Shown: piece by piece, positions 1-64,000 of the stretch
How positions within the stretch are numbered: position 1 is the first letter of the stretch
How the letters are laid out: the number at the start of each line of letters is the position of its first letter
NCBI GenBank assembly: GCA_003573975.1
Contig: AP018533.1
Location: 992,001 to 1,056,000 of the forward strand
Length of the DNA: 64,000 nt
Direction: 5' to 3'
From: Clostridiales bacterium CCNA10
Lineage (GTDB): Bacteria > Bacillota > Clostridia > Oscillospirales > Oscillospiraceae
Notes under the pieces: generated by a model
Databases searched by the model: none
Told to the model about the DNA's origin: nothing
Seen by the model: only the letters and a program-made list of their open reading frames with translations
Made by a program: the position numbers and the translations under genes

Positions 1-952
1 CGTTCAAGATGATCTCAAGAACCTTTTCCTTGCCAAGATAATAGAGAGCTTCGTTCAGATCGTTGACGCTGTACTTTTTGCCGTTCTCCGCCTCATAAAT
101 CGGTGGCACTTCGGCAACCTTGGTGCGCCAACTGCCGAGGCGGTATACGACCTCTTTCTGCATTTTTTGTCCGGCTTCATCGTTGTCCGCACACACGATA
201 ATGCTGTCAAACTGTTCAAGCCAGTCCCAGCACTCTTCGATCCAGTGGAAGTTTCCGCTGCCGAGCGGGACGGAAACAGCGTTGGTGAAGCCCGACTCAA
301 TTGCGGATAGACAGTCAGGCTCGCCCTCGCAGATTAAAAGCGGAGCGGTTACATTGATGCGGTTCATGTTAAAAAGCAAATTACTGGTATCTGCGTTTTT
401 CTGGCACCAGCACTTGTTTTCCCCTTTATGTACCTTTCTGGATGGGCGATACTTCACCATGGTTAAAACATCATTGGTGTCGTAGTAGTTCCAGACGATG
501 TTGCCCTCTTCGTCCTGGCGGACATCCGCATAGTCGAGGGTTTGAGGGCTGATACAGCGCCGCTTGAAGTATTCATACACCTTGCTTTTATCGCCAAGCG
601 GCACTTCTTTTGGATATCTATACTGGTGTTTTGTTTTTACTCCAAGCTCACCAAAGCTGTACTTGATCCCAGCGAGATCGAACAGTTTTTGACAAGCCTG
701 AAGGTAGGTCATCCCCTTGTAAATAAATACATCAAGGATGTCATAGTTTCTGGCGCAAGCGCCGAAACAATGGAAAGAAAATGTTTTCCGATTATATATA
801 AAAGATGCGTGGTCTTCCTGATGGAAGGGGCAACAACACCTCAAATTCTGTTCATCAAAATCCTGAATCCCCAACTCCTGGACAATAATTTTAGCGTTAT
901 CGTCTCCGAGCCTTTCTTTCGCTTCAAGGATCGTATCTCGATCAATTTGCAG
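1..952 (-). CDS. DnaG-type primase (zinc finger + TOPRIM), cut by left window edge
   Basis: Reading leftward, the frame gives a CHC2-type zinc finger (CCCPFH ... FHCFGAC) in the first 65 residues and then a TOPRIM core (CEGEPDCLSAIESGF; IIVCADNDEAG). This is the layout of bacterial and phage primases that make RNA primers on single-stranded DNA; a C-terminal helicase half could lie outside the window. There is no ATG: an in-frame TGA lies just upstream and the best-placed start is CTG at 952, after GAGAGGGG. It lies 18 bp after the PD-(D/E)XK nuclease gene, and SSB and ERF genes follow upstream, so it belongs to a replication block. Family confidence is high; the start is uncertain. Confidence 0.88.
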   Translation of the reverse strand, partial: MQIDRDTILEAKERLGDDNAKIIVQELGIQDFDEQNLRCCCPFHQEDHASFIYNRKTFSFHCFGACARNYDILDVFIYKGMTYLQACQKLFDLAGIKYSFGELGVKTKHQYRYPKEVPLGDKSKVYEYFKRRCISPQTLDYADVRQDEEGNIVWNYYDTNDVLTMVKYRPSRKVHKGENKCWCQKNADTSNLLFNMNRINVTAPLLICEGEPDCLSAIESGFTNAVSVPLGSGNFHWIEECWDWLEQFDSIIVCADNDEAGQKMQKEVVYRLGSWRTKVAEVPPIYEAENGKKYSVNDLNEALYYLGKEKVLEIILN

Positions 953-970
953 ATCCCGTCACCCCTCTCT

Positions 971-1729
971 TCAGGACATCTGTTTGTATTCACAGTCTGC
1001 ACATACATCGCAGAGATAATGGCACCGCCAATAATCTGGGTTGGCATTCCAGTTATCATTTACTGTGATTTTTTCAATTTCTTCTTTCGACCACAACTCA
1101 ATCTTTCGCATTGTATCTATACGGAACGGGTCTTGAATCATTGTCTGAGATCGGAAACAGTTAAATTCAAGCGCATCTGGATATTTGCCGTACAATTCTT
1201 TGATAGATGCAGAGTAAACATATAACTGCCGTAGGTAGCTATCCAGTTCCAAATCCGATTTTGTAGGAGAAGAACGGTGTGAGCGAGGCTTGAGTAATCT
1301 TGATTTATGATCGGTGATGATAAGTTTCCCATTGTCTTCACTGACCAAATCTATAAACCCAGTCCATGGCTTTCCAGCGAAGGAGAAGTTCACATTTTGC
1401 TCTACGCCCAGAACCGTCCTTTTGGGGAAAGATAGATTATCAAGGTAATGAAATCCCTGCTCAAAATAGTTGTGGTAGATTTTTTGGTTTGGAGCTTTTG
1501 ATCTTACATTGGAAGAAAAGTGGGCTACATAGAAGGTTGAAAGCTCATTCTTCTTCAATATACCATCTAAGTACATTTGCATAATCAGGTGTATGTAACT
1601 ACCAAACTCTGCAAAAAACCCACTCTTCTTTTTCAGCGGCCTACCGTACTCGTCCCGATACAGGTAGCTAAGAAACCATCTGTATGGGCATTCCTCGAAT
1701 GAAGTAAGGCGAGAATAGCTCCATACCAT
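971..1729 (-). CDS. PD-(D/E)XK (RecB/Cas4-like) nuclease
   Basis: 252 residues. The start SYSRLTSFEECPYRWFL is the typical N-terminal motif of RecB/Cas4-like nucleases, followed by FGSYIHLIM, then the catalytic WTGFIDLV ... ITDHKS (D and D-x-K) and the Q-x-x-x-Y motif QLYVYS. The C-terminus has four cysteines in CHYLCDVCADC, as in iron-sulfur Cas4/AddB-like nucleases. Expected role: DNA end processing for replication or recombination, next to SSB and the ERF annealing protein. Not a CRISPR Cas4: no array or cas1/cas2 is present. Confidence 0.85.
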   Translation of the reverse strand: MVWSYSRLTSFEECPYRWFLSYLYRDEYGRPLKKKSGFFAEFGSYIHLIMQMYLDGILKKNELSTFYVAHFSSNVRSKAPNQKIYHNYFEQGFHYLDNLSFPKRTVLGVEQNVNFSFAGKPWTGFIDLVSEDNGKLIITDHKSRLLKPRSHRSSPTKSDLELDSYLRQLYVYSASIKELYGKYPDALEFNCFRSQTMIQDPFRIDTMRKIELWSKEEIEKITVNDNWNANPDYWRCHYLCDVCADCEYKQMS

Positions 1730-1781
1730 ATCTGATATCGTTAAATCATATCGAATAGAGCATCACCGCCGACTTATTCAC

Positions 1782-2210
1782 TTAGAACGGCAGATTCTCG
1801 TCGTCATCGTCCGACTCTTCATCTGCCAGTGGAGAGGCCGGCTTGCTCTTCTGCTGCTTTTTCTTGGCAGGCTTTCCAGCGGACTTGCCGCTGTCCTTGG
1901 AGCCATCGGCCATCTCGAAGTCGAACATGGCAAAATTGGTATACTCGCGGCCAGCCTCCTTGTCATAGCGGTTTGACACATCACAGGAACCGATCTTGAT
2001 GCGGCAGCGGCCACCACCCTCCAGCGCATCGGAGATCAGATTGATGTTTTTGTTTGCGTCGCCAACCATGGAGACAAAGCCGTTGAAATCGGTGACATAC
2101 TCATCCGATTCCTTATCCTTGCGGCTGGTGGAGATACGGATTTTGGAGAACTTGCTGCCAGTCTCCGTAATCTCCCACACGGTCGCATAAGCACCTGTAT
2201 GAAACCCCAT
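1782..2210 (-). CDS. single-stranded DNA-binding protein (SSB-like)
   Basis: 142 residues with an N-terminal beta-rich part, a Lys/Pro-rich linker from about residue 108, and an acidic tail ending DDDDENLPF. That tail matches the C-terminal acidic tip that bacterial SSBs use to bind partner proteins. The fold itself is not obvious by eye, so assignment rests on tail, size and position between the ERF gene and the nuclease. The ERF stop and this start overlap by one base, implying co-translation. Confidence 0.75.
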   Translation of the reverse strand: MGFHTGAYATVWEITETGSKFSKIRISTSRKDKESDEYVTDFNGFVSMVGDANKNINLISDALEGGGRCRIKIGSCDVSNRYDKEAGREYTNFAMFDFEMADGSKDSGKSAGKPAKKKQQKSKPASPLADEESDDDDENLPF

Positions 2211-2950
2211 TACTTACTACCTCCATCCTTAATTGGGCATTGCTGTTGCAGCTCTTCGTAGAGACGCGCCGCAACCTGCGGGTCGGTCAGATAATTCATG
2301 TAGTCGGCAGTCGGCTTATTGCCATTGCGCACATGCTTCTTTACCAGCTCCGTAAGCGTCTTGCGGGCGGCTTCAGAGTTATCATTTGCGTCCAAATAGC
2401 TATGGACGTGGGCATCGATTTTGGTGACAATCTGCTTTGTCACTGCCATATTTGCCTCGACCTCTGCCTCTTCCTTTTGGCTGCGGTAATAGTCTGGGTC
2501 ATCCTCAGGGGTAGCGATCTGGAAATACTGAGTCAGGAATTGACGCTGAGCATAGGTAAAACCGCCGCCCTGCGCCTGGGACGGATCTGCCTGCTCTCCG
2601 CAGCATGTCCAGGGAACCCGCCTCGACTCCCCACTGTCCACATCGATCCAGGTAAAAATGATATCCTGGGACACGACGAACTCATGGACGACCTCTTGGA
2701 TCACATCGCCGTTTTTCGTCGCCTTTTGCTTTTCATAGTGGTCAATCACGATCTTCTGCGAGCCGTGGACGCACTCTTCCTCAAGCAGCAAGCCATACTT
2801 ATCCATGCCGGCTTTCAGCTTGGCAAGAATTTCTACGATAGACGCATAGGTATAACCGTAGCCTTTCTTGCTCTTCTTCACCACATCTACATACTTGCGA
2901 AGCTCAAAGAGCTTTCGGTTCAAGTTCATTGTCGCATTGTTTTCAGACAC
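2210..2950 (-). CDS. ERF-family single-strand annealing recombinase
   Basis: 246 residues. YGYTYASIVEILAKLKAGMDKYGLLL near the N-terminus and GGGFTYAQRQFLTQYFQIATPEDDPD near residue 145 are the two diagnostic ERF blocks. ERF proteins anneal complementary single strands in phage recombination and genome circularisation. The start is GTG, overlapping the end of the upstream HD gene by eight bases. Directly followed by SSB, its natural partner. Confidence 0.88.
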   Translation of the reverse strand: MSENNATMNLNRKLFELRKYVDVVKKSKKGYGYTYASIVEILAKLKAGMDKYGLLLEEECVHGSQKIVIDHYEKQKATKNGDVIQEVVHEFVVSQDIIFTWIDVDSGESRRVPWTCCGEQADPSQAQGGGFTYAQRQFLTQYFQIATPEDDPDYYRSQKEEAEVEANMAVTKQIVTKIDAHVHSYLDANDNSEAARKTLTELVKKHVRNGNKPTADYMNYLTDPQVAARLYEELQQQCPIKDGGSK

Positions 2951-3530
2951 TTCGTTCCTCCATCAAATAGGTTGCTTCCATATCCGCAAGGTGAAGCAGA
3001 ACGGCAAACGGGCAAACATCATAAGCCTTGCTGCAACCAAAATCCCCGCCTTTTACAGCGCTGTCAAACCCGGACATATGCCAACGGATTGCATAAATCT
3101 CTTCGTCTGTCAACTTCATGTGACGAAGAAGGATAATAACGGACTTCTCGCCATGTCCAACAGGGAATTGGTCTTATGCCTTATAAAACGGCTCTTTATG
3201 CCATTGACCAGTTGCCTCATCCTTGACATTTTTGGTGCCTACCGCATAATAATTTGCCTTGCACAAATCATGAAATAGGGCTGAAATTGCAATGGTTTCT
3301 TCTGATACCGCAATCTCAGGAAATTGCTTAACTAAATCCTTTAAGGCATCGTAAACATTCAGCGAATGTTCCAGAAGACCGCCCTCATGATTGCCATGGA
3401 ATCTGGTGCTGGCCGGGGCATAGTAAAAGTCTGTGGTTTCGATCCAGGCCAGCAAATCCTCAATGCCATCTCGTGAAATATTCTCCCTACAAATGGAAAG
3501 ATATCTCTGTTTTAGATCCTCATTTACCAG
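2943..3530 (-). pseudogene. HD-domain phosphohydrolase interrupted by an in-frame TAA
   Basis: The frame reads an HD-type protein: TRFHGNHEGGLLEHSLNVYD, then ALFHDLCKANYY, then after residue 118 a TAA stop at 3174-3176, and continues in the same frame with DQFPVGHGEKSVIILLRHM and ends at a TGA overlapping the ERF start. Sequence on both sides of the stop belongs to one family (phage HD hydrolases), so this is a one-codon interruption, not two genes. GAA to TAA would explain it. The start is probably CTG at 3530; a TTG at 3455 would give only 93 residues before the stop. Sequencing error, real nonsense mutation and read-through cannot be told apart here. Confidence 0.75.
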
Positions 3531-3536
3531 GGCTTA

Positions 3537-3758
3537 TCACTCCCATAAATCTTCGATATTCTTTTGTTTGTAACAATTCTCGCAATACACTTCACCGGAT
3601 TTTATTACCACATAGCCATCCAATATGGGATTCCCGCAGTAGTCACACTGTTTATATGGAACATAGTTCCCACCGCACACGGGACATCCAGTGAAATGCT
3701 CATAGGGCGGAGTGTCAAGGCCGTGTGTCTCAACATAGTTTTTTGGATTTTGAAACAC
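3537..3758 (-). CDS. small zinc-ribbon protein
   Basis: 73 residues from a GTG at 3758. Contains CPVCGG, CDYCG and CENC, so two zinc-binding knuckles. The frame is open 12 codons further upstream and encodes another Cys pair (CVECGC), which similar phage zinc-ribbon proteins carry at their N-terminus, but no usual start codon is present there. The true start may be a non-AUG codon near 3790. Confidence 0.7.
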   Translation of the reverse strand: MFQNPKNYVETHGLDTPPYEHFTGCPVCGGNYVPYKQCDYCGNPILDGYVVIKSGEVYCENCYKQKNIEDLWE

Positions 3759-3783
3759 ACAGCCACACTCTACACATACGAAA

Positions 3784-4251
3784 TTACTCGTTCTCTTTTA
3801 CCCGGTAGCCCACGCGGACACCCATGCTGTCGTCACCGGCGAGCTGCTTGATCATCTTGTCAAGCCCAATAACATTGTGAGCGGGGGAGGGGAGAGCGGC
3901 AGCAGGCTCTTGCTGATCAACCTCCTTGGCCTTCTTCTGCTTCTTCGGCTTCTGCTGAGGGCGGAATGCGTTCTTGAACTGCGCCTTGAAGTTCGCACGG
4001 GAACCATAAGCCTTTCTCATGCAGGCCATAGCGTAGCCGAATTCCTCGGAGAACACATCGTTGTCGCAGCGCACGACTGTCTTATCGCCGTCCTCCCAGT
4101 ACACAATGGTGGCAGGAGGATTGAAGATAACCTGAGTCGGCATCGGAATCAGGGTGCAGGGAACCGTCTTCACCGCCTCTACAGGGGCAATGTGCAGCTC
4201 TCCAAAGTTAAAATCCTCGGCCAGATTTCGGATCAGATCCATTTTAGTCAT
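3784..4251 (-). CDS. conserved phage protein of unknown function
   Basis: 155 residues. The central stretch PTQVIFNPPATIVYWEDG and VFSEEFGYAMACMRKAYG resembles a protein common in Firmicutes phages whose role is unknown to me. A basic Gln/Lys-rich linker (residues 95-112) precedes a short C-terminal part. Preceded by two copies of the repeated intergenic element. Confidence 0.7.
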   Translation of the reverse strand: MTKMDLIRNLAEDFNFGELHIAPVEAVKTVPCTLIPMPTQVIFNPPATIVYWEDGDKTVVRCDNDVFSEEFGYAMACMRKAYGSRANFKAQFKNAFRPQQKPKKQKKAKEVDQQEPAAALPSPAHNVIGLDKMIKQLAGDDSMGVRVGYRVKENE

Positions 4252-4269
4252 AACTTTTACTCCTTTTTA

Positions 4270-4288
4270 GATTGATTAACTAATTCCT
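4270..4288 (-). promoter_or_regulatory. repeated intergenic element (AAGGAATTAGTTAATCAAT class)
   Basis: On the minus strand reads AGGAATTAGTTAATCAATC, 18 bp before the start of the gene at 4251. One of about 13 near-identical copies in the window, always in the sense of the adjacent genes. Confidence 0.6.
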
Positions 4289-4321
4289 TTGGATGGACTT
4301 AAAATTCTGGCTATGTGTCAG

Positions 4322-4340
4322 AATTGCTTAACTAATTCCT
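4322..4340 (-). promoter_or_regulatory. repeated intergenic element, second tandem copy
   Basis: Minus strand AGGAATTAGTTAAGCAATT, directly after the stop of the last methyltransferase fragment and 33 bp before the next copy. The two lie head to tail. Confidence 0.55.
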
Positions 4341-4341
4341 A

Positions 4342-4575
4342 TTACAGTATAACAGGTTTTCCTAAAATGTCAAGAGGTTTTTCTGGGTTTGGGGATTTTT
4401 CTATCACGCAAATCCCAGTTGTTTGAGCTGTAATTGTGGGGCAAATTCTTCCGCCGTCCTGGACTCTGCCTCGTCTGGTTTTACTGTTTAGATAGGACAG
4501 ATCCACAGCCCCCCCCACAACACATTCAATAAAACCTTTTTTCGTTGCCTGCTTGATTCTTACAATGTTCTCCAA
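4342..4575 (-). CDS. cytosine-5 methyltransferase target-recognition fragment (unit 8)
   Basis: 77 residues from a TTG start. IKQATKKGFIECVVGGAVD then SKTRRGRVQDGGRICPTITA and TGICVIE: this is the target-recognition part of phage C5 methyltransferases, where segments of the form G-R-V-x-D-x-G-x-x-P-T-h-T-A recur. No catalytic motifs are present. An 8-bp G run (4509-4516) lies inside, in phase with the frame. Overlaps the previous fragment in another frame by 50 bp. Could be a dead remnant or a cassette. Confidence 0.6.
   Translation of the reverse strand: MENIVRIKQATKKGFIECVVGGAVDLSYLNSKTRRGRVQDGGRICPTITAQTTGICVIEKSPNPEKPLDILGKPVIL
4509..4516 (-). repeat. G8/C8 homopolymer run in methyltransferase fragment
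   Basis: Eight C on the plus strand, encoding Gly-Gly in the minus-strand frame. Length change of one base would break the fragment at 4342-4575. Confidence 0.8.
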
Positions 4576-4741
4576 CTTGTTCTCTCACCTCATAGACCGC
4601 ACAAGGGGGATTTCCGTGTATTTGTGCGCGAAGCGTTGGACAGATATTTACAATAATACATCTCTTACTTTTTCGTCCCTGTGGATCAATTAGTCCGATT
4701 AAACACTCTTGCCCACTGGTCATACTTTGTAGTTTATTCAT
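4526..4741 (-). CDS. cytosine-5 methyltransferase target-recognition fragment (unit 7)
   Basis: 71 residues. SGQECLIGLIDPQGRKSK then ICPTLRAQIHGNPPCAVYEV has the same R/S ... h-x-P-T-L-R/T-A ... hydrophobic pattern as the neighbouring units. The ATG overlaps the stop of unit 6 (ATGA), so translation may be coupled. The last 19 residues run out of phase over the start of unit 8, suggesting a frameshift between units 7 and 8. Confidence 0.5.
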   Translation of the reverse strand: MNKLQSMTSGQECLIGLIDPQGRKSKRCIIVNICPTLRAQIHGNPPCAVYEVREQVGEHCKNQAGNEKRFY

Positions 4742-4884
4742 TTTGAACCACTCGTAATATTTTCGGGAATAATTGCTTTTAGTCCTTGTCTACTTGCTCT
4801 AATGCTTGGACAAAACCCGTCATAAAGTCTGATTTTATCATCGAAACCCATTGTGTCGTCAACAATCACTCCACTCTGTACCAT
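4738..4884 (-). CDS. cytosine-5 methyltransferase target-recognition fragment (unit 6)
   Basis: 48 residues from ATG at 4884: SGVIVDDTMGFDDKIRLYDG then FCPSIRASRQGLKAI. Same repeating unit as its neighbours. It becomes a direct in-frame extension of the 4866-5591 frame if the G8 run at 4897-4904 gains one base, which is the main evidence that it is part of a longer, currently out-of-frame protein. Confidence 0.5.
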   Translation of the reverse strand: MVQSGVIVDDTMGFDDKIRLYDGFCPSIRASRQGLKAIIPENITSGSK

Positions 4885-5591
4885 CCTGTCTTTGCACCCC
4901 CCCCACCAGCGTCTGCTTTCAGAGTGCGGGAAATGCCGCTTCCGTCGTAAACCCTATTGGCATCACCATTGTAGTCGTTAATATATCCAACCTGCTGGAG
5001 ATCAGGTTCCTCCCCGATGGGCGAGGGAGACCCGGCGCTTCTGTGCATGTCCAGTTTCGTAAGAGCTTTTTCAAATGCGCCGATACCTGAGAAGAAAGAA
5101 CCGACAACCATATCATCGAAAAGATATGGCATCGCATCGTACAGGTTCTCCATAATGTGGAGCAGCACATCTACCACGATGCTGTTGCCGGCCTGTTTGT
5201 AGAGCTGGGAAGAAGAACGGTCTTTCCCGTTATAAAGATTTTCGTTCATTCTGGATTTGGCACTTTCAAAATCATGGTCTTCAAATCCCATAAGCCGCCA
5301 ACACTCCTTTGGGGTGAGCTTTCGCACACGGAAACCAGGACGGATTGCGATTGGCGTTTGCCCTCCGCCCATTCCAGCGGCACTGTTTACGCATGGGCAA
5401 ATGCCATCGGATCGCGGGGTTTGGTGCTTTTGCAGACCGCCAAGCATTGTAATGTCATCGTATGTCTCAATTAGTTTTGTCCCATTGCCGGGAGCATCAT
5501 TTTTGAAATTTGGCATAACAGTCCCTATACAAGTCTGATCTGACTTGATCCTCCTATTGTAATCATCGTAAATTATAATGTGTGGCTCCAA
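4866..5591 (-). CDS. cytosine-5 methyltransferase C-terminal half followed by motif I (permuted order)
   Basis: 241 residues from a TTG, itself reached in frame only through the G8 run at 5596-5603. Order: recognition units 3-4 (CIGTVMPNFKNDAPGNG; GICPCVNSAAGMGGGQTP), then motif IX (FRVRKLTPKECWRLMGF), motif X (QLYKQAGNSIVVDVLLHIM), then DDMVVGSFFSGIGAFEKAL, which is motif I (S-adenosylmethionine-binding F-x-G-x-G) and should be at the protein N-terminus, then recognition unit 5 (YDGSGISRTLKADAGGGG). The upstream gene lacks motif I. This is either a circularly permuted enzyme, as known for M.BssHII, or the fused remains of two tandem enzymes. Confidence 0.75.
   Translation of the reverse strand: MEPHIIIYDDYNRRIKSDQTCIGTVMPNFKNDAPGNGTKLIETYDDITMLGGLQKHQTPRSDGICPCVNSAAGMGGGQTPIAIRPGFRVRKLTPKECWRLMGFEDHDFESAKSRMNENLYNGKDRSSSQLYKQAGNSIVVDVLLHIMENLYDAMPYLFDDMVVGSFFSGIGAFEKALTKLDMHRSAGSPSPIGEEPDLQQVGYINDYNGDANRVYDGSGISRTLKADAGGGGAKTGWYRVE
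4897..4904 (-). repeat. G8/C8 homopolymer run
   Basis: In the codons for the Gly run near the end of the 4866-5591 frame. At 8 bases the frame stops 11 codons later; at 9 it reads on into unit 6 (4738-4884). Confidence 0.8.
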
Positions 5592-5716
5592 ATTACCCCC
5601 CCCATACAGGTTAAGGCGGGAGATATACCGCTGGGGTCGTATACACGGCCACGCTGCGGATTATCTATCTTTGAGCCTTTTGTCCAATTGCCAACTTGCA
5701 GTATTTTATCAATCAA
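5573..5716 (-). CDS. cytosine-5 methyltransferase target-recognition fragment (unit 2)
   Basis: 47 residues from TTG: LQVGNWTKGSKIDN, QRGRVYDPSGISPALTCMGG, then stops because the G run is 8 long; with 9 the frame joins 4866-5591 (GGGNLEPHIII). Its 5' end joins unit 1 in frame if one copy of a TTGATTGA duplication (near 5707-5716) is removed. So two slippage-type lesions flank this piece. Confidence 0.5.
   Translation of the reverse strand: MIDKILQVGNWTKGSKIDNPQRGRVYDPSGISPALTCMGGVIWSHTL
5596..5603 (-). repeat. G8/C8 homopolymer run
   Basis: Separates recognition unit 2 from units 3-4. Adding one G restores a continuous frame. Confidence 0.8.
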
Positions 5717-5912
5717 CTTCTATAACCCCCGTCATTGGCTGATTTCCAAACCCCTTATAATCACGCGCAAGCAAAGTCATGGCGACATCGCTATATCCTT
5801 CAAACGATGTTCCTTTTTGACCCAGCTTCGCACCAATCTGCTGGCAGCAGATCCCATGTGTGTCTGTCTGTTGAACTTCGTCCGCTTGTTCGGACGGTTC
5901 TGCTGATTTCAC
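5709..5912 (-). CDS. cytosine-5 methyltransferase target-recognition fragment (unit 1)
   Basis: 67 residues. HGICCQQIGAKLGQKG then SDVAMTLLARDYKGFGNQ and MTGVIE, a block typically found right after motif VIII in phage C5 methyltransferases. It is out of frame with the N-terminal half by one base across an 11-base run (5918-5928) and with unit 2 by a 4-base duplication. Confidence 0.55.
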   Translation of the reverse strand: MKSAEPSEQADEVQQTDTHGICCQQIGAKLGQKGTSFEGYSDVAMTLLARDYKGFGNQPMTGVIEVD

Positions 5913-6592
5913 GCAGCGGGGGGGGGGGCAATCATGCCAGCGACTTTTTCATCGCTGAGATAATACTTCCCGTCAACATTCTGCTCCAGCATATCACTGA
6001 GAGAGTGTTTTAGAGGGATAGGGGAGGGGAAGTTGAATTTCCCATTGTCAAGGTCTTTACGAATGATTACGCAGTAGACGCGCTCGCGGTTTTGAGGAAT
6101 ACCATAGTTCTTTGCATTCAAAACTTGCCAATAAACATTGTAGCCGTAGTCCTCCAGCTCCTTTACAAAGAGGTCAAAGGTCGCCTTAAAACGAGCGCCT
6201 ACGATGTTTTTGACATTCTCATAAATGGCAAATCGAGGTTTCTTTTCCCTCAAAAATCTGAGCCACTCTACCAAGAGAGAGGATCTCGTCTTTTCAATCT
6301 CTGTTGATCCACACTTGGGGCATTTGTCCCGCATAGTGTAGTGGGCTTCTAAGGGATTGTATGTATGGCCGCAGCTTTTACATGTCCATGCAGCCCCCCC
6401 CTGCTTGCCCGCGATTGAGAAGTCTTGGCAAGGGCTTCCGCCAAACATCGTATTGAAATCAGGGACAGATTTCTCATCTGCCTTTGTGATATCGCCGATA
6501 TTCAGCGACGGATCGATGCCATGGACTGCGCAATAGCTCTCTGCGGCATACTTATCGAACTCGCAGAATAGGGCAGTTTTGTAGTTCGTAAT
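5909..6592 (-). CDS. cytosine-5 DNA methyltransferase, catalytic half (motifs II-VIII, no motif I)
   Basis: Frame reads FCEFDKYAAESY (motif II), GDITKADE (III), GGSPCQDFSIAG (IV, catalytic Pro-Cys), a CxxC...CPKC zinc-like insert, YENVKNIVG (VI, Glu-Asn-Val) and NYGIPQNRERVY (VIII, QxRxR). It ends APPPAA because of an 11-base C run. The enzyme would put a methyl group on carbon 5 of cytosine in DNA. Motif I is missing here and found at about 5040-5106, downstream. A strong AAGGAGG lies before the frame, but the codons at the right distance are ATT (6592) or ACG (6589), not ATG. The first internal ATG (6448) is just before motif IV and would be too short. Confidence 0.8.
   Translation of the reverse strand: MTNYKTALFCEFDKYAAESYCAVHGIDPSLNIGDITKADEKSVPDFNTMFGGSPCQDFSIAGKQGGAAWTCKSCGHTYNPLEAHYTMRDKCPKCGSTEIEKTRSSLLVEWLRFLREKKPRFAIYENVKNIVGARFKATFDLFVKELEDYGYNVYWQVLNAKNYGIPQNRERVYCVIIRKDLDNGKFNFPSPIPLKHSLSDMLEQNVDGKYYLSDEKVAGMIAPPPAA
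5918..5928 (-). repeat. 11-base homopolymer run (G on plus strand)
   Basis: Encodes consecutive Pro codons at the end of the methyltransferase catalytic half. With 11 bases the frame ends at once; with 12 (or 9) it continues into recognition unit 1. The longest such run noticed in the window. Confidence 0.85.
6394..6401 (-). repeat. G8/C8 homopolymer run in catalytic half
   Basis: Lies in codons for GKQGGAAW, right after the PCQ motif. At present in frame; a one-base slip would remove everything after the catalytic cysteine. Confidence 0.8.
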
Positions 6593-6603
6593 GATTCCTC
6601 CTT

Positions 6604-6624
6604 AAATTAGATTAACTAATTTCT
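6604..6624 (-). promoter_or_regulatory. repeated intergenic element upstream of methyltransferase
   Basis: Minus strand AGAAATTAGTTAATCTAATT, 12 bp before the AAGGAGG of the methyltransferase and overlapping the end of the PP-loop gene. A slightly diverged copy. Confidence 0.5.
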
Positions 6625-7364
6625 TTTGAAAACCTTTCTTCAAGCTCAAAGATGCCTTTGGCCTGACCTTTGTAATACCCTTTGAATGGGCGTTCAATTT
6701 GGTTTTGCAGATCGCGTAACTTGCGCCAATACTGCGGCAAATACCGATAGATATTTCTCAATTCTTTTAGGTTTTTGTTACAGCAACACCAACACGAAAT
6801 ACGATCCAGGATATCATAGAGATCCATATACTCTACGCCGGCGTTTGACACTTTTTCAACCCAGTAAAATCCATGGTCATGACAATATTTTAGGCAGTCT
6901 GATTCTCTCATGCCCCACTGTACCAACGGCATAACTTTACCATCCTGACTCGCCTTTTCAAATCTGCCTTGCTCATCCGCTGCGATACCTACATAGTCGA
7001 TTACCAAATCATTCAGGCTTCTTTTGAATTCTCTGATAGACTGTAATTTTTCGGATGTTCCCCAGCGGCACAAGCCTCCACACCAACCATATCCCAAGTG
7101 AACGCCCTTTTGCTTGCTGCACACTTTTTTCTCAAGCATAGAGTATAAAAATGGACGCTTCGGATTTAACTCGACATAAGAAACCCCTCTTTCCTGCAAC
7201 ATGGGTTTGACCTTATCCCGAATGTTGTAGATGCAGTCAAAATCCATTCCAGTGTTGTAAAATACAACATAGTCTAACGGCCAATTCTCTTCCACGAGAC
7301 GGAGCAGCATGGCAAGAGAATCCTTGCCGAAGCTGACACTTGCAATGTGCTTCATACCGACCAC
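6612..7364 (-). CDS. PP-loop / PAPS-reductase-like protein
   Basis: 250 residues. The N-terminal SFGKDSLAMLLRL is the PP-loop (SxGKDS) of ATP pyrophosphatases and PAPS reductases; NTGMDFDC and GWCGGLCRWGT follow as in this superfamily, and a CWCCC cluster near residue 193 could bind metal. Family members include PAPS reductase, DndC (DNA phosphorothioation) and tRNA-thiolation enzymes, so the reaction cannot be fixed. It sits directly upstream of the methyltransferase, and a second relative is at 8476. Confidence 0.75.
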   Translation of the reverse strand: MVGMKHIASVSFGKDSLAMLLRLVEENWPLDYVVFYNTGMDFDCIYNIRDKVKPMLQERGVSYVELNPKRPFLYSMLEKKVCSKQKGVHLGYGWCGGLCRWGTSEKLQSIREFKRSLNDLVIDYVGIAADEQGRFEKASQDGKVMPLVQWGMRESDCLKYCHDHGFYWVEKVSNAGVEYMDLYDILDRISCWCCCNKNLKELRNIYRYLPQYWRKLRDLQNQIERPFKGYYKGQAKGIFELEERFSKEIS

Positions 7365-7515
7365 AAACCAAACTGGATGCGGTCAACTGTTTAATCCTCC
7401 CATATTACTTGCCATAAGGCTTTCACGCAGTAACAAACAATTTTACCTCAGACTTATCAATCTTCTGAGAACATGGTTTACCAGGATTGGTATTAGCTCC
7501 TTTCTTTTTTGCTCT

Positions 7516-7887
7516 TCATGTAAATGCCAAGAATGTTAAAATGATTTGCGCGATATGGATCGACTGGTCGCATATCAGATTTATCCTCCTTTCATTTGCT
7601 TTCATATTATCTACCAGCGCATGGACGATAAAATTCACCAAGAAAGCAAAAATAAATCCGATAGGACATTGAAATTCCATACTGATGGCGATTGGTAGCA
7701 TAATCATAAATGCCCAACTAAATCCGTGCATAATTAGGGCTACGATATAATCGTACCGATACATTTTCTCTGGAGCGGCCTTGTTCCACCACTCCTTTTG
7801 CTTCATTGAGGCGAGAATCCCTTGTAAATAGTAATCGTCCACAATATGGAGAAAGATCATAAGCAGAAGTAAAAAGCAGTTATTCAT
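7516..7887 (-). CDS. multi-pass membrane protein (DUF3307-like)
   Basis: 123 residues with about four hydrophobic segments (roughly 2-15, 48-68, 74-92, 108-122). HIVDDYYLQ near the start and HALVDNMKAN and ICDQSIHIAQI later resemble the H..xDY..Q and H..xD patterns of DUF3307-type proteins. Function unknown. About 150 bp upstream on this strand hold no gene that I can see. Confidence 0.6.
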   Translation of the reverse strand: MNNCFLLLLMIFLHIVDDYYLQGILASMKQKEWWNKAAPEKMYRYDYIVALIMHGFSWAFMIMLPIAISMEFQCPIGFIFAFLVNFIVHALVDNMKANERRINLICDQSIHIAQIILTFLAFT

Positions 7888-7895
7888 ATCAGCAC

Positions 7896-8462
7896 CTACT
7901 TCACATACACATCACGATATACGACACCAAGACGGTACGCTTCTGAATGGCTCCCAACACATACATCAATTCTGTTTCCCTTAATTGCGCCGCCCGTATC
8001 ATGTGCCTTAAACTCTCCATATCCGTCTATGTAAACCGTACTGCCAAGAGGGATGACGGACGGATCAACGGCTATTGATACCCATGGGGTAAGGGGAGCG
8101 CCGGATGCGGTTCCAGAATATCCTCCATTACAGGTCGAGCACGGGCAATAATGGGAGATACGGAATGTGCCGATATATTTCCCTTTGCTATTTTCCTCTT
8201 GAACGGCCTGGTCGTACTGTTGGTAGAGATTTGTGAGAATGCGCTGCTGCTCCCACCATTTCTCCTGGGCAAAAAGAATTGCCGGGTGGCTTTCACTTTC
8301 TCCAAAACTCCTTACATACTCCGCAATTTGATGCGCCATATTCTGCTTTTCGATTGCGCTGTCAATTTGCTGTTGGATCTCTTCAGAACTTGCGGCTTGT
8401 GCTGGGAAGACCAGCAGGGCAGCTATTACACAGGAAGATAAAATTTTACTGATGAACTTGAT
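7896..8462 (-). CDS. secreted 3D-domain cell-wall enzyme
   Basis: Signal peptide (KFISKILSSCVIAALLVFPAQAA), a helical linker to about residue 95, then the 3D domain: Cys-rich HYCPCSTCNGG and VDPSVIPLGSTVYIDGYG ... AHDTGGAIKGNRIDV with the three conserved aspartates. Such domains, with the double-psi barrel of RlpA/MltA type, act on peptidoglycan. After AAGGAG at the expected distance comes ATC (8462), then KFISK; the alternative TTG at 8495 overlaps the upstream gene and would add 11 odd residues. A lysis or cell-entry role is likely. Confidence 0.75.
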   Translation of the reverse strand: MKFISKILSSCVIAALLVFPAQAASSEEIQQQIDSAIEKQNMAHQIAEYVRSFGESESHPAILFAQEKWWEQQRILTNLYQQYDQAVQEENSKGKYIGTFRISHYCPCSTCNGGYSGTASGAPLTPWVSIAVDPSVIPLGSTVYIDGYGEFKAHDTGGAIKGNRIDVCVGSHSEAYRLGVVYRDVYVK

Positions 8463-8475
8463 AAAAACACTCCTT

Positions 8476-9384
8476 TCAATCACACGATACCCCAATATAC
8501 TCCAATACCTTTCGCATACCGAGACCGTGATCCTCCCACGATCTCATACAGTAATCCCATAGTTTTGGATGGGTTTGCTTCAAGCGCTGAAAACGGTTTG
8601 GGGTTTTCTCAAGATGTGCTCCGAAAGCACAAAATACACATCCGGTACGGCGTTCTCCTGTCGTCGTCCACCCCCCCCCACAGGGTACAATGTCGCCATA
8701 TACAGAGGCGTAGGGGACATTGTAGGTATGGAGGTACTGGAGCACATCGTCTTCAGTCCAAAAAGACATAGGCTGAGAGGATGGAGATTTCTTGTTGAAC
8801 GCATTACATCCCGTTGACATCCATGTAGATCGCCTGGATCTGCTTTCGTTAGCCATGGTAGCAATAATGGGGACTCTACCAGTTTCTTTTGAATACTTCT
8901 TCATAGGCTTTTTCTTCATGACATTACAGCACCGTGAAGAAACCTTGAATGGCGCGTCCAACAGATAGCACCACTTTTCACAATTGAACTCTGATTTTGT
9001 CCCGTTACTTCTTACGATTTCCCCGTGAAGCTCTTTCCAGCGAAAAGATCCAGGCTTATGGCCGTATTCCACAGTGTCGGCAACTCGCTTTGATACGATT
9101 GGATAACCGTATGTCTCAATTACCTTTCTGAAGTTCATTTCTGGGCGCAAAACAACTACATTTTCTGTGTTCATTGCAAACTGCCGGACTTCAGGAAATT
9201 CAAGACCAGTATCACAAAATACAGCCGGCACATCTGGATATATTTTGCGCACCAAATCGAGAAGGACGGTAGAATCTTTCCCACCAGAAAATGCGACATA
9301 GACCAATCCATTATAATGTCCGTACCATTCTATAATGCGAGCGGTTGTAACTTGGATTTTCTTATCCAAGCTCCAGGATTGCAT
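8476..9384 (-). CDS. PAPS-reductase/PP-loop family protein with a G9 run
   Basis: 302 residues. VYVAFSGGKDSTVLLDLV is the PP-loop; PAVFCDTGLEFPEV follows, then Cys-rich segments (CCNVMKKKP; RTGCVFCAFGAH) typical of the DndC/PAPS-reductase branch. The codons of VPCGGGWTTTGE contain nine consecutive G; the frame is intact at this length. Transfer of sulfur or an ATP-activated ligand is expected but the substrate is unknown; the cysteine desulfurase at 54690 could supply sulfur. Confidence 0.75.
   Translation of the reverse strand: MQSWSLDKKIQVTTARIIEWYGHYNGLVYVAFSGGKDSTVLLDLVRKIYPDVPAVFCDTGLEFPEVRQFAMNTENVVVLRPEMNFRKVIETYGYPIVSKRVADTVEYGHKPGSFRWKELHGEIVRSNGTKSEFNCEKWCYLLDAPFKVSSRCCNVMKKKPMKKYSKETGRVPIIATMANESRSRRSTWMSTGCNAFNKKSPSSQPMSFWTEDDVLQYLHTYNVPYASVYGDIVPCGGGWTTTGERRTGCVFCAFGAHLEKTPNRFQRLKQTHPKLWDYCMRSWEDHGLGMRKVLEYIGVSCD
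8671..8679 (-). repeat. G9/C9 homopolymer run in PP-loop gene
   Basis: Nine C on the plus strand. The sixth such run within 4.2 kb; this stretch holds every run of 8 or more that I saw in the window. Confidence 0.8.
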
Positions 9385-9389
9385 GGTCT

Positions 9390-9584
9390 CTAAATCTTCT
9401 TTTGTGTATATAAAAACATCCCCTCTCTATAACGGTTGCCCATTCTTTCAATGTACTCCCAACAGGGGAACGGCTCTGTCTGAAAGCACTTTTCACAGCA
9501 GCTCTCGCACACAAAGCCGTACTCCTTGTTGTATGGGCATGGATTGGTAGTTTGGACTTCTTTGCCGCATATGGAGCACTTCAT
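9390..9584 (-). CDS. small Cys-rich zinc-binding protein
   Basis: 64 residues: CSICGKE, NPCPYN, CESCCEKCF. Two CxxC pairs suggest a single zinc site. Overlaps the kinase-HD gene end by four bases. No known function. Confidence 0.65.
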   Translation of the reverse strand: MKCSICGKEVQTTNPCPYNKEYGFVCESCCEKCFQTEPFPCWEYIERMGNRYREGMFLYTQKKI

Positions 9585-10516
9585 TTTGTTTCCTCCGCAG
9601 GTGCCATTTTTGCCTTAATGTCCGCCTCATGAAGCGCCATGACATCTGCGTACATTTTATCGCCAATCAGCCGCTTGAACTTTGCGGCGGCTTTTTCAGC
9701 ATGGGGAACACGCTCCAATTCAAAGGGGCGCATGTGCCACTGAATCAATCCGGCCACATAAAGAACATCAAGAGCAGGCTGGGTGTAAAAGAGGCTGTCA
9801 TATGCGGAGACATGATGGTGCTCATAGTAATGAGCAATGTCGGTATCTTCACCCTTGCTGTTTTTGAATGCCTTAGTAAAAGCCTTGCCGATATCATGCA
9901 ACATTGCCGCCTCATACAGCTCAGGGGAACCATTGTGGATATTCGCATATGTAGCGATGCAATGAGCGCCAACCGTTAGATCATGATGGGGATTATCCTG
10001 ATCCAGCCAGGCCAAGCCATTTTCGCCCCAGAAAAGCTCTTTCACATCCAGCGTCTTAAAACCATCCGGGTAAATCACATGAATCTTGTCCCATCCCTCA
10101 TAATACTGGGGAATCCAAATGGACTTATACATCCGCTCCAGGACTTCATAGGGGACAACGCGATCCCGATGCTTGCTGCGCTCCACGCAATCGGCAAAAG
10201 GAGTTGCCATGAATTCGCACACTTTTTCGCACGGGACTTTGCTCAGCCGCTGAATGGTGTCCATACGGCGCTTATAGTTGATATTCGTTGCGTCGTAAAT
10301 GACATTTCTGCCGTTGCTCAAATCCTCGATCACACGGCGGTGAAGCACATCAAACACCTTACCATTATTGTTCTGATCCTGGACATCCCCAAGGATCTCT
10401 TCGCGGATTGCGTCGCTGGAATGAACCACAGCATTAAACTCTTCTTTCAGCTTTTCCGCATAGCAGGACTTCCCGCTGTAAGGAAGCCCGACCATCATCA
10501 TAAACATCGGTTTCAT
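9581..10516 (-). CDS. P-loop polynucleotide-kinase-like domain fused to HD domain
   Basis: About 311 residues from ATG at 10516 (after GGAGGG). Kinase part: Walker A VGLPYSGKS, then VIYDATNINYKRRMDTI, the pattern of 5'-end nucleic-acid kinases. From about residue 180 an HD phosphohydrolase: GAHCIATY, AAMLHDIGKAF, HYYEHHHVSA. T4-type RNA repair uses a kinase fused to a phosphatase; here the HD domain could do end healing. It heads a cluster with a nucleotidyltransferase and an RNA ligase, which supports RNA repair. Nucleotide metabolism is the alternative. Confidence 0.75.
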   Translation of the reverse strand: MKPMFMMMVGLPYSGKSCYAEKLKEEFNAVVHSSDAIREEILGDVQDQNNNGKVFDVLHRRVIEDLSNGRNVIYDATNINYKRRMDTIQRLSKVPCEKVCEFMATPFADCVERSKHRDRVVPYEVLERMYKSIWIPQYYEGWDKIHVIYPDGFKTLDVKELFWGENGLAWLDQDNPHHDLTVGAHCIATYANIHNGSPELYEAAMLHDIGKAFTKAFKNSKGEDTDIAHYYEHHHVSAYDSLFYTQPALDVLYVAGLIQWHMRPFELERVPHAEKAAAKFKRLIGDKMYADVMALHEADIKAKMAPAEETK

Positions 10517-10533
10517 ATTGTCCCTCCATATAC

Positions 10534-11364
10534 TCAAGCAGCACAGCCGATCTCGCTTTTGAAATTGTACTTAAACAGATCAATCAGCGTCTGGTTTAAT
10601 ACATAGTCAACGGCTCGATTAACGGTTGGCGTATGCTCTTCCATATATTTTGCCTTTGTCTCTTTCATCTTTGATGTGTAGACTTCCGCCATATTAACAG
10701 CGTCATCTTTACTCAGGCACCCAAATTTAATTTGTTTGAGATAATCTGCTTTCTTGGAGAGCAGGCAATCTTCATATGCCTCACCTGCAAGCCACCTTGT
10801 CATGAATTCGTCAAGCCTTAAAATATGGTGCAATTGCTTTGGGTCGTACCCGAACCGTTCAATCTTATCTATTGTTGCAGGATATGGGTGGCAGAGCGCC
10901 TTTTGCTTCTCCATTGCGGTGCCAACCATACAATTCAGAGATGCAAAGTCGTTGTATCTCCCGATCAACTCGCGGGAGTCCAAGACCGGCTGAAAAAGAG
11001 ACGCATACTTCGGATTAAGAATTCTGTATTTCGTGAAAAGGATCTCAACAAAATTGATGTTCTGTTTTCTGAAGCAATCAAACATCAGGCGGATGTCTTT
11101 CACATCAACATGCTCATCATTTTCCATGATGTGCGTGTAACTATACGGCTTTCGGTTCAATACAAAATCCTCGAAAGAGGGGAGGACGATGAGCTTTGAA
11201 TCTACATCGCTCCCCTCGTAGTCGAGCTTATAATTTTGCGACCCTTGCAGGAAAATGCCGACCCATTCCGGGTGCTTTTCCTTTACAGCGTCTAAATGTT
11301 CTGAAAGCCGGCGCATGATTTTTTCATCATGGCTCCGCTCTTCTATCTCAAACACTCCTTTCAT
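10534..11364 (-). CDS. nucleotidyltransferase (YcgL/COG3541-like)
   Basis: 276 residues. FLQGSQNYKLDYEGSDVDSK contains the G-S-x(n)-D-x-D metal site of the polymerase-beta nucleotidyltransferase fold; the pattern matches a phage and bacterial family of unknown substrate. Set between the RNA ligase and the kinase-HD gene with 4-bp-scale overlaps, so probably part of the same RNA-processing operon. Confidence 0.72.
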   Translation of the reverse strand: MKGVFEIEERSHDEKIMRRLSEHLDAVKEKHPEWVGIFLQGSQNYKLDYEGSDVDSKLIVLPSFEDFVLNRKPYSYTHIMENDEHVDVKDIRLMFDCFRKQNINFVEILFTKYRILNPKYASLFQPVLDSRELIGRYNDFASLNCMVGTAMEKQKALCHPYPATIDKIERFGYDPKQLHHILRLDEFMTRWLAGEAYEDCLLSKKADYLKQIKFGCLSKDDAVNMAEVYTSKMKETKAKYMEEHTPTVNRAVDYVLNQTLIDLFKYNFKSEIGCAA

Positions 11365-11735
11365 TAAGTGAATGGATTTTTGTTCCCATATCCAAAGAAG
11401 ATATCAAAAATATCAGACAGATCATCGTCGCCTGTTTTTGGGATATGGTTTGACCTCTGCTCGTTCTTTTTGTCCGGTTTGTAATCGATGTTGTAGGACA
11501 TGTTCTTTGTCCAGCGCTCATTTCTGGTTCTGCTTCGCAGGACAATTGGATCTGAAATACTCCGTTTTACACGCTTGGCAAGCAGAGCACCGGATAACTC
11601 ATTTCCGTTATCATCGAAAAAATCCGACATCTTTGGGACAGAGATATAAAGGTGTGTTACCCCGTCTACGGTGTCTTCTTTCTCAAGACGGACACCATAT
11701 TGCCGCCAGGGTTCGATCATTTCCTTGTTTGTCAT
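11364..11735 (-). CDS. hypothetical protein in RNA-repair cluster
   Basis: 123 residues, polar, with an acidic C-terminal third (TGDDDLSDIFDIFFGYG). No family recognised. Its start overlaps the RNA ligase stop and its stop overlaps the nucleotidyltransferase start, so it is translated with them. Confidence 0.6.
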   Translation of the reverse strand: MTNKEMIEPWRQYGVRLEKEDTVDGVTHLYISVPKMSDFFDDNGNELSGALLAKRVKRSISDPIVLRSRTRNERWTKNMSYNIDYKPDKKNEQRSNHIPKTGDDDLSDIFDIFFGYGNKNPFT

Positions 11736-13048
11736 GCGGCATCTGCTACTTCCTGGGACTCTTCCATATCAGGAGCAGAGGCCACCTCTTTGATAATGCC
11801 CTCCAGCACCTTGAACGCAAAGTTCTTGTGCTTGTAAGCGGTGAACTTTGGGCGGTTCACGATGCGGCAGACAACGCCCTCGCGCACATGGGACTTGCCG
11901 ATGGGATCAGCACCGTCGTAGTAACACTCGGCTACGGTTTTTACCCACTCACCGGGACTATCAGACTCAGGCACAAACCCAGACCACAGGAGCGGGACGC
12001 AGTTCACGCCCATCTGTTCACACCGATAGCGCATGAAGAAAGGCGGGTACTCCACAACATCCCCATCTTCATTGGTCGTGGTCATGCGATACACATAAAA
12101 GGCAGACTTCGGAGCGTCTACACCATTCGGATCACATCCAAAACTGAATACAGTCTGCTTGCCGTACTGCTTCACAAACTCCTTATCTCCGACCTTCTTG
12201 TTGTCGCAGGAGGCCATGATCGGCGTACCGTCGTCGGTAAATCCGACCACCTCATAGTAAACGGTTTCGCCCTTATGAAGCTTGCCCTCGAACACCTTGG
12301 CGTGTTGCTCCCGAAATGCGTTGCTTCCATAAAAGCCGCCGTCAAAGGTGTCGAGAACAACGCGGCGGGTTCCCGTGACATAGCCCCAGTCATAGATCGG
12401 TTTCCCAGGCCGGCGCAGCAGCTTGTCCATAAAGGACTTTTTATAACCAGACAGCACGGGGAGGTAGCCGGTTCGCTGGGATGTACCGTGCATCTTCAGC
12501 GTGATCTCAACAAGATCTCCCTGGTGGAAAGCGCTGAGGTTATAAGGAAGCTGTTCCGTGTCCGCATGTTCCATGAACAGGGGAGAGATGGGGTCTTTGC
12601 GCTTTCTGGTACGATTGCCGGCACCAACAGAATTTCCCTTTTTACGAACTGGGATATACTTTTCACAGATCGTAACGCCGTTGAGCTGCGTAATAGTGTC
12701 GCCCTCTTTGAGCTGAGAGATATCCGTGAAATCCGCAAGGGATGACAGGGGCATGAACAGGCCGTCGCTCTTCTCGCCGCGAAGCTTCAGCGCCTTGATA
12801 TTCCTCTTCTCTGGATCGAGATAGCCACCAGCGGGGCTCCCGTTCTCATCTTTTCTGCGCAGAAGGTCGTTCTTCTGGGCGAACTCAACACCAAGTTGGC
12901 CGTCAACGGGGAAGTAGACACCCAGCTCGTCAGGCTGCGTATCAAGCCCAACGATTACCGTATTACCGAAACACTCGCCGCAGAGCAGGCGATCTGCATT
13001 GGAGTGCTTACGCAGGTTTTTAATCCTGGTTACAAAAGCGTTATACAT
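11732..13048 (-). CDS. RNA ligase (Rnl5/DRB0094-like)
   Basis: 438 residues. The N-terminal about 95 residues (RIKNLRKHSNADRLLCGECF ... GVYFPVDGQLG) match the OB-like domain of Deinococcus DRB0094-type RNA ligases. The nucleotidyl-transfer motif I is LKMHGTSQRTG (Lys-x-His-Gly), with later EVVGFTDDG and REGVVCRI as motifs IIIa/IV-like. These enzymes seal RNA ends through a covalent Lys-AMP. A repeated AAGGAATTAG element precedes it. With the kinase-HD protein it would form a two-enzyme RNA repair set. Confidence 0.85.
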   Translation of the reverse strand: MYNAFVTRIKNLRKHSNADRLLCGECFGNTVIVGLDTQPDELGVYFPVDGQLGVEFAQKNDLLRRKDENGSPAGGYLDPEKRNIKALKLRGEKSDGLFMPLSSLADFTDISQLKEGDTITQLNGVTICEKYIPVRKKGNSVGAGNRTRKRKDPISPLFMEHADTEQLPYNLSAFHQGDLVEITLKMHGTSQRTGYLPVLSGYKKSFMDKLLRRPGKPIYDWGYVTGTRRVVLDTFDGGFYGSNAFREQHAKVFEGKLHKGETVYYEVVGFTDDGTPIMASCDNKKVGDKEFVKQYGKQTVFSFGCDPNGVDAPKSAFYVYRMTTTNEDGDVVEYPPFFMRYRCEQMGVNCVPLLWSGFVPESDSPGEWVKTVAECYYDGADPIGKSHVREGVVCRIVNRPKFTAYKHKNFAFKVLEGIIKEVASAPDMEESQEVADAA

Positions 13049-13061
13049 TGCATCACCTCAA

Positions 13062-13079
13062 ATAGATTAACTAATTCCT
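13062..13079 (-). promoter_or_regulatory. repeated intergenic element upstream of RNA ligase
   Basis: Minus strand AGGAATTAGTTAATCTAT, 13 bp before the ATG and overlapping the end of the upstream gene. Confidence 0.6.
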
Positions 13080-13082
13080 AAC

Positions 13083-13514
13083 TTAATCGCTGTCAAGGAT
13101 CTTGATACCGACACCTTTATCTCCAATCTCCTTCAACACGGAATAGAGCGTTTCATCGCCATAGCCAATATTCTTGAACAGAATCGTATATCCGTCTTCG
13201 ATCAGATTCGTACACTCATCATACAGCTCTTTTGAAAACCATCCCTCAGAGATAATCTTTTCAATGGTATCAATTTCGCCGCAGGATTCGTTATCCAAAA
13301 TACAGGAGTCCAGCTCCTCTTTTGTAGTGCATCGTTCCCCAGCCGTCGTTTCATACCCAGCGTCAGAGAGCAGAAGCATTTCGACGATCCCGTAAAAATA
13401 TTTGATCTCAGGATATTTCTCTGCGACATCAGAGGGGATATCGGGATTAGCTTTATACGCAATTATGAAACTTGAGCTACTGCTATTTGTAACAAAATCA
13501 GTTCTTACTTTCAT
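13083..13514 (-). CDS. DFVTNSSSSSF-leader protein 1
   Basis: 143 residues. Starts KVRTDFVTNSSSSSFIIAYK; the rest is acidic and unlike its paralogues apart from the leader. The leader (basic, then DFVTN, then five serines, then Phe) occurs at the N-terminus of five genes between 13.1 and 15.8 kb. It is not a usual signal peptide (no hydrophobic core). Function unknown. Confidence 0.75.
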   Translation of the reverse strand: MKVRTDFVTNSSSSSFIIAYKANPDIPSDVAEKYPEIKYFYGIVEMLLLSDAGYETTAGERCTTKEELDSCILDNESCGEIDTIEKIISEGWFSKELYDECTNLIEDGYTILFKNIGYGDETLYSVLKEIGDKGVGIKILDSD

Positions 13515-13517
13515 GGT

Positions 13518-14096
13518 TCACCCCTTGTGGATATAATCATAGAAACGTCTGTATGTGCCGAACCGATCTTTCAGACTGGCGACGATTTCAGCGGGGTTCA
13601 GATGGAATCTGGAACACACCTCGGTCACATACTCGCTGTCATAAAGTTTCTTGCGTCTCTTATTGAGCTGTTTTACCTTATCGAAAACTTCATCACGAGA
13701 GACTTTATATTCTCTTTCCAGATACTTTGCCAGATCTTTGTTGGAATACTCGATAAACTGGCAGATGGGGCAGCACTCTTCCGGGATGCTATAATACCCA
13801 TCATCGCGCTCCAGCATCATCTCTTCCAGCTCTTCATCGGTCTTCTCGTTCAGCTCCGTATCGGTCATACCATTAAAGCGAGACCAGGATTGCTGCATTT
13901 CCTCCTGGATCAGACGAAGCATTACTTCTCTGGGTGCGCTCAGCATCTCATCCTGGCAAATGGTATGGCCGTTTACGCACTCGACCATCTCTGCCTCTTG
14001 TAGCGACATATCCCATCCGCTCTCGACATTGCCGCAAATATCGCAAACAAAACTGGAGCTGCTGGAATTGGTCACAAAATCTTTTCTGAATTTCAT
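13518..14096 (-). CDS. DFVTNSSSSSF-leader protein 2 with zinc knuckles
   Basis: 192 residues. KFRKDFVTNSSSSSFVCDIC; Cys pairs CDIC and C(x)13 further on plus ECCPICQF at about residue 112 suggest zinc binding. C-terminal half (residues 125-190) is helical and charged. Three bases separate it from leader protein 1. Confidence 0.75.
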   Translation of the reverse strand: MKFRKDFVTNSSSSSFVCDICGNVESGWDMSLQEAEMVECVNGHTICQDEMLSAPREVMLRLIQEEMQQSWSRFNGMTDTELNEKTDEELEEMMLERDDGYYSIPEECCPICQFIEYSNKDLAKYLEREYKVSRDEVFDKVKQLNKRRKKLYDSEYVTEVCSRFHLNPAEIVASLKDRFGTYRRFYDYIHKG

Positions 14097-14108
14097 ATGA
14101 CACCTCTT

Positions 14109-14537
14109 TTACTGCTTAATCGGGCATACTGCCATGCCCCGCTCTTTTAGAAATTGGATTGCCTTGTCAGCGGAAAGATGCCCCATAATCCATTCAAGTG
14201 TGACATCTTTCTTTTCTTCATTGATTTCAATAATAGAAATTGAAGAAAAGTCCTTTTGAAACAAATCTATAGGTTCAGCAAGCCACTCTTTACACAAATG
14301 TAAATACGGACGGTGTAAAATAAATGTGCGGGAAGAAAATATGCTGTGATCTGGTTTTTTCTCAAAGCGCTCAAACGCCTGTTCAAAGGTTGCATCTTTT
14401 AGAATTATTTTTAAGTCAGTTACATCGCTTTCCTCTTTGCAAAACCAACCCGTATATCCAAACCTGTTCCACTCTCCATGGTCGAGTTGATACATATAAT
14501 AAGAGTTGTAAATCTTCAGCATAAGATTTTTCCTCAA
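14109..14537 (-). CDS. hypothetical protein inside the leader-protein cluster
   Basis: 142 residues. Lacks the serine leader. Contains WNRFGYTGWFCKEESDVTD and a C-terminal FLKERGMAVCP. No family recognised. Its start overlaps the stop of leader protein 3 by 4 bp, so it is co-translated with that group. Confidence 0.6.
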   Translation of the reverse strand: MRKNLMLKIYNSYYMYQLDHGEWNRFGYTGWFCKEESDVTDLKIILKDATFEQAFERFEKKPDHSIFSSRTFILHRPYLHLCKEWLAEPIDLFQKDFSSISIIEINEEKKDVTLEWIMGHLSADKAIQFLKERGMAVCPIKQ

Positions 14538-15049
14538 TGGTGATTAAATCTTCTCACTGTAAATTCTTGCTCAGGGAGAATGTGATGCTCAAGCTCAGAG
14601 CCGACATCTGTATGATCTTCATACTCCAGCTCTACCAGGTATTCCTTATCGCCAATATCCTCTTTGATTTTTGAGAGAAGTTCTTTTGTATGGCGCTCTA
14701 CCTCCGCCGCTCGCTCTGGGGAATCGAAGTAGTCAATATACTCGCTGTCCGGGTGCTCTTCTCTCCACTTCTTTTCAAATGTGGGCTTATCAGAAGACCA
14801 CCAACCTCCCTCGCCGTAATCCGTAAGAAATTCTGCGTCATCACGAACTTCATCCATGACTAAGCTCTCAAACATTTCTTTCTGGATCGGCGTTGCCTCC
14901 ATGAAATCATTTAGAAGCTGCGTTACATAGTCACTACCGTATCGCCTTGCCATGGCGGAAATCTGCTCTGCGCCGTCTTCTTTGCTCTCAAACGCAAGGA
15001 TAAAACTGCTGGAAGAACTATTGGTTACAAAATCTTGTCTTACTTTCAT
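14534..15049 (-). CDS. DFVTNSSSSSF-leader protein 3
   Basis: 171 residues. KVRQDFVTNSSSSSFILAFE, then an acidic body (SEYIDYFDSPERAAEVERHT near residue 105) predicted largely helical. RBS-like AAGGAGGG before the ATG. No other domain recognised. Confidence 0.75.
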   Translation of the reverse strand: MKVRQDFVTNSSSSSFILAFESKEDGAEQISAMARRYGSDYVTQLLNDFMEATPIQKEMFESLVMDEVRDDAEFLTDYGEGGWWSSDKPTFEKKWREEHPDSEYIDYFDSPERAAEVERHTKELLSKIKEDIGDKEYLVELEYEDHTDVGSELEHHILPEQEFTVRRFNHH

Positions 15050-15058
15050 GTACCCTCC

Positions 15059-15475
15059 TTAGCCGTCTCTGCCGGCTCCCCACTGGCAATCGATTTCCGC
15101 AAAACCATTTTCCTCAGTGATATCGTCAATTGCAGCGGTGTTAAAATAAGAGTAGTCAACATCGTAGTCCGGGTAGCCGTCCTCGTCCTCATCGATATCC
15201 TGCCGATCCTCCGACACGACGAACTGATCACCAGCGTGTTCCTTGATGTAATCCTCTTTCGGAGTAACATCGACACCTGCCCAGTCCGCCTCTAACCATC
15301 TGCCCCATCGGTCGTTCTTGATATTCTCCAGAATCTCTTCCGATGTATAAACCTCAATACGATCTTTGTGCTTTTCAAGAATGGCCTGCGCCTTGATAGG
15401 ATCTGCGATGCGGGCAAAGCAGCAAATAAAGCTACTGGAGCTACTGTTCGTCACAAAATCGCTACGAATTTTCAT
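15059..15475 (-). CDS. DFVTNSSSSSF-leader protein 4
   Basis: 138 residues. KIRSDFVTNSSSSSFICCFA; centre resembles leader protein 3 weakly (KHKDRIEVYTSEEILENI), C-terminus very acidic with DEDEDGYPDYDVDY. Ten bases upstream of leader protein 3. Confidence 0.75.
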   Translation of the reverse strand: MKIRSDFVTNSSSSSFICCFARIADPIKAQAILEKHKDRIEVYTSEEILENIKNDRWGRWLEADWAGVDVTPKEDYIKEHAGDQFVVSEDRQDIDEDEDGYPDYDVDYSYFNTAAIDDITEENGFAEIDCQWGAGRDG

Positions 15476-15487
15476 CTTCTCACCTCT

Positions 15488-15787
15488 TTAATGATGACTT
15501 TCCAGGAAATCAATAGAGACATCCCAATTTCCGTATCTATCTGATAATCCCCATCCGCTAAACCCGTTATGGATAAAGTTTTCAAAAGCACCGTCGTTAT
15601 CCCCGTCGCCACATTCATATCGAATAGACTCTCCAGGCTCCAGAATAAATCGGTCTTCTGCGTCATCCAGAATCTTAGAGACCAAAGATAAAACGACATC
15701 CCTTGCAGTCATTGTCTTATCAGAATGGTTTGTAATCAAAAAACTGCTGGAACTGCTGTTAGTTACAAAGTCCTTTCTATACTTCAA
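15488..15787 (-). CDS. DFVTNSSSSSF-leader protein 5
   Basis: 99 residues, the shortest of the set. KYRKDFVTNSSSSSFLITNH then a predicted beta-rich C-terminus (RFILEPGESIRYECGDGDND). Twelve bases upstream of leader protein 4. Confidence 0.75.
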   Translation of the reverse strand: MKYRKDFVTNSSSSSFLITNHSDKTMTARDVVLSLVSKILDDAEDRFILEPGESIRYECGDGDNDGAFENFIHNGFSGWGLSDRYGNWDVSIDFLESHH

Positions 15788-15798
15788 AATACTACTCC

Positions 15799-16551
15799 TT
15801 AATCAAGCCATTTGTTTTCCAGGTACAAGAAAGCGCATACAGCTCCACATGTGAGTAGCACCCATATCACCCAGAAGACTACGGTATAAATAGTTTCGTT
15901 CTGTTCCATATGGGCAATCACCTGCTCTGGGGTCATATCACGAAACAGGGCAGACGAATCGTTGATCGTACCGTTTTGCAGAGATGTGTAAATCGTACCT
16001 GTCATCGGCATCGGAACGACATTGTAATAGTAGCGATCATCGGAACCCACATAAATATAATTCATGCGGTTATCTACCCCGACAGAATCAAGATTAAGGC
16101 GCTCGGCAGGAAGTTCGATTGACTTATATGGAAATGTGCGCCCCTGGAATGTGATTTCCTCTACATGCCTACGATCACTCCAAACATGATCCCATGTGTA
16201 ATAAACCTCAGTCTCGGTGCGTTTCTTTCCGTTGCTATCCGTTTTGGTAACGGTTCTGGTGTGCCTGGTGTATTCCTCTTTGTTCTTTTCAATGTAGATA
16301 AATCCGCCGCCAATTTCATCATAGGTTACAGACGAATTGGATGATACATCGCCATATACAAGGACATTTCCAAAATTGGTGTCCATCCCATAATAGAACT
16401 GGTCTGTATTCTCGATAACTGTAGCGGTGCGATATGACTCGCTTTTTGAAACTGCTCCTTGCAAGATTGCGTCGCTGACAAAAATGCCAATGAAAATCAT
16501 CACAAGGACAATGATGACACTGAAAAGAACCTCTCTCTTTTTAATTCTCAT
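15799..16551 (-). CDS. membrane protein with two transmembrane segments
   Basis: About 250 residues from ATG at 16551, which overlaps the LemA stop. Transmembrane segments at about 8-28 and 222-244 enclose a large polar domain with the repeated-Thr stretch ETEVYYTWDHVWSD. Topology resembles TMEM43/LemA-associated membrane proteins; no enzyme motif seen. Its position directly after LemA suggests they work together at the membrane. Confidence 0.65.
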   Translation of the reverse strand: MRIKKREVLFSVIIVLVMIFIGIFVSDAILQGAVSKSESYRTATVIENTDQFYYGMDTNFGNVLVYGDVSSNSSVTYDEIGGGFIYIEKNKEEYTRHTRTVTKTDSNGKKRTETEVYYTWDHVWSDRRHVEEITFQGRTFPYKSIELPAERLNLDSVGVDNRMNYIYVGSDDRYYYNVVPMPMTGTIYTSLQNGTINDSSALFRDMTPEQVIAHMEQNETIYTVVFWVIWVLLTCGAVCAFLYLENKWLD

Positions 16552-17092
16552 CGGCAAACAAGTCCTGCGGTGCGTCTACCGGCGCATCATAGTCCGTATA
16601 GGTCGTATCAATCGCCTCATATCCCAGGATATTCAGAATAATGTTGTTGGGGAAAGAACGCACCATCTTGTTATAGGAGCGAACCTGCTCGTTGTAATTG
16701 TTGCGATACTGCGCGATCTGGTTTTCGGTCAAGGCAAGCTCATTCATCAACTGTTTGTAGTTTTCATTGGCCTTTAACTCAGGATAAGCCTCCGCAACAG
16801 CGGTAATTTCCATTTGAGCGCCCTCTACATCGCCGTGTTCCATGCTGTTTCTGGCGGAGACGATACTCTCCATCGTCTCACCCTCATAATCCTGGTAGGA
16901 CTGCACGGCATCGACCAGATTGAACACAAGGTCATAGCGGCGCTTTTCCGCAACATTGATATCGGCCTGGGCTGCGTTGATCTGTTCCTCCAAAAAGATC
17001 GCCTTGTTGTTGGAGCTGATGAACAGACCGCCGATCAAAAGGATAATGGCAAGGACGATTCCCACCACAATCCAAGTGGTTTTATTTTTCAC
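16541..17092 (-). CDS. LemA-family membrane protein
   Basis: 183 residues. One N-terminal transmembrane segment (IVVGIVLAIILLIGGLF), then the LemA core: RYDLVFNLVDAVQSY, MEITAVAEAYPELKANENYK, LTENQIAQYRNNYNEQVRSY, FPNNIILNILGY. Those blocks are diagnostic. Cellular LemA proteins have no settled role; here it may remodel the infected-cell membrane along with the SPFH protein at 25250. Confidence 0.9.
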   Translation of the reverse strand: MKNKTTWIVVGIVLAIILLIGGLFISSNNKAIFLEEQINAAQADINVAEKRRYDLVFNLVDAVQSYQDYEGETMESIVSARNSMEHGDVEGAQMEITAVAEAYPELKANENYKQLMNELALTENQIAQYRNNYNEQVRSYNKMVRSFPNNIILNILGYEAIDTTYTDYDAPVDAPQDLFADEN

Positions 17093-17279
17093 TTGTAGTC
17101 ACTCCATTCATGTTACTTTTGATAATTTGAATTGCCTCTTCATCTTCTATATAAAATGGGTCTCGATCCCGAAACAGAGAAGAGCAAATAAGCAATTGGC
17201 AAAACCTCAAATCAGGATACATTTCCCATATATCCGCAAGCTGATTGCAGAATTTGCGAATTCTTTTTATATCTCTCAT
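17082..17279 (-). CDS. small hypothetical protein
   Basis: 65 residues from ATG at 17279 (MRDIKRIRKFCNQLADIW). Similar short RIxxFCxxLxxIW proteins are common in Firmicutes phages; role unknown. Overlaps LemA start by 11 bp; starts just after the radical SAM stop. Confidence 0.65.
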   Translation of the reverse strand: MRDIKRIRKFCNQLADIWEMYPDLRFCQLLICSSLFRDRDPFYIEDEEAIQIIKSNMNGVTTSEK

Positions 17280-17281
17280 GG

Positions 17282-18358
17282 TTACACCGTCTTCTCCGTA
17301 CTGCTGCAAATCACAATCTGAGGACGAATAGGACAGCCGCCCATGCAGGCTGATCGCTTCTTACATCCTGGGCAGGAGGTTCGGAAGTGGTTTCTAAAAT
17401 CCTCAAATTGGCTGCTGTTCCAGGCGTTTTGAATGGTGTCGTTGGAAATATCGTAAGCCCAGCGAAGATCCTGATTGTCAAATGAGCAGGGGAGGGCTTT
17501 CATGTCAGAAGTGATATACATACTCCATCGCCCACCCTCGCATGTGTCGATACTGTTAGGATCGATATTGTGCGTATAATTGAGAATAGCCGGGATGGAA
17601 CAGGAGTCAAACCCAACTTTGAACGGCGCATCCATGTGGTCGATGGTGTCAAAGAATTTCTGCACCTTTGGATCGCCGGCATGGAGCACATTTTCCTCAC
17701 TACCCAGGCCAACTGGCTTATGGAGCAGGAAAATCACTGCGTTAATCCCGTTCGGAAAATCATGATTGCTCAGCCGCTCGATAGCCTCGTCAATGGAGTT
17801 CTGACCGAGAACATAATGAATGTTCGTTTTGATTCCGGCATCAAGCAGCATTTGAATGGCGCGGAGGGTATGCGGTTGACGATACCAGGAAATTGCCACC
17901 GCTCCGCAATACTCTTTGCACAGGGAAACGATCTCGTCTGTAAAGCCAAGGCCGGAGCTGGTGAAGTTGGGGACGATGTTGTTCTCTCGACAATACTGAA
18001 GAATCTCCGCAAAGTTTTCATGCTGGTCAACATCGCCGCGCCCACCAAGCGCAAGCTGGAACGTCTTGCCTTTGCACTCGTCTACAATGCGCTTGAAATT
18101 TTCAAGGGACATATTTGGATGGTGCGTTTTAAGGCCATTTTGATAACACTGAACGCCTGACTTGAGACAAAGACCGCTGGCACCATGCACACAATGTCCC
18201 ATCACGCCGACATCAATCAGCTCCGGGTAAGATGTCATAAACGGGTCAACGCCGGTGCCCTTCCCGTTTTCATCGATCACTCCGCTTCTGGCATAGAACC
18301 CCGTCTTCGGATCAAACATGGAAACAAAGCGGTTTTTACGGTCTATCTTTTTGAGCAT
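17282..18358 (-). CDS. radical SAM enzyme with SPASM-like C-terminus
   Basis: 358 residues. The iron-sulfur triad is spaced unusually, CVHGASGLCLKSGVQCY (C-x7-C-x6-C), then ALGGRGDVDQHENF (SAM-binding Gly motif region) and a barrel with VAISWYRQPH. The C-terminus has CSFDNQ and CPGCKKRSACMGGCP, a SPASM-like auxiliary cluster site found in enzymes that modify peptides or proteins. It lies 1.5 kb upstream (in transcription) of the five serine-leader proteins, which makes them candidate substrates, but this is only proximity. Confidence 0.8.
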   Translation of the reverse strand: MLKKIDRKNRFVSMFDPKTGFYARSGVIDENGKGTGVDPFMTSYPELIDVGVMGHCVHGASGLCLKSGVQCYQNGLKTHHPNMSLENFKRIVDECKGKTFQLALGGRGDVDQHENFAEILQYCRENNIVPNFTSSGLGFTDEIVSLCKEYCGAVAISWYRQPHTLRAIQMLLDAGIKTNIHYVLGQNSIDEAIERLSNHDFPNGINAVIFLLHKPVGLGSEENVLHAGDPKVQKFFDTIDHMDAPFKVGFDSCSIPAILNYTHNIDPNSIDTCEGGRWSMYITSDMKALPCSFDNQDLRWAYDISNDTIQNAWNSSQFEDFRNHFRTSCPGCKKRSACMGGCPIRPQIVICSSTEKTV

Positions 18359-18414
18359 ATAAATTGATACTCCCTTCCTCTTTTGCGGTTGTTTTTCACC
18401 GGTTTTTATTGAGA

Positions 18415-19653
18415 TTATTTGTGTATTTTCAGGTTGGTAGCGATTACATTTTGCCTTGTGTTCCCAATGGAACGATAGAAGCCGTCCGGGTTGAATTGGC
18501 GAATCACTTCATAGATTTCTTTCTTTCCATTTTCGGTAAGAACCAGGTTCGATGTCTCATCTGCGTGGGTAAATGCAAATGTGCGATTGGCTTTCGGATA
18601 CATCTTGGAAACCTTTTTCAGTTCATTACCCACAGCCTCATGAAATCGACGCTCTTCAAATCTGCCGTACCGGAAACTGCCCTGAAACTCATTCCACACA
18701 TTGGTGTCGTCACTCCGCTCTTCTCCAAACAGCTCTTCAGAAGTGCATTCTGTAGGGAAAAGACCAGCGCCGTGCCGCGTAAAGTAAGTTCTTGTAACAA
18801 AACAAACCTCCAAATCAGCAGATTTTGAAAGCCCGCTATTATAGAGAATTTTGTTGACACCAGAGAGCCCAGTGCGGGAAGTGGTGAGATGGGGAGCAAA
18901 CTCTTCATAGAACTCATCCAGCAACAGACCTTGTGCGCCCTCAAACACAATGCCGCCATACTCGTGTACGATATTATCATCGGTCACAGTGCAATACCGC
19001 ATCATCTCATTGACTTGCAGAATCCAGTTGTCGATCACATTTTCACTGAGGATCACATTCAAATCCGCAAGAGAAACAGACGATACGCCGAGATCTTTTA
19101 GCCTTTTCGGGAGGTAGTAGTCGCGCTGCATCTGAAGAGAATGCTTTAGATCTACCGAACCAACACAGCCAGGGGTGATTGTATACCCAACGCCGTGATT
19201 GCGATACCGCAGAACCGTTTCGTTAATGCCAATCCCGCAGCTTCCATGCCTCTGATCACCCCTTGCTCTCTCAACAATTTGGTTTACCAGCATGTCGTAG
19301 GGAGTTGTAATTTTACAGTTGTGGTTGATATATACCTTGGGCTGCAACCACCATTCTCTGCGAAGATTATCAAGCTCCTTGCAGAACAACATGGGGTTCA
19401 AAATAAAATCGCCAGAAAGGTAAGTATCGGTATTCCTCACGAAACTCCCAGCACCAAAGTGACTGAACACATGACGCTTTGGATTTCCATATGCAGGAAC
19501 CACAACGGTATGTCCGGCCTGTGCGCCGCCATTGAACCGGATGTTTAACACACTCCCGTTCTTTGACAACTTGCTACAGAAGCAATCGGTCATCAATCCC
19601 TTGCCCTCGTCGCCAAAGTTTGCGCCGATCACAACCTTTACCTGCTTATTCAT
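18415..19653 (-). CDS. adenylosuccinate synthetase family (PurA-like)
   Basis: 412 residues from ATG at 19653 (after AAAGGGG). GANFGDEGKGLMTD is the phosphate loop with the catalytic Asp, FNGGAQAGHTVV carries the catalytic His, and GIGINETVLRYRN and FEGAQGLLLDEF follow the PurA order. PurA joins IMP and aspartate; phage homologues (PurZ) do the same with dGMP to make diaminopurine DNA. PurZ enzymes have been reported to replace the loop aspartate, which is present here, so a PurA-like or intermediate activity is more likely. No DatZ-type partner is visible. Confidence 0.85.
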   Translation of the reverse strand: MNKQVKVVIGANFGDEGKGLMTDCFCSKLSKNGSVLNIRFNGGAQAGHTVVVPAYGNPKRHVFSHFGAGSFVRNTDTYLSGDFILNPMLFCKELDNLRREWWLQPKVYINHNCKITTPYDMLVNQIVERARGDQRHGSCGIGINETVLRYRNHGVGYTITPGCVGSVDLKHSLQMQRDYYLPKRLKDLGVSSVSLADLNVILSENVIDNWILQVNEMMRYCTVTDDNIVHEYGGIVFEGAQGLLLDEFYEEFAPHLTTSRTGLSGVNKILYNSGLSKSADLEVCFVTRTYFTRHGAGLFPTECTSEELFGEERSDDTNVWNEFQGSFRYGRFEERRFHEAVGNELKKVSKMYPKANRTFAFTHADETSNLVLTENGKKEIYEVIRQFNPDGFYRSIGNTRQNVIATNLKIHK

Positions 19654-19691
19654 ACCAATACCCCTTTCTGGCATTTCATCTTATTTTATTT

Positions 19692-20588
19692 TTAGAACTC
19701 GACTACATCGCTCTTGGCGGTTACACTCTTTAGACCGTCCAGGGCGCTCTTCACCACAATGGAGGTGGAGCCGTCCCAGCTTGCGGCAACCTCGTCTACA
19801 TCCTTGCCGCCCATGGTTTCCAGAATGGACACGATGATCTCCGGCACCTTGGTGTAGTCGCTGACCTTGATAACGCGCTCGCCCATCAAAGACCGCCACT
19901 TGGCAATTCGGCTGCTGTCCCCGTAACGATCCAGAACCAGATGGAACACCTCGTACTTGCGATTGACCAGGTTGAGAAGTTCATCTACAGGGATATCACG
20001 CTCAACGGTGTCGCCAAAGATTTGCTTGATTTCCCGCGCACTCAGCTTAGTGGGATAACAGTCGTCACCCATGGTGAAAAGGAAACCCTTTTGATTTCTC
20101 TTGTTCAGACAATCAATGTCCGTGTGCATGGCGGCAAAGTACCAGGCGAGAGGATAGCTCTCAAACCCGTTTCCACCACCGCCGCGCTCAAAGTAGAGCT
20201 GCGTCAACTGCTCCGCAATGCGGATATCGGACTCGAACTGCGTAGCCTGAAACGGAGTGGTGTCGCACATGGCATCCCCAATGGCGTTGAACATAATCTG
20301 GGGATCAGTGACCGGCTTGCGATCCAGAATCTCAGATACCAGCACATTCAGTTTCTTTGCTACACCCTCCAGAATGTCGCTCATGGAACCTGTTACATCC
20401 AGGCCAATGATAATCGCATTGCTGCTCGGATGGTCTGCGCTGTCCCGGCTTTCTCTGACCGGGATATCTTTCGGATCAAATTCTGCTTTCATCATTTTGC
20501 TGGTGTAAATACCAGCGGCGCTCTTTCCAGCGATAGAACTCTTGGAATAACTGTCCCAATCGTGGGGAGTCCAACTTCCACAACCCAT
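19692..20588 (-). CDS. von Willebrand factor A (vWA) domain protein
   Basis: 298 residues. [14 protein letters not shown] is the metal-ion-dependent adhesion site (DxTxS), followed by a Rossmann-like core with [15 protein letters not shown] and [15 protein letters not shown]. Such proteins assemble multi-protein machines. It is next to a J-domain/kinase-like protein and, 1.3 kb further on, a second vWA protein, so a chaperone-type complex is possible. Confidence 0.8.
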
Positions 20589-20600
20589 ACTTCATTCCTC

Positions 20601-21599
20601 CTACTTGTAAATGTCTGATTTTGTTACTTGCATATTGACAAACTTACGTTCTCCGTAAGATTTATCCAGTGTTTTGTTCCATCGACTAAATTCCTCCACC
20701 GCATCATGCGCCGACCCTGTATTCAGAAACTGGCGAAATGCTTCTGGGAGAGAGGACAAATCCGATATCTGCCGACCAATCAGCTTTGCGGATTCCAAGT
20801 CCGTCATGGCATCGGATTTCTTTTCACTCTTTGCCTTGAGCGGCATCACATCGTAAATAACACGCGGGACTCCAATCATCTTTGCTCCAAGCTTTTGTGT
20901 ATACCACCAGCCTCCGAGCGGAAGAACGGCGTGTTTGGACGGAGTGATAAAACAGTTCTGTATGGTAAGCCCGTTATGAGCAATTCCTACATAGCTGAAA
21001 TAACAGCATAGATTGGAAAGCCGGCTCATAATCCAGGCCACATGACGATCAGGGATAGAACCGCCAAAGAAATCTGCTACATCGGAGAGCAGGAAAACAT
21101 CTTCTGGCTTTTTCAGCACAATGCAGTACCGTCCATCTTCCAGAGAAAGCGCATACAATATCTGCGGCATGAATCTGGATATCTCATCCTCCATTTTTCT
21201 ATTTGCATACCTTAGTCCTTTGATTTGCTCCATTGCGTTATCAAAAAACTTTTTATTTTTCTGCGCAAACAGATATGTAACGGACGAATTTGCGATATAT
21301 GCTTCGCCAAGCTCAAATGGGACTTGCTTCAGATATCTCCCTACATACTTCTTTCCAGACTTATCTTTTAGAATGATCTGGTTACTGACCTCCCAGGTGC
21401 CGGCATCAATCAACCTGAGAGCTTCCTCATAAAGCTGGTTTACCTTTGCCATGACCTCGTTTGCTTTTGGATCTGTGCTAATATCGGGGTGATACACCCT
21501 TGCGATTTCCCGATATTCCGCAATCACATCTTGTTTGCAGTCAGAAGAAAAAATGTCTCCGCATTTTTTAGCCGATAAAATTTGCTGCGAAGTCACCAT
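20601..21599 (-). CDS. J-domain fused to a protein-kinase-like domain
   Basis: About 332 residues. Residues 20-65 form a DnaJ-type J-domain (REIARVYHPDIS with the HPD triad). The remainder looks like a degenerate Ser/Thr kinase: ILYALSLEDGRYCIVLKKP, then YVGIAHNGLTIQNCFI where the HRD loop would be, and VLPLGGWW where DFG would be, so probably inactive. J-domains recruit Hsp70. The pairing with vWA proteins resembles bacterial kinase-vWA modules of unknown role. Confidence 0.75.
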   Translation of the reverse strand: MVTSQQILSAKKCGDIFSSDCKQDVIAEYREIARVYHPDISTDPKANEVMAKVNQLYEEALRLIDAGTWEVSNQIILKDKSGKKYVGRYLKQVPFELGEAYIANSSVTYLFAQKNKKFFDNAMEQIKGLRYANRKMEDEISRFMPQILYALSLEDGRYCIVLKKPEDVFLLSDVADFFGGSIPDRHVAWIMSRLSNLCCYFSYVGIAHNGLTIQNCFITPSKHAVLPLGGWWYTQKLGAKMIGVPRVIYDVMPLKAKSEKKSDAMTDLESAKLIGRQISDLSSLPEAFRQFLNTGSAHDAVEEFSRWNKTLDKSYGERKFVNMQVTKSDIYK

Positions 21600-21608
21600 C
21601 TGAACCAA

Positions 21609-21893
21609 TCACCCCATTTGATGTAAGTATTTTTCCAGGCCGTCCACAGCGTTGTTCATCACGCTAATTCGCCCTTTCATGGACGCAATCGTATTCTCAA
21701 TCTCGGACTTGTCTCTCGCAATGTAGTAGCCGTTCCCATTGGAACAGATCGGATCGCCCTTGCATCTCGCAGAGTTCACCATGTTTCTAACCCTTACGCC
21801 AGACACGCCGAACGCAGAGGCAATTGTGGAGCCGCGAATAGGCTGCTTTCTGCCGTTGGAATTTCTTTTGATGTATTCGGTAACTGCTTCCAT
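21609..21893 (-). CDS. small winged-helix-like DNA-binding protein
   Basis: 94 residues. IRGSTIASAFGVSGVRVRNM looks like a helix-turn-helix, GNGYYIARDKSE like a wing, and ENTIASMKGRISVMNNAV a C-terminal helix for pairing. Likely a transcription regulator or accessory DNA-binding protein. Sits between J-domain and DUF2828 genes. Confidence 0.55.
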   Translation of the reverse strand: MEAVTEYIKRNSNGRKQPIRGSTIASAFGVSGVRVRNMVNSARCKGDPICSNGNGYYIARDKSEIENTIASMKGRISVMNNAVDGLEKYLHQMG

Positions 21894-21952
21894 AGCACAT
21901 TCCTCCTGGTAAAATCAAAGGAGAGGTGGAACCCCCACCTCTCCTAAAACGA

Positions 21953-23503
21953 TTACAGTCCTCTCAGAGCCTCTTCAACGGGCGCATAGCGCTCGGTGTT
22001 CAAGGTCTCAAGCAAGCACTCGTAAGGATCGGTCTGTCCGCTCATAACCATCTTCACGATGTTCGTGCTGAACCCGCTGACCAGGGCAACGCCAAGGTCG
22101 TTTTCCTTGACAGGAATCGTACCGGTTCTGCTGTTCACATTCCAGAACACAAGGCGTGGGAGCTGGTATCCAGCATCCGCATAGCGCTGAGCGAGAACCG
22201 TAAACAGCCGGGCATCGACGCATCTGTACCCTCTCCGGTGGGTGTTTGTCACGGCGCATCCGTCAAACTCCATGTCGGAAATGATGAGGATGTTGTGAGG
22301 AATGTCGCTCTGAGACATGTTGTTCTTGATAGCGGTGTCCAAAATCAGATCAAACACGGCCTCGATATTGGTGTTCGCCATCTCGTTATGGCTCAGCGCA
22401 ATCCTGATCTTATCCCGCAGAGTCTTGCCGTGGCTGAAATCAACCAGCCGAGGATTCTCGGAGAAGGTGATATAGTTGTCCTTGAATTGGCCGGAAGAGC
22501 GCTCAGCGAAATAGATCGCCAGTGCGTTTGCCACATCCAGAGCGGTCACATTACCGCCTCCGACTCTGCTGGTCATACTGCCACTTCCGTCTGCGACAAC
22601 GATGGTATTACCGCATCCGTTCACGGTATCGGGAAGGGACTTCCAAAGAGCCTCCAGCGTCTGATCCAGAGCCTTAACGGTCGTACCCCATCCACCATTG
22701 GTGTACCGATGTACGATGTCGTGGGGGAAGAGGGTGGAGGCGTTGATCTTAGTCTCGCCCTTTTCCAGCTTGGAGAGGAAGTCGCGGCGGCGCTCTTCGT
22801 CATGACGCAGGAACGCGCTGTTGTAAATCAGATTGGCGCGGGACGGGACGGCCTCATACTTGATCTCGTCCCACTCCTTTGCGGACATCTTCTTCTCCAC
22901 GATATCCAGCTTCGTGCGCAGAGCGGAAAGCGCACGGCGGTAGTCCCACTCCTGAATGCCGATGTAACCGCAAATCAGCTTTGCATAGCGGCGCTTATCA
23001 GCAGAGGAAGAGTGCAGAGAGGGGAGCCACTTTGCCAGCAGGGAAACGCTGTTGCCGCTGTTCATGTTGGCAATGTCTTCCTTGAGCTGGGCGCACACCA
23101 CATCCAGTACATCGCCCTGCAAATCGGTATCAAACAGACACCAGAGATCGTCCCAGCGGCCATACTCAGGCACCAGGCGAATCACCGGCTTGACATACTC
23201 AGGAGAGTTCTTTGCCATATACTCCAGCACAACGCGGAACAGACGGCGCTCTCCCAGGCCACCTCGAATATCGCGGGCGAAGAACAGCCACTTCATCGCC
23301 GTGACCTGATCCTCGAAGAAAGCCCTTGTGAACCTGGCTGCGATGTCTGCCGGGGTTGCTCTGCGGAGAGAAGACACGGCAAAGTTCAGATCGAGCAGCT
23401 CCTTACCGGAGGTACGGTAGCCAACAGCGCCGTTTTCCGTAACAGAGACATTGTACTCGTCGTTCAGCGTGTTCTTCATTGCGGACATGAAATTGTTGCT
23501 CAT
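21953..23503 (-). CDS. DUF2828 / TROVE-like vWA protein (Ro60-related)
   Basis: 516 residues. Start NDEYNVSVTENGAVGYRTSG and FFARDIRGGLGERRLFR plus PEYGRWDDLW are DUF2828 blocks: a HEAT-repeat-like N-terminal ring, then a vWA domain with the metal site VADGSGSMTSR. TROVE/Ro60 proteins of similar layout bind misfolded or tRNA-like RNAs and, in bacteria, work with RNA-processing enzymes. The gene follows straight after the unusual tRNA cluster in the same direction and shares the genome with an RNA-repair set. RNA binding is inference. Confidence 0.8.
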   Translation of the reverse strand: MSNNFMSAMKNTLNDEYNVSVTENGAVGYRTSGKELLDLNFAVSSLRRATPADIAARFTRAFFEDQVTAMKWLFFARDIRGGLGERRLFRVVLEYMAKNSPEYVKPVIRLVPEYGRWDDLWCLFDTDLQGDVLDVVCAQLKEDIANMNSGNSVSLLAKWLPSLHSSSADKRRYAKLICGYIGIQEWDYRRALSALRTKLDIVEKKMSAKEWDEIKYEAVPSRANLIYNSAFLRHDEERRRDFLSKLEKGETKINASTLFPHDIVHRYTNGGWGTTVKALDQTLEALWKSLPDTVNGCGNTIVVADGSGSMTSRVGGGNVTALDVANALAIYFAERSSGQFKDNYITFSENPRLVDFSHGKTLRDKIRIALSHNEMANTNIEAVFDLILDTAIKNNMSQSDIPHNILIISDMEFDGCAVTNTHRRGYRCVDARLFTVLAQRYADAGYQLPRLVFWNVNSRTGTIPVKENDLGVALVSGFSTNIVKMVMSGQTDPYECLLETLNTERYAPVEEALRGL

Positions 23504-23519
23504 TTTAGATTCCTCCTTA

Positions 23520-23538
23520 GATTGATTAACTAAATCCT
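23520..23538 (-). promoter_or_regulatory. repeated intergenic element upstream of DUF2828 gene
   Basis: Minus strand AGGATTTAGTTAATCAATC, 16 bp before the ATG, between the gene and the tRNA cluster. Confidence 0.55.
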
Positions 23539-23596
23539 AACAGAAAACTTCAAGGCACTTATGTCCATTGTGTTGCTGCTTGTGCCTTAAAGGAGG

Positions 23597-23678
23597 CAAG
23601 AGGCGGAAAGGATTTGAACCTTATCGTTTCAGATTATGAGTCTAAAAACTTTAACCAGTGTTTTGCTGTGCGCCTCTT
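23597..23678 (-). tRNA. tRNA-Met(CAT)-like with an insertion near the D arm
   Basis: Acceptor stem AAGAGGC/GCCTCTT, anticodon arm TTAGA-CTCATAA-TCTGA (anticodon CAT), T loop TTCAAAT. It is 82 nt, about nine more than usual; the surplus GCACAGCA lies between acceptor and D stem. That insert contains ACAGCAA, found in six other RNAs of this cluster. No CCA is encoded. Confidence 0.6.
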
Positions 23679-23771
23679 ATCATGGGAGCTTTTTTCGGAA
23701 ACTTCCCAGAACCGAACCATTGCTGCCAACTTTTTAGGGACTGTTTGAATGGTGAAGTCAACTCTTACCCC

Positions 23772-23889
23772 TGGTGCAGCAGGCAGGAATCGAACCTGCG
23801 ATGGCGGCTGGCCTTTTTGAATATTGCTGTTCGTGTACCAAAAGCACACACTTTTTATAGCCGCTGTCTTACCACTTGACCACTACTGC
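23772..23889 (-). tRNA. tRNA with a 44-nt insertion in the anticodon loop (isotype unclear)
   Basis: Acceptor GCAGTAG/CTGCTGC with encoded CCA, D arm, perfect anticodon stem GCGGC/GCCGC, T arm GCAGG-TTCGATT-CCTGC. The anticodon loop is 51 nt instead of 7. The insert starts ATAAAAAGTGTGTGC and holds GAACAGCAATATTC. Because the insert boundaries are unknown the anticodon cannot be read. Without processing it could not decode. Confidence 0.7.
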
Positions 23890-23973
23890 GTAAATGTCTG
23901 TCTTTCCAGACTGTCACCATTTCTGCCCATTTATGAGGTTGGTTTAGAATGGTTTAAGCAGCTCTTCCTCCGG

Positions 23974-24096
23974 TGCCAGGAGCGGGACTTGAACCCGCGA
24001 CCACGTGCTTAACAGGCAAATCAGAAAGTTGTTGTGTGCGGATCATACAATTCGCATGGGGTGATATTACGTGCTCTACCGCTGAGCTATCCTGGC
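23974..24096 (-). tRNA. tRNA-Asn(GTT) interrupted by a 51-nt insertion
   Basis: Removing 51 nt (about 24013-24065) from the 5' strand of the anticodon stem gives a textbook 72-nt tRNA: acceptor GCCAGGA/TCCTGGC, D arm GCTC/GAGC, stem CGTGC/GCACG around loop CTGTTAA, T arm GCGGG/CCCGC. The insert lies between positions about 29 and 30, not at the usual intron site 37/38, and carries a small TGCG/CGCA hairpin followed by ACAACAA. Too short for a group I or II intron. Confidence 0.8.
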
Positions 24097-24099
24097 ATA

Positions 24100-24175
24100 T
24101 GGCCTATGCGGTCAGAATCGAACTGACAATCTACCAATCGCACCCGCATTGTACTTCTGCCGGCGTTACGCATAG
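24100..24175 (-). tRNA. tRNA-like gene, atypical anticodon loop
   Basis: 76 nt including encoded CCA. Acceptor CTATGCG/CGCATAG is perfect and T arm GTCAG-TTCGATT-CTGAC is canonical. The D arm is short and the anticodon arm CAAT...ATTG has loop GCGGGTGCG without a U at the usual position before the anticodon, so the isotype is not assigned. No insertion. Confidence 0.5.
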
Positions 24176-24182
24176 ATATTAG

Positions 24183-24258
24183 TGTTAGGCTCACCAGAAT
24201 TGCACTGGAGCACTTCTTCGGTTCTGGTACAACCATTGAAGCGTGACCCTTACCTAAC
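24183..24258 (-). ncRNA. tRNA-sized structured RNA of unknown type
   Basis: Ends pair (GTTAGGT/GCCTAAC) like an acceptor stem, TCAC/GTGA extends the helix, and ACCAGAA/TTCTGGT forms an inner hairpin. A T-loop-like TGCAATT is present but the arms do not fit a tRNA well. Possibly a decayed tRNA. Confidence 0.35.
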
Positions 24259-24311
24259 TGTGATCATATTTTAGATGTTCCTACAACCAACCAAATAAAG
24301 AAAGGAGGCGG

Positions 24312-24428
24312 TGCGGGAGGGAGGACTTGAACCTCCGACAAACAGATTCCTATTTTGATGTTGCTGTACGCGCTTTTGCAAAGCACAAACTATTTTGTCC
24401 GTTGCTCTACCATCTGAGCTACTCCCGC
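24312..24428 (-). tRNA. tRNA with a 44-nt insertion in the anticodon loop (isotype unclear)
   Basis: Acceptor GCGGGAG/CTCCCGC, D arm GCTC/GAGC, anticodon stem ACGGA/TCTGT and T arm GGAGG-TTCAAGT-CCTCC are all intact. The anticodon loop is 51 nt, the same as in the gene at 23772. The insert begins AAAATAGTTTGTGC, makes hairpin GTGCTTT/AAAGCGC, then GTACAGCAACATC and ends AAAATAGG; the ends repeat AAAATAG directly. A GGTTAA/TATAAT promoter lies just upstream. Confidence 0.7.
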
Positions 24429-24435
24429 ATGTTCT

Positions 24436-24471
24436 ATTATATCTAACAATCCAGACTCGATAAAATTAACC
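24436..24471 (-). promoter_or_regulatory. GGTTAA-N24-TATAAT promoter for tRNA genes
   Basis: Minus strand GGTTAA, 24 bp, TATAAT; the TATAAT ends 8 bp before the tRNA at 24428. Same geometry as the promoters of protein genes between 30 and 46.6 kb. Confidence 0.7.
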
Positions 24472-24500
24472 GCACTGGACATTATTTTTTGTGACGGCTT

Positions 24501-24608
24501 TGGGAGCTTCGGAGTCGAACCGAACGCAAAGTTTTTGCAGAACTTCAAAGAAAATTGCTGTAAGTGCTCGCCGCCCTATACACATTGATGCTGTCACCGG
24601 ACGCTCCC
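24501..24608 (-). tRNA. tRNA-Cys(GCA)-like with an insertion 5' of the anticodon arm
   Basis: Anticodon arm AAGTT-CTGCAAA-AACTT (GCA), T arm TTCGG-TTCGACT-CCGAA and acceptor GGGAGC/GCTCCC are clear. Between acceptor and anticodon arm there are 56 nt instead of about 19; this holds GAGCACTTACAGCAATTTTC. No normal D arm can be drawn unless part is removed. No encoded CCA. Confidence 0.55.
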
Positions 24609-24611
24609 ATT

Positions 24612-24697
24612 TGGTGCTGGTGGCGGGGATCGAACCCGCACGGGGTATCCCCACGGGATTTTAAGTCCCGTCTGTCTGCCTGTTCCATCACACCAGC
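24612..24697 (-). tRNA. tRNA-Leu(TAA)
   Basis: Normal class II tRNA with encoded CCA: acceptor GCTGGTG/CACCAGC, anticodon arm CGGGA-CTTAAAA-TCCCG, long variable arm GGGGATACCCC, T arm GCGGG-TTCGATC-CCCGC. No insertion. Confidence 0.93.
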
Positions 24698-24701
24698 AGA
24701 T

Positions 24702-24792
24702 TGGCGGGGCAGACAGGACTCGAACCTGCACATCCTTTCGGATTACTGGTGGTTTAGCAAACCACTTCCTTACCAGTTAGGATTACTGCCCC
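24702..24792 (-). tRNA. tRNA-Ser(GCT)
   Basis: Class II tRNA with encoded CCA: acceptor GGGGCAG/CTGCCCC, anticodon arm GTGGT-TTGCTAA-ACCAC, variable arm AGTAATCCGAAAGGATGT, T loop TTCGAGT. No insertion. Confidence 0.93.
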
Positions 24793-24801
24793 AAAACAAA
24801 C

Positions 24802-24861
24802 AAGGCGCTTTTTATGTTGAATTTCAAGTTCAATTTTGTGTTAGATTGCTGTATGCGCCTT
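24802..24861 (-). ncRNA. 60-nt armless tRNA-like RNA with ACAGCAA (type A)
   Basis: A 7-bp terminal stem AAGGCGC/GCGCCTT encloses AT-ACAGCAA, an A/T-rich linker, a hairpin TTGAA-CTTGAAA-TTCAA shaped like an anticodon arm (TGA if it were a tRNA) and CATAAAAA. No D or T arm. Closely similar in design to the next RNA. Confidence 0.45.
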
Positions 24862-24881
24862 AAATTATCTTCACCCACAAC

Positions 24882-24937
24882 ACGACACATGATATGTTTT
24901 CAAATTTTCATACATACAAAATTGCTGTTAGTGTCGT
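24882..24937 (-). ncRNA. 56-nt armless tRNA-like RNA with ACAGCAA (type A)
   Basis: Terminal stem ACGACAC/GTGTCGT, then TA-ACAGCAA, an AT-rich hairpin and CATATCAT before the closing strand. Same plan as the RNA at 24802: 7-bp stem, two bases, ACAGCAA, AT-rich interior. Lies 16 bp from the stop of the coiled-coil gene upstream. Confidence 0.4.
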
Positions 24938-24953
24938 AACTACCGGCATCCGA

Positions 24954-25250
24954 TCAGGATGCTGTTTCGCTCTCTTCCTCCGCTTCATCAACGGCCAGGA
25001 GCTTGGAGAAATTCTTGATCACAACGCAGTTGCGCTTCTGGTTATGAACCAGCGTGTCACGCTGCTCCGTAAGCCGGGAGATGTACTCGTCAATCTCGGA
25101 CTTAGTATCTTCAATCTCCTGGTTTACCAATTCCAGGCCAGAGATTGCCCGCGTTACGATGTCAACGGCACTCTCCGCATCCGCCTGGAGCTGATGAAGC
25201 TTTCTCTCTTTCTCAGAGATGATATCAACATAGATTTTCTTCATCAGCAT
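24954..25250 (-). CDS. small coiled-coil protein
   Basis: About 98 residues from ATG at 25250. Long helix with heptads (KERKLHQLQADAESAVDIV, ELVNQEIEDTKSEIDEYI) and acidic C-terminus (DEAEEESETAS). Start shares its ATG region with the stop of the SPFH gene, so the two are co-translated and may form one complex. Confidence 0.65.
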   Translation of the reverse strand: MLMKKIYVDIISEKERKLHQLQADAESAVDIVTRAISGLELVNQEIEDTKSEIDEYISRLTEQRDTLVHNQKRNCVVIKNFSKLLAVDEAEEESETAS

Positions 25251-26149
25251 CACTTCAACCCTTCCATACTCACGATTGCATTGGAACCGGAAACAGTGGG
25301 AAGCTCGCCGTTCCACTTCTCATACATAATCTTATCAATTAGCTCAGGTGTAAGAGAAGCTGCAATCTGAGCATTTGCATCAGCCTCGGCCTCAGCAGCA
25401 ATTCTGGTTGCTTCAGCCTTTGCCTCCGCCTCGATGATTGCCTTTTCCGCCGCAATCTGGGCAACCTCTTTATCCTTCTCAGCCTGCACCTTGGCAGTCT
25501 GCGCTTCAATATTTGCAAGCTCAAGTTCCTGCTGAGCATTTACCTTCTTCTGGATCGCCGCTGCGGTCTCTGCATCCACAGAAATATCCGTAAAGTTTAC
25601 GGTGTCAATGATGATGCCGTATTTATCAAACTTATCACGCAGGTATACATCAAGCTCCGCATTGATTTCGGTTCGTTTGTCGCCAAAAATATCCGTTACA
25701 GGATAATTTGCAGATACCTCTTGCGTCCAGGCAATAATCTTGGGTTTGATAAATGTATTCTTGATTTCCTCGCCGGACTTACCCTTAAACAGGGTAAAGG
25801 TTTCCGCTACACGGTCTTCGTCAAAGCGATAGGAGAACTCCAGATTAACACGAACCGTCTTCCCGTCAGAGGTCGGGATGTTGAAGCTCTCATCGTTAGG
25901 GGAATCTCCTTTGCTCTCAGCAGTAAGATAGGACTGCTCAATGCCGATGGAGTATGTCGTTACCTTCTTGGTGGGAGAGACAAGGTGCCATCCCTGCTGT
26001 AGAACCTCGCCGTCCACGCCGCCGTTCATGTTATACACGACACCGACATAGCCGGCTGGGATTCGCTCGGTACACATAAGACCCAGGATCACACCGCCGA
26101 AAAGAATCACGGCAAGCACAATTGCGCCGATAAAACCCTTTTTAACCAT
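25250..26149 (-). CDS. SPFH (stomatin/prohibitin/HflC-like) membrane protein
   Basis: About 299 residues. One N-terminal transmembrane segment (FIGAIVLAVILFGGVILGL), then the SPFH core: ERIPAGYVGVVYN, GWHLVSPTKKVTTYSIG, VRVNLEFSYRFDEDRV, and a long helix rich in Ala/Glu (residues 210-275). Forms ring-like membrane assemblies in cells. Start could also be ATG at 26197 or 26164; 26149 overlaps the preceding stop neatly. Confidence 0.88.
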   Translation of the reverse strand: MVKKGFIGAIVLAVILFGGVILGLMCTERIPAGYVGVVYNMNGGVDGEVLQQGWHLVSPTKKVTTYSIGIEQSYLTAESKGDSPNDESFNIPTSDGKTVRVNLEFSYRFDEDRVAETFTLFKGKSGEEIKNTFIKPKIIAWTQEVSANYPVTDIFGDKRTEINAELDVYLRDKFDKYGIIIDTVNFTDISVDAETAAAIQKKVNAQQELELANIEAQTAKVQAEKDKEVAQIAAEKAIIEAEAKAEATRIAAEAEADANAQIAASLTPELIDKIMYEKWNGELPTVSGSNAIVSMEGLK

Positions 26150-26327
26150 TCTGTTCTGTACCATCCTTTTCTTCTTCAGTTTTTTCTTTGTAGTCATCTT
26201 TTGACATGGAAGTTTTTGCGTCCTTTATCAATCGGGAAACGAACTTCCCGATAGGGATAAAGCAAAAGGAAAGTAAAAGCCATAACACTGCAACGCCGAG
26301 AAACAGGAGCAATATAAAGACTGGCAT
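26142..26327 (-). CDS. small single-pass membrane protein
   Basis: 61 residues: hydrophobic segment 3-27 (FILLLFLGVAVLWLLLSF) followed by a basic-acidic tail. Directly upstream of and overlapping the SPFH gene, so probably a partner. Confidence 0.6.
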   Translation of the reverse strand: MPVFILLLFLGVAVLWLLLSFCFIPIGKFVSRLIKDAKTSMSKDDYKEKTEEEKDGTEQNG

Positions 26328-26328
26328 G

Positions 26329-26565
26329 TTATTCCTCCGTGTCTACCTGTTCGGCAGACTTTTTCTCTTTTTCATAGTCGCAGTCGGGCGGCTTCAGAAT
26401 GGCGATGTAGTCGTCTCCGTTTATGTAGGAAGAGAGAGGACGAACCTGCCCGTTCGGTTGATTTCTCCGACATCCGCACTTGTAAAAGTTCAGATATTTG
26501 CAGCCATTGCAGGTGAGCTTCCGGTCTACCCAATAATAGCCGCTGTCACTTCTGGCCTTGCCCAT
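26329..26565 (-). CDS. small Cys-rich phage protein
   Basis: 78 residues with CNGCKY, KCGCRRN and a distant Cys (PPDCDYEKE). Four Cys in short spacing suggest one zinc site. Family unknown to me. Confidence 0.6.
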   Translation of the reverse strand: MGKARSDSGYYWVDRKLTCNGCKYLNFYKCGCRRNQPNGQVRPLSSYINGDDYIAILKPPDCDYEKEKKSAEQVDTEE

Positions 26566-26568
26566 ATG

Positions 26569-26823
26569 TCATACACTCCTTCTTGTTAAACTGCGATTTA
26601 TCAGCCTTGGAATCAGGCCGATCACCCGTCCGCCACTATCGTCAGGAGGATCGTCCATAGGTCTTCCGCACATTGGACAAAACCGAAAGTGAATTTCTTT
26701 CCCAGATGTGTCCACAAAAGTGTTTGTACCTGAGATAATGTGTGCGGAGTAGTCGACGGTGCCGTCTGTTTTATCCACAGCCCAAAACGGCCTCTCCTTA
26801 CGACAGTAGGTACATACAATCAA
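26569..26823 (-). CDS. zinc-ribbon protein
   Basis: About 84 residues from a TTG at 26823 (VCTYCRKERPFW). CTYC and CPMCGRPM form a zinc ribbon. A further upstream TTG (26838) is possible. About 170 bp upstream contain only the repeated element at 26931. Confidence 0.6.
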   Translation of the reverse strand: MIVCTYCRKERPFWAVDKTDGTVDYSAHIISGTNTFVDTSGKEIHFRFCPMCGRPMDDPPDDSGGRVIGLIPRLINRSLTRRSV

Positions 26824-26930
26824 ATTACACCACTCCAATCATCTATTTTGGAACCAGCTCTAATTATCCGTTCAGGTATCGATCCTGCCCTCCCATAAAA
26901 GGTGTTCCACCTGGAACTGTTCGGATATAA

Positions 26931-26949
26931 AATTGATTAACTAATTCCT
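26931..26949 (-). promoter_or_regulatory. repeated intergenic element
   Basis: Minus strand AGGAATTAGTTAATCAATT, about 110 bp before the zinc-ribbon start and after the MrpR-like gene. Confidence 0.55.
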
Positions 26950-26991
26950 TATATATGACTTAAAGGGTCGCCCCTCCAAGTCAATGTGAAA

Positions 26992-27936
26992 TCATCCTTT
27001 TGTATCTGGGAAGAAGTATTCTCTGAACTTATGATAATCACGAAGCTTCTTATTTGCAACGGATACGGACGGATATGTTTGATGGAAGACCCTTTCAATC
27101 GTCTCAATATCACCGCTCTGAATCTCTCCGTTTTCCAGCTCGTATGTGTATGCCCGGTTAAAGATTCCAGACCAGTAAACCTTGTCATAGGCAAAGAGGT
27201 TGATTTCTTCTCCGCCGCTCTTTCCAAAGTTGCGAATCAAAATACGTAGCGTTTTTGTATCAACTCGATCCGCACGGCATGTGCGCAAAAGAAAATCGGA
27301 ATACACATACTTGAGTGTGATTACGCCTCTGCCCTGGGATTCATAACTGGTGGAGTCTCGATACTCCTTGATATAGTCCATGATGGTTTTGTTCGGGAAA
27401 TATCTGCGGCCTTGAAACTCAATGCAGTCGTCCAGGACTTCTGCCTTTTTCATCGCAACAGCTTCCTCAGCGGAAAAGCCACACCAGGCCAAATAGATTG
27501 CCGTGATTTGTGTGCTGAATATTCTGTCGTCAATCCGCTCAGCAACCCATAGGGTGTCGCTGATTGATTGCTGGAGGGAAGAGAAGTCCTTGAAGTACCT
27601 TGTGTCGTAGACATGGTTCGATGGAATCATATCATAGGTCACATTTTTTAGGTTATCCAAATACGGCTGGTTAATCAAACCCCTTTCGTTCAACCACTTG
27701 ATATACCGGTTGACTCTGCTTTTGTATGTGGCAAAAGCATTTAGGTTTGAGACATTCATCTTGCCGATCAGTATTGCGTACTCTTCTGTTGTGTAGCCAT
27801 CCTCCAATGACTTTCCGATAGATCTCTCTGCTTTTTCAAGTCTCTTCCAGAAAGCATCGTACACCGATACAGACTGCTCCGAGAAATTCTCATTACCAGA
27901 CTGGATGTACTGGCTACGGTAACTACTGTTATCCAC
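26992..27936 (-). CDS. tyrosine-recombinase-fold protein, MrpR-like lytic repressor candidate
   Basis: 314 residues. The C-terminal half has the integrase core outline (ITAIYLAWCGFSAEEAVAMKKAEV, then GRRYFPNKT) but the catalytic Arg, His-x-x-Arg and Tyr are not recognisable. The SPbeta phage repressor MrpR has this inactive recombinase fold. Its own strong promoter with a perfect inverted repeat and its place beside XRE and ImmA/IrrE genes fit a lysogeny regulator. Domain call is by eye. Confidence 0.55.
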   Translation of the reverse strand: MDNSSYRSQYIQSGNENFSEQSVSVYDAFWKRLEKAERSIGKSLEDGYTTEEYAILIGKMNVSNLNAFATYKSRVNRYIKWLNERGLINQPYLDNLKNVTYDMIPSNHVYDTRYFKDFSSLQQSISDTLWVAERIDDRIFSTQITAIYLAWCGFSAEEAVAMKKAEVLDDCIEFQGRRYFPNKTIMDYIKEYRDSTSYESQGRGVITLKYVYSDFLLRTCRADRVDTKTLRILIRNFGKSGGEEINLFAYDKVYWSGIFNRAYTYELENGEIQSGDIETIERVFHQTYPSVSVANKKLRDYHKFREYFFPDTKG

Positions 27937-27967
27937 GTGCCATCCTCCTATTTCTGATTGCCACTAT

Positions 27968-27987
27968 GGAGTAGATTAGTTTACTCC
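27968..27987. promoter_or_regulatory. inverted-repeat operator candidate GGAGTA-N8-TACTCC
   Basis: Perfect 6-bp arms with an 8-bp centre in the 5' leader of the MrpR-like gene, 12 bp past the TATATT box. Site is suitable for autorepression; no second copy seen. Confidence 0.5.
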
Positions 27988-27998
27988 TTACGAATGTT

Positions 27999-28027
27999 AA
28001 TATAGCAGATGATCCGCCGTTTGTCAA
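27999..28027 (-). promoter_or_regulatory. sigma-A promoter for MrpR-like gene
   Basis: Minus strand TTGACA, 17 bp, TATATT. Confidence 0.75.
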
Positions 28028-28042
28028 TAGGAAATAGCAAAA

Positions 28043-28480
28043 TTATTTTTGCTTTTTCCAGGAAGCGAAAACACTGCTATAATATTGTGCGTACTCTTGA
28101 CTTAGGCCAGAGCACCCGTTGGCAAAGAATGCGCTTAGCACCTCTTCCACCTCGTCCCGATCTGCCAAAACCGGAATACGAGCATTCAATTTCTTCCCGT
28201 ACACTACATCACCAGATGCGTGTGCCGTCAAACGAACCTGGCTGCGCTGGATATTGAACATCATGTTCAACTGCTCATTTTGGATCACTTCTTCATAGGG
28301 GGCATCCTTGACTTTATGTAGCTCCTGCTGTGTCATCATGCCATACGCTGCGTTCATCATCTCCAGCCGCATTTCTCCCCATGGGCGGCAGGGAAGCAGC
28401 ACACGGCTGGAGGATACACTTGTTAAATCGAAATCACCACTGGTCATCCGCTTGGATTCTACGCCGTTTCGTACTACCAT
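28043..28480 (-). CDS. hypothetical protein beside the repressor region
   Basis: 145 residues from ATG at 28480 (VVRNGVESKRMTSGDFDLT). Contains FNIQRSQVRLTAHASGDVVY and a helical C-terminus. No known domain. Transcribed away from the XRE repressor from its own TTGACA promoter, so probably an early or lysogenic-control gene. Confidence 0.65.
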   Translation of the reverse strand: MVVRNGVESKRMTSGDFDLTSVSSSRVLLPCRPWGEMRLEMMNAAYGMMTQQELHKVKDAPYEEVIQNEQLNMMFNIQRSQVRLTAHASGDVVYGKKLNARIPVLADRDEVEEVLSAFFANGCSGLSQEYAQYYSSVFASWKKQK

Positions 28481-28507
28481 TACTACTTTTCCTCCAAAAC
28501 TTTTTGA

Positions 28508-28536
28508 TTGACTTACGGGAAAATATGAGCTATAAT
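28508..28536 (+). promoter_or_regulatory. sigma-A promoter toward XRE repressor
   Basis: TTGACT, 17 bp, TATAAT. About 100 bp upstream of the XRE start; crosses the opposing promoter's leader. Confidence 0.65.
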
Positions 28537-28574
28537 AATTCCACAAGCGATAATAAAGTGTCGCTGCGCCTTTC

Positions 28575-28603
28575 ACTATATCAGAAAATATTAGCCATGT
28601 CAA
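28575..28603 (-). promoter_or_regulatory. sigma-A promoter for the 28043-28480 gene
   Basis: Minus strand TTGACA, 17 bp, TATAGT. Faces the promoter at 28508, so the two transcripts overlap by about 40 bp. Confidence 0.7.
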
Positions 28604-28643
28604 CAGCGAAACGATAAAATATTATCTTTTGGAGGGACGCAGA

Positions 28644-28994
28644 ATGGAGTCCGTGCTTTATACCAGGATAAAAGAGCTTTGTGAAAACAGAGGCATTTCG
28701 ATGACAAAACTCTCAGAGGATCTTGGCATCGCCGCCTCTCTGATCCGTAAATGGAAAACAACAACATCACCTTCCGTCGATAAAGTCAAAATGATTGCTG
28801 AATATTTTGGTGTATCTGCTGACTACCTGATCGGCCTGTCCGACATCCAAGACTCCGCAGAAAAGCTGGTCGGAGACGAAGACTTTGTATCTCTGCAAAG
28901 AGCCAAGTCCAGGATGTCTCCGCAGGACAAGGAACGTATGATGGGTATGCTGCGCCTTGGATTCCACGAGGCTTTCAAGGACGAAGAGCAATAA
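28644..28994 (+). CDS. XRE-family helix-turn-helix repressor
   Basis: 116 residues from ATG at 28644 after TTGGAGGG. MTKLSEDLGIAASLIRKWKT is the helix-turn-helix and VKMIAEYFGVSADYLIGL closes the five-helix XRE domain. The C-terminus (QDKERMMGMLRLGFHEAF) probably mediates dimers. A phage-repressor role fits the divergent promoters and the adjoining metallopeptidase. Confidence 0.9.
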   Translation: MESVLYTRIKELCENRGISMTKLSEDLGIAASLIRKWKTTTSPSVDKVKMIAEYFGVSADYLIGLSDIQDSAEKLVGDEDFVSLQRAKSRMSPQDKERMMGMLRLGFHEAFKDEEQ

Positions 28995-29057
28995 GTCCTG
29001 TTTATCGGACACATGATTTGATATAGTTGCAATGAGTACCTGGATGGAGGTGTATCA

Positions 29058-29675
29058 ATGATCCGATATCCGTTTATCTATAATCAGGTGTTGCAGATAT
29101 ACAGAGACATGGAACAGATTAGATTCCCGATTGAGCCAGACAACATCATTTCAAGATTTTCAAACTGCCGTATTAGAACCTATCAGCAATTTGCTCAAAC
29201 AAACGGCTGTTCTATTCGGGACGTTATCTTGCTATGTGAAAGCAAATCGGGATGTACCCACTATGATGTGGCGAACAATCGATATCTGATTTTATGGAAC
29301 TCAGACAACGCCGACAACAATGTTTCTGGAAGAAAGAGATGGACGAAAGCCCACGAGCTTGGGCATGTGGTTCTGAAACATCTTCCATTGGTCGCAGAAC
29401 CTATGCTTGCTGAGCACGGATTTTGCCCGATGGAGACATCCGATTTTGAGATTGAAGCCGATCAGTTTGCGGCCACCCTGCTTTGTCCAATGCCGCTGTT
29501 TGCTATGCTTGAAATCAAATCCCCACTGGATATCCAAAGAGTGTTTGGCGTTTCCAACGAGGCATCCAACCACAGATGGGACGAATACATCAAGTGGTTG
29601 CGGTATCGGAGAAAAACCGCATGGGAGAATGACATGAAGCGGGTTGCCATGCAAAAGGGGATCATATTACCCTGA
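29058..29675 (+). CDS. ImmA/IrrE-type zinc metallopeptidase
   Basis: 205 residues. WTKAHELGHVVLKH is the HExxH zinc site and EIEADQFAATLLCP supplies the third ligand, the standard ImmA/IrrE layout. Such proteases cleave the neighbouring XRE repressor on induction, as in ICEBs1. Same strand as the repressor, 63 bp apart, likely one operon. Confidence 0.88.
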   Translation: MIRYPFIYNQVLQIYRDMEQIRFPIEPDNIISRFSNCRIRTYQQFAQTNGCSIRDVILLCESKSGCTHYDVANNRYLILWNSDNADNNVSGRKRWTKAHELGHVVLKHLPLVAEPMLAEHGFCPMETSDFEIEADQFAATLLCPMPLFAMLEIKSPLDIQRVFGVSNEASNHRWDEYIKWLRYRRKTAWENDMKRVAMQKGIILP

Positions 29676-29862
29676 CAAATTTTGCGCCGCAGTGCCGTTT
29701 CAATATCTCAGCCGGCGTTAGGCCGTTCTGCATGGTTCCATAACAGATCGGCTTTCGGTTGCAGTATATGTAATACTTGCCGTCCAGAATTTGAACGCCC
29801 CACAAATCCTTTGTCCTGGTTTCTGTGCCGTTCATCTTCTTCATCATTACGAACTCATCCAC
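29662..29862 (-). CDS. small hypothetical protein, convergent with the peptidase
   Basis: 66 residues from GTG at 29862 after AGGAG (an upstream TTG at 29916 is less well placed). LWGVQILDGKYYIYCNRK and NGLTPAEILKRH; unknown family. Its 3' end overlaps the peptidase gene tail by 14 bp. Confidence 0.55.
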   Translation of the reverse strand: MDEFVMMKKMNGTETRTKDLWGVQILDGKYYIYCNRKPICYGTMQNGLTPAEILKRHCGAKFVRVI

Positions 29863-29916
29863 ACTAATTTCTCCTGCACATCCATATGTTTTATCATGTT
29901 CCTGACAGCTCCCCAA

Positions 29917-30054
29917 TTAAGGGGAGCTTGTTCTTTTCTCCAGCTCGTTTAACTCCCGGTTAGCCTCACCAATAGTGTCAGCGGAGAGAACGAACCGCCC
30001 GCAATCATCCAGCACTTCAATGTGCCCGCCGCGATTCACAAGGTTGTAAAGCAT
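29917..30054 (-). CDS. 45-residue hypothetical protein
   Basis: Found by reading the gap: ATG at 30054 after AGGAGGTGT, LYNLVNRGGHIEVLDDCGRF then an acidic helix, stop at 29917. A GGTTAA/TATAAT-type promoter sits 15 bp upstream. Short, but RBS, promoter and codons all fit. Confidence 0.65.
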   Translation of the reverse strand: MLYNLVNRGGHIEVLDDCGRFVLSADTIGEANRELNELEKRTSSP

Positions 30055-30068
30055 TTCAAACACCTCCT

Positions 30069-30104
30069 ATTACATCTACCGTTTATCAACGGTGTAAATT
30101 AACC
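30069..30104 (-). promoter_or_regulatory. GGTTAA-N24-TGTAAT promoter
   Basis: Minus strand GGTTAA, 24 bp ending GGTAGA, TGTAAT. Feeds the 45-residue gene. Confidence 0.65.
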
Positions 30105-30105
30105 A

Positions 30106-33100
30106 TCACGCTATATTTTGTTCGCCCCATTTGAGATACATTTTTCCATTCTCATCCATTTCGCGGGACATAAGTACAGACAGGAGATCGTAGTCCACAC
30201 CGAACCGCTCATAGATTTCATCCAAATCTGTGTCCTGCCCGCGCATGAAGAGGTTGAGCTTTTCCTTTGCCAACACCATCTGCATCTGGTTTGACTCAAT
30301 GCTTCCAAGATAGGTGACAAAATAAATGTTCTTCATCCGGGTGGAGTTGTACCGAATAAACCGCATATAGAACTGGCTCATCCGAGAGTTGTTGTAATGC
30401 AGCTCAGGAATGATTACAGTATCCACAAACTCAAAGTTTACAGAAGAGGGGAGACTTTGCTGGGTGCAGAGTAGAATTCCGTTCCCGCTTTCTTTCAGCG
30501 TTTTCCGAAGCTTCCGCCTGGCCGCAAGAGTCGTAGTCGATCCCGTGACCACAAACAGCGGTCTATTTGGAAAGCGGTCACGAATGGCATCCGCATATGC
30601 GTTGACCACGTTCTTATGACGCACACCGATAGCCACAATCTCGTCCTTTGCGTCATCCAGCATGTCCATTACCTTGGCAATTTTTGTAGGCAATCCGCCG
30701 TGGTATTCCTCCACCGTGTTTGGGGCAGCGCTGATTCTAAGGAGCAAAGTAATTTGCTGGATCAGGCGCATCATAGCGTCTTTACGCAGGTTCCCAGTAG
30801 ATGCAAAATACCTTCTGCGCATCCGTTCAAAAAATTCAATCGCAGTTTTGTATACCTCGCGCTCCGCATCGGAGAACCGCACTGCAACCTGGTGTATCTT
30901 CTTGATGTCTTTTCCAGACACCTCCTTAAAAGTCCTGGTGATAACAAAACGATCCAGAATCTTTTTCAGTTCATCCGCATTGAAGATATCCTGATTGCGC
31001 TGGGCGACACCAAACACCGTGATCTTCTCAGGAAGATGGCTTTCCGAAAACAGCTTGAACCCCTTGCTGTACGGCGGAATGGGCATTCCATAATTTTCGT
31101 TCGGGTATTCGTGAAGCCCTTCCTCAATCCCGTCCTTCTTGCTATATCGGTCATAGCGATACACCGACTGGCACCAGGAGATCATATTCACCGAATTGTT
31201 ATAGGCCAATTCAAGCTGAGGGAAAAATTCAGCGATATTATTTCTGGTGCTGGTTCCGGTCATCAGAAGTTTGAACCTACAACGACGAAACACATTCAGC
31301 ACCGCCTTTGCCCGTTTGCTGGATGGGTTTGTCATTTCGTCGCTCTCATCAAAACAGAGGGCGATTTTCCCACCATGGGCTTTTACCCAGGACTTAATTT
31401 GCCGCTGATACTTGGACAGCATGTTTAAGGTGATAATGACAAAATCTCCGCGCTGAATACGCTCCAGGTCTTTAATACGATTTACCATCACATAGGGGAG
31501 ATGGTAGCTTTGCAACACCACATCCCAGTTGTTCTTGATAGAGATCGCAGAAGACACTACCCAGGTACAAAATGCGTTCTGCCGCTCCATCCGATACAAT
31601 CCAGACGCAATCCCAGCGAGGGTTTTGCCGGAGCCTTGCTCCCACTGAAGAAGCATATTTCTTTTTTGCAGGACAAGATTTAGGTCATGCTTTTGGATAT
31701 CGTTGAGATAAATCTGTTCGTCGTTCTCGCTGTCGTATACAGTGAACTCAGCCAGAAATCGCCCAATATTCTCATCCATCACCATGGAGGACAAGGGCTG
31801 CTGTTCAATCTGGTATTCCTTCTGACGGCGGCGGATCATCTTTGCAAAGCATCCAAACTCTGCCGCATCCATTTGGTCATATACGATCTGATAAATGGGG
31901 ATCGGCTGTTTCATCTGCTCCGACATACTGCGGGACATCTTCTGGCTGTACGCCTTGTAGCCGATAGAATATCCATAGTTCACCATGCGGATCACATCTT
32001 GAGGTTTCTTTGCGTTCTGTTTACGCACCGTATTCCGAAGATAGGCAAGCACTTTTGCCTCAGTGATTCTGACGCGGCACCACTCTTTGTAGGACATATC
32101 TGCGGGCTGCTTCTGCGTGTAATACTTGTTGATATACTCACAACATTTCACATACTTTTCCTGCAAAGCTGGATGGGATTTGATTGCATACAGGTATTTC
32201 TTTACCTGGTACATGAAGTCGCTTGAAACGCTGTTTTGCTGAGATAACTCCAGTAAAATATGAGAACGATTTTTACGAAACAAAGTTTGTGCGCCATCCA
32301 AAAATGAGCCGCGAACCTGCTCCACGCCTGCGCTGTTCAAGGACACGCCATCTGCAAACATTTGAGTGGAGTATGGAGATGCAGTCCATCCGTCCTGGTT
32401 GCTGTTGCGCTGCCAGAACTGCACCTTTGTTTCATATCCATTGACTCCAATGGAAGAGAAGGTGCCCTTGTCCAACTTGAACTGACCAAGGAAACTGAAG
32501 TTCCGTTCCAGCTCCTTAATCATATTGCCGTCAGAAAAGTCATCCGCCAGGAAAGAGGATGGGACAACAAGCGCCATGATACCCATAGGCTTCATCAGCT
32601 CCGCAGCCTTTTGACAGTAATAGAGCTGAGATAAAATCTGGTTCTCATCCACCCACCAATAGAGGTTGAACGGCGGGTTGCCAACCACATAATCAAACTT
32701 GATATTGGGCGAATAGCTTCTGATATCCCCATAGGTCAGGTTTGCCTTGGGATAGAGATATCTCGCCACCTTATACGCCTTGATATCCAGCTCGCACCCA
32801 TACAGGTTGCTTTCCATCGGAGCAAAATTGAAAAAGCTGCCCATTCCACAGGTGAGATCCGCAATGATATCCGTGTCGCCGGGGTTGAGGCAGTCCATGA
32901 TGAACTTGCACACCTTGGCGGGGGTGAAAAATTGGCCGTTCTCAATCTCTTTCTTTGCGCTGGAGTATTCATAGTAGCTGTCAAAGTCAGAATACTTCAG
33001 GCCATGCAGTCCACCGTCGCCGGTATAGGCATTGTAGATATCCTCGCGTGTAATTCCAGAGGATTCCGCAAGATCATTGTCGATCAGATATAAAATCTTG

Positions 33101-33159
33101 TCGTTTAATTCCTGCCGGCTGGCTTGAGGAATCGACTGGTTCATAATCTGGTACTTCAT
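30106..33159 (-). CDS. adenine-specific DNA methyltransferase fused to SNF2-type helicase (DarB-like)
   Basis: 1017 residues. Residues 80-230: gamma-class N6-adenine methyltransferase with GQFFTPAKV, DLTCGMGSFF (SAM site) and VGNPPFNLYW (catalytic NPPF). From about residue 500: superfamily 2 ATPase with QWEQGSGKTLAGIA (Walker A), LCFDESDEMTNP (Walker B, DES instead of DEAH) and FKLLMTGTSTRN (motif III). Phage P1 DarB is a larger fusion of this type and protects injected DNA from restriction; similar proteins occur on conjugative elements. Own promoter at 33226. Confidence 0.85.
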   Translation of the reverse strand: MKYQIMNQSIPQASRQELNDKILYLIDNDLAESSGITREDIYNAYTGDGGLHGLKYSDFDSYYEYSSAKKEIENGQFFTPAKVCKFIMDCLNPGDTDIIADLTCGMGSFFNFAPMESNLYGCELDIKAYKVARYLYPKANLTYGDIRSYSPNIKFDYVVGNPPFNLYWWVDENQILSQLYYCQKAAELMKPMGIMALVVPSSFLADDFSDGNMIKELERNFSFLGQFKLDKGTFSSIGVNGYETKVQFWQRNSNQDGWTASPYSTQMFADGVSLNSAGVEQVRGSFLDGAQTLFRKNRSHILLELSQQNSVSSDFMYQVKKYLYAIKSHPALQEKYVKCCEYINKYYTQKQPADMSYKEWCRVRITEAKVLAYLRNTVRKQNAKKPQDVIRMVNYGYSIGYKAYSQKMSRSMSEQMKQPIPIYQIVYDQMDAAEFGCFAKMIRRRQKEYQIEQQPLSSMVMDENIGRFLAEFTVYDSENDEQIYLNDIQKHDLNLVLQKRNMLLQWEQGSGKTLAGIASGLYRMERQNAFCTWVVSSAISIKNNWDVVLQSYHLPYVMVNRIKDLERIQRGDFVIITLNMLSKYQRQIKSWVKAHGGKIALCFDESDEMTNPSSKRAKAVLNVFRRCRFKLLMTGTSTRNNIAEFFPQLELAYNNSVNMISWCQSVYRYDRYSKKDGIEEGLHEYPNENYGMPIPPYSKGFKLFSESHLPEKITVFGVAQRNQDIFNADELKKILDRFVITRTFKEVSGKDIKKIHQVAVRFSDAEREVYKTAIEFFERMRRRYFASTGNLRKDAMMRLIQQITLLLRISAAPNTVEEYHGGLPTKIAKVMDMLDDAKDEIVAIGVRHKNVVNAYADAIRDRFPNRPLFVVTGSTTTLAARRKLRKTLKESGNGILLCTQQSLPSSVNFEFVDTVIIPELHYNNSRMSQFYMRFIRYNSTRMKNIYFVTYLGSIESNQMQMVLAKEKLNLFMRGQDTDLDEIYERFGVDYDLLSVLMSREMDENGKMYLKWGEQNIA

Positions 33160-33225
33160 ATGCTCAACTCCTGGATTTTGTTATATGGATGGAGGCTTTT
33201 ACGGAGACCTCCAAGAACCGTCTCT

Positions 33226-33261
33226 GTTATATCTACCAGAGAAATAGGAAAGAAATAAACC
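33226..33261 (-). promoter_or_regulatory. GGTTTA-N24-TATAAC promoter for MTase-helicase
   Basis: Minus strand GGTTTA, 24 bp with GGTAGA before TATAAC. Two bases before it the repeated AAGGAATTAG-type element (33263) ends the previous gene. Confidence 0.65.
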
Positions 33262-33262
33262 G

Positions 33263-33281
33263 GATTGCTTAACTAATTCCT
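33263..33281 (-). promoter_or_regulatory. repeated intergenic element overlapping a stop codon
   Basis: Minus strand AGGAATTAGTTAAGCAATC; its AAT-TAG supplies the last codon and stop of the gene at 33273. Element and GGTTTA promoter are adjacent, so they are separate signals. Confidence 0.55.
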
Positions 33282-33464
33282 ACAAAGCTCTAAAAATTCC
33301 GGCTTTGTTTTTTCCTTGATTTCTTTCCACACATCCGAAAACGCAAGCTCATGCGTCCATACCGGCCTGCCCAAAAGCTGTTCAAGATACTGGTGCAGAT
33401 CGGCAAAGTCACACATGAGAACACCGGTGTATGCGGATACGACACACTTCTCCCGCTTCGTCAT
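33273..33464 (-). CDS. small conserved phage protein (DUF7736-like)
   Basis: 63 residues from ATG at 33464: KREKCVVSAYTGVLMCDFAD then LLGRPVWTHELAF. The start is characteristic of a short protein found in many Firmicutes phages and plasmids; function unknown. Confidence 0.65.
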   Translation of the reverse strand: MTKREKCVVSAYTGVLMCDFADLHQYLEQLLGRPVWTHELAFSDVWKEIKEKTKPEFLELCRN

Positions 33465-33468
33465 CCAG

Positions 33469-34371
33469 TTATACCTCCGTCCCAAGAAACTCATCCGCAA
33501 ACATACGGGCATACTCTTCGCTGGTGAAACGCACATCCACGCGGCCATTCTTGAAACACTTGATGCTCTTCACCTTTTCCATGAAACACTTGCGCTCCGT
33601 CTCCGTGGTAGTCCAAGACCATCCAAGAAGGTCGTGGAAAGCGGCTGGGATATAGTCGATCTGCCCATACTCAAAGTAGGCAATGGCGCGGAGCACATTT
33701 TTCATGCCATCCGCCAGCTTGATTTCATACTCGCCCTTGTGCCACTGTTCATGCCAGCTATCAAAAGAACAGGCATAGCGAGTGAAAGACAAGACTGCTT
33801 TCTTCTGTTCAAAGTCTCTCTTTCCAGTGTAGGAGTTCCACGCCTCTTTATGGCACTTTTCCTTCAGTTCATTGAGCGCTTTTTCCTGGAATGAGAAACC
33901 TCCAAGCTGGACAAAAATCTCGTCAAGCACCTGCTTATAGGAGATTTCAAGGCTCTCAATCTGCTCCGTATACTCTTTCGCATCGTCCTTGCTGGAGTAG
34001 CGCGGTTCTTTCGGGATAAGGTGTTCGATGACAACTCCATTGTCCAAATCCACATGGTAAGTCTTGCAGAAGTAGGAGACGATTTTGGCAATGAATGTGG
34101 CGTGGCTCTTCCGCAGTAAATCGTGGAGACTGGTCAGGCTTACGCCGCCCCGTCCGTCGTAGACATAATTGGTATATACCTCTCTGTCTACCGATTCCAG
34201 AATGTCGTTCTGTTCTTTGATGAAGCGCTCGGCCACCTTAATCATGTCCTTGAGCGCCTTACGTCCATGGTCATAAGCGGCCTGCTGCACCTCGCAATAG
34301 TGCTTATCGCTTTTTGAAATTCTGGATTCCGCTTTTACTTCCACGGCTGAAAACTTATCGAGCAAATTCAT
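33469..34371 (-). CDS. hypothetical protein (DUF4942-like)
   Basis: 300 residues from ATG at 34371. Long helical N-terminal half (ALKDMIKVAERFIKEQNDIL), then FSFQEKALNELKEKCHKEAW and a C-terminal segment rich in aromatic residues (AFHDLLGWSWTTTETERKCF). Resembles DUF4942-type proteins of mobile elements, uncertain. Function unknown. Confidence 0.6.
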   Translation of the reverse strand: MNLLDKFSAVEVKAESRISKSDKHYCEVQQAAYDHGRKALKDMIKVAERFIKEQNDILESVDREVYTNYVYDGRGGVSLTSLHDLLRKSHATFIAKIVSYFCKTYHVDLDNGVVIEHLIPKEPRYSSKDDAKEYTEQIESLEISYKQVLDEIFVQLGGFSFQEKALNELKEKCHKEAWNSYTGKRDFEQKKAVLSFTRYACSFDSWHEQWHKGEYEIKLADGMKNVLRAIAYFEYGQIDYIPAAFHDLLGWSWTTTETERKCFMEKVKSIKCFKNGRVDVRFTSEEYARMFADEFLGTEV

Positions 34372-34549
34372 CCGTATCACCTCCATCATTGTTATTCCCA
34401 TTCTCTTCCTTGTTGTGCGCAGCAGCGGCCAGCGCCTCACGATATGCGGCATATGGATTCTTTGCAGACACAATAGCCTGCGAATAGAATGCGCCGATTC
34501 CATCGTACAGAAGCTTCAAAAACATCAGGATAATCATAATTGTAAGCAT
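34355..34549 (-). CDS. small single-pass membrane protein
   Basis: 64 residues from ATG at 34549: hydrophobic LTIMIILMFLKLLYDGIGAF, then an Ala-rich and polar tail (GNNNDGGDTDEF). Overlaps the next start by 17 bp. Confidence 0.55.
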   Translation of the reverse strand: MLTIMIILMFLKLLYDGIGAFYSQAIVSAKNPYAAYREALAAAAHNKEENGNNNDGGDTDEFAR

Positions 34550-34562
34550 ATCGACACCTCCA

Positions 34563-35372
34563 TTAAATTCTATGTTTTGCAAGCGGCATCACCAGCGCAT
34601 GAACCCCAAAGGAAAAGTCCCAAAGGGTATCGTCGCTTCCAACCATCAGGAAAGGGAATGGCCGGCTCTTATTCCGGTTGAATCCAAGATAGCAGACAGG
34701 GTGCTTGCCCACACACTCCAGCGCATCACGAACCAACTGGGCATCGAACACACCGACGATTTCCGAACCATCCAGACGAACCGCCTTAAACATGACCTCG
34801 CATCTCGGATTGTAGGCCAGCGTCCGGCTGTTCTTTCCCTCTTCCTTGTGCTTGGCAATCTGTTCTTTGATGTAGGAAAGGTCTGGTGTATCATACCGAA
34901 CATCGTCCAGATCAACGGAGAAATAATCGCCGTTACCAACCTCATCCAGAAACACACGATATACGGCATCTGCTTCGTATCTCGTAGCATATGGGATTCC
35001 AGGCGCATAGGCGGGGAGAAACGCTGTTACGCCGCCGTCAGTGATTGCATATCCATGTTCGCAGAATTGCTGACCACTGACCAGGAAGCTCGATCCAGAA
35101 ACATGCGCGGCATTCATCGCTTTCTGTCCACGGGACAGGATTCTCTTCATTGCGGCCAACTGCTTGGCAGTACAGTGCATGGGATTGACCGGAGTGAATT
35201 CATATGCCCGCACTTTCTCTTCTGGAAGCTCGCAGTCATACTCCACATATCCCCAGGCATCTCCGCCGATTTCGGAGACATATTTTTTGTCATGAAAATT
35301 TTTGATGCTGATGACATTCTCTTTCGGGTAAGCGCCGGGAGTAATGGGGCGCTGGGTACTATAGTATCTCAT
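34563..35372 (-). CDS. hypothetical mobile-element protein with MRYYSTQRPITPG start
   Basis: 269 residues. The beginning RYYSTQRPITPGAYP and VSEIGGDAWGYVEYD is shared by many plasmid and ICE proteins of Clostridia. The second half (CEVMFKAVRLDGSEIVGVFD, SDDTLWDFSFGVHALVMPL) is beta-rich. No enzymatic motif. Confidence 0.65.
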   Translation of the reverse strand: MRYYSTQRPITPGAYPKENVISIKNFHDKKYVSEIGGDAWGYVEYDCELPEEKVRAYEFTPVNPMHCTAKQLAAMKRILSRGQKAMNAAHVSGSSFLVSGQQFCEHGYAITDGGVTAFLPAYAPGIPYATRYEADAVYRVFLDEVGNGDYFSVDLDDVRYDTPDLSYIKEQIAKHKEEGKNSRTLAYNPRCEVMFKAVRLDGSEIVGVFDAQLVRDALECVGKHPVCYLGFNRNKSRPFPFLMVGSDDTLWDFSFGVHALVMPLAKHRI

Positions 35373-36052
35373 GCTGTTTCCTCTCTTTCTGTTTCTGTCG
35401 TGACATCTTCTTCGCTTTCTTCTTCGATTTCTGTTATGCCAGAGTCATCGAAAAGCCCAACCAGAACACGCGGCTTATACTTTCTATCCGCCATATTGGT
35501 TTCCACTGCCTTGATCTCGCTGTCCAGGGTTTTCATGCTTGCCAGCAGCCCAGTCGATAACACCAGACTTGCAATTTCGAGGTGGTCTTTTGCGTTCCTG
35601 CGGCGGATACGGATTTCCTGAAGCTGTTTATAGAGCTTATAGCCATCCGACGCGCTGACATTGCAGAATTCAATCTTGTGAAGAACATCCAATGTCTCCT
35701 GGTCACACTTCGACACCTCTGCACCGTAGTATCTCGGCAGCGATGCAAGCTTATCAAACGAGGACAGAGTGGCGGACAAGAACGACTTCAGCTCTTCAAA
35801 CTCCTGCTGCGCCGTCTCTTCCGTGAATGAATAGCTCGTGTTGTAAATATCTGTCAGGTTGTCCGTTGACAGAATAGCAAGCGCTTCAATAGGAGGAAGC
35901 GCCAGTGCGCGGGGAGGGCAGCTCAGAAAATTTGAAGCGTTCTCTTCCGTCTTAAACTTTGTCGCTTTGCTGAGACGGCCAACCCATGTGGATGGGTGCT
36001 TGATATATTTGTTGGTCTGTTTATTGAATATGACGTAAGGCATATTTATCAC
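35369..36052 (-). CDS. hypothetical helical protein
   Basis: 227 residues. N-terminal VIFNKQTNKYIKHPSTWVG, central helical repeats (EELKSFLSATLSSFDKLASL, RNAKDHLEIASLVLSTG), acidic C-terminus. Start overlaps nothing; stop overlaps the next start by four bases (co-translation). Confidence 0.6.
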   Translation of the reverse strand: MINMPYVIFNKQTNKYIKHPSTWVGRLSKATKFKTEENASNFLSCPPRALALPPIEALAILSTDNLTDIYNTSYSFTEETAQQEFEELKSFLSATLSSFDKLASLPRYYGAEVSKCDQETLDVLHKIEFCNVSASDGYKLYKQLQEIRIRRRNAKDHLEIASLVLSTGLLASMKTLDSEIKAVETNMADRKYKPRVLVGLFDDSGITEIEEESEEDVTTETEREETA

Positions 36053-36061
36053 CTGCTTATA

Positions 36062-36763
36062 TCATTGATTTCCCCAGCTCATCCTAAGGATTTCGGCATC
36101 CGACATGAGATAGCCGCGATTTTTTGCGTACTTCTTCATCCAGTAGATTTGCCCATTGTACTTCACCAAGCGGCCATCGTATCCATTCCGATTATATTTG
36201 CGGCCTACCATGCCATCCGCAACTTTTTGGGCATCTTCATGGATTTTATCGGTGAAACACCTGGTATCATACTGAATGGAAACGCACAGGTTTTCCAGGC
36301 CGGAGAAATTCTCTTTGAGAAGTTCAAGAACCTTGTTGCATAGTTCCACATGCTGCGCCGCAGAACACTTCTTATTGAAGTTCAGCGTCATGTAGGAATA
36401 GTCTCTTCCAGTCAAGTCAGAAGTGCGGCATGTGGTATTGAAGTCGTTGCACCAGAAAAACAAGTCCCACTTGTCGCTGTCATATGGGACACCGCAATCA
36501 GAAAACTGGTATAGGACAAACGCATCGGCAAGCTTTTCAATTACCGGCCTCATGTAGTTAGAACGCATGACAGCGCCCTCTATGCAATACGCATTCCACT
36601 GCTCTCTGGTAGAGGAATCTGCAATGCGCTTGTTTTCCTCTTTCTGCTCCTGCGTGTATTCATAAGTCAGGCGGATGGAGAAGAGGTCATCCTCCGCATA
36701 ACCACGGGCAACAAATTCATTGTCCAGTGCATTGACATAAGAGTGATCGTGATTGATAATCAT
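36062..36763 (-). CDS. hypothetical protein
   Basis: 233 residues from ATG at 36763 (IINHDHSYVNALDNEFVARG). CRTSDLTGRDYSYMTLNFN and a C-terminal GRKYNRNGYDGRLVKYNGQ. No family recognised. Own promoter directly upstream. Confidence 0.6.
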   Translation of the reverse strand: MIINHDHSYVNALDNEFVARGYAEDDLFSIRLTYEYTQEQKEENKRIADSSTREQWNAYCIEGAVMRSNYMRPVIEKLADAFVLYQFSDCGVPYDSDKWDLFFWCNDFNTTCRTSDLTGRDYSYMTLNFNKKCSAAQHVELCNKVLELLKENFSGLENLCVSIQYDTRCFTDKIHEDAQKVADGMVGRKYNRNGYDGRLVKYNGQIYWMKKYAKNRGYLMSDAEILRMSWGNQ

Positions 36764-36779
36764 TTGAATGCCTCCCTTC

Positions 36780-36815
36780 ATTATATCTACCGCTCATCTA
36801 CTAAAAATCTTAACC
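36780..36815 (-). promoter_or_regulatory. GGTTAA-N24-TATAAT promoter
   Basis: Minus strand GGTTAA, 24 bp, TATAAT; 17 bp before the gene at 36763. It follows an intrinsic terminator, forming a terminator-promoter pair. Confidence 0.75.
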
Positions 36816-36821
36816 TTAAAA

Positions 36822-36855
36822 TAAAAAAGACGCTGAGATTTTTCAGCGTCTTTTT
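36822..36855. terminator. bidirectional intrinsic terminator
   Basis: 8-bp stem GACGCTGA/TCAGCGTC with A7 on one side and T5 on the other, placed after the stop at 36864. Confidence 0.85.
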
Positions 36856-36863
36856 GGAACTGG

Positions 36864-37103
36864 TCAATCATATATGAAGTTTTCTCTTCCGATGTACTCT
36901 CCAGCCTCATAGTCTTCATCACTGTAACCGGAATACCAGGTCAGCTTTCCATGTTTTGATTCAAGGTCGGCCAGGAGATTCATACAGTCTTCTTCACTGC
37001 CTCCGCCAACTGTGACATCGAACCCGTCTTCGTATTCACCGCACATTCTCCACGGTTCCAAGATATTGCTTCTGATATCAGAAATGGTATTGTTATAAAT
37101 CAT
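36864..37103 (-). CDS. small hypothetical protein
   Basis: 79 residues: NTISDIRSNILEPWRMCGEY and GKLTWYSGYSDEDYEAGEY. No family seen. Start overlaps the upstream stop by four bases. Confidence 0.55.
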   Translation of the reverse strand: MIYNNTISDIRSNILEPWRMCGEYEDGFDVTVGGGSEEDCMNLLADLESKHGKLTWYSGYSDEDYEAGEYIGRENFIYD

Positions 37104-37591
37104 TCATTCCACACTCCCTCAATGCCGAACGTGAATCTGATGATGCTATCCTTGATACCGGACATAAAAACGCTATCCGCCATTGCGCACATGGCAGTGA
37201 ACACCTTTAGCTCCTGTCCACGAAGAGAAGCCAGACGGCGAATCTCCATCGTGATAATGGCATTGGGATGAGAACTGGACACCGGCTCTATATCAATGTC
37301 CACGACTTCCATGCTATGGGCTTTCATCCACCGCGCCGCCATGGAAACTTTTTCGTGTCGCTGCACCTTGCTTAAATCGGCTACGCGGCCATTGAAAAAC
37401 TCATTGTCGGTTAGAATCCTGTCCAGCTCTTCGTCTGAAAAGAAATCCCGGACATCCACATCCGCCTCACGGGATTGCTTTACTTTTTCCTGATAATCCG
37501 CCTCCGCCTTTTCCTTGGCCTGGGCGATACGAGCGGCCATACCGCCGCCGTTGAATACATCCGACATGTCAATCACCTTGCTGTTTACCAT
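37100..37591 (-). CDS. hypothetical protein
   Basis: 163 residues. Charged N-terminal coiled region (AARIAQAKEKAEADYQEKV), FSDEELDRILTDNEFFNGRV, and a beta-rich C-terminus (SIIRFTFGIEGVW). Unknown. Confidence 0.55.
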   Translation of the reverse strand: MVNSKVIDMSDVFNGGGMAARIAQAKEKAEADYQEKVKQSREADVDVRDFFSDEELDRILTDNEFFNGRVADLSKVQRHEKVSMAARWMKAHSMEVVDIDIEPVSSSHPNAIITMEIRRLASLRGQELKVFTAMCAMADSVFMSGIKDSIIRFTFGIEGVWNE

Positions 37592-37602
37592 ATTGCCTCC
37601 AT

Positions 37603-37631
37603 ATTATATCAAAAACTTATTGAATCCACAA
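37603..37631 (-). promoter_or_regulatory. promoter candidate TTGTGG-N17-TATAAT
   Basis: TATAAT is good but the GGTTAA box is missing; weaker than its neighbours. Feeds the gene starting at 37591. Confidence 0.4.
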
Positions 37632-37635
37632 CTGC

Positions 37636-38178
37636 TTATCTTCTGGGAGCGACGGCCTGCAAAAGTCTGGAGCGGTTTGTGTTTTCCACCTGTCCATACA
37701 GAGCGGCTCCGTTGCCAAACCGCGCCCTTAGATACAGCTCGTCAAATCCGTATTCCTTTGCCAGCTTCCGCAGAATCCGACACACCTTATTGACCTCGCT
37801 ATTGTATCGGCGAATCGCTACGCTGCGGTACATATCAAAGTAATATCGGCAGTCCTCGTTGTCCATCTCCGTTGGGTCATCTGTGGTTTCCACATAAAAC
37901 TGGACACCATAATAATGCCCAGGCAAAACGGAAATCTTGTGGAAAACCAGACTTTCGTTGACATCATCATCAAGACGGGATTCAATATCCGAAACGGTTT
38001 CCTGAACCTCGATCTCGTCAACGAATATTTCTTCCTCAAGCTCTCCGCCGCACTCTTCGCACACATCGTTGTCGCTATCCTGGTATAATCCGCAATGCTT
38101 GCAGCATTTAATTTCGGAAGTAAACTCCCTTGCAAAGAGAGGAAAGCTTTCCATCGTCATGTAGTTTGCAGTTGCCAT
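37636..38178 (-). CDS. zinc-ribbon hypothetical protein
   Basis: 180 residues. CKHCGLYQDSDNDVCEECGG is a zinc ribbon at residues 25-45, then an acidic stretch and a C-terminal helical domain (SEVNKVCRILRKLAKEYGF). Unknown function. Confidence 0.6.
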   Translation of the reverse strand: MATANYMTMESFPLFAREFTSEIKCCKHCGLYQDSDNDVCEECGGELEEEIFVDEIEVQETVSDIESRLDDDVNESLVFHKISVLPGHYYGVQFYVETTDDPTEMDNEDCRYYFDMYRSVAIRRYNSEVNKVCRILRKLAKEYGFDELYLRARFGNGAALYGQVENTNRSRLLQAVAPRR

Positions 38179-38195
38179 CTGAAATACCTCCTTCT

Positions 38196-38231
38196 ATTAT
38201 ATCATCCGCCGAACACGGGGAATTCTTAACC
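38196..38231 (-). promoter_or_regulatory. GGTTAA-N24-TATAAT promoter
   Basis: Minus strand; 18 bp before the gene at 38178. A GC hairpin (38252-38269) lies just upstream. Confidence 0.72.
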
Positions 38232-38251
38232 AGATAATTAAATTATCCGCA

Positions 38252-38283
38252 GACCGCCTTGCGGCGGTTTCGTCGTTTACGAC
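38252..38283. terminator. GC-rich hairpin and palindrome, terminator candidate
   Basis: ACCGCC-TTGC-GGCGGT hairpin, then the palindrome GTCGTTTACGAC. It follows the stop at 38297 in minus-strand sense, but the T run is weak. Confidence 0.45.
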
Positions 38284-38296
38284 TCATCAGTGCGGC

Positions 38297-38740
38297 TTAC
38301 CAAACATCGCCCCAGCCAGGCTGATTGGACAGCTCATTAAATTCTTTCTCCAGCTTATCGGCCTCATCCTGTTCGCCCTCGTCCGGGTAATCGGAAACGT
38401 CCAGATCATACACATCCACATCAACGCCAGCGTTGGAGATGACGGACTGAACCATTCCTTCATGCACCTTGATTGCGACCTGGACATCCATGTTCTTCTC
38501 ATGAATTTCCCAATGCTCGAACTCGTTCTTGCAGTAGTCGCTAATGCTTGCGCTGATATCGCTGCATTCCCAGCTCTGTTCGTCGTTCTGTTCGCTTCCG
38601 GCATCAATGCCCCATTCCTTGAGCGCGGCCTGCCAGAAATTACGCATGGATTTCTGCGCTTCCTCCTTGCTCAGAAAAGCATCCATGTATACGCCCCAGC
38701 TATCGCAGTCCATCACATGAACCAGTAAATAAATTTTCAT
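38297..38740 (-). CDS. hypothetical protein
   Basis: 147 residues from ATG at 38740: KIYLLVHVMDCDSWGVYMDA then VQVAIKVHEGMVQSVISNAG and an acidic tail. A similar start (IYLLVHxD) is seen in small phage proteins; role unknown. Confidence 0.6.
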   Translation of the reverse strand: MKIYLLVHVMDCDSWGVYMDAFLSKEEAQKSMRNFWQAALKEWGIDAGSEQNDEQSWECSDISASISDYCKNEFEHWEIHEKNMDVQVAIKVHEGMVQSVISNAGVDVDVYDLDVSDYPDEGEQDEADKLEKEFNELSNQPGWGDVW

Positions 38741-38778
38741 CTTCAGCACCTCTATTATTAAACTCATAAGAGAAGAGG

Positions 38779-38804
38779 AAGCCCTCAAATTTTCATGAGG
38801 GCTT
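38779..38804. terminator. hairpin terminator overlapping a stop codon
   Basis: AAGCCCTCA/TGAGGGCTT, 9-bp stem spanning the TGA at 38785. Confidence 0.6.
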
Positions 38805-38997
38805 CAAACTCTTTCTTTCTCTTCTGTTCTATTTCCTCCACGCGGTTAGGAAGAAAGTTCATCATCTTTGCATATTCTAAAGCTTCAGACTTGGCTTTTG
38901 ATATGCTCCCGCAGACTGGTATGCACGGATACCCTTTTGCATGAGCATACCACATACCAGACTTGGGATCTTTGCTTACAGTATACGCACGGGTCAT
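38785..38997 (-). CDS. small hypothetical protein downstream of DUF932 gene
   Basis: 70 residues from ATG at 38997, sharing the A of the DUF932 stop (TAATG). VSKDPKSGMWYAHAKGYP, then a basic helix. Co-translated with DUF932. Confidence 0.6.
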   Translation of the reverse strand: MTRAYTVSKDPKSGMWYAHAKGYPCIPVCGSISKAKSEALEYAKMMNFLPNRVEEIEQKRKKEFEALMKI

Positions 38998-39923
38998 TAT
39001 CGAACACCAACCAGGCTGGTCATGCGATCCAGCAGCTTGTGGCCGTCCATGATACGCCCCCAGTTGTTTTCCTGATAGCTCTTGGAGGCGCGACGGGGAG
39101 CGGAGTGGGAAACCATGTCGCTCATTGCGTTTACTACACCCCAGCCGGTGTTCAGGAACTGGGCGATATCCGGGCGCAGGTAACAAATCATGAACTCATC
39201 CTTGGCTTTCTGAACGCTGTTCTTCTTGCGGTCAGAATCGTTCTCATCCACAGGGAACATCTCGTCCAGCAGCTTGTTCAGCTCGTCATCCGTGACCTTG
39301 GTATTCGCCAGCCGGTCGGCATACTCGGCCAGCTCGCCCATGTAGGAATCCGCCATCTCCAGGCACATCCGCGCCTCCTGCATCTTGTGGTCGATATCTC
39401 CAACATGCTTGGTAGACCAGCTACGGGAAGCAGTATTCAGCGCCAGGTTCAGGGTATTGTTGCACACCACGCGGATGGGGGTCATGCACACGCGGATAGC
39501 ACCGGAACCATCATGGGTATTGGAGAAGCAAAGATACGGCTCCACATCATCACCCACAATCTTCTGAGCGGGCATCCGTGCCAGCAACCAGATTTTTTTG
39601 CCATTCTGAAGACTGCCAGCGGTTTCATAGCGGACATCGCCGCCAATCAGCTCGTCGGTAAAGCTGAACGCCTCCGCATTCTGCACGATCTGGTAGCGGT
39701 CAGATACGACCCCCAGCACAGCGCCGTCAGAGCTACGGACATTGGCCTTGAAGTTCTCGATTTTCGCACCGCCGCACACCTGAATGCTTCTCTGCTTTAC
39801 CTCCCAGTCCAGGCCAGCCAGACGGAGCGCATCAGCACTGGTGGGCGCTTCCTCAACGCAAGTCCCAAGGCCGTGCCACGGCTTCTCACGAACATAAAAC
39901 ATAGTCTCAACATTTGCTGCCAT
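38997..39923 (-). CDS. DUF932 / TIGR03299-family phage-plasmid protein
   Basis: 308 residues. FYVREKPWHGLGTCVEEAP, GVVSDRYQIVQNAEAF, CMTPIRVVCNNTLNLAL and KHVGDIDHKMQEAR are the classic blocks. Widespread on plasmids and phages; no proven biochemical role. Own promoter at 39978. Confidence 0.88.
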   Translation of the reverse strand: MAANVETMFYVREKPWHGLGTCVEEAPTSADALRLAGLDWEVKQRSIQVCGGAKIENFKANVRSSDGAVLGVVSDRYQIVQNAEAFSFTDELIGGDVRYETAGSLQNGKKIWLLARMPAQKIVGDDVEPYLCFSNTHDGSGAIRVCMTPIRVVCNNTLNLALNTASRSWSTKHVGDIDHKMQEARMCLEMADSYMGELAEYADRLANTKVTDDELNKLLDEMFPVDENDSDRKKNSVQKAKDEFMICYLRPDIAQFLNTGWGVVNAMSDMVSHSAPRRASKSYQENNWGRIMDGHKLLDRMTSLVGVR

Positions 39924-39977
39924 TTGAATTACCTCCTAAGTATTTTGGTTGTAGGTTGTAGGTGAATTTGTCTTCCT

Positions 39978-40013
39978 ATTACATCTACCGCTTGAGCGCG
40001 GAAAAAATAAACC
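39978..40013 (-). promoter_or_regulatory. GGTTTA-N24-TGTAAT promoter
   Basis: Minus strand; feeds the DUF932 gene 55 bp away. Confidence 0.7.
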
Positions 40014-40025
40014 AACTGCTAAAAT

Positions 40026-40247
40026 TTATTTTTCATCGCACAGAATCAAGACTTCATCCTTGCTCCAGCCATTCTCTTCGCAGGCTTTCCAATCGTCCTC
40101 CGAAAAGTCCAGGGTGGAGCCGACGCTGCTATGGTAGTCCATGATAGCATAGGGGAGACCTTCATCCTCCCATTGCCAATCCAATACGCCATAGCGCTGG
40201 AGATACCACGTCTTGCTTTCTTCAATTTTCTTTCGCAGAGTAATCAT
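40026..40247 (-). CDS. small hypothetical protein
   Basis: 73 residues: ESKTWYLQRYGVLDWQWED and SEDDWKACEENGWSKDEVL. Acidic, tryptophan-rich. Start overlaps the upstream stop by one base. Confidence 0.55.
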   Translation of the reverse strand: MITLRKKIEESKTWYLQRYGVLDWQWEDEGLPYAIMDYHSSVGSTLDFSEDDWKACEENGWSKDEVLILCDEK

Positions 40248-40705
40248 CAGAACACATCCTCATCCAGCAGAATCTCCGCAATATTGATGGAATCCACACC
40301 GGTCATATCGATTTTATCAACCAGCTTTTTCATGGCCTCCTGCCTGGAATTTGCGGATACGATATAGCCACGCGACTGATTGCAAAAGCGGACAACGACG
40401 GAGAATTTCGGGATATAAACATCCTCCATGAATTCCTCTTTCGTCAGGCCGTCCACTACATCCTTGCCACAAACAGGGCAGGGGCAGAAGGTATGGCCGG
40501 GGGCAACCTCTTCTGACTGCAAAATGTCGGTGGAGAACCAGCGACCGCAGCCCTCGCAATTGGTAATGGCATTTACTTCCCACTCTTGATCGTGGCACTG
40601 CTCACACTCGATATATTCGCGGTCAGTCCCCTCGTTGATGGTATAAACGGTATCTTCATCCTCATTGATAACGCGGCCGCACACAGCACAAATCTTAATC
40701 TTCAT
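40247..40705 (-). CDS. zinc-finger hypothetical protein
   Basis: 152 residues with four Cys pairs: CAVCGR, CEQCHD, CEGCGR and CPCPVCGK, so probably two zinc ribbons in the first 85 residues. C-terminal part SRGYIVSANSRQEAMKKLV resembles small phage modules of unknown role. Confidence 0.65.
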   Translation of the reverse strand: MKIKICAVCGRVINEDEDTVYTINEGTDREYIECEQCHDQEWEVNAITNCEGCGRWFSTDILQSEEVAPGHTFCPCPVCGKDVVDGLTKEEFMEDVYIPKFSVVVRFCNQSRGYIVSANSRQEAMKKLVDKIDMTGVDSINIAEILLDEDVF

Positions 40706-40721
40706 TTGAAAAGCACCTCCT

Positions 40722-40757
40722 ATTATATCTACCGCTATAAATGCGCAAAAATAAACC
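40722..40757 (-). promoter_or_regulatory. GGTTTA-N24-TATAAT promoter (clearest copy)
   Basis: Minus strand GGTTTATTTTTG, then 18 bp ending GGTAGA, then TATAATAGGAGG, so the box runs into the ribosome site of the gene at 40705. There is no TTGACA at the -35 distance (TTTTGC instead), which suggests help from an activator at the GGTTTA box. Confidence 0.78.
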
Positions 40758-40826
40758 GCTTATAAAAAATAAGCGGTGAAATATGGGGTAGGGTTTTTGA
40801 ACGGAACCCTCCAAAACCGTATCATA

Positions 40827-41099
40827 TCAGGCCGGCACAGCTTCCACCTCCGTCTCATTCTTTACAGCGCTGAGCCGTGCCTTTTCAGCGGCTTCAGCCG
40901 CAGCCTGACGCTGCCGGTCATACCGCTTGACGCGCTTCTCAAATTCCGCATCGGAATCCATCGGCATGTTGCAGGTTTTTCCGCCAGCCTTGCCGATAAC
41001 TCCCTTGGCAGGAGCGGCGGGCATCACATCGTTTTTGAAAACCACGCCATGCACACCGGCATATTTTCCCAGGCCAGACTTCTTCGGATTGCTATTCAT
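40827..41099 (-). CDS. small basic hypothetical protein
   Basis: 90 residues from ATG at 41099: SNPKKSGLGKYAGVHGVV then an Ala/Glu-rich helix (RQRQAAAEAAEKARLSAV). Possibly nucleic-acid binding by composition; unproven. Confidence 0.55.
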   Translation of the reverse strand: MNSNPKKSGLGKYAGVHGVVFKNDVMPAAPAKGVIGKAGGKTCNMPMDSDAEFEKRVKRYDRQRQAAAEAAEKARLSAVKNETEVEAVPA

Positions 41100-41115
41100 A
41101 TTCAGTTCCTCCTTA

Positions 41116-41571
41116 TTATTCATGGGCATCGCCCATTGATTCACAGAATTCCTTAAAGGTTTTCTTTGCGTTGTATCTCTCGATAAACGCATCATACTTG
41201 GAGATTAACTCCTGGGTATCTCGACTGCCCTCCCTTAACTTGAGAATTTCATCCTCCATGGCCTTATTGATATTGCTTCTGATGTAGTGGCCTAATGAAG
41301 ATGAATCAAAATATGTTTCCCGAACGACTTTGCCATCCAGCAAAATTTCTTCAAACAGCCTAACATCGTATGTAGCGTCTGAGAAATAATGCACAAGGTA
41401 AAAAGTGATTGCATCGTCCAGGCTGGAATACTTGCGGGATTGATAGCGCTCCCACGGCTCACCATGGTTGAAGATCCCCTTGCAGATGTAGTCCCAATCC
41501 TTTTTGTTATTCACGAACTCGACGGTATATCTTGTTTCAATATCCACGGCGCTGTCCTGGTAGGAAACCAT
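41116..41571 (-). CDS. hypothetical protein
   Basis: 151 residues. DKKDW-type start (NNKKDWDYICKGIFNHGEPW), then helical C-terminus (AFIERYNAKKTFKEFCES). Unknown family. Confidence 0.55.
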   Translation of the reverse strand: MVSYQDSAVDIETRYTVEFVNNKKDWDYICKGIFNHGEPWERYQSRKYSSLDDAITFYLVHYFSDATYDVRLFEEILLDGKVVRETYFDSSSLGHYIRSNINKAMEDEILKLREGSRDTQELISKYDAFIERYNAKKTFKEFCESMGDAHE

Positions 41572-41586
41572 GAAATTTCACCTCCT

Positions 41587-41622
41587 ATTATATCTACCGC
41601 CGAATCCAGGTGAGAATTTACT
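41587..41622 (-). promoter_or_regulatory. TATAAT promoter with weak upstream box
   Basis: TATAAT at the usual place before the gene at 41571; the upstream box reads AGTAAA instead of GGTTAA. Confidence 0.5.
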
Positions 41623-41860
41623 CACCCTCAGAAAAATTTTCGTTTTCAATATCTCCGCCGATGCTGAACACCTCATAGGCGGCAGACTCCAGGCGGCTGA
41701 TAGAGGCCGTGGCGGTCGACTCCCGCTCCTTGATTGCGTCCGCCTCCGCCGTCATGATGTCATTCACCAGATTGAACGCATCCACAACGTCATCATCGGA
41801 AACAATCAAATCGGAATACTTTCTTTTAATCTGCTCCAGCGTTTCCTTTTTCAAATACAT
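41618..41860 (-). CDS. small helical protein
   Basis: 80 residues, mostly one long helix (LKKETLEQIKRKYSDLIVSD; ERESTATASISRLESAAYEV). Acidic C-terminus. Unknown. Confidence 0.55.
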   Translation of the reverse strand: MYLKKETLEQIKRKYSDLIVSDDDVVDAFNLVNDIMTAEADAIKERESTATASISRLESAAYEVFSIGGDIENENFSEGE

Positions 41861-41862
41861 GG

Positions 41863-42420
41863 TTACATCTCCTTATGAAAATTTTGGTTGAATGTATCAG
41901 AGTATGCGGCAACGCCATTCCAGTCATCGTAGCGCACTTTTTCCTTTTGTCCGCCGCACTCAAAAATCAGGTTAGCTCTCGGCTCGCTGCCGTCTTCAAA
42001 TACCCGGCGCTTTCCGCATATATACCACTTTGCAAACGGTTCACGCCTGGACACCTCGCGCAGATAATAGCGGCCATCCTCACCGCGATACACCTGCCGC
42101 CCGGTTCCCATCTCAACCTCAACAAACTTGACTGGGATAATTTTGTCCGGGTTTCTGGCCTGGTCATTGTAATAATTGTTTTGCGACACTTCCAGGCACC
42201 ACATATCCATAGAGGAATAGTGCTGAAGCTTGACATTTTCTCTTATGTAGTCTTCACCCAGGCGCATATAGGTATCAAGTCCCATAAAGAGAACGCCAAC
42301 ATGAAAATCATCATCAATGGCCGTGATTTTTACCTTATCATCCAGACACGATGGACGCATCCCGATAAGAACGTATTCTTTTTTGTCTCTGTCCGTGGGA
42401 GAAGAAAAGGAAACAATCAT
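41863..42420 (-). CDS. hypothetical protein
   Basis: 185 residues from ATG at 42420. Beta-rich; KEYVLIGMRPSCLDDKVKIT and KWYICGKRRVFEDGSEP. Start overlaps the LPD11 stop by four bases. Confidence 0.55.
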   Translation of the reverse strand: MIVSFSSPTDRDKKEYVLIGMRPSCLDDKVKITAIDDDFHVGVLFMGLDTYMRLGEDYIRENVKLQHYSSMDMWCLEVSQNNYYNDQARNPDKIIPVKFVEVEMGTGRQVYRGEDGRYYLREVSRREPFAKWYICGKRRVFEDGSEPRANLIFECGGQKEKVRYDDWNGVAAYSDTFNQNFHKEM

Positions 42421-42737
42421 TGCGCCATCCTCCTTTCGTACCGCTCGATCTGCCGCATGGTCAACCACTCTGGCTTTCCATCCTTGGGGAAGCTATTCCA
42501 GATTGCTTTCATGTAGGCGATCTGAAGCTGCACACTTCCAGCCCACAGGTATTTCTCAACCATATTGCCAAAGCCCAGGAAATACTCGCAGTCCATCTTC
42601 ATCCTGGACAACAGTTGATAGCGGAAGATTTCATCCTGATGGACAACCAGGTTGATTTCATACTGCTGCCGCTCAGAAATTGGGTTCATAACATTGCAAC
42701 TGCATTTCGCAGTCTTCATATTCAACATTGCAACCAC
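42417..42737 (-). CDS. LPD11-like small protein
   Basis: 106 residues. RMKMDCEYFLGFGNMVEKYL, WAGSVQLQIAYMKAIWNSFP and KPEWLTMRQIERYERRM match the large-polyvalent-protein-associated domain 11, usually a stand-alone or fused module on phages and plasmids. Role unknown. Confidence 0.75.
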   Translation of the reverse strand: MVAMLNMKTAKCSCNVMNPISERQQYEINLVVHQDEIFRYQLLSRMKMDCEYFLGFGNMVEKYLWAGSVQLQIAYMKAIWNSFPKDGKPEWLTMRQIERYERRMAQ

Positions 42738-42742
42738 CTCCT

Positions 42743-42778
42743 ATTATATCTGCCAGACCAGTGACGAAAATCTTAACC
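42743..42778 (-). promoter_or_regulatory. GGTTAA-N24-TATAAT promoter
   Basis: Minus strand; 6 bp before the LPD11 gene start codon, so its leader is extremely short or the true start lies further in. Confidence 0.7.
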
Positions 42779-42784
42779 TTGAAA

Positions 42785-42816
42785 ATAAAAAAAACGGGGA
42801 GTCATCCCCGTTTTTT
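42785..42816. terminator. intrinsic terminator
   Basis: ACGGGGA/TCCCCGT stem with A-run on one side and T6 on the other, just after the stop at 42820. Seven bases past it the next GGTTAA promoter begins. Confidence 0.82.
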
Positions 42817-42819
42817 ATT

Positions 42820-43212
42820 TCAATCCACAGCATACACAAGCTCTACGCCGTCACGGTCAGCGAAAAACTTTTCGGCCACCGGACAACGGCTGCACAGCGC
42901 TCGATTGCATTCACCAGGGGCGCGGCAGGCCGCACCATTCACGCCGCAAATCTCAGGGACTTCTCCCTTTGCGTGAAGAACAATGCGCTTGCCGGTCAGC
43001 TTTTCAGTAACCAGCCGCTCCAGATACCGCAGGGCGGTTTTGTCATCGCTGAAAATCTGGTTCCCAATCTTCCATCCCCATCTGCTTCCATAATGCTCAG
43101 GGTCTTTCTCTACGGGGATCTCAGCGCCGTTGCTTAAATGAATCATCCAGTGCTTTTCGTCCAGCACCTCCGCATTAAGATAAAGGCTATCTGAAACATA
43201 CATCTCGACCAT
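42820..43212 (-). CDS. hypothetical Cys-rich protein
   Basis: 130 residues from ATG at 43212 after GGAGG. CGVNGAACRAPGECNRALCS and CPVAEKFF supply six Cys near the C-terminus, possibly a metal cluster. Unknown. Confidence 0.6.
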   Translation of the reverse strand: MVEMYVSDSLYLNAEVLDEKHWMIHLSNGAEIPVEKDPEHYGSRWGWKIGNQIFSDDKTALRYLERLVTEKLTGKRIVLHAKGEVPEICGVNGAACRAPGECNRALCSRCPVAEKFFADRDGVELVYAVD

Positions 43213-43243
43213 GATACAAACCTCCATATCTTTTTGGCTTCCT

Positions 43244-43279
43244 ATTACATCTAACGCACGACAACGGCAAAAATTAACC
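43244..43279 (-). promoter_or_regulatory. GGTTAA-N24-TGTAAT promoter
   Basis: Minus strand; 32 bp before the gene at 43212. Confidence 0.7.
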
Positions 43280-43285
43280 AGTAAA

Positions 43286-43320
43286 ATAAAAAAACGACGC
43301 AGAAAATCTGCGTCGCATAT
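43286..43320. terminator. intrinsic terminator
   Basis: 9-bp stem CGACGCAGA/TCTGCGTCG with an A-rich left flank (T-run in minus sense). Follows the lipoprotein gene. Confidence 0.75.
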
Positions 43321-43339
43321 GTATTCCTATTCAGTTTTC

Positions 43340-43792
43340 TTATTCGCCGGAGAGAATGGCATCCTTAAAATTTTCCACGGCTTCATCTTTCAAAATCTCA
43401 GAATAGTGGGTGCTGATAGCGATATATTCATCCGAAAGACTTTCCCTGGTAGCGGTCAGAAGATTGTGCGCCTCTTCCACGGTTCCGCCAAACTCATCCG
43501 CAGAAAAACCCTCTTCTACGAAAAAATCCACCATCGCATCCTGGGCAGACTTCAGCGCATCTTCCGCACCCGTCCCATCCGCATAGGAATTCCAGGCGGA
43601 CATCTCATCCATCGCCAGATTGAACAGCTCATCATGCTTTTCAACCGCAGCTTCCGCCGCTGCTGCAATTTCTTCTGCGCTTCCAGACTCAATGATATCA
43701 TACATTGTAGTCCGCTCTTTCTGTTCTGTTACAGAGCAGGCGCACAGAAAACACATCAGCATGACAGAAATAAAAAGACAGCACTTCTTCAT
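43340..43792 (-). CDS. lipoprotein
   Basis: 150 residues from ATG at 43792. Signal peptide KKCCLFISVMLMCFLCACS with a lipobox (LCAC-S) and a helical acidic mature part (EEIAAAAEAAVEKHDELFNL). Likely anchored to the outer face of the host membrane; a superinfection-exclusion role is possible but unsupported. Confidence 0.75.
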   Translation of the reverse strand: MKKCCLFISVMLMCFLCACSVTEQKERTTMYDIIESGSAEEIAAAAEAAVEKHDELFNLAMDEMSAWNSYADGTGAEDALKSAQDAMVDFFVEEGFSADEFGGTVEEAHNLLTATRESLSDEYIAISTHYSEILKDEAVENFKDAILSGE

Positions 43793-43858
43793 CTTTCCGC
43801 CCTCCAATCGTGGTAGGTGATAGCACCATTCTATCACCCCCACGACGATAAATCAATC

Positions 43859-44110
43859 TTAAATCACACCAAGGTTTTTCAGGGCGGCTCGTCCAACGGT
43901 TTCAATATGAACATCGTGGCATCCGTATTTATCATACCAGGAGCAAAGCACCTCCGTGCCGACAAACGCCCTCAAACAATCCCAGGCCAGCCGGTTTTCA
44001 AATACCTTATACCGCCCGCTTGCCTTGAGCCTGGGCGCATAGGCTTTAATCTGGTCAATATTCTTTTGAAAGACAGCTTGAACGCCGTCCAGCTCAGCTT
44101 TTAGCTTCAT
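43859..44110 (-). CDS. small conserved phage protein
   Basis: 83 residues from ATG at 44110. VFENRLAWDCLRAFVGTEVL and YDKYGCHDVHIETVGRAALK match a recurring Firmicutes phage protein of unknown role. Confidence 0.65.
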   Translation of the reverse strand: MKLKAELDGVQAVFQKNIDQIKAYAPRLKASGRYKVFENRLAWDCLRAFVGTEVLCSWYDKYGCHDVHIETVGRAALKNLGVI

Positions 44111-44459
44111 ACTCCTGCACCTCCTGAGCATCCATTTCCCTAATGTATTCGATTTTTGCGCCACGCAGCTTCCATGCCCTAATATACTCACGGCCACGCT
44201 GCCGGGCTTCCGTCTTATTCTTTGCGGGGCATTTCATCTCACCGCTTCCGCCGTCCGCATCGCTGATACATACGGCATAGTGCTTCACATCGTCCACGAT
44301 CTCAAAGGAAACGCCCTCGATAAAGAGGACGGTTCCATGGCCTGGTAGAAAAGCGGTGCGCCTGCCTTTCCACTCAGGATGATCGCCGCGAACATCTTCA
44401 AAGGTTCCGCGATACGCTTTCGGGATTGCAAGGTATTGAGATTTTGTAATTCGCTCCAT
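44094..44459 (-). CDS. hypothetical protein
   Basis: 121 residues. ITKSQYLAIPKAYRGTFEDV and KWKGRRTAFL-type core, charged C-terminus. Overlaps the next gene by 17 bp. Confidence 0.6.
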   Translation of the reverse strand: MERITKSQYLAIPKAYRGTFEDVRGDHPEWKGRRTAFLPGHGTVLFIEGVSFEIVDDVKHYAVCISDADGGSGEMKCPAKNKTEARQRGREYIRAWKLRGAKIEYIREMDAQEVQEYEAKS

Positions 44460-44474
44460 GGTTTTATCCCTCCT

Positions 44475-44510
44475 ATTATACCTACCAGGTTAAAACGGAG
44501 ATAATTTACC
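44475..44510 (-). promoter_or_regulatory. GGTAAA-N24-TATAAT promoter
   Basis: Minus strand; 16 bp before the gene at 44459. Confidence 0.65.
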
Positions 44511-44515
44511 ATCCA

Positions 44516-44818
44516 TCAAAGATTTATGATGGAAATGGTGAGGTCAAACAGATAGGCTTTTATCTCGTTGATAAAGCCCTCTTTTGTGTCCACCACATGG
44601 AAGATAAACTCCTTTTCAATCCGCCTTTGCAGACGCTTCCACTCCCAGGTCAGCACCAGCTTATTGGGATAGTTGTCAGCGATAGATGGAGTGATGGTAA
44701 AGGTGTTTTCACCAATCGCAGGGAGAATGTCATCCGTAAACGCCTCCAGCGCCAGGAGAATTTCATCCAGAATATCTTTCCGCTTTTCAAGAATCAGCGC
44801 TTCATTCATTCCAATCAT
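44516..44818 (-). CDS. hypothetical helical protein
   Basis: 100 residues: ILEKRKDILDEILLALEAF then LVLTWEWKRLQRRIEKEF. Unknown. Confidence 0.55.
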   Translation of the reverse strand: MIGMNEALILEKRKDILDEILLALEAFTDDILPAIGENTFTITPSIADNYPNKLVLTWEWKRLQRRIEKEFIFHVVDTKEGFINEIKAYLFDLTISIINL

Positions 44819-44852
44819 TTCAACCGCTCCAATCCATTAAATTTTGGTTTCT

Positions 44853-44888
44853 GTTATATCACACAGTCCAGAACGACAAAAATTAACC
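44853..44888 (-). promoter_or_regulatory. GGTTAA-N24-TATAAC promoter
   Basis: Minus strand; 35 bp before the gene at 44818. Confidence 0.7.
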
Positions 44889-44895
44889 GGAAAAA

Positions 44896-44930
44896 TAAAA
44901 AAGGCGGGGAATTTTTCATCCCCGCCAGTC
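44896..44930. terminator. intrinsic terminator
   Basis: 8-bp stem GGCGGGGA/TCCCCGCC with an A-run on the left (T-run in minus sense), right after the stop at 44933 and before the next promoter. Confidence 0.82.
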
Positions 44931-44932
44931 TG

Positions 44933-45340
44933 TTACATGATGAATGGGCTGTTCAGCTTGTCGCGCCCCTCTTTCATCAGAGCCAGCGCCTTGGCATCGT
45001 CCACCGTGGAAGCGATTTGACAAAGCACCTTGTAATTCTTCTTGGGCTGCTGCGCCCCGCTATCCACACGATAGCCCAGGCCGTTGCCGCGCATCATATC
45101 CGTTCCCTCAATCGGTTCATACACCTGCACATGAATAGAGGGCTGCTGCGCCACCGTCCGAAAGTTTTCCACCACATCATGATATCCAACCGTGACGCGG
45201 AGAATCCGCCCATCTTCCAGCTTGATATCTCGAATGGCCTGCTTTTCGCCCCAGGTGACAAAGTGCATCACATCCAGCTTAAAGCCGCCGCTCAGTTGCC
45301 CGTTCCACTTTTCGATCTGCGCCCTCGTGATTTTTGCCAT
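44933..45340 (-). CDS. hypothetical protein
   Basis: 135 residues. ITRAQIEKWNGQLSGGFKLD, GRILRVTVGYHDVVENFRTV; compact alpha/beta. Unknown. Confidence 0.6.
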   Translation of the reverse strand: MAKITRAQIEKWNGQLSGGFKLDVMHFVTWGEKQAIRDIKLEDGRILRVTVGYHDVVENFRTVAQQPSIHVQVYEPIEGTDMMRGNGLGYRVDSGAQQPKKNYKVLCQIASTVDDAKALALMKEGRDKLNSPFIM

Positions 45341-45359
45341 GATAAAATCCTCCTATTCT

Positions 45360-45563
45360 TTATTCAACGGCGATCCGCTTGCAATCGCCGGAAAGAACAT
45401 GCTCCAGCTTGCTTTTTACACTGCCCAGGTTTTCCGCCTGGAGCTTTGCCATGCCGCGCTCCATCTGGTTCGTGCTGCGCCGTGCCACCTGCTCATAGTA
45501 GTTGATGGTCAGCTCCAGAGCGCTCACCGTCCAGGTGATTTCCGTTTTCGTCAGCTTTTCCAT
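45360..45563 (-). CDS. small helical protein
   Basis: 67 residues, one long amphipathic helix (LELTINYYEQVARRSTNQME). Stop-start spacing of 3 bp to the upstream gene. Confidence 0.55.
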   Translation of the reverse strand: MEKLTKTEITWTVSALELTINYYEQVARRSTNQMERGMAKLQAENLGSVKSKLEHVLSGDCKRIAVE

Positions 45564-45566
45564 TCA

Positions 45567-45866
45567 TTACACCTCCAGGCCACGCCGCATCTTCATGCCG
45601 TCCACAACGGCACAGATCGCGCTCATTGCGTCCATATAGGCATCCATTTCCTCATACTTGCCATCCGCCCGGCTGCTGCTCGACCACTGCCCATACAGCA
45701 TCACGGCCATATCACGGATGTTTTGCAGCTCAATGTCCGTCCGGCCATCCAGCTCCAGCACTTTCTTGACTTGCGCCGCCTCTTCCTGGTCAATCCAGCC
45801 ACGCTCTTTCGGTTTGAAGTTTTCCTTTAGCTCCATGATGGAGTGAAAATCGGTTTTGGTTGTCAT
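45567..45866 (-). CDS. small helical protein
   Basis: 99 residues: WIDQEEAAQVKKVLELDGRT and KYEEMDAYMDAMSAICAVVD. Unknown. Confidence 0.55.
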   Translation of the reverse strand: MTTKTDFHSIMELKENFKPKERGWIDQEEAAQVKKVLELDGRTDIELQNIRDMAVMLYGQWSSSSRADGKYEEMDAYMDAMSAICAVVDGMKMRRGLEV

Positions 45867-45882
45867 GGTAACATCTCCTTCT

Positions 45883-45918
45883 GTTATATCTTCCGCCGTT
45901 CATCAAGGGGAATTAACC
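45883..45918 (-). promoter_or_regulatory. GGTTAA-N24-TATAAC promoter
   Basis: Minus strand; overlaps the end of the membrane-protein gene at 45913 and feeds the gene at 45866. Confidence 0.68.
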
Positions 45919-46137
45919 ACTGATACAAATTTCTTTGGTGAAAATTAAGTACAGTCCAAAAGGCAGGAGAAGAACAACCGCCGTTGCATCCCTATCTTCC
46001 GGGGTCTTTCCAGTAGCACACACCAGGCAAATCAGGATGGAGAGAAGCACGAAAACCAGCCCATAAAGTTTCTGTTTCCGCATCAGCTTCCGCCGCTGTT
46101 CCCGTGTTTTCCGCCGCATCATCCGTGTATTTTCCAT
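45913..46137 (-). CDS. small membrane protein, two transmembrane segments
   Basis: 74 residues. Very basic N-terminus (RRKTREQRRKLMRKQKLYG), segments at about 26-42 and 52-66. Positive-inside topology puts both ends in the cytoplasm. Confidence 0.6.
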   Translation of the reverse strand: MENTRMMRRKTREQRRKLMRKQKLYGLVFVLLSILICLVCATGKTPEDRDATAVVLLLPFGLYLIFTKEICISG

Positions 46138-46165
46138 TTTCTGTTCCCTCCGTCTGTTCTACTTA

Positions 46166-46567
46166 TTAAAAGAGATTCACACCATCAGGCATGATATAAA
46201 GGCTGCTTCCGCTATGCTCGACCTTCCAGCCCTCCAGGTGGTAGGCATCCACCATGGGCAGGTAAACGGGATTCTTCCAGCCATCCACCACCAGGCGAAA
46301 GTCCAGCCCATCCACCAGGACGGAAACGACTTGACGGGAAACGGTGCCGTCCGTGATAACCACCAGGCCACCGGACGCAATCCACGCCGCCAGCACCATT
46401 TCCAGCGTGGGAAGCTGTTCCACACTGTTACAGCGCTGCATATCGTCATCCACCGCGCCCAGGTTGAACACACGCCCCAGGTAGTAGGCTTTCGCCTCTT
46501 CCAGCGTTCCATTGAAGCCGGTTTCCAGGCTATCGCCATTTTCAAAGCCGATTCTGAAATACAACAT
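46166..46567 (-). CDS. hypothetical protein
   Basis: 133 residues from ATG at 46567. FRIGFENGDSLETGFNGTLE, LVVITDGTVSRQVVSVLVDG; beta-rich. A repeated element and a GGTTAA promoter lie upstream. Confidence 0.6.
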   Translation of the reverse strand: MLYFRIGFENGDSLETGFNGTLEEAKAYYLGRVFNLGAVDDDMQRCNSVEQLPTLEMVLAAWIASGGLVVITDGTVSRQVVSVLVDGLDFRLVVDGWKNPVYLPMVDAYHLEGWKVEHSGSSLYIMPDGVNLF

Positions 46568-46580
46568 GCTAAAGCCCTCC

Positions 46581-46616
46581 ATTATGTTTTCCGCTGTTCT
46601 GTTCTTGAAATTAACC
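46581..46616 (-). promoter_or_regulatory. GGTTAA-N24-CATAAT promoter
   Basis: Minus strand; 14 bp before the gene at 46567. Confidence 0.6.
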
Positions 46617-46680
46617 GGAAATTTCACTTTTTCAATCCATCCGCCCCAGCGCCGGCGCTCATCCAGCGCCAGGGCTTTCG

Positions 46681-46699
46681 GATTGATTAACTTATTCCT
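46681..46699 (-). promoter_or_regulatory. repeated intergenic element after sigma-like gene
   Basis: Minus strand AGGAATAAGTTAATCAATC, starting at the stop codon of the gene at 46699. Not the same as the GGTTAA promoter 65 bp further on. Confidence 0.5.
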
Positions 46700-47460
46700 T
46701 ACGCTGCCACCATGCCAGAGGCCACCAGGTCAGCGCGGATCTTCTTCAGTCGCTTGCACACCGCCGCCTCAGAGATTCCGATCATGGCCGCAATTTCCTT
46801 GCTCAAATAGCCGTCCCGGATTCCCTCAATAATCATGCGGTCTTTTTCGTCCCGTCCGTTCACGAATTCATCCAGCGCCAGCCGGGAAACGACGGCGGGT
46901 TCCGTGTTGTCCTTGCGGTTCGTCGCTACGGTTTCCAGCGCGTCCACCTGTTCGCCGTTCTTGTCGGTGATGGTATCCACACGACCGCGCCCGCGCTTGA
47001 TATCGTCGTTGTAAACCTTGCGGATAGCGTCTTTTGCGGAGCGATACACCAGAGAGGTGAGAGAGATATTGACCTTGCCAGTCGCCGCCCGCTTTGCGTT
47101 CAGCGCTTCCAGATAGTCAGCGTCCAGCCGGTCCGCCAGCTTCAGCCACGCCTCATTCACCAGCCCATCAAGGCCATGGTATCCCAGGAACCACGCTACA
47201 GTCTCGTTATACTGGAGATAGTGATCTTCCGTGCTGTAGCCGATCTCGTTCTTTGCCGCCCGCTTGACGCAAGCCGTCAGCATGTTGATCTGCTGCTGCT
47301 CGCTCATCGCCTGCCACTGGTTCAGGATGTTGGAGTTCTTGACGTGTTCCCACGCCATTTCCAGACAGATGGAGAACACAGGGCGCAGGCCGCCGGGCTG
47401 CTTGTTCGCGTGGTAAATCTCCCACGCCTTGCTCATGACTTCATGCAGATTGTATTTCAT
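46699..47460 (-). CDS. sigma-70-like transcription factor
   Basis: 253 residues from ATG at 47460. Residues 60-170 look like sigma region 2 (HDLDGLVNEAWLKLADRLD-like, TSLVYRSAKDAIRKVY) and residues 205-250 like region 4: DEKDRMIIEGIRDGYLSKEI followed by helix-turn-helix IAAMIGISEAAVCKRLKKIR. A phage sigma or sigma-like activator, and a candidate reader of the GGTTAA/TATAAT promoters in this block; inference only. Confidence 0.7.
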   Translation of the reverse strand: MKYNLHEVMSKAWEIYHANKQPGGLRPVFSICLEMAWEHVKNSNILNQWQAMSEQQQINMLTACVKRAAKNEIGYSTEDHYLQYNETVAWFLGYHGLDGLVNEAWLKLADRLDADYLEALNAKRAATGKVNISLTSLVYRSAKDAIRKVYNDDIKRGRGRVDTITDKNGEQVDALETVATNRKDNTEPAVVSRLALDEFVNGRDEKDRMIIEGIRDGYLSKEIAAMIGISEAAVCKRLKKIRADLVASGMVAA

Positions 47461-47579
47461 GGTAAAAGCTCCTTTCAAATCATCAGGCGGTTTGCGCCGC
47501 TGTTTGTCCTTTCTTTTGGGTTCCCACGACCGCCCGCAGGCGGTTTCGGAAAGTCCCCAGCTTTCCATCATCAGGTGGG

Positions 47580-47846
47580 TTACTCAATCGCGCCCCGCTT
47601 TTTCAAGTCGTAGAAGCACCAGCGGTTCACAGCCGGTTCATCCATTCCCTTGAACGCTTCCATCTCTTCATCAAACTGCGCCTTGTACCGCTCGATCTCG
47701 CCGCGCTGTTTGGCAATGCTTACACCAAAGTAGTTGTATCCAGCGGCCAAGTCCGCCGCCATGTTCCGCATCATCGTGCCCATCATCGCCTGTTTATCCT
47801 CAAACCAGAGGTCGAACCAGTCGTTCCGCTCATTCAATCTTGCCAT
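47580..47846 (-). CDS. small hypothetical protein
   Basis: 88 residues: NDWFDLWFEDKQAMMGTMMR and EIERYKAQFDEEMEAFKGM. Helical. A repeated element lies 58 bp upstream. Confidence 0.55.
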   Translation of the reverse strand: MARLNERNDWFDLWFEDKQAMMGTMMRNMAADLAAGYNYFGVSIAKQRGEIERYKAQFDEEMEAFKGMDEPAVNRWCFYDLKKRGAIE

Positions 47847-47903
47847 GCTGTTTAGCTCCTTTCTTGAAGTCCCAGGCCAGCGGGGAGAAGTCCCCGCCGC
47901 CTG

Positions 47904-47922
47904 GATTGCTTAACTATTTCCT
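47904..47922 (-). promoter_or_regulatory. repeated intergenic element
   Basis: Minus strand AGGAAATAGTTAAGCAATC, starting at the stop of the gene at 47922. Confidence 0.5.
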
Positions 47923-48266
47923 TAGATGAAGTACATGCTGCCGTTGTACTCAAGCGCCACGGCCTCTTGCCCCATCTCGTGCTTCAGTTCATTGCAGAGG
48001 GTAACAACATCGTCAATGTACTTTTCAGCCGCCGCCGTGTCACAGAATGCGAAAACCATCGTTGTTTTCTCAGCCACCAGAGCGCCATTCTCAGCCACCC
48101 AATACCCACGGACAGGGGAAGCAGTAGCACCGCCGAAGCACTCAGACAGCAGGCGCGCCACGCGCTCAACCTGGGCGGAGTTGTCGATCTCCTTGTTTAC
48201 ATCGACCGTAGCAGGCACATAGACGGTGATCTTGCTTTTCAGGGGAATAAGGTCTTTCAGTTTCAT
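47922..48266 (-). CDS. hypothetical protein
   Basis: 114 residues. VYVPATVDVNKEIDNSAQVE, LLSECFGGATASPVRGYW and a Thr/Val-rich core; probable alpha/beta fold. First gene of the leftward block. Confidence 0.6.
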   Translation of the reverse strand: MKLKDLIPLKSKITVYVPATVDVNKEIDNSAQVERVARLLSECFGGATASPVRGYWVAENGALVAEKTTMVFAFCDTAAAEKYIDDVVTLCNELKHEMGQEAVALEYNGSMYFI

Positions 48267-48285
48267 GGTGTCGATCTCCTTTCAA

Positions 48286-48304
48286 GATTGCTTAACTAAT
48301 CCCT
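48286..48304 (-). promoter_or_regulatory. repeated intergenic element
   Basis: Minus strand AGGGATTAGTTAAGCAATC, 19 bp before the first leftward gene. Confidence 0.5.
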
Positions 48305-48484
48305 TTTGGGGATTCCGCCCGCCGTCCACCAGAGGGGAAGCGGCGAACCGGAGTTGATTTACTACCTCCTTAACTCTGGTACTATTATACCGCACTTTAT
48401 GGGCGAAGTCAAGAAAAAACCGCTCAAAATTTATCGCTTTTCCCTTGAATAATAACCAAACCTGCAAGGCTTGATCTGTGCAAT

Positions 48485-49050
48485 TTGACGAACGGGATAC
48501 GCCAGCCACCACGCCCACCGCCTGCCCATCACCCAGCCCAGCCACCACCACTGGCACGGCCTGGACACCCGCCAGACCTGCACCAAGGCGGAGAGCCTGG
48601 AGCCAGGGAAGCCCAGGCGGAGCCAGAGCCAGAACCCAGCAGCCCCCAGGCAGTCAACGCCCAGCAGAGGCCAGCAGGAACCAGGAGAGAGCCAGCACCA
48701 GAGGACACAAGGCAAGGCCAGCACCCAGCAGAGGCGGAGAGGATGCAAGGCCAGCAGGAAGCGCCAGCCCTACCCAGCCCAGGGAACCGGGAACGCCTGC
48801 GCCCATGCAGAGCCAGCGCCCAGCCAAACACCAGAGCCAGCCCCACCGCCTGCACCCAGGAAGCCGACGATCTGGAGAGGGAGAGAGGGGGAGAGGGGAG
48901 AAGAGAGAGGGAGCGCACAGAAAATCACAGCATAAGAGCGCCGCCCACCACCTGCACCCGATGAGGCCACCGCCCAGGCGCTCCACCCATGCCGCCAGCC
49001 GTCCCAGCATCCCAGGCCAGACGGCCAGCCCTGGAGAGCGCCCAGCGCCA
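48485..49050. other. T-depleted, CCAG-rich, gene-free block at the divergence point
   Basis: About 565 bp in which the plus strand has very few T, built from short C/A/G words (CCAGC, CCAGG, CCACC, GAGAGGGAGAG). Frames stay open only because stop codons need T; the predicted peptides are low complexity, without RBS. Genes run left before it and right after it, which is where a replication origin or a packaging site might lie. No clear iterons. Between 49050 and 49450 I see no gene either, only a pyrimidine-rich stretch. Confidence 0.55.
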
Positions 49051-49453
49051 TGGAATTCAATTCCGCTTTTGTGGAGTATGCAGAACTGCCCTTGACCAAC
49101 GCCGCCCACGCTATCCCAAGGGAGGAAAGGCAAGGGGGATACTTTACATTTTGAGCGCCACCGCCACGGCGAAAAATCCGCCTTGTACCCCTTTCTCCAC
49201 ACCTCTAAACTTTTCACCCACCCAAAATCCTTACATCACACCCTTGGTCATCGTACTAATCTTTTGTTTTATGATTTCTCGACTCTATACTCGGCTTTTG
49301 TATGTTGACCATCGTACTTTTCTTTGGATCTCAGATTAACCAGCCTATATTTTAACAGGTGGATTTGGCAAGGAAATCGCCGTTGATTATCGCACGGAAT
49401 CTTTATCCTATCCTTATAAGGAATAAAATAATCAACTTTTTGACCAGATTTCA

Positions 49454-49482
49454 TTGACAAAGACACCCCATTCTGCTATAAT
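49454..49482 (+). promoter_or_regulatory. sigma-A promoter for recombinase
   Basis: TTGACA, 17 bp, TATAAT, about 95 bp before the recombinase start. One of the best consensus promoters in the window. Confidence 0.85.
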
Positions 49483-49538
49483 ACATAGTGTAGAGATACC
49501 TTGCATTTGAGCCGTAGGCCAACGGTATTTTCTCATAA

Positions 49539-49557
49539 AAAGAAATTAGCTAATCTA
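49539..49557 (+). promoter_or_regulatory. repeated intergenic element, plus-strand copy
   Basis: AAAGAAATTAGCTAATCTAT, in the leader of the recombinase gene, 20 bp before the ATG. Confidence 0.45.
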
Positions 49558-49577
49558 TTCTATACGGAGGTTATACT

Positions 49578-50348
49578 ATGGATGGTTTTACCGAGAATAC
49601 GATTGTTACGGTTGCCTTACACCCTGGCCTGGAGCAGTTCTTTAAGCATCAGAAACCTCATAACTACAAGAAGAACGAGAGACAAACTGTTTACCCAATC
49701 AAGAAACAGGAAGAGATTATCGCTATGGCGAATTGGCTTCTTGAACACAAGGGTCGGAAATATGTTCTGGCCTTTACGCTTGGTATCAACCTCGGACTCA
49801 GAGCCAATGAGCTTTTGTCTCTGAAGATGAATCAGGTCTTTTGGCCTGATGGCTCTGTAAGGATGAACAATGATCTGGAGGACACTTCCGATGGAATTGA
49901 GATCCTTCAGAGTAAGACAAAGAAGTTTAGAACTGTATTCCTTAACGAAGCTTGTAAGGATGCTCTGGAGTGGTGTTTCCCAGAGGGAGGGGGTTATTTA
50001 CATTGTGATGGATATCTTTTTCCAAGTAGGGAAGGTGGATCTATCCAGGTAGGTACTTTTCGTAAGGTTCTAAAAGAGGCAGCTTGTGCTTGTGGAGTGA
50101 AACAGAATGTTGGAACCCACACCTGCCGTAAGACATGGGGATGGCATCAGTATAAATACAACTCCGATAAGGCGAACTTGGATATTTCTATGCTCCAGCG
50201 GGCATTTGGGCACAGTTCGCCGGAAGTCACCCTTAGATATCTTGGTATCACGGATGAAGAAGACAAAGCCTTGTATCGAAACATGTGTATTCATGTTGTT
50301 TCAGACAAAGGATTTGAAGACCATGGTTTGCTCAAGACATTAGGGTGA
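49578..50348 (+). CDS. tyrosine recombinase / integrase
   Basis: 256 residues. LGINLGLRANELLSLKMNQV carries the first catalytic Arg, SKTKKFRTVFL the Lys, GTHTCRKTWGWHQY the His-x-x-Arg, FGHSSPEVTLRYLGI the second His and the Tyr. Complete active site. Role: integration, plasmid-dimer resolution or DNA inversion; no attachment site recognised nearby. Confidence 0.9.
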   Translation: MDGFTENTIVTVALHPGLEQFFKHQKPHNYKKNERQTVYPIKKQEEIIAMANWLLEHKGRKYVLAFTLGINLGLRANELLSLKMNQVFWPDGSVRMNNDLEDTSDGIEILQSKTKKFRTVFLNEACKDALEWCFPEGGGYLHCDGYLFPSREGGSIQVGTFRKVLKEAACACGVKQNVGTHTCRKTWGWHQYKYNSDKANLDISMLQRAFGHSSPEVTLRYLGITDEEDKALYRNMCIHVVSDKGFEDHGLLKTLG

Positions 50349-50538
50349 GACAAGGATGTTTTGAGACAGAGGAAAGAATACATGTATCCCCCACCCATCT
50401 AAAAGGGAGCCACTTTTCAAAACCCATTCACCAACGGCCTTTTCTGCTGTTTTTTCATGGCGTTTTGCTGAGTGATTTCCAGCAAAGTTTACATAATCAC
50501 CTGCTTGTAAGGTCTAAAATCAAAGGAGCGAGATACCA

Positions 50539-51744
50539 TTGGACATCAAAATCTGCGACGCAATCATGGGGGCGGGGAAGACCAGCGCCGCTATCAACTA
50601 CATGAATGACTCTCCTGGGAAATTCATCTTCATTACGCCGTATCTCAAAGAGTGCGACAGAATCATTGATAACTGCCCCATTAAAAATTTCAAATCGCCA
50701 AAGGATAAGCCAAGGAGTAAGCTGCTCAACCTCCACTTCCTATTGGAGAGAGGATTCAACATCTCCAGCACACATGCTCTCTTTGCCAGCTATACGGATG
50801 AAACCATTCGGCTGATCAGAGAAGGGCATTATACGCTTATCATGGACGAGGTGTTTGAAATTGTAAAGGAGATCAACGTCTCGAAAGGCGATGTGATGGA
50901 TCTCCTTGCGAATGGGTACATTGAAATCGATAAGGACACTTGCCGGGTTAAGTGGCTCAATGATAACTATGTCGGAACAACTTTCCAGGATCTTATGCTG
51001 AGAGCTAAGGCCGGCACTCTGCTGTACTATAACGACACCTTCTTGTTTTGGATGTTTCCGCCAGAGGTGTTCCAGGCTTTTGATGAAGTGATTGTCTTGA
51101 CCTATTTGTTTGATGCGCAGCTTCAGAAGTATTACTTTGATATCAATGGGTTCTCTTATCGGTACATTGGTGTGGAGCAGCGCGGGGGCAGTTTCTACTT
51201 TTCAGAAACGGGAAATCAGTTTACTAAGATCGCTGGCCTAAAGGAAAAGGTGCATATTTTCGATAACAAGAAGCTGAACAGTGTTGGAGATGATAAATTC
51301 GCCCTATCGTCTTCATGGTCTGAGAGACATTTTAGAAATCCTGTTTCGTGCGCCAAAATGCGTGACGGAATATACAATGTCCTACGTCACTACTTCTCTG
51401 GAAAGGGCAGCAACAGCATGTGGACTTCATTTAAGGCGCAAAAAGACAGGCTTACTCCGAATGGGTTCAAGAATTGCTTTGTTTCGTGTAGCTGCCGGGC
51501 AACAAATGAGTACCGGGAGAAGAAAAACTTAGCGTATTGCGTGAATATCTTCTTCAATCCGTTCTTAAAGCGATACTTTGAGGAACATGGGTGCGTTGTT
51601 GACGAAGATAAGTATGCGCTCAGCGAAATGATTCAGTGGATTTGGCGATCCGCAATTCGTGACGGACACGAAATAAATATCTATATTCCAAGCAAAAGAA
51701 TGCGAAACCTCTTGACAAATTGGGTAAATGAGATTAGTATATAA
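50539..51744 (+). CDS. P-loop ATPase, helicase-like replication protein
   Basis: 401 residues from TTG after GGAGCGAG. CDAIMGAGKTSAAINYM is a Walker A, LIMDEVFEIVKEI a Walker B, FVSCSCRATNEYREKKNL a motif III-like stretch. Similar SF2-like ATPases serve phage replication initiation. The 190 bp between it and the recombinase hold no gene. Confidence 0.65.
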   Translation: MDIKICDAIMGAGKTSAAINYMNDSPGKFIFITPYLKECDRIIDNCPIKNFKSPKDKPRSKLLNLHFLLERGFNISSTHALFASYTDETIRLIREGHYTLIMDEVFEIVKEINVSKGDVMDLLANGYIEIDKDTCRVKWLNDNYVGTTFQDLMLRAKAGTLLYYNDTFLFWMFPPEVFQAFDEVIVLTYLFDAQLQKYYFDINGFSYRYIGVEQRGGSFYFSETGNQFTKIAGLKEKVHIFDNKKLNSVGDDKFALSSSWSERHFRNPVSCAKMRDGIYNVLRHYFSGKGSNSMWTSFKAQKDRLTPNGFKNCFVSCSCRATNEYREKKNLAYCVNIFFNPFLKRYFEEHGCVVDEDKYALSEMIQWIWRSAIRDGHEINIYIPSKRMRNLLTNWVNEISI

Positions 51745-51746
51745 GA

Positions 51747-51765
51747 AAGGAATTAGTTAATCAAC
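51747..51765 (+). promoter_or_regulatory. repeated intergenic element, plus-strand copy
   Basis: AAGGAATTAGTTAATCAAC directly before the ATG at 51766. Here the AAGGA could also serve as ribosome site but is too far (14 nt). Confidence 0.55.
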
Positions 51766-52089
51766 ATGTGCGAATTTTGCAAGAAATTTGACTTTGGAAC
51801 TGCTACTGCGAAAGTTGATAAGTACGGAGCAGCCATCTGTTTTGCCGGAGGGTTTGGAAGATATCCGCAAGAAGAGCAGTTCAAATTTTGCCCAGTATGT
51901 GGCAGACGGATCGAACCATACAGTCGTGATAGTATGACTAATGAGCAGGCAGAAAGAATTTTGCTGTCTCACTTGATGCAGGTGGCATTTATGATGCCGA
52001 TTGAATGGATTGAGAAAAATGGAGACGGCAGTGATTTTCAGAAAGCGTATGGTATGGCCTTGGATGCTCTGCGACAGGGAGGTGGTTGA
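51766..52089 (+). CDS. zinc-ribbon hypothetical protein
   Basis: 107 residues. CEFCKKF at the start and FKFCPVCGRRIEPY near residue 45 make one zinc ribbon; helical C-terminus. Many phages carry such small proteins; role unknown. Confidence 0.65.
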   Translation: MCEFCKKFDFGTATAKVDKYGAAICFAGGFGRYPQEEQFKFCPVCGRRIEPYSRDSMTNEQAERILLSHLMQVAFMMPIEWIEKNGDGSDFQKAYGMALDALRQGGG

Positions 52090-52365
52090 TTGGATAGGCC
52101 AAATTGCTATAAATGCAAATATCGTGGCAATGTACCAGGCGATGCGCATAGCTGTTGCCGATATCCTGGAAACGATACGAACCTATTTGCAATGTTTGAT
52201 CAAGACAATTTGATTCAGATGATAAAGCTTGGAATCAAAGCTGATCGATACGGATTTGAAAATGGGTGGTTTATGTGGCCTGTAAATTTTGATCCAGCAT
52301 GGCTGTTAAACTGTAATGGGTTCACACCAAAGGATGGTGATGTGATGAATGGGCAACCAGATTAA
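52090..52365 (+). CDS. small Cys-rich hypothetical protein
   Basis: 91 residues from TTG. CYKCKYRGNVPGDAHSCCRY gives a zinc-type site; C-terminal WPVNFDPAWLLNCNGF matches small phage proteins of this kind. Confidence 0.6.
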   Translation: MDRPNCYKCKYRGNVPGDAHSCCRYPGNDTNLFAMFDQDNLIQMIKLGIKADRYGFENGWFMWPVNFDPAWLLNCNGFTPKDGDVMNGQPD

Positions 52366-52600
52366 GCAAGCCACGCAAGAGGCGTTTATGCCTCATGCGC
52401 TTCGTGTAGAATTTGGCGATGCCTTAGCAATAGAAATTAGTAAGGTATATAAGATCGTAGATAAAACGGATGAAGCGCTCAGCTCGTTCATATTAGAGTT
52501 GAGGCAGGCAGATACCGATGAAAGACGGATGCAGCTGTTAGACGCTATTTGGCGACGGCATTATGAATGTGTCGCTGACAAAATAATCAAAAGGAATTAG
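52349..52600 (+). CDS. small helical protein
   Basis: 83 residues, overlapping the previous gene by 17 bp. ILELRQADTDERRMQLLDAI and the rest are helical. Unknown. Confidence 0.5.
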   Translation: MGNQIKQATQEAFMPHALRVEFGDALAIEISKVYKIVDKTDEALSSFILELRQADTDERRMQLLDAIWRRHYECVADKIIKRN

Positions 52601-52609
52601 TTAATCAAA
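52591..52609 (+). promoter_or_regulatory. repeated intergenic element, plus-strand copy
   Basis: AAGGAATTAGTTAATCAAAT, overlapping the stop of the previous gene; a separate GGAGG ribosome site follows before 52626. Confidence 0.55.
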
Positions 52610-52625
52610 TCTGGAGGTAATAGAA

Positions 52626-52850
52626 ATGCTTACCATTGAAAAGCCGGATAAAAATCATCCGTGCAATGGATGTCACTATTGGAGATGGATTGGGATCTGC
52701 CAGGCTTGCAACTACAGTCTTTTGACTGGACGGCTTAGAGGCTGTAAGGCCGGTTCAGAATGCAATAGAAGAATCCCTATGGATGAGGACTTGAAGCGGA
52801 AAGAGCAAATCAGGATTTTTCAGTGTGGATATATTGGGAGGCTTGAATGA
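52626..52850 (+). CDS. small Cys-rich protein
   Basis: 74 residues with CNGCHYWRWIGICQACNY and GCKAGSECNRR; six Cys, likely zinc binding. Overlaps the HNH gene start by four bases. Confidence 0.6.
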   Translation: MLTIEKPDKNHPCNGCHYWRWIGICQACNYSLLTGRLRGCKAGSECNRRIPMDEDLKRKEQIRIFQCGYIGRLE

Positions 52851-53428
52851 TTCCCAATGGCGCTATTGAAGAATGGTTTGGTGCTATATACCAGGGAGTA
52901 GATTATAGCTGGCGTTTTGAGGTGTCTACATTTGGTAGGTTGCGGAACGCAAAGACAAAGCATATTTACTCATTTGGTTACGGTGATGGCGGATATCTAC
53001 AAGCTTGTGTGTCTATCAATGGTAAGCGGCTTAATGTACATGTACATCGGTGTGTGGCAGAAACTTTTCTACCAAACGAATGTGGGTATGAGATCGTGAA
53101 CCATATGGATGGCTGCAAACAGCACAATGATGTGTGGAATCTCGAATGGTGTACCAGAAAAGAGAACTACTTTCATGCTGTAGATATGGAGCTGATTGAT
53201 TACGACATACCATATCGGATCGGGTATCTTTCTCATCTTGGAGCTTATTCAGGTAGTAGCAATGGAATGGCGAAATTGACAGAAGACAATGTACGGTTTA
53301 TCCGCGAGGCATATGTTCCAAAGGCCAAAGGACAGAAATGCAATCGAAAAGAGATTGCGGAAATGTTTGGTGTTTCTCCAAATTTGATTTCAAAGATTGT
53401 AAGCGGAGCTGTGTGGACGCATGTTTGA
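52847..53428 (+). CDS. HNH homing-type endonuclease (NUMOD4-HNH)
   Basis: 193 residues. WRFEVSTFGRLRNAKTKH is a NUMOD4 block, VHRCVAETFLPNECGYEIVN and HMDGCKQHNDVWNLEWCTRKEN the HNH core (H, N, H/N), and the C-terminus has a DNA-binding helix-turn-helix (RKEIAEMFGVSPNLISKI). Usually selfish homing enzymes in phages. Confidence 0.88.
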   Translation: MIPNGAIEEWFGAIYQGVDYSWRFEVSTFGRLRNAKTKHIYSFGYGDGGYLQACVSINGKRLNVHVHRCVAETFLPNECGYEIVNHMDGCKQHNDVWNLEWCTRKENYFHAVDMELIDYDIPYRIGYLSHLGAYSGSSNGMAKLTEDNVRFIREAYVPKAKGQKCNRKEIAEMFGVSPNLISKIVSGAVWTHV

Positions 53429-53975
53429 CACGAGCTTACATTTGTTAAAAGGAATAGATGGTAGGGGGTGTTTTGATATCGACCTAAAGTATTTGAAGTT
53501 GAACTGCGACATTGTTCGCATGATTTTAAGCGGAGATAAAACTCAAATTCGAGTTCTTGTGAAACAAGCAAATAGTCAAGATGAAGATCTGGCAGATCAA
53601 TATGAGGCTGGAGATGTTATTGCCGTAAAAGAGACATGGGCTGTAAAAGACGGGAAGTATATTTATAAGGCCGATTACGACAACAACTATTCAAATGCTC
53701 TATGGGTTCAGTCAACCAGAATGCCGGATGACGCAGTTAGGCTGTTTTTGCGGGTAGTGAGTGTAAGAAAAGAAAAATTGCAGGATATTTCATCTGAAGA
53801 TATGGAAAAAGAGGGCGTTTGGTTCCCAGGCACTTTAGATCCACAAAATGAGTTTGCTGCAATGTGGAATGAGTCATTGAGTCCCCGTAAAAAAGAAAGA
53901 TACTCCTGGAGCAGCAACCCAACGGTATGGGTTATTGACTTTGAGCGAGTATCAAATAGTGAGGTGGTCACATGA
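53421..53975 (+). CDS. ASCH-domain protein
   Basis: 184 residues. DIVRMILSGDKTQIRVLV, then EAGDVIAVKETWAVKDGKYI and EDMEKEGVWFP, the ASCH fold order (RNA- or nucleoside-binding). The first about 25 residues may precede the true start. Function in phages unknown; some ASCH proteins hydrolyse modified cytidines. Confidence 0.72.
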   Translation: MFDTSLHLLKGIDGRGCFDIDLKYLKLNCDIVRMILSGDKTQIRVLVKQANSQDEDLADQYEAGDVIAVKETWAVKDGKYIYKADYDNNYSNALWVQSTRMPDDAVRLFLRVVSVRKEKLQDISSEDMEKEGVWFPGTLDPQNEFAAMWNESLSPRKKERYSWSSNPTVWVIDFERVSNSEVVT

Positions 53976-54175
53976 CGCTATTTGAATATCTTTCTTCGTC
54001 CATGGAAAATATGGCTCAGTTTGTTTGTGATCGTGCGATATTATCTCCATGCGATATTGTATGTAGAGGTAAGGAATGTACAGCTATGAGTGGGTTTCAT
54101 AAAACCGCGAGAGAACAATGCTTGGATAAGGTACTATCATTTTTATCCCAGGAGATCGAGTCTGAAGATGAATGA
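53972..54175 (+). CDS. small hypothetical protein
   Basis: 67 residues with CDIVCRGKECTAMSGFHKTA; overlaps both neighbours by four to eight bases, so tightly co-translated. A C-x(3)-C-x(4)-C pattern may bind metal. Confidence 0.5.
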   Translation: MTLFEYLSSSMENMAQFVCDRAILSPCDIVCRGKECTAMSGFHKTAREQCLDKVLSFLSQEIESEDE

Positions 54176-54503
54176 TATCAGAGAAACATCTATTGACCAT
54201 GTTTCTGGCGAGGACTATGCGACACTTTTTACAAGCGAGAGAAAGTGGATCAATTATATTTATAAGCTTAAAGAGTCGCGCCCCGACGAGGTAGATATCA
54301 GGCATGTAAACGATGATGGAAGTTTGATAGTGCATATCCCAGCTTCATGGATGAAGATTAAACCAAAAAAGAAAGTAGTTTTGACAGATGAACAAATAGA
54401 AGCTTCTAAAGCGCGTCTTGAAAGAGGTAGGCAAAAACGATTGAGTATGATAGGAGATGATGCGCATGTAGGTCTGGAAAGGAGCAGAAAAGATGAGCAA
54501 TAA
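54168..54503 (+). CDS. hypothetical protein
   Basis: 111 residues from ATG at 54168. ASWMKIKPKKKVVLTDEQIE then a basic helix (ARLERGRQKRLSMIGDD). Unknown. Confidence 0.55.
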   Translation: MNDIRETSIDHVSGEDYATLFTSERKWINYIYKLKESRPDEVDIRHVNDDGSLIVHIPASWMKIKPKKKVVLTDEQIEASKARLERGRQKRLSMIGDDAHVGLERSRKDEQ

Positions 54504-54669
54504 TAAAAAAATGTGCGTCAGCTGCTATTGGTACGAGAATTGTTGTGGCGCAGAAATTTGCGATGAGTTTACGCCGTTGGATGACAGTTTAGACGAGGAA
54601 TACTATGCTGGCATTTTGAAGGAAAATTTAGAAGAATATCAATCTATTGTAGTGGAACAGCAATCATAA
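54493..54669 (+). CDS. 58-residue Cys-rich protein
   Basis: Found by reading the gap: ATG at 54493 after GGAGCAG, CVSCYWYENCCGAEICDEF then an acidic helix, TAA at 54667. Four to five Cys near the N-terminus. Precedes the cysteine desulfurase by 20 bp. Confidence 0.6.
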   Translation: MSNNKKMCVSCYWYENCCGAEICDEFTPLDDSLDEEYYAGILKENLEEYQSIVVEQQS

Positions 54670-54689
54670 TTTGCGGGCAGGTAGGATAT

Positions 54690-55841
54690 ATGATTTATTT
54701 TGATCATGCAGCAACAACACCAGTGAGAAAAGAAGCAATGGAATGTATGTTGCCGTGGCTTAGCTGTAATACGGGGAATGCAAGCTCATTACATAGTGCT
54801 GGTAAGCAAGCCAGAGCTGCAATCAACCAAGCGAGAGCTTATGTCTCTGGTTTGATCGGAGCAGAACACGCAAACGATATTATATTCACTTCTGGAGGAA
54901 CGGAGTCCGATAACATGGCTCTGTCTGGGATGGCTCCGTTCCTTATCCAGTCTGGGAAAAGAGTAATCCTTACCAGTGAAATGGAGCACCATGCGATTTT
55001 GAATCAGATTCCCCATATAGATTTGCCCATTCAAAAAGCGCCGGTTTGCTCAAATGGAGTTGTGGATCTTGGCTGGATTGAGGATCGCCTTAATAGATTT
55101 GATGTTGGCCTGGTCAGTATTATGGCAGTTAATAATGAAACTGGCGTTAAGCAGCCAATCAATGAGATTGCGGATCTTTGCAGAAAGTATGGTGCCATTT
55201 TCCATACGGACGCAGTTCAGGCAATTGGTCATATGGAAATCAATGTTTCAGAGGTCGGTATTGATCTGCTATCGTTAAGCGGCCACAAATTTGGCGCTCC
55301 AGATGGGATAGGAGCTTTGTACATATCAAAGAGAGTAAGAGATATGATTTCTCCTATCTCATATGGCGGAGGACAGGAGTTTGGACTTCGGCCTGGGACA
55401 GAGAATGTCGCGGGGATAGTTGGGCTTGGAGCTGCCGCACACACATTGATGGGTTGTATGAGAGAAGAGATAGCGCAATACGAGTTGATGTCGAAAATGT
55501 TTATCAAGCATTTGCACACCTACGGATGCGATTTCCAAGTGAATTTTGAAAATCAAAATAGGGTTGGAAATATTTTAAGCCTATATTTTCCTGGCGTTGA
55601 ATCGGAACTTCTTCTGCGGATGTGCGATGCAGACAGGCTTTGTATATCGGCTGCATCGGCGTGTTCGTCTGGTTCAAAATCTCCAAGCCATGTACTTACT
55701 GCATGTGGGTTTACGGATGATAAGGCAAGATCCACGGTACGTATCTCATTTGGGCATACAACAACGATTGATGAAATCAATTTGGCCTCAGTAAAGCTAT
55801 TTTGCTGTGTCCGTAAGATAAGAGAAATGTTTAGGAAGTGA
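54690..55841 (+). CDS. cysteine desulfurase (NifS/IscS/DndA-like)
   Basis: 383 residues. IYFDHAATTPVRKEAMECML, FTSGGTESDNMAL, HTDAVQAIGHMEINV, the PLP lysine in LSLSGHKFGAPDG and the catalytic Cys in SAASACSSGSKSPSHVL. Takes sulfur from cysteine onto its own Cys for transfer. In a phage it could supply DNA or tRNA thiolation; the two PP-loop proteins at 6.6 and 8.5 kb are possible acceptor enzymes. The catalytic set is complete. Confidence 0.93.
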   Translation: MIYFDHAATTPVRKEAMECMLPWLSCNTGNASSLHSAGKQARAAINQARAYVSGLIGAEHANDIIFTSGGTESDNMALSGMAPFLIQSGKRVILTSEMEHHAILNQIPHIDLPIQKAPVCSNGVVDLGWIEDRLNRFDVGLVSIMAVNNETGVKQPINEIADLCRKYGAIFHTDAVQAIGHMEINVSEVGIDLLSLSGHKFGAPDGIGALYISKRVRDMISPISYGGGQEFGLRPGTENVAGIVGLGAAAHTLMGCMREEIAQYELMSKMFIKHLHTYGCDFQVNFENQNRVGNILSLYFPGVESELLLRMCDADRLCISAASACSSGSKSPSHVLTACGFTDDKARSTVRISFGHTTTIDEINLASVKLFCCVRKIREMFRK

Positions 55842-56407
55842 TTAGATCAATGGTGAGTAAGACAGACCTTTTGCAAAAGACAAGCGAATATATGGATTAT
55901 ATCTCTGAGCATAAAAAGAACATTCAAAAGGCATGGGATGAGATCCGAAATGCTACCATCGGGATTTCACTGCTCCAGAGGCCGGCTATTCTCGATGAGA
56001 TGAACTGGCGCATCAAGAACCATGATGACAGTAAATTTTCAGAGGAAGAATTTGTCCCGTATCGCCAGCATTTTTATCCTGTGGATGGTGAGGATGTTGA
56101 TCCTGCTGCGTTTGATATGGCTTGGAGAACCCATTACAGACGAAATGATCATCACTGGCAATACTGGGTAGATGAGGATGGGGATTTTATTTCTTCTTAT
56201 AGCGTGGACAATAAAATTTGTGCATATCTCGAAATGGTGTGTGACTGGCAGGCCATGTCATATGTCATGGGCGGGAATGCTGTCTCCTACTATGAATCGA
56301 ATAAGTCATCTATCCAGATCGAGGCGTATTGGAGAGAGTTCCTTGAGGAAATTCTTTCTCTTCTCAGTGAGTATCTTGCAGTAAAGAGCGAGAATGCGGT
56401 GGTGTGA
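55838..56407 (+). CDS. DUF5662-family protein
   Basis: 189 residues. YISEHKKNIQKAWDEIRNAT, HDDSKFSEEEFVPYRQHFYP and WRTHYRRNDHHWQYWV match DUF5662, a His-rich protein of phages and hosts possibly of HD-like fold. Start overlaps desulfurase stop by four bases. Confidence 0.75.
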   Translation: MIRSMVSKTDLLQKTSEYMDYISEHKKNIQKAWDEIRNATIGISLLQRPAILDEMNWRIKNHDDSKFSEEEFVPYRQHFYPVDGEDVDPAAFDMAWRTHYRRNDHHWQYWVDEDGDFISSYSVDNKICAYLEMVCDWQAMSYVMGGNAVSYYESNKSSIQIEAYWREFLEEILSLLSEYLAVKSENAVV

Positions 56408-56742
56408 TGAATAGAGAACAGAAAAGAGCAGTAAAAAGAAAGGCGGAAAGCCGTGGCATAGATGGGCATATGGTTGATGTGTTTATTGGACTACAAAAAG
56501 TCAAGAAATCAACTGAAACGATAATGGACGGAGATAAGGTTAGGATAGATGTATCGTCTATCAAGAACCATCCTGACTATGATCGGCTATCTGGCTTGTA
56601 CAAGGAATTTGTTGAATCCCATCAGGACGATGTGTTTACAGCCGTTATGGATAACGGCGTTGGGAAGTACGGCAATCTTTTTGCACTAAAGGAAGATCCT
56701 ACTGGATGGCTATTTTGGAGCGGAGACTTAATTAGGGTTTGA
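56404..56742 (+). CDS. hypothetical protein
   Basis: 112 residues. Basic N-terminus (NREQKRAVKRKAESRG) and a C-terminal FALKEDPTGWLFWSGDLIRV. Small proteins like this are frequent in Firmicutes phages and plasmids; no role known. Confidence 0.6.
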   Translation: MMNREQKRAVKRKAESRGIDGHMVDVFIGLQKVKKSTETIMDGDKVRIDVSSIKNHPDYDRLSGLYKEFVESHQDDVFTAVMDNGVGKYGNLFALKEDPTGWLFWSGDLIRV

Positions 56743-56761
56743 AGAATAGGGGGAGATAGGT

Positions 56762-59539
56762 ATAAGCCTCGATAAGCAGATCCATATTTATAGCTTTGAT
56801 ACAAGCGCTTTTTATACAGATGAAGAGAAACAGCTTGAGACTTCGATTAACAACCGCTGCCTGTCGAAGAATAGGCTGAAAGCAGAAAAAGATATCTTGT
56901 CGGAGTATTACTATAATGGCCTATCTCTCGAAAAAGCACAGGCTAAGTACCGTCAGCTATATAGAGTAAAAAAAGACGAGCCTATTGATATCGGTGACAA
57001 AGATAGGATTCGTCAAATCAATAAGGAAATCAAAAATCACAACAGCAGTATTAAACTTTTGAAAGGTGAATTACTCAAGTTACTGCAAACGCACAGAGCA
57101 ACCAGAGAGCTACGCGGCGAGTATGTCGTTGATAAAAATGTGATTTCGGTATTTGAGTCCATGTTGACACGGACGCTGGGAATGAAGACGGGCAATCTGT
57201 ATGATGACTTTATGGTGATTCGTACTTATTATTTCGATGTTATAGAAGATCTGATTTTGAATGGGTATATCTATAACGGAGAGAGGTATGTTTGCTTTAC
57301 TGCATCCGCCGGCCAGATCAGGACAAAAAAGACCGTGTTCATTAAGGAGCGAGTGTGGAAAGAAAATCAGAAAACGCTCATGTGTGGATTAACAGTCGAT
57401 TCCATTAACGAGCGCGGCGGAATCAATATCAATAAATACCTCGCCTATCTTGCACTCTGCAATAGCGCAACAGATCCGTGGGAAAAGTTTGACATTACCA
57501 AGTCAATTGTCGTTGATGACATGGAGACGATGGTTCGTGGTACGGTTGATTTCATTGACCATAGGACATATACCACGGAGAGAAAGGTAATGGATATCCC
57601 AATTACACATACTGATGGCTGCGGAATGGTTCTTCCGTCGTGCAATGCCAAAAACACAATGGTTCGTTTGCCTTGGGTGAAGGGGTTGTTGGCGGTATTT
57701 CCTTTTGACCGATTTATCCGAGAGGCTGACAAGCAAGATCCAAGTGTCCAGCATGGAGTTGTGAAGGACATATATGGTGTGGAGCATGATGTGCTGAAGG
57801 AAGATATCCAAGTTATTTTCACCAAGAGTCAGTTCAAGATGTACAAATACTATTCCAGCTGGGAAGAGTACATTGCTATGTACCAAAAGTATGGTTGTAC
57901 CGCTGGAAAATGCAATGAAGAGGAATCTTTTTTGCCGGACGCTAAACTGAATTATCAGATGTTGCAGACGCTTACTGATATTTCAGAGGATGAAATTGAA
58001 AGGCTTGCGAATCGATCCGTAGAGAAAATTCAAAATGTTGCGTCTGATCGGGAGACTATGCTTGAAGTATTTGGAGCATCATCGCAGTACAAGAATAAAA
58101 ATGCTTTCCAGGAATGCCTTTCTATCTATCCTGAGCTACTTTCAGACCCGTATACCAAAGAGATGTTACGGCAAATAAAAAAGAACCTTGTAAAAGAGGG
58201 AAGGTCTGCCAAGCTTGACCTGTCAGCCAAATACATGTTCTTGATTCCAGATTTATATGCCTTTTGTCAATGGCTCTTTTTGGGAGACAAAGACCCATGC
58301 GGTTTGTTAAAGGATGGTGAGGTGTCAAGCTTTTTGTATCGTGCGTATGGGAAGCTCGATTGTTTGCGCTCCCCTCATTTATACCGCGAACATGCTGTGA
58401 GAAATAATGTGGTGAACGCCAAAACAAAAAGGTGGTTTACTCCTAACGCAATTTATACGAGCTGCCACGATCTTATTTCAAAGATTTTGCAGTTTGATTG
58501 TGACGGAGACAAGAGCCTTGTGTGCGCAGATCCGCTTATCATTGAAATCGCAGAGAGGAACATGAAAGATATTGTTCCACTGTACTATGAGATGGCAAAG
58601 GCCGGCGCGGTCATTGTAACGCCGGAAGAGATTTTCCATGGATTAAGAGCGGCCTGGACTGGTGGAAATATCGGAGTAATCAGCAATGATATTACGAAGA
58701 TCTGGAATAGCGATGATGTCGATATTGACGCGATTAAGATACTTTGTATGGAGAATAATTTCTGCATTGATTACGCAAAGACGCTATATAAACCAACGAG
58801 GCCAGACCGTATCAATGCAAAGCTTTCACAGATAACAGGCATGAAAGCGCCACATTTCTTTATATATGCAAAAGGGAAGACGGCTCACCAGGTACAAAAG
58901 AAAAACGCGAGTGTTGTAAATAGACTCGATAAGATTGTCCCAAATAAGAGAATGTCTTTTGCTGCTAAAAACATCGGTGTGTTCCATTATCAGAATATGT
59001 TGAGCAAACCAAAAAAGAATGTGGTTATCAAACAAGAAGTGATAGACCTCTATAACGAAGTGGAGAAACAATATCGTTATTCAATCAACTTTTACGATGA
59101 TAGCGTGAACTACTCATATATTAGGGACTCTATTTTGGAAAGATTTAACGAACTCAAAACTGATCGTGTAGAATGTTGTGACATACTTGTGAAATATCTA
59201 TTCCATATGAGACAGAGCAAAAGGAAGAACATATTTTGGATGTGCTTTGGGGATATAGTTCTATCCAACTTGCAGAAAAATTTGCCGGCTGGTTCTATTC
59301 AGTGTAGGATGTGCGGAGAGCGATTTGTCCCTGAGGTTGCCAGACAGAAGCTTTGTAGTAAGTGTTCCACTTATCAACCCATTTGTAAAAAGACTATCCA
59401 GTGTATTGATTGCGGGCAATTTTTTGAAGTGGATGGTATTGTGAAGAATAAGAAGCGATGTGATGCGTGTCAAGATATATGGGATAAGAAAAAAAGAGCA
59501 GAAAGGAACGCAAGATATTACCAATCCCATAAGAATTAA
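56762..59539 (+). CDS. YonO-like single-chain RNA polymerase (double-psi barrel, DxDGD)
   Basis: About 925 residues. Centre contains FDCDGDKSLVC, the metal-binding DxDGD of the two-barrel RNA polymerases (SPbeta YonO, crAss-like phage polymerases, eukaryotic RdRP). The C-terminus adds two zinc ribbons (CRMCGERFV ... CSKC; CIDCGQFF ... CDAC). YonO transcribes late SPbeta genes without a sigma factor, so this enzyme may read a phage promoter class here. The open frame begins after a TAG at 56746; with GGGGGAG as ribosome site the best-placed start is ATA at 56762, while the first TTG (56897) would lose 45 conserved-looking residues. Confidence 0.78.
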   Translation: MSLDKQIHIYSFDTSAFYTDEEKQLETSINNRCLSKNRLKAEKDILSEYYYNGLSLEKAQAKYRQLYRVKKDEPIDIGDKDRIRQINKEIKNHNSSIKLLKGELLKLLQTHRATRELRGEYVVDKNVISVFESMLTRTLGMKTGNLYDDFMVIRTYYFDVIEDLILNGYIYNGERYVCFTASAGQIRTKKTVFIKERVWKENQKTLMCGLTVDSINERGGININKYLAYLALCNSATDPWEKFDITKSIVVDDMETMVRGTVDFIDHRTYTTERKVMDIPITHTDGCGMVLPSCNAKNTMVRLPWVKGLLAVFPFDRFIREADKQDPSVQHGVVKDIYGVEHDVLKEDIQVIFTKSQFKMYKYYSSWEEYIAMYQKYGCTAGKCNEEESFLPDAKLNYQMLQTLTDISEDEIERLANRSVEKIQNVASDRETMLEVFGASSQYKNKNAFQECLSIYPELLSDPYTKEMLRQIKKNLVKEGRSAKLDLSAKYMFLIPDLYAFCQWLFLGDKDPCGLLKDGEVSSFLYRAYGKLDCLRSPHLYREHAVRNNVVNAKTKRWFTPNAIYTSCHDLISKILQFDCDGDKSLVCADPLIIEIAERNMKDIVPLYYEMAKAGAVIVTPEEIFHGLRAAWTGGNIGVISNDITKIWNSDDVDIDAIKILCMENNFCIDYAKTLYKPTRPDRINAKLSQITGMKAPHFFIYAKGKTAHQVQKKNASVVNRLDKIVPNKRMSFAAKNIGVFHYQNMLSKPKKNVVIKQEVIDLYNEVEKQYRYSINFYDDSVNYSYIRDSILERFNELKTDRVECCDILVKYLFHMRQSKRKNIFWMCFGDIVLSNLQKNLPAGSIQCRMCGERFVPEVARQKLCSKCSTYQPICKKTIQCIDCGQFFEVDGIVKNKKRCDACQDIWDKKKRAERNARYYQSHKN

Positions 59540-59735
59540 GACGGTTTTTATTTTGATATCAATAATCACAAAGCCGTTGTTCAACGCCTATTACGGCTAA
59601 CTGATAGTGCAAAAATAATAAATTTCATGCTTGTTATAGCCGTTCATCAACGCTGTTATCCTCTCCAAAGGAGATAAATGCCTTTAAGGGAAGAAAACCG
59701 TATTTATTAAGTTATTCGGTGTCTCCTGTCCGCAT

Positions 59736-59758
59736 GGCCGTGGGGATTACTCACGGCC
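59736..59758 (+). terminator. hairpin after RNA polymerase gene
   Basis: GGCCGTG-N9-CACGGCC followed by a T-rich ATTTTT, a likely terminator or attenuator. The rest of 59540-59790 has AT-rich leader sequence and no gene that I can support. Confidence 0.5.
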
Positions 59759-59792
59759 TGGGACATTTTTATGAAAAGGATTGATATACTGT

Positions 59793-60020
59793 ATGATTCC
59801 AGTAACGAAGGAAGAGGCAAAGTTGCTCCGGGAGCTTTACCCAGAGTACAAGGTAACACGGACGATGGTTCAGGATTCAAAGCGGCATCATTACTATGCG
59901 ACAGAGCATGAAGGTATGATGAGGGCGATTGCGAGTACAAACTATGCCGCTGCGGAAATTGTGGCAAGGATTGATAAAGAGAGAGCCATCCGTAGAAAGC
60001 GTTTGGAGCGCCAAGGTTAA
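59793..60020 (+). CDS. small hypothetical protein
   Basis: 75 residues from ATG at 59793 (a TTG at 59781 is possible). EEAKLLRELYPEYKVTRTMV then a helix with RAIRRKRLERQG. The pattern KLLRxxxPxxxVxRTMxxxSKRxHYY is common in small Firmicutes phage proteins; function unknown. Confidence 0.65.
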   Translation: MIPVTKEEAKLLRELYPEYKVTRTMVQDSKRHHYYATEHEGMMRAIASTNYAAAEIVARIDKERAIRRKRLERQG

Positions 60021-60022
60021 AC

Positions 60023-60223
60023 ATGGCTGATTTTGAACGCAGAGAGCGTTTTGAAAACGCTGTAATAGACATGAAGGATCTTACTATCACCGAGTTTACA
60101 GATAGTGAAACACGGTGCTACGACCTTATGAGTTTATTGAAAAGGTGGGATGGTGTGATCGGAATTGCTCTTACCATAGAGAGAAAAGTCCCTTTACCAC
60201 CTGATGGGAGGGATGATGCTTGA
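60023..60223 (+). CDS. small hypothetical protein
   Basis: 66 residues: ERRERFENAVIDMKDLTITE and YDLMSLLKRWDGVIGIALTI. Acidic and helical. Overlaps the phosphoesterase start by four bases. Confidence 0.55.
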   Translation: MADFERRERFENAVIDMKDLTITEFTDSETRCYDLMSLLKRWDGVIGIALTIERKVPLPPDGRDDA

Positions 60224-61461
60224 ATCCGAAGTATAACCAGCTGGAGAATGAAGATTCATATGAGTATGGCCTAAGACTAATTGAGACAAAGATCGAGCAA
60301 AACCCCCCTGATTTGGAGTGGTCAGATATTGTTGATCTACTTGGTCTTGATATTCATTACGATAGTCTGAGAAAAGCAGCGAATGTAACTCCTTATTGCG
60401 GCTATCGTGTTATGAAGTATTTTAAGGAGAAGTACGCAAGGGGTTCTGGTGAAGAGTCATATCTTGGAGAGCTGGATCAGAAGATGCTTGAGTTCCAAAA
60501 AGAACGACAAAGATTTTTTGACCAAAGAACAGCACTCAATAAGATAGTGCGTAACATGGCGCGACATGATGAGAACCAGGAAATTCTTGAACGCGCAATT
60601 GAAAACGGGGTTTTGCCACAACTTACATACACTCCAAATCAAGTTCAGCCTGCGGAGCAGGACTTGCTTGTTAGCTTAAACGACCTTCACTTTGGGGCGT
60701 ATGTAGATAACTATTGGAATTATTACAATTCCGATGTGTGTAGAATGATGCTGCAAGACTATCTTAAAGAGATTATAGATATTGCAGACTTGCACGGTGT
60801 TGAGAATTGCTATGTGTGGGCTAATGGAGATCTAATAAGCGGTAATATTCACAAGTCTATTGCTGTTTCAAATAGAGAGAATGTAATTGAGCAAATTGTA
60901 GGTGTCTCGGAGTTGATTTCTGAATTCTTATCCGAGTTAAGCCCGCACTTCAAAAATATCTATTTTTCTTCTGTTGCCGGAAATCATTCAAGGTTGGAAG
61001 AGAAAGATCTTGCGTCTCCACATGAGAGGCTTGATGACTTAGTAGAGTGGTATCTAAAGGCAAGGTTACAAAACTTCAAAAACATTGTCTTTGATAATTA
61101 CGAGAAAATTGACGATACGATGTATCTGGTAAATATTCGAGGAAAAGACTATCTCGGTGTACATGGAGATTATGATGGCTCTGCAAGTAAAGTGCAGTCA
61201 CTGCAAACCATGGCGCAGAGACCAGTTTATGCTATTTTGTCTGGGCATCTTCATCACAACAAAATTGATAATGTCCAGGGAGTAAAAACAGTAATGGCCG
61301 GTAGCTTTCTTGGTATGGATGACTATTGCGTTGGGAAAAGGATCTATGGGTCACAGCAACAGTTGGTATGCGTCTGTACATATACAGGGATTAAGGCTTA
61401 TTACGATATCGATTTTGATACCAGTATATATCGTCATCAAAGGAGCGATATCGCGGCTTGA
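60220..61461 (+). CDS. calcineurin-like metallophosphoesterase
   Basis: 413 residues from TTG. SLNDLHFGAYVD (motif I), WANGDLISGNIHK (II), SSVAGNHSRLEEKD (III), GVHGDYDGSA and ILSGHLHHNKIDN (IV-V): all five metal ligands present. The first 130 residues look like a DNA-binding helical domain (EKYARGSGEESYLGELDQKM). Phage versions act on nucleic acids or cyclic nucleotides; substrate unknown. Confidence 0.88.
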   Translation: MNPKYNQLENEDSYEYGLRLIETKIEQNPPDLEWSDIVDLLGLDIHYDSLRKAANVTPYCGYRVMKYFKEKYARGSGEESYLGELDQKMLEFQKERQRFFDQRTALNKIVRNMARHDENQEILERAIENGVLPQLTYTPNQVQPAEQDLLVSLNDLHFGAYVDNYWNYYNSDVCRMMLQDYLKEIIDIADLHGVENCYVWANGDLISGNIHKSIAVSNRENVIEQIVGVSELISEFLSELSPHFKNIYFSSVAGNHSRLEEKDLASPHERLDDLVEWYLKARLQNFKNIVFDNYEKIDDTMYLVNIRGKDYLGVHGDYDGSASKVQSLQTMAQRPVYAILSGHLHHNKIDNVQGVKTVMAGSFLGMDDYCVGKRIYGSQQQLVCVCTYTGIKAYYDIDFDTSIYRHQRSDIAA

Positions 61462-61745
61462 ACATTAACAAAACTGATTTAATTAACGCGCTTGCTGAGA
61501 AAAAGTCGTACAAGAAATATGCAATTAAAAATGCGATTGATGATATTTTTGCAGAGATCGCAGAGCGCCTTGTAGACGGTGATAAGGTGTCTATTAGAGG
61601 ATTTGGTACTTTTGAGCCAAAGACTTTCAAAGGGCATCCATCTGTACATCCAGGTACAAAGGAGAAGATTACTGTAGATAACTTTAAGAATGTAGTCTTT
61701 CGGCCTGGTGACGAGCTGATCCGCGCTGTTAGAGAGAAACCATAA
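61458..61745 (+). CDS. HU-family DNA-binding protein
   Basis: 95 residues from TTG. NKTDLINALAEKKSYKKYA, then VSIRGFGTFEPKTFKGHP and the arm region HPGTKEKITVDNFKNVVFRP. Nucleoid-type dimer that bends DNA; also a cofactor for recombination. Confidence 0.9.
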   Translation: MNINKTDLINALAEKKSYKKYAIKNAIDDIFAEIAERLVDGDKVSIRGFGTFEPKTFKGHPSVHPGTKEKITVDNFKNVVFRPGDELIRAVREKP

Positions 61746-61746
61746 A

Positions 61747-61770
61747 ATCGGGGGAGCTATATCCCCCGAT
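61747..61770 (+). terminator. GC hairpin between HU and tRNA-Met
   Basis: 9-bp stem ATCGGGGGA/TCCCCCGAT with a six-base loop, right after the HU stop. No T-run follows, so it may be an RNA-processing or stability hairpin. Confidence 0.5.
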
Positions 61771-61777
61771 ATCATAT

Positions 61778-61853
61778 GGCTGAGTAGAGAAGGTGGTATT
61801 CTTGCCTGCCTCATAAGCAGGAGACATTGGTTCGACTCCAATCTCAGCCACCA
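61778..61853 (+). tRNA. tRNA-Met(CAT)
   Basis: Acceptor GGCTGAG/CTCAGCC, anticodon arm CCTGC-CTCATAA-GCAGG, T arm ATTGG-TTCGACT-CCAAT, encoded CCA. A CAT anticodon with this body could also be isoleucine-2 after lysidine change. No insertion. Confidence 0.9.
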
Positions 61854-61883
61854 AAAAAAATAAAATAATTTTGCTAATTCCTA

Positions 61884-61912
61884 TTGACAAATGCGTTTCT
61901 GTCTGGTATAGT
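61884..61912 (+). promoter_or_regulatory. sigma-A promoter for tRNA-Thr and the downstream RNA
   Basis: TTGACA, 17 bp, TATAGT, 40 bp before the tRNA. Confidence 0.8.
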
Positions 61913-61951
61913 AATACATGTCAACAGGAGATAGCTAATCAATCTCAATCT

Positions 61952-62027
61952 GCTGGCGTAGCTCAGTTGGTAGAGCAGCTGATTTGTAATCAGCAGGTCG
62001 GGGGTTCAAGTCCGTCCGCCAGCTCCA
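61952..62027 (+). tRNA. tRNA-Thr(TGT)
   Basis: Acceptor GCTGGCG/CGCCAGC with CCA, D arm GCTC/GAGC, anticodon arm GCTGA-TTTGTAA-TCAGC. T stem has one mismatch. No insertion. Confidence 0.88.
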
Positions 62028-62039
62028 CAATGAATGAAC

Positions 62040-62660
62040 CTTGATAAATCAATATCTGAATCATGCTTATTATTAACTCAGTGAACAAAGCGTGTCAGCG
62101 CTCTGAGACGCACAGTAATTTCCGTTTGGTTGAATAGGGATACCTGTTCGATTGCGCGGCTATGGTATAGTGATATACTGTAGGGAGGCGGAAACCACCA
62201 ACAAAAATGTGTGTTGCCAAGAGTTGTCGCTGCAAAATGCACGGAACTTTCGGGCGTAACAATAGACGCTCCCAGTGGGAGAATAAGCCTAAGGGGTTAT
62301 GGCGTGGCAACCATAATGACAGAGGTAGGCCAACAATACGCTCCGTCTTGAAGCAGAAGAAATTCTGCTATAACGAAAGTCGCCGGTTAAAGTAGCCGTA
62401 TGACGGGTTTGAAGATGATCTTTTCTATATCAAATATGGATTTTGTAAAAGAAAATTTCTGAAAGAACGGTGAAATTTGCGGGTAAGCATTCCCGCACAG
62501 GTTTATGTACGCAATATGGCTTAGCCTGTTGCGATACTGGGGTAAGAAGTTAGGGGTCGCTCCCCGAAGCTCAGACTTATCTTCCTGGTGGCAGAATATT
62601 GTAAGAAGACAATGGAGGTAGGGTGAAGACCCAGTGATAGGTATGATTGAGCTATTGATT
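62040..62660 (+). ncRNA. putative large structured non-coding RNA (ROOL/GOLLD-like candidate)
   Basis: 620 bp with no credible long gene, directly after a tRNA promoter and tRNA-Thr and before a phage gene. Several GC hairpins (TGCGGG-TAAGCAT-TCCCGCA; GGGG-TCGC-TCCCC). Large ornate RNAs next to tRNA genes, such as ROOL (about 580 nt) and GOLLD, are known from Firmicutes phages and match in size and place, but I cannot test the consensus by eye. A 62-residue basic frame at 62207-62395 with CVAKSCRCK is the only coding option. A 16-bp stretch GACGCACAGTAATTTC here (62107-62122) recurs before tRNA-Ile. Confidence 0.45.
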
Positions 62661-62665
62661 TTTTC

Positions 62666-62684
62666 AAGGAATTAGTTAATCAAT
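62666..62684 (+). promoter_or_regulatory. repeated intergenic element, plus-strand copy
   Basis: AAGGAATTAGTTAATCAAT, 20 bp before the variable-protein gene; the following GGGAGAGCGG is its ribosome site. Confidence 0.6.
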
Positions 62685-62703
62685 TTTAAGGGAGAGCGGT
62701 TCT

Positions 62704-63516
62704 ATGAAGATCAGTATCAGAGAGAAAGACATTGGTATGATTAAGGATATCGATGTATCATGCAAGGATGGCGTGATTGTTCTCAACTTTGATTGCGCCA
62801 ATGGTGGGGTGCCTATGGTAAATAGTAGGCCGATTATCCCAGTTCCAATGGCGTATCCGCTGAAGGATCTTAACCATCTTACATGGAGTGAGATTGAGGC
62901 GATTGGTGCTGCGGGGAAGGCTCGTGAGACATTTGCGCTTGGTGCCACAAAGAAAGACCATATGAAAAACGGCTATGATGCGGAATGGAAAATCATTGGA
63001 TTTGACCATGACGATCTGGCAGACGGGAGCGGCAAGGCACCGATTTCGTGGGATATGGTTAGGGCTTACAAAGATGAGTGGGCTATGAATGACGAGGCCA
63101 CAAATGCAGGTGGCTGGGATCAGTGCAAGGCAAGAAAGCGGATGGATGGAGAACTGTTGTCTCTTTGTTCTGATGAGCTACAAGCTATTGTAAAGCCTGT
63201 TATCAAGTTGACGAGTGCAGGCAGTTGCAGTAAGGATATTGTCAAGAGTATCTGTAAGCTGTGGCTGAAGAGCGAAAAGGAACTGTTTGGCCGTTGTGTT
63301 TACTCTGCACCAGGGGAGGGACACTGGTATGAGTATTATCGTCAGGAGGATGTTCCGTATTTTGCACTTGACGAAAATGGAGACCGTGTGTGTCAGTGGC
63401 TCCGCTCCGCCAGTTACAACGGTTACAACGGTTTCTGCCGTGTCGGCACGGATGGCTCGGCCACCGCTAGCGATGCTTACTGGTCGTGTGCGTTGCTGCC
63501 CGGCTTTAGTTGCTAA
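62704..63516 (+). CDS. DGR-type variable protein (DUF6273-like, C-type-lectin-fold end)
   Basis: 270 residues. The central LNHLTWSEIEAIGAAGKARE and WDMVRAYKDEWAMNDEATNAGGW resemble a gut-phage family whose C-terminus is WLRS ... FCxVxxxGSAxxxxAxxS ... PGF. Here it ends WLRSASYNGYNGFCRVGTDG, SATASDAYWSCALLPGF: the many Ser/Tyr/Asn/Ala/Thr/Asp codons of NNY type in this block are the mark of retroelement mutagenesis (TR adenines replaced). Variable receptor- or ligand-binding protein is likely. No reverse transcriptase or template repeat is in the window. Confidence 0.72.
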   Translation: MKISIREKDIGMIKDIDVSCKDGVIVLNFDCANGGVPMVNSRPIIPVPMAYPLKDLNHLTWSEIEAIGAAGKARETFALGATKKDHMKNGYDAEWKIIGFDHDDLADGSGKAPISWDMVRAYKDEWAMNDEATNAGGWDQCKARKRMDGELLSLCSDELQAIVKPVIKLTSAGSCSKDIVKSICKLWLKSEKELFGRCVYSAPGEGHWYEYYRQEDVPYFALDENGDRVCQWLRSASYNGYNGFCRVGTDGSATASDAYWSCALLPGFSC

Positions 63517-63533
63517 TCTTTTATCTAATTTGC

Positions 63534-63555
63534 TTCCGCCTCGAAAGGGGCGGAG
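63534..63555 (+). promoter_or_regulatory. GAAA-tetraloop hairpin downstream of the variable region (DGR cruciform-like)
   Basis: Stem TTCCGCCTC/GGGGCGGAG (9 bp with T-G pairs) closed by GAAA, 18 bp past the stop codon of the variable protein. Hairpins with a GAAA or GNRA loop at this position are needed for target recognition in the Bordetella phage DGR. Confidence 0.6.
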
Positions 63556-63561
63556 CAACAT

Positions 63562-63637
63562 GGGGCTGTAGCTCAGCTGGGAGAGCACCTGCCTTGCAAG
63601 CAGGGGGTCGTGGGTTCAACTCCCATCAGTTCCACCA
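63562..63637 (+). tRNA. tRNA-Ala(TGC)
   Basis: Acceptor GGGGCTG/CAGTTCC (two G-T pairs), D arm GCTC/GAGC, anticodon arm CCTGC-CTTGCAA-GCAGG, T loop TTCAACT, CCA encoded. No insertion. Confidence 0.92.
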
Positions 63638-63734
63638 GTAATCTGTGTTGGTTATGTTGACGCTTGAGTGGTTCAGTTCATTACTTGACTGCTATCCCAG
63701 TCAAAAACCTATCGGCCATGGACGAGGTTCTTCG

Positions 63735-63750
63735 GACGCACAGTAATTTC
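63735..63750 (+). repeat. second copy of GACGCACAGTAATTTC, before tRNA-Ile
   Basis: Identical 16 bp to 62107-62122; its final C is base 1 of tRNA-Ile. It includes ACAGTAA, close to the ACAGCAA of the minus-strand tRNA inserts. The 100 bp between tRNA-Ala and here contain an imperfect hairpin (TTGACTG/CAGTCAA) but no gene. Confidence 0.55.
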
Positions 63751-63825
63751 GAGACATAGCTCAGTTGGTAGAGCGCACGACTGATAATCGTGAGGTCGAA
63801 AGTTCAATTCTTTCTGTCTCGACCA
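63750..63825 (+). tRNA. tRNA-Ile(GAT)
   Basis: Acceptor CGAGACA/TGTCTCG, D arm GCTC/GAGC, anticodon arm CACGA-CTGATAA-TCGTG, T arm GAAAG-TTCAATT-CTTTC, CCA encoded. Confidence 0.92.
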
Positions 63826-63836
63826 CAATTTAATAT

Positions 63837-64000
63837 GGGGCAGTAATGGGTTCGACGGGGTTTTGAGAGTGCAAAACACGCAGGAATGATACCGCCTAAA
63901 GGGTCGAAACAAAATTAAACGACGATACTGTTGTAATGATTCACCCTGCTATTGCCGCTTTCGTGGCAAATCGGGTTGCTGCTTGAACTAATTTAAGCAT
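63837..64000 (+). ncRNA. ssrA: tmRNA (ssrA), 5' part, cut by right window edge
   Basis: Begins GGGGCAGTAATGGGTTCGAC, the conserved tmRNA 5' end with T-arm precursor. An internal frame runs from about 63918 (NDDTVV ...) to a TGA near 63984, ending ANRVAA, which fits a degradation tag ending in -AA. The tag would be about 22 residues, longer than most. The 3' half with the tRNA-like acceptor lies outside. tmRNA rescues stalled ribosomes; large phages are known to carry it. Confidence 0.82.

What the first reader, a model, noticed from the sequence alone, without database searches (positions are those of the whole stretch)
23597..24937. Family of short insertions sharing ACAGCAA in tRNA genes
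Seven RNAs in this cluster contain ACAGCAA or ACAACAA. In the tRNA-Asn removal of 51 nt restores a perfect tRNA; in two others the anticodon loop is 51 nt rather than 7 with aligned insert sequences (AAAATAGTTTGTGC-like start, hairpin, two bases, ACAGCAA, AAAATAGG-like end). They are far too short for group I/II introns, and are not at the 37/38 site of protein-spliced introns. This suggests an undescribed tRNA-interrupting element or a set of deliberately non-decoding tRNA-like RNAs.
Basis: partly seen in the sequence, partly recalled or inferred. Interest (0 to 1): 0.92.

Follow-up and report, generated by a model that had tools for sequence, protein, structure and literature searches.

The report
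Phage Y RNAs that display anticodons
A prophage region carries a family of at least eight small RNAs, several built into otherwise good tRNA genes, that share one structural tag found beside a Ro60-like protein gene in phages of many bacteria; the protein likely binds the tag, and because many of these RNAs hold up an intact anticodon arm they would act as decoys against enzymes that cut tRNAs.

Summary
Seven ACARCAA sites lie on one strand in 1.34 kb; a 51-nt insert splits the anticodon stem of tRNA-Asn, and two other tRNA-like genes have 51-nt anticodon loops. The inserts are best read as copies of a two-strand RNA element (helix, two free bases, ACAGCAA), not as introns. It occurs as stand-alone RNAs, as hairpins inside tRNAs, and in circularly permuted tRNAs. 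The next gene encodes a DUF2828/DUF7788 protein with a predicted Ro60 fold. Of 30 loci chosen by that protein (window included), 23 have the element within 2.5 kb. Of 80 viral records chosen by motif plus T arm, 38 encode the protein, against 10 of 80 for a scrambled motif. A covariance model from 30 other loci finds five sites in the window, all in this cluster. New: 30 of 81 stand-alone RNAs hold an anticodon stem-loop (shuffle mean 5.3, maximum 12), 17 of them 9-11 nt after ACAGCAA. I read these as phage Y RNAs bound by the Ro-like protein, likely decoys for anticodon nucleases. The link to the Ro-like gene is strong; expression, binding and decoy function are untested. Introns remain a rival.

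The parts
21953..23503 (-). Gene for a 516-aa Ro60-like protein (DUF2828/DUF7788, phrog_850), predicted RNA-binding partner
   Evidence: PF25043 5.7e-43, PF11443 7.4e-36, phrog_850 'RNA-binding protein' 8.2e-139; fold
23549..23590 (-). Short stand-alone element, GCAGCAA form (eighth member); no anticodon arm found
   Evidence: 27.8 bits, E 0.0037
23595..23680 (-). Outer-helix RNA with a CAU anticodon arm (TTTTAGA-CTCATAA-TCTGAAA) and a T-arm-like part
   Evidence: (26.7 bits, E 0.0067); Rfam tRNA only 21.1 bits
23772..23889 (-). Gly-like tRNA with the hairpin-NN-ACAGCAA insert in the anticodon loop; ACCA encoded; no intact anticodon arm found
23972..24096 (-). tRNA-Asn(GUU)-like RNA split in the anticodon stem by a 51-nt insert (24019-24069)
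24310..24428 (-). tRNA-like RNA with a 51-nt anticodon loop holding hairpin-NN-ACAGCAA; no intact anticodon arm found
24501..24609 (-). tRNA-like RNA with ACAGCAA, then a GCA anticodon arm (GAAGTT-CTGCAAA-AACTTT) and a T arm
   Evidence: (24518-24572, 21.6 bits, E 0.098)
24799..24863 (-). Stand-alone RNA with a UGA anticodon stem-loop (TTGAA-CTTGAAA-TTCAA)
   Evidence: 47.9 bits, E 9.6e-8
24879..24939 (-). Stand-alone RNA, outer helix ACGACAC/GTGTCGT with ACAGCAA; no canonical anticodon loop found
   Evidence: 38.2 bits, E 1.6e-5
9581..13048 (-). RNA-repair-like genes in the same region (polynucleotide kinase-like 9581-10537, nucleotidyltransferase-like 10534-11364, RNA ligase 11732-13048): context only
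   Evidence: RNA_ligase below its Pfam cut-off; phrog_968 RNA ligase 1.2e-65, phrog_505 2.1e-17, phrog_388 4.3e-13

Best explanation
The ACAGCAA inserts are copies of a conserved helix-NN-ACAGCAA RNA element that is likely the docking site of the Ro60-like protein encoded next door, which would make these RNAs phage Y RNAs, and the anticodon arms many of them carry are predicted to act as decoys for anticodon-cutting nucleases. Shown: the element, its covarying helix, its link to the Ro-like gene across many phage groups, its three arrangements, and anticodon-like loops at a preferred distance from ACAGCAA. Inferred: that the RNAs are made, that the Ro-like protein binds the helix and ACAGCAA, that the tRNA-embedded copies are not spliced, and that the anticodon arms are baits. 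In this reading a tRNA with the element is a tagged mimic: the tag is held by the protein while the anticodon arm, with or without a tRNA body, is presented to host nucleases. The intact tRNAs of the nearby second tRNA cluster would do the decoding.
Against: No transcript, binding or cleavage data. 51 of 81 stand-alone RNAs show no canonical anticodon arm by my test, and five of the 30 that do have it at an odd distance (0 or 31-37 nt), about the number chance gives; one of these is a T loop. Four of the eight window members lack an arm (23549-23590, 24879-24939, 24310-24428, Gly-like). 36 of 160 ACAGCAA near the gene have no helix by my test. Seven of 30 protein-selected loci lack motif plus helix (L015, L019, L025, L270-L273), though L019 has a 6-bp helix and L015 one weak model hit (E 0.015). 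Ten of 80 scrambled-motif records also encode the protein, and two model hits lie in scrambled-motif records without it (L183, L185). Single-RNA folding does not show the arms. In Salmonella the YrlA tRNA-like part was not cut by the anticodon nuclease seen (PMC7790460, passages). The 15 splittable tRNAs would also suit an intron.
Confidence: 0.7

Rival explanations
1. The element is a new kind of tRNA intron at position 28|29, removed by the Ro-like protein with an RNA kinase and ligase; permuted genes would be spliced to circles and cut to tRNAs.
For: Same split after nt 28 in 15 of 46 tRNA-embedded and 12 of 59 permuted rows with U33 and a purine at 37; RNA ligase and kinase-like genes in the window.
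Against: Stand-alone copies have no tRNA halves to join. Two window copies sit in the anticodon loop and show no intact anticodon arm. Intact tRNAs with the same anticodons exist nearby. Acceptor linkers can be 3 nt.
Confidence: 0.15
2. Phage Y RNAs bound by the Ro-like protein, in which the tRNA-like parts serve other ends: tethering an exoribonuclease, gating the Ro ring, RNA quality control or tRNA repair, not decoying.
For: Ro fold; YrlA-like permuted layout; Rsr and Y RNA tether PNPase in D. radiodurans (PMC7790460, passages); a phage TROVE protein was read as part of RNA repair (PMC7824862, passage); RNA-repair-like genes nearby.
Against: Does not by itself explain many different canonical anticodon loops.
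Confidence: 0.3
3. Decayed tRNA genes or small hairpin mobile elements inserted in tRNAs.
For: In two window genes the insert is flanked by short A-rich direct repeats (read); some members have no good anticodon arm.
Against: Helix covariation without sequence conservation, same-strand linkage to one protein family, relatives in many phage groups.
Confidence: 0.04

Closest known systems
Bacterial Y RNAs of the YrlA type (Rfam RF02553) with Rsr/Ro60
   Same: Gene next to a Ro-fold protein; outer helix; tRNA-like domain whose T arm precedes the D arm (YrlA consensus as printed; permuted RNAs here). Sub-threshold YrlA matches fall on the permuted RNAs.
   Different: Conserved NN-ACAGCAA core, absent from the YrlA consensus printed; anticodon arm often kept; stand-alone and tRNA-embedded arrangements; often several copies per locus; the window's protein matches DUF2828/DUF7788, with no Pfam TROVE match.
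Phage Ro-like proteins (Thermus phage phiLo Ro60, PDB 9l5y; mycobacteriophage 'Ro-like RNA binding protein'; MPC00265 of PMC12363180; ROT/TROVE proteins of jumbo phages in PMC7824862)
   Same: Same fold or same family.
   Different: I saw no RNA partner of this kind in what I read of these: a PDB title, record annotations, passages of PMC12363180 and of PMC7824862, which speaks of a tRNA-like partner in cellular organisms.
Permuted and intron-containing tRNA genes of archaea and red algae (recalled, no call)
   Same: 3' half before 5' half; interruption in the anticodon arm.
   Different: Phage and bacterial setting; termini form a conserved helix with ACAGCAA; stand-alone copies exist; bulge-helix-bulge motif not tested.
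Phage tRNAs that counter tRNA-cutting defences (PMC10264068, PMC11555353; abstracts and outlines)
   Same: Phage RNAs set against anticodon nucleases.
   Different: Those are tRNAs that replace or resist; these look like tagged mimics.

Membership tests
Bacterial Y RNA | Encoded next to a Ro60-family gene | tested here: met
Bacterial Y RNA | Bound by the Ro protein | not testable with these tools
   needs pull-down or binding assay
Bacterial Y RNA | tRNA-like domain | tested here: inconclusive
   Present in tRNA-embedded and permuted forms; in stand-alone forms I found at most an anticodon arm
Rfam YrlA (RF02553) | Score at or above the gathering cut-off of 69 bits | tested here: not met
   best 39.8 bits, E 2.7e-5 at L021 6535-6643, in six loci searched; window 22.8 bits, E 0.057. 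So not filed as YrlA.
Ro60/TROVE protein | Ro60 fold (helical ring plus vWA domain) | tested here: met
Ro60/TROVE protein | Pfam TROVE match | tested here: not met
   one search lists DUF7788, DUF2828 and VWA_2 only at E up to 0.01; hence 'Ro60-like', not 'TROVE member'
tRNA intron | Anticodon arm and lower stem intact across the insert | tested here: inconclusive
   15 of 46 rows
tRNA intron | Spliced RNA seen | not testable with these tools
   no RNA data
Group I or II intron | Catalytic core | tested here: not met
   inserts of about 45-51 nt; no Rfam intron match in the window or in 23400-25000 at E up to 10

The most novel reading that the evidence does not exclude
A widespread phage counter-defence made of a Ro60-like ring protein and an array of RNAs that each present a different tRNA anticodon arm, stand-alone, grafted inside a tRNA or in a permuted tRNA, as bait for host anticodon nucleases: an anticodon display library.
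Probability: 0.4. Interest if true: 0.95.

Novelty: new variant of a known kind. Interest (0 to 1): 0.87.

Why it matters
Hundreds of sequenced phages carry a relative of this Ro-like gene (677 of 50,697 records), and I found no RNA partner for it in what I could read. This proposes the partner, gives a search model, and predicts what it shows to the cell. If true it would link three open questions: what phage Ro proteins do, why Y RNAs mimic tRNAs, and why large phages carry so many tRNAs. It may also explain some long tRNA genes that annotators left as pseudo or undetermined.

Tried and rejected
Group I/II introns: too short and no Rfam match. Near-identical mobile element: sequences differ while the helix covaries. 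Rfam hits to Plastid-ycf2 lie antisense to tRNAs and were ignored. PDB sequence search with the Ro-like protein gave nothing at E 0.001; the fold search did. A first helix test with 5 bp was too loose (352 of 800 random positions positive) and was replaced. Minimum-energy folding of three single RNAs recovers the outer helix of the two RNAs that have one, but the anticodon arm of none: a point against the structure as drawn, or a limit of such folding.

Caveats: the 30 elements of model R1 were picked for a helix score of at least 6, so one search is not independent; others (57 of 70 near sites with a helix, against 386 of 1400 random positions; 72 of 101 against 283 of 1800) and the out-of-sample hits are. 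The two pattern scans stopped at 120 loci each and listed 80 each; all 120 of each were used, and the 80 listed in the record test. In one search I dropped 9 of 90 elements whose motif was not RCAGCAA; 46 of the 81 kept come from protein-selected loci, 17 of them with an arm. The 46 rows include about five ordinary tRNAs with the word in the variable arm (L101, L114, L141, L142, L143), and L130/L144 are near-identical; the 59 rows include two double counts (L020, L047). Stricter permuted search: 30 of 42 carry the motif, 12 do not. L226, counted as protein-selected, came from the scrambled scan. That both tRNA clusters belong to one prophage was not tested.

Novelty rests on ten paper searches, seen as listings: (9 papers; 4; 4; 0; 4; 1; 12; 0; 15, 10 shown), 128 (6, 5 shown). 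None of the listed titles or abstract starts describes such RNAs. The main Y RNA papers (Chen 2014; Sim and Wolin 2018; Sim 2020) are not held, so I cannot exclude that phage Y RNAs of this kind are described there; PMC7765460 (passage) says, citing the 2018 review, that several phages have YrlA.

Full report
What is there. On the minus strand between 23549 and 24939 lies a cluster of RNAs upstream of a 516-aa gene (21953-23503). Seven ACARCAA sites were confirmed and an eighth, GCAGCAA member added. Three members are tRNA genes by Rfam at 50-52 bits but are not called by ARAGORN. In tRNA-Asn the 51-nt insert 24019-24069 sits after nt 28 of the anticodon stem (one T is ambiguous); CG/CG pairs flank it and TGC-CTGTTAA-GCA follows intact. 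In the other two the anticodon loop is 51 nt. Two members (24799-24863 and 24879-24939) are stand-alone hairpins.

The element in other phages. Next to relatives of this gene the same word recurs with a helix: in Listeria, Enterococcus, Bacillus, Mycobacterium, Escherichia, Staphylococcus, Campylobacter, Vibrio, Cronobacter, Klebsiella, Sinorhizobium and Aeromonas phages. The element has two strands: a helix strand followed by two free bases and ACAGCAA, and its partner, often preceded by an A-rich stretch and followed by UG or AG. Of 160 ACAGCAA within 2 kb of the gene in 50 loci, 97 fit an outer helix, 27 a hairpin, and 36 neither. In 30 loci chosen by the protein (window, L009-L027, L268-L277), 27 have RCAGCAA within 2.5 kb on the gene's strand and 23 have it with a helix; 72 of 101 sites have the helix, against 283 of 1800 random positions. 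In 21 loci there were 70 ACAGCAA near the gene against a mean of 7.6 for permuted words; the largest permuted counts (31, 28) are one-base shifts of the motif.

The reverse test. A scan of viral contigs for ACAGCAA before a T arm, knowing nothing of the protein, gave loci of which 29 of 120 hold the gene in the fetched stretch, all 29 on the same strand, 23 within 1 kb; a scrambled word gave 1 of 120. By whole record, 38 of 80 against 10 of 80 encode phrog_850 (27 of 50 and 11 of 30; 4 of 50 and 6 of 30; p 2e-6).

A model. Thirty elements from 30 loci other than the window and its close relatives were aligned; the 7-bp helix is 98.6% paired and every pair changes on both sides (members were chosen for a helix). 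The covariance model finds in the window five places, all in this cluster, the best at E 9.6e-8 and the weakest at 0.098. In the whole 3.56-Mb genome it lists 12 hits up to E 10 (150 of 425 candidates scored): five here, five in a second tRNA cluster about 40 kb away, one beside the one other DUF7788 gene found, one stray. In 80 scrambled-motif loci it gives seven hits; five lie in three loci (L191, L217, L226) whose records encode the protein, two do not.

Three arrangements. (A) Stand-alone: helix, ACAGCAA, inside part, closing strand. (B) Hairpin with ACAGCAA inside a tRNA anticodon arm (46 rows, about five of them ordinary tRNAs). (C) Circularly permuted tRNAs: outer helix and ACAGCAA, anticodon region, T arm, acceptor 3' strand, a short linker, acceptor 5' strand, D arm, closing strand (59 rows; by a stricter test 30 of 42 permuted tRNAs carry the motif). 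B and C are circular permutations of each other, and both break the tRNA after nt 28 where the anticodon arm is intact (15 of 46 and 12 of 59). The YrlA consensus printed has the same T-before-D order, and the YrlA model matches permuted RNAs below its cut-off (39.8 and 37.7 bits against 69).

The anticodon arms. Of 81 stand-alone RNAs 30 hold a stem of at least 4 bp closing a 7-nt loop with U33 and a purine at 37; shuffles give 5.3 on average and at most 12 in 400 rounds. No other loop size of 4 to 11 with any placing of the two bases reached 30; the next, 9-nt loops, reach 28, probably because an anticodon arm with one pair opened is a 9-nt loop. Of the 30, 18 stems are exactly 5 bp and 17 start 9-11 nt after ACAGCAA; position 32 is C in 19, 37 is A in 24 and 38 is A in 21. 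Twenty-five lie 5-16 nt after ACAGCAA and show 15 different anticodons; the other five are probably chance. In the window the arms show UGA, GCA, CAU and GUU; four of eight members show none. Each of the four also exists on an intact tRNA in the second cluster. So the arms look selected as anticodon arms, but need not be there for decoding.

Mechanism. The simplest account of the three arrangements is an RNA that docks on the Ro-like protein and presents an anticodon arm. Host defences that cut tRNA anticodons are known, and phages answer them with tRNAs (PMC10264068, PMC11555353; abstracts). The authors of the RNA repair operon study suggested that the YrlA tRNA-like part could be a competitive inhibitor of an anticodon nuclease (PMC7790460, passage). 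An RNA ligase, a polynucleotide kinase-like gene and a nucleotidyltransferase-like gene sit 9-12 kb away in the window, and RNA ligase genes are annotated near the Ro-like gene in phages GAP32, PHA46, AG20 and 4_4572. The decoy step is inference; tethering, quality control or repair are open rivals.

What speaks against. No expression data; single-RNA folding does not show the anticodon arm; half of the window members and most stand-alone RNAs lack one by my test; seven of 30 protein-selected loci lack the element at the threshold used; ten of 80 scrambled-motif records also encode the protein; the tRNA-like part of Salmonella YrlA was not cut by the nuclease seen. The key Y RNA papers could not be read.

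Noticed in passing
L019 4963-5009; also L269 3948-3987 and L274 just upstream of the gene: In Vibrio phage KVP40 the element's closing strand contains the start codon of the Ro-like gene itself; in phiM7 and Aeromonas phage 4_4572 it lies just upstream of the gene. This suggests that the protein could switch off its own translation by binding its mRNA.
   Followed up: partly
24104-24175 and 24185-24257: Two degenerate tRNA-like RNAs without ACAGCAA sit inside the cluster; relative L009 has a similar one (read by eye).
   Followed up: no
62053-62651 and L281: ROOL RNA and a second tRNA cluster (22 tRNAs and a tmRNA by ARAGORN in L281) with five model hits of the element, about 40 kb from the Ro-like gene.
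   Followed up: partly
L280 (genome 3.10 Mb): A second Ro-like gene in the same genome with its own set, including an RNA in which the element's outer helix encloses what reads as a whole tRNA-like domain.
   Followed up: partly
56897-59539: 880-aa protein matching the RNA-dependent RNA polymerase family PF05183 (E 1.3e-14).
   Followed up: no
18415-19674: Adenylosuccinate synthetase relative (Pfam 1.4e-36; phrog_1211 '2-aminooxy adenylosuccinate synthetase'), hinting at modified DNA.
   Followed up: no
L272 8151-8272 (phage Aeh1), L268 5896-6138 (phage S13), L025 6851-6960 (phage B23): Annotated tRNAs of 110-122 nt, some undetermined, near Ro-like genes: possible further tRNA-embedded copies with a changed motif.
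   Followed up: no
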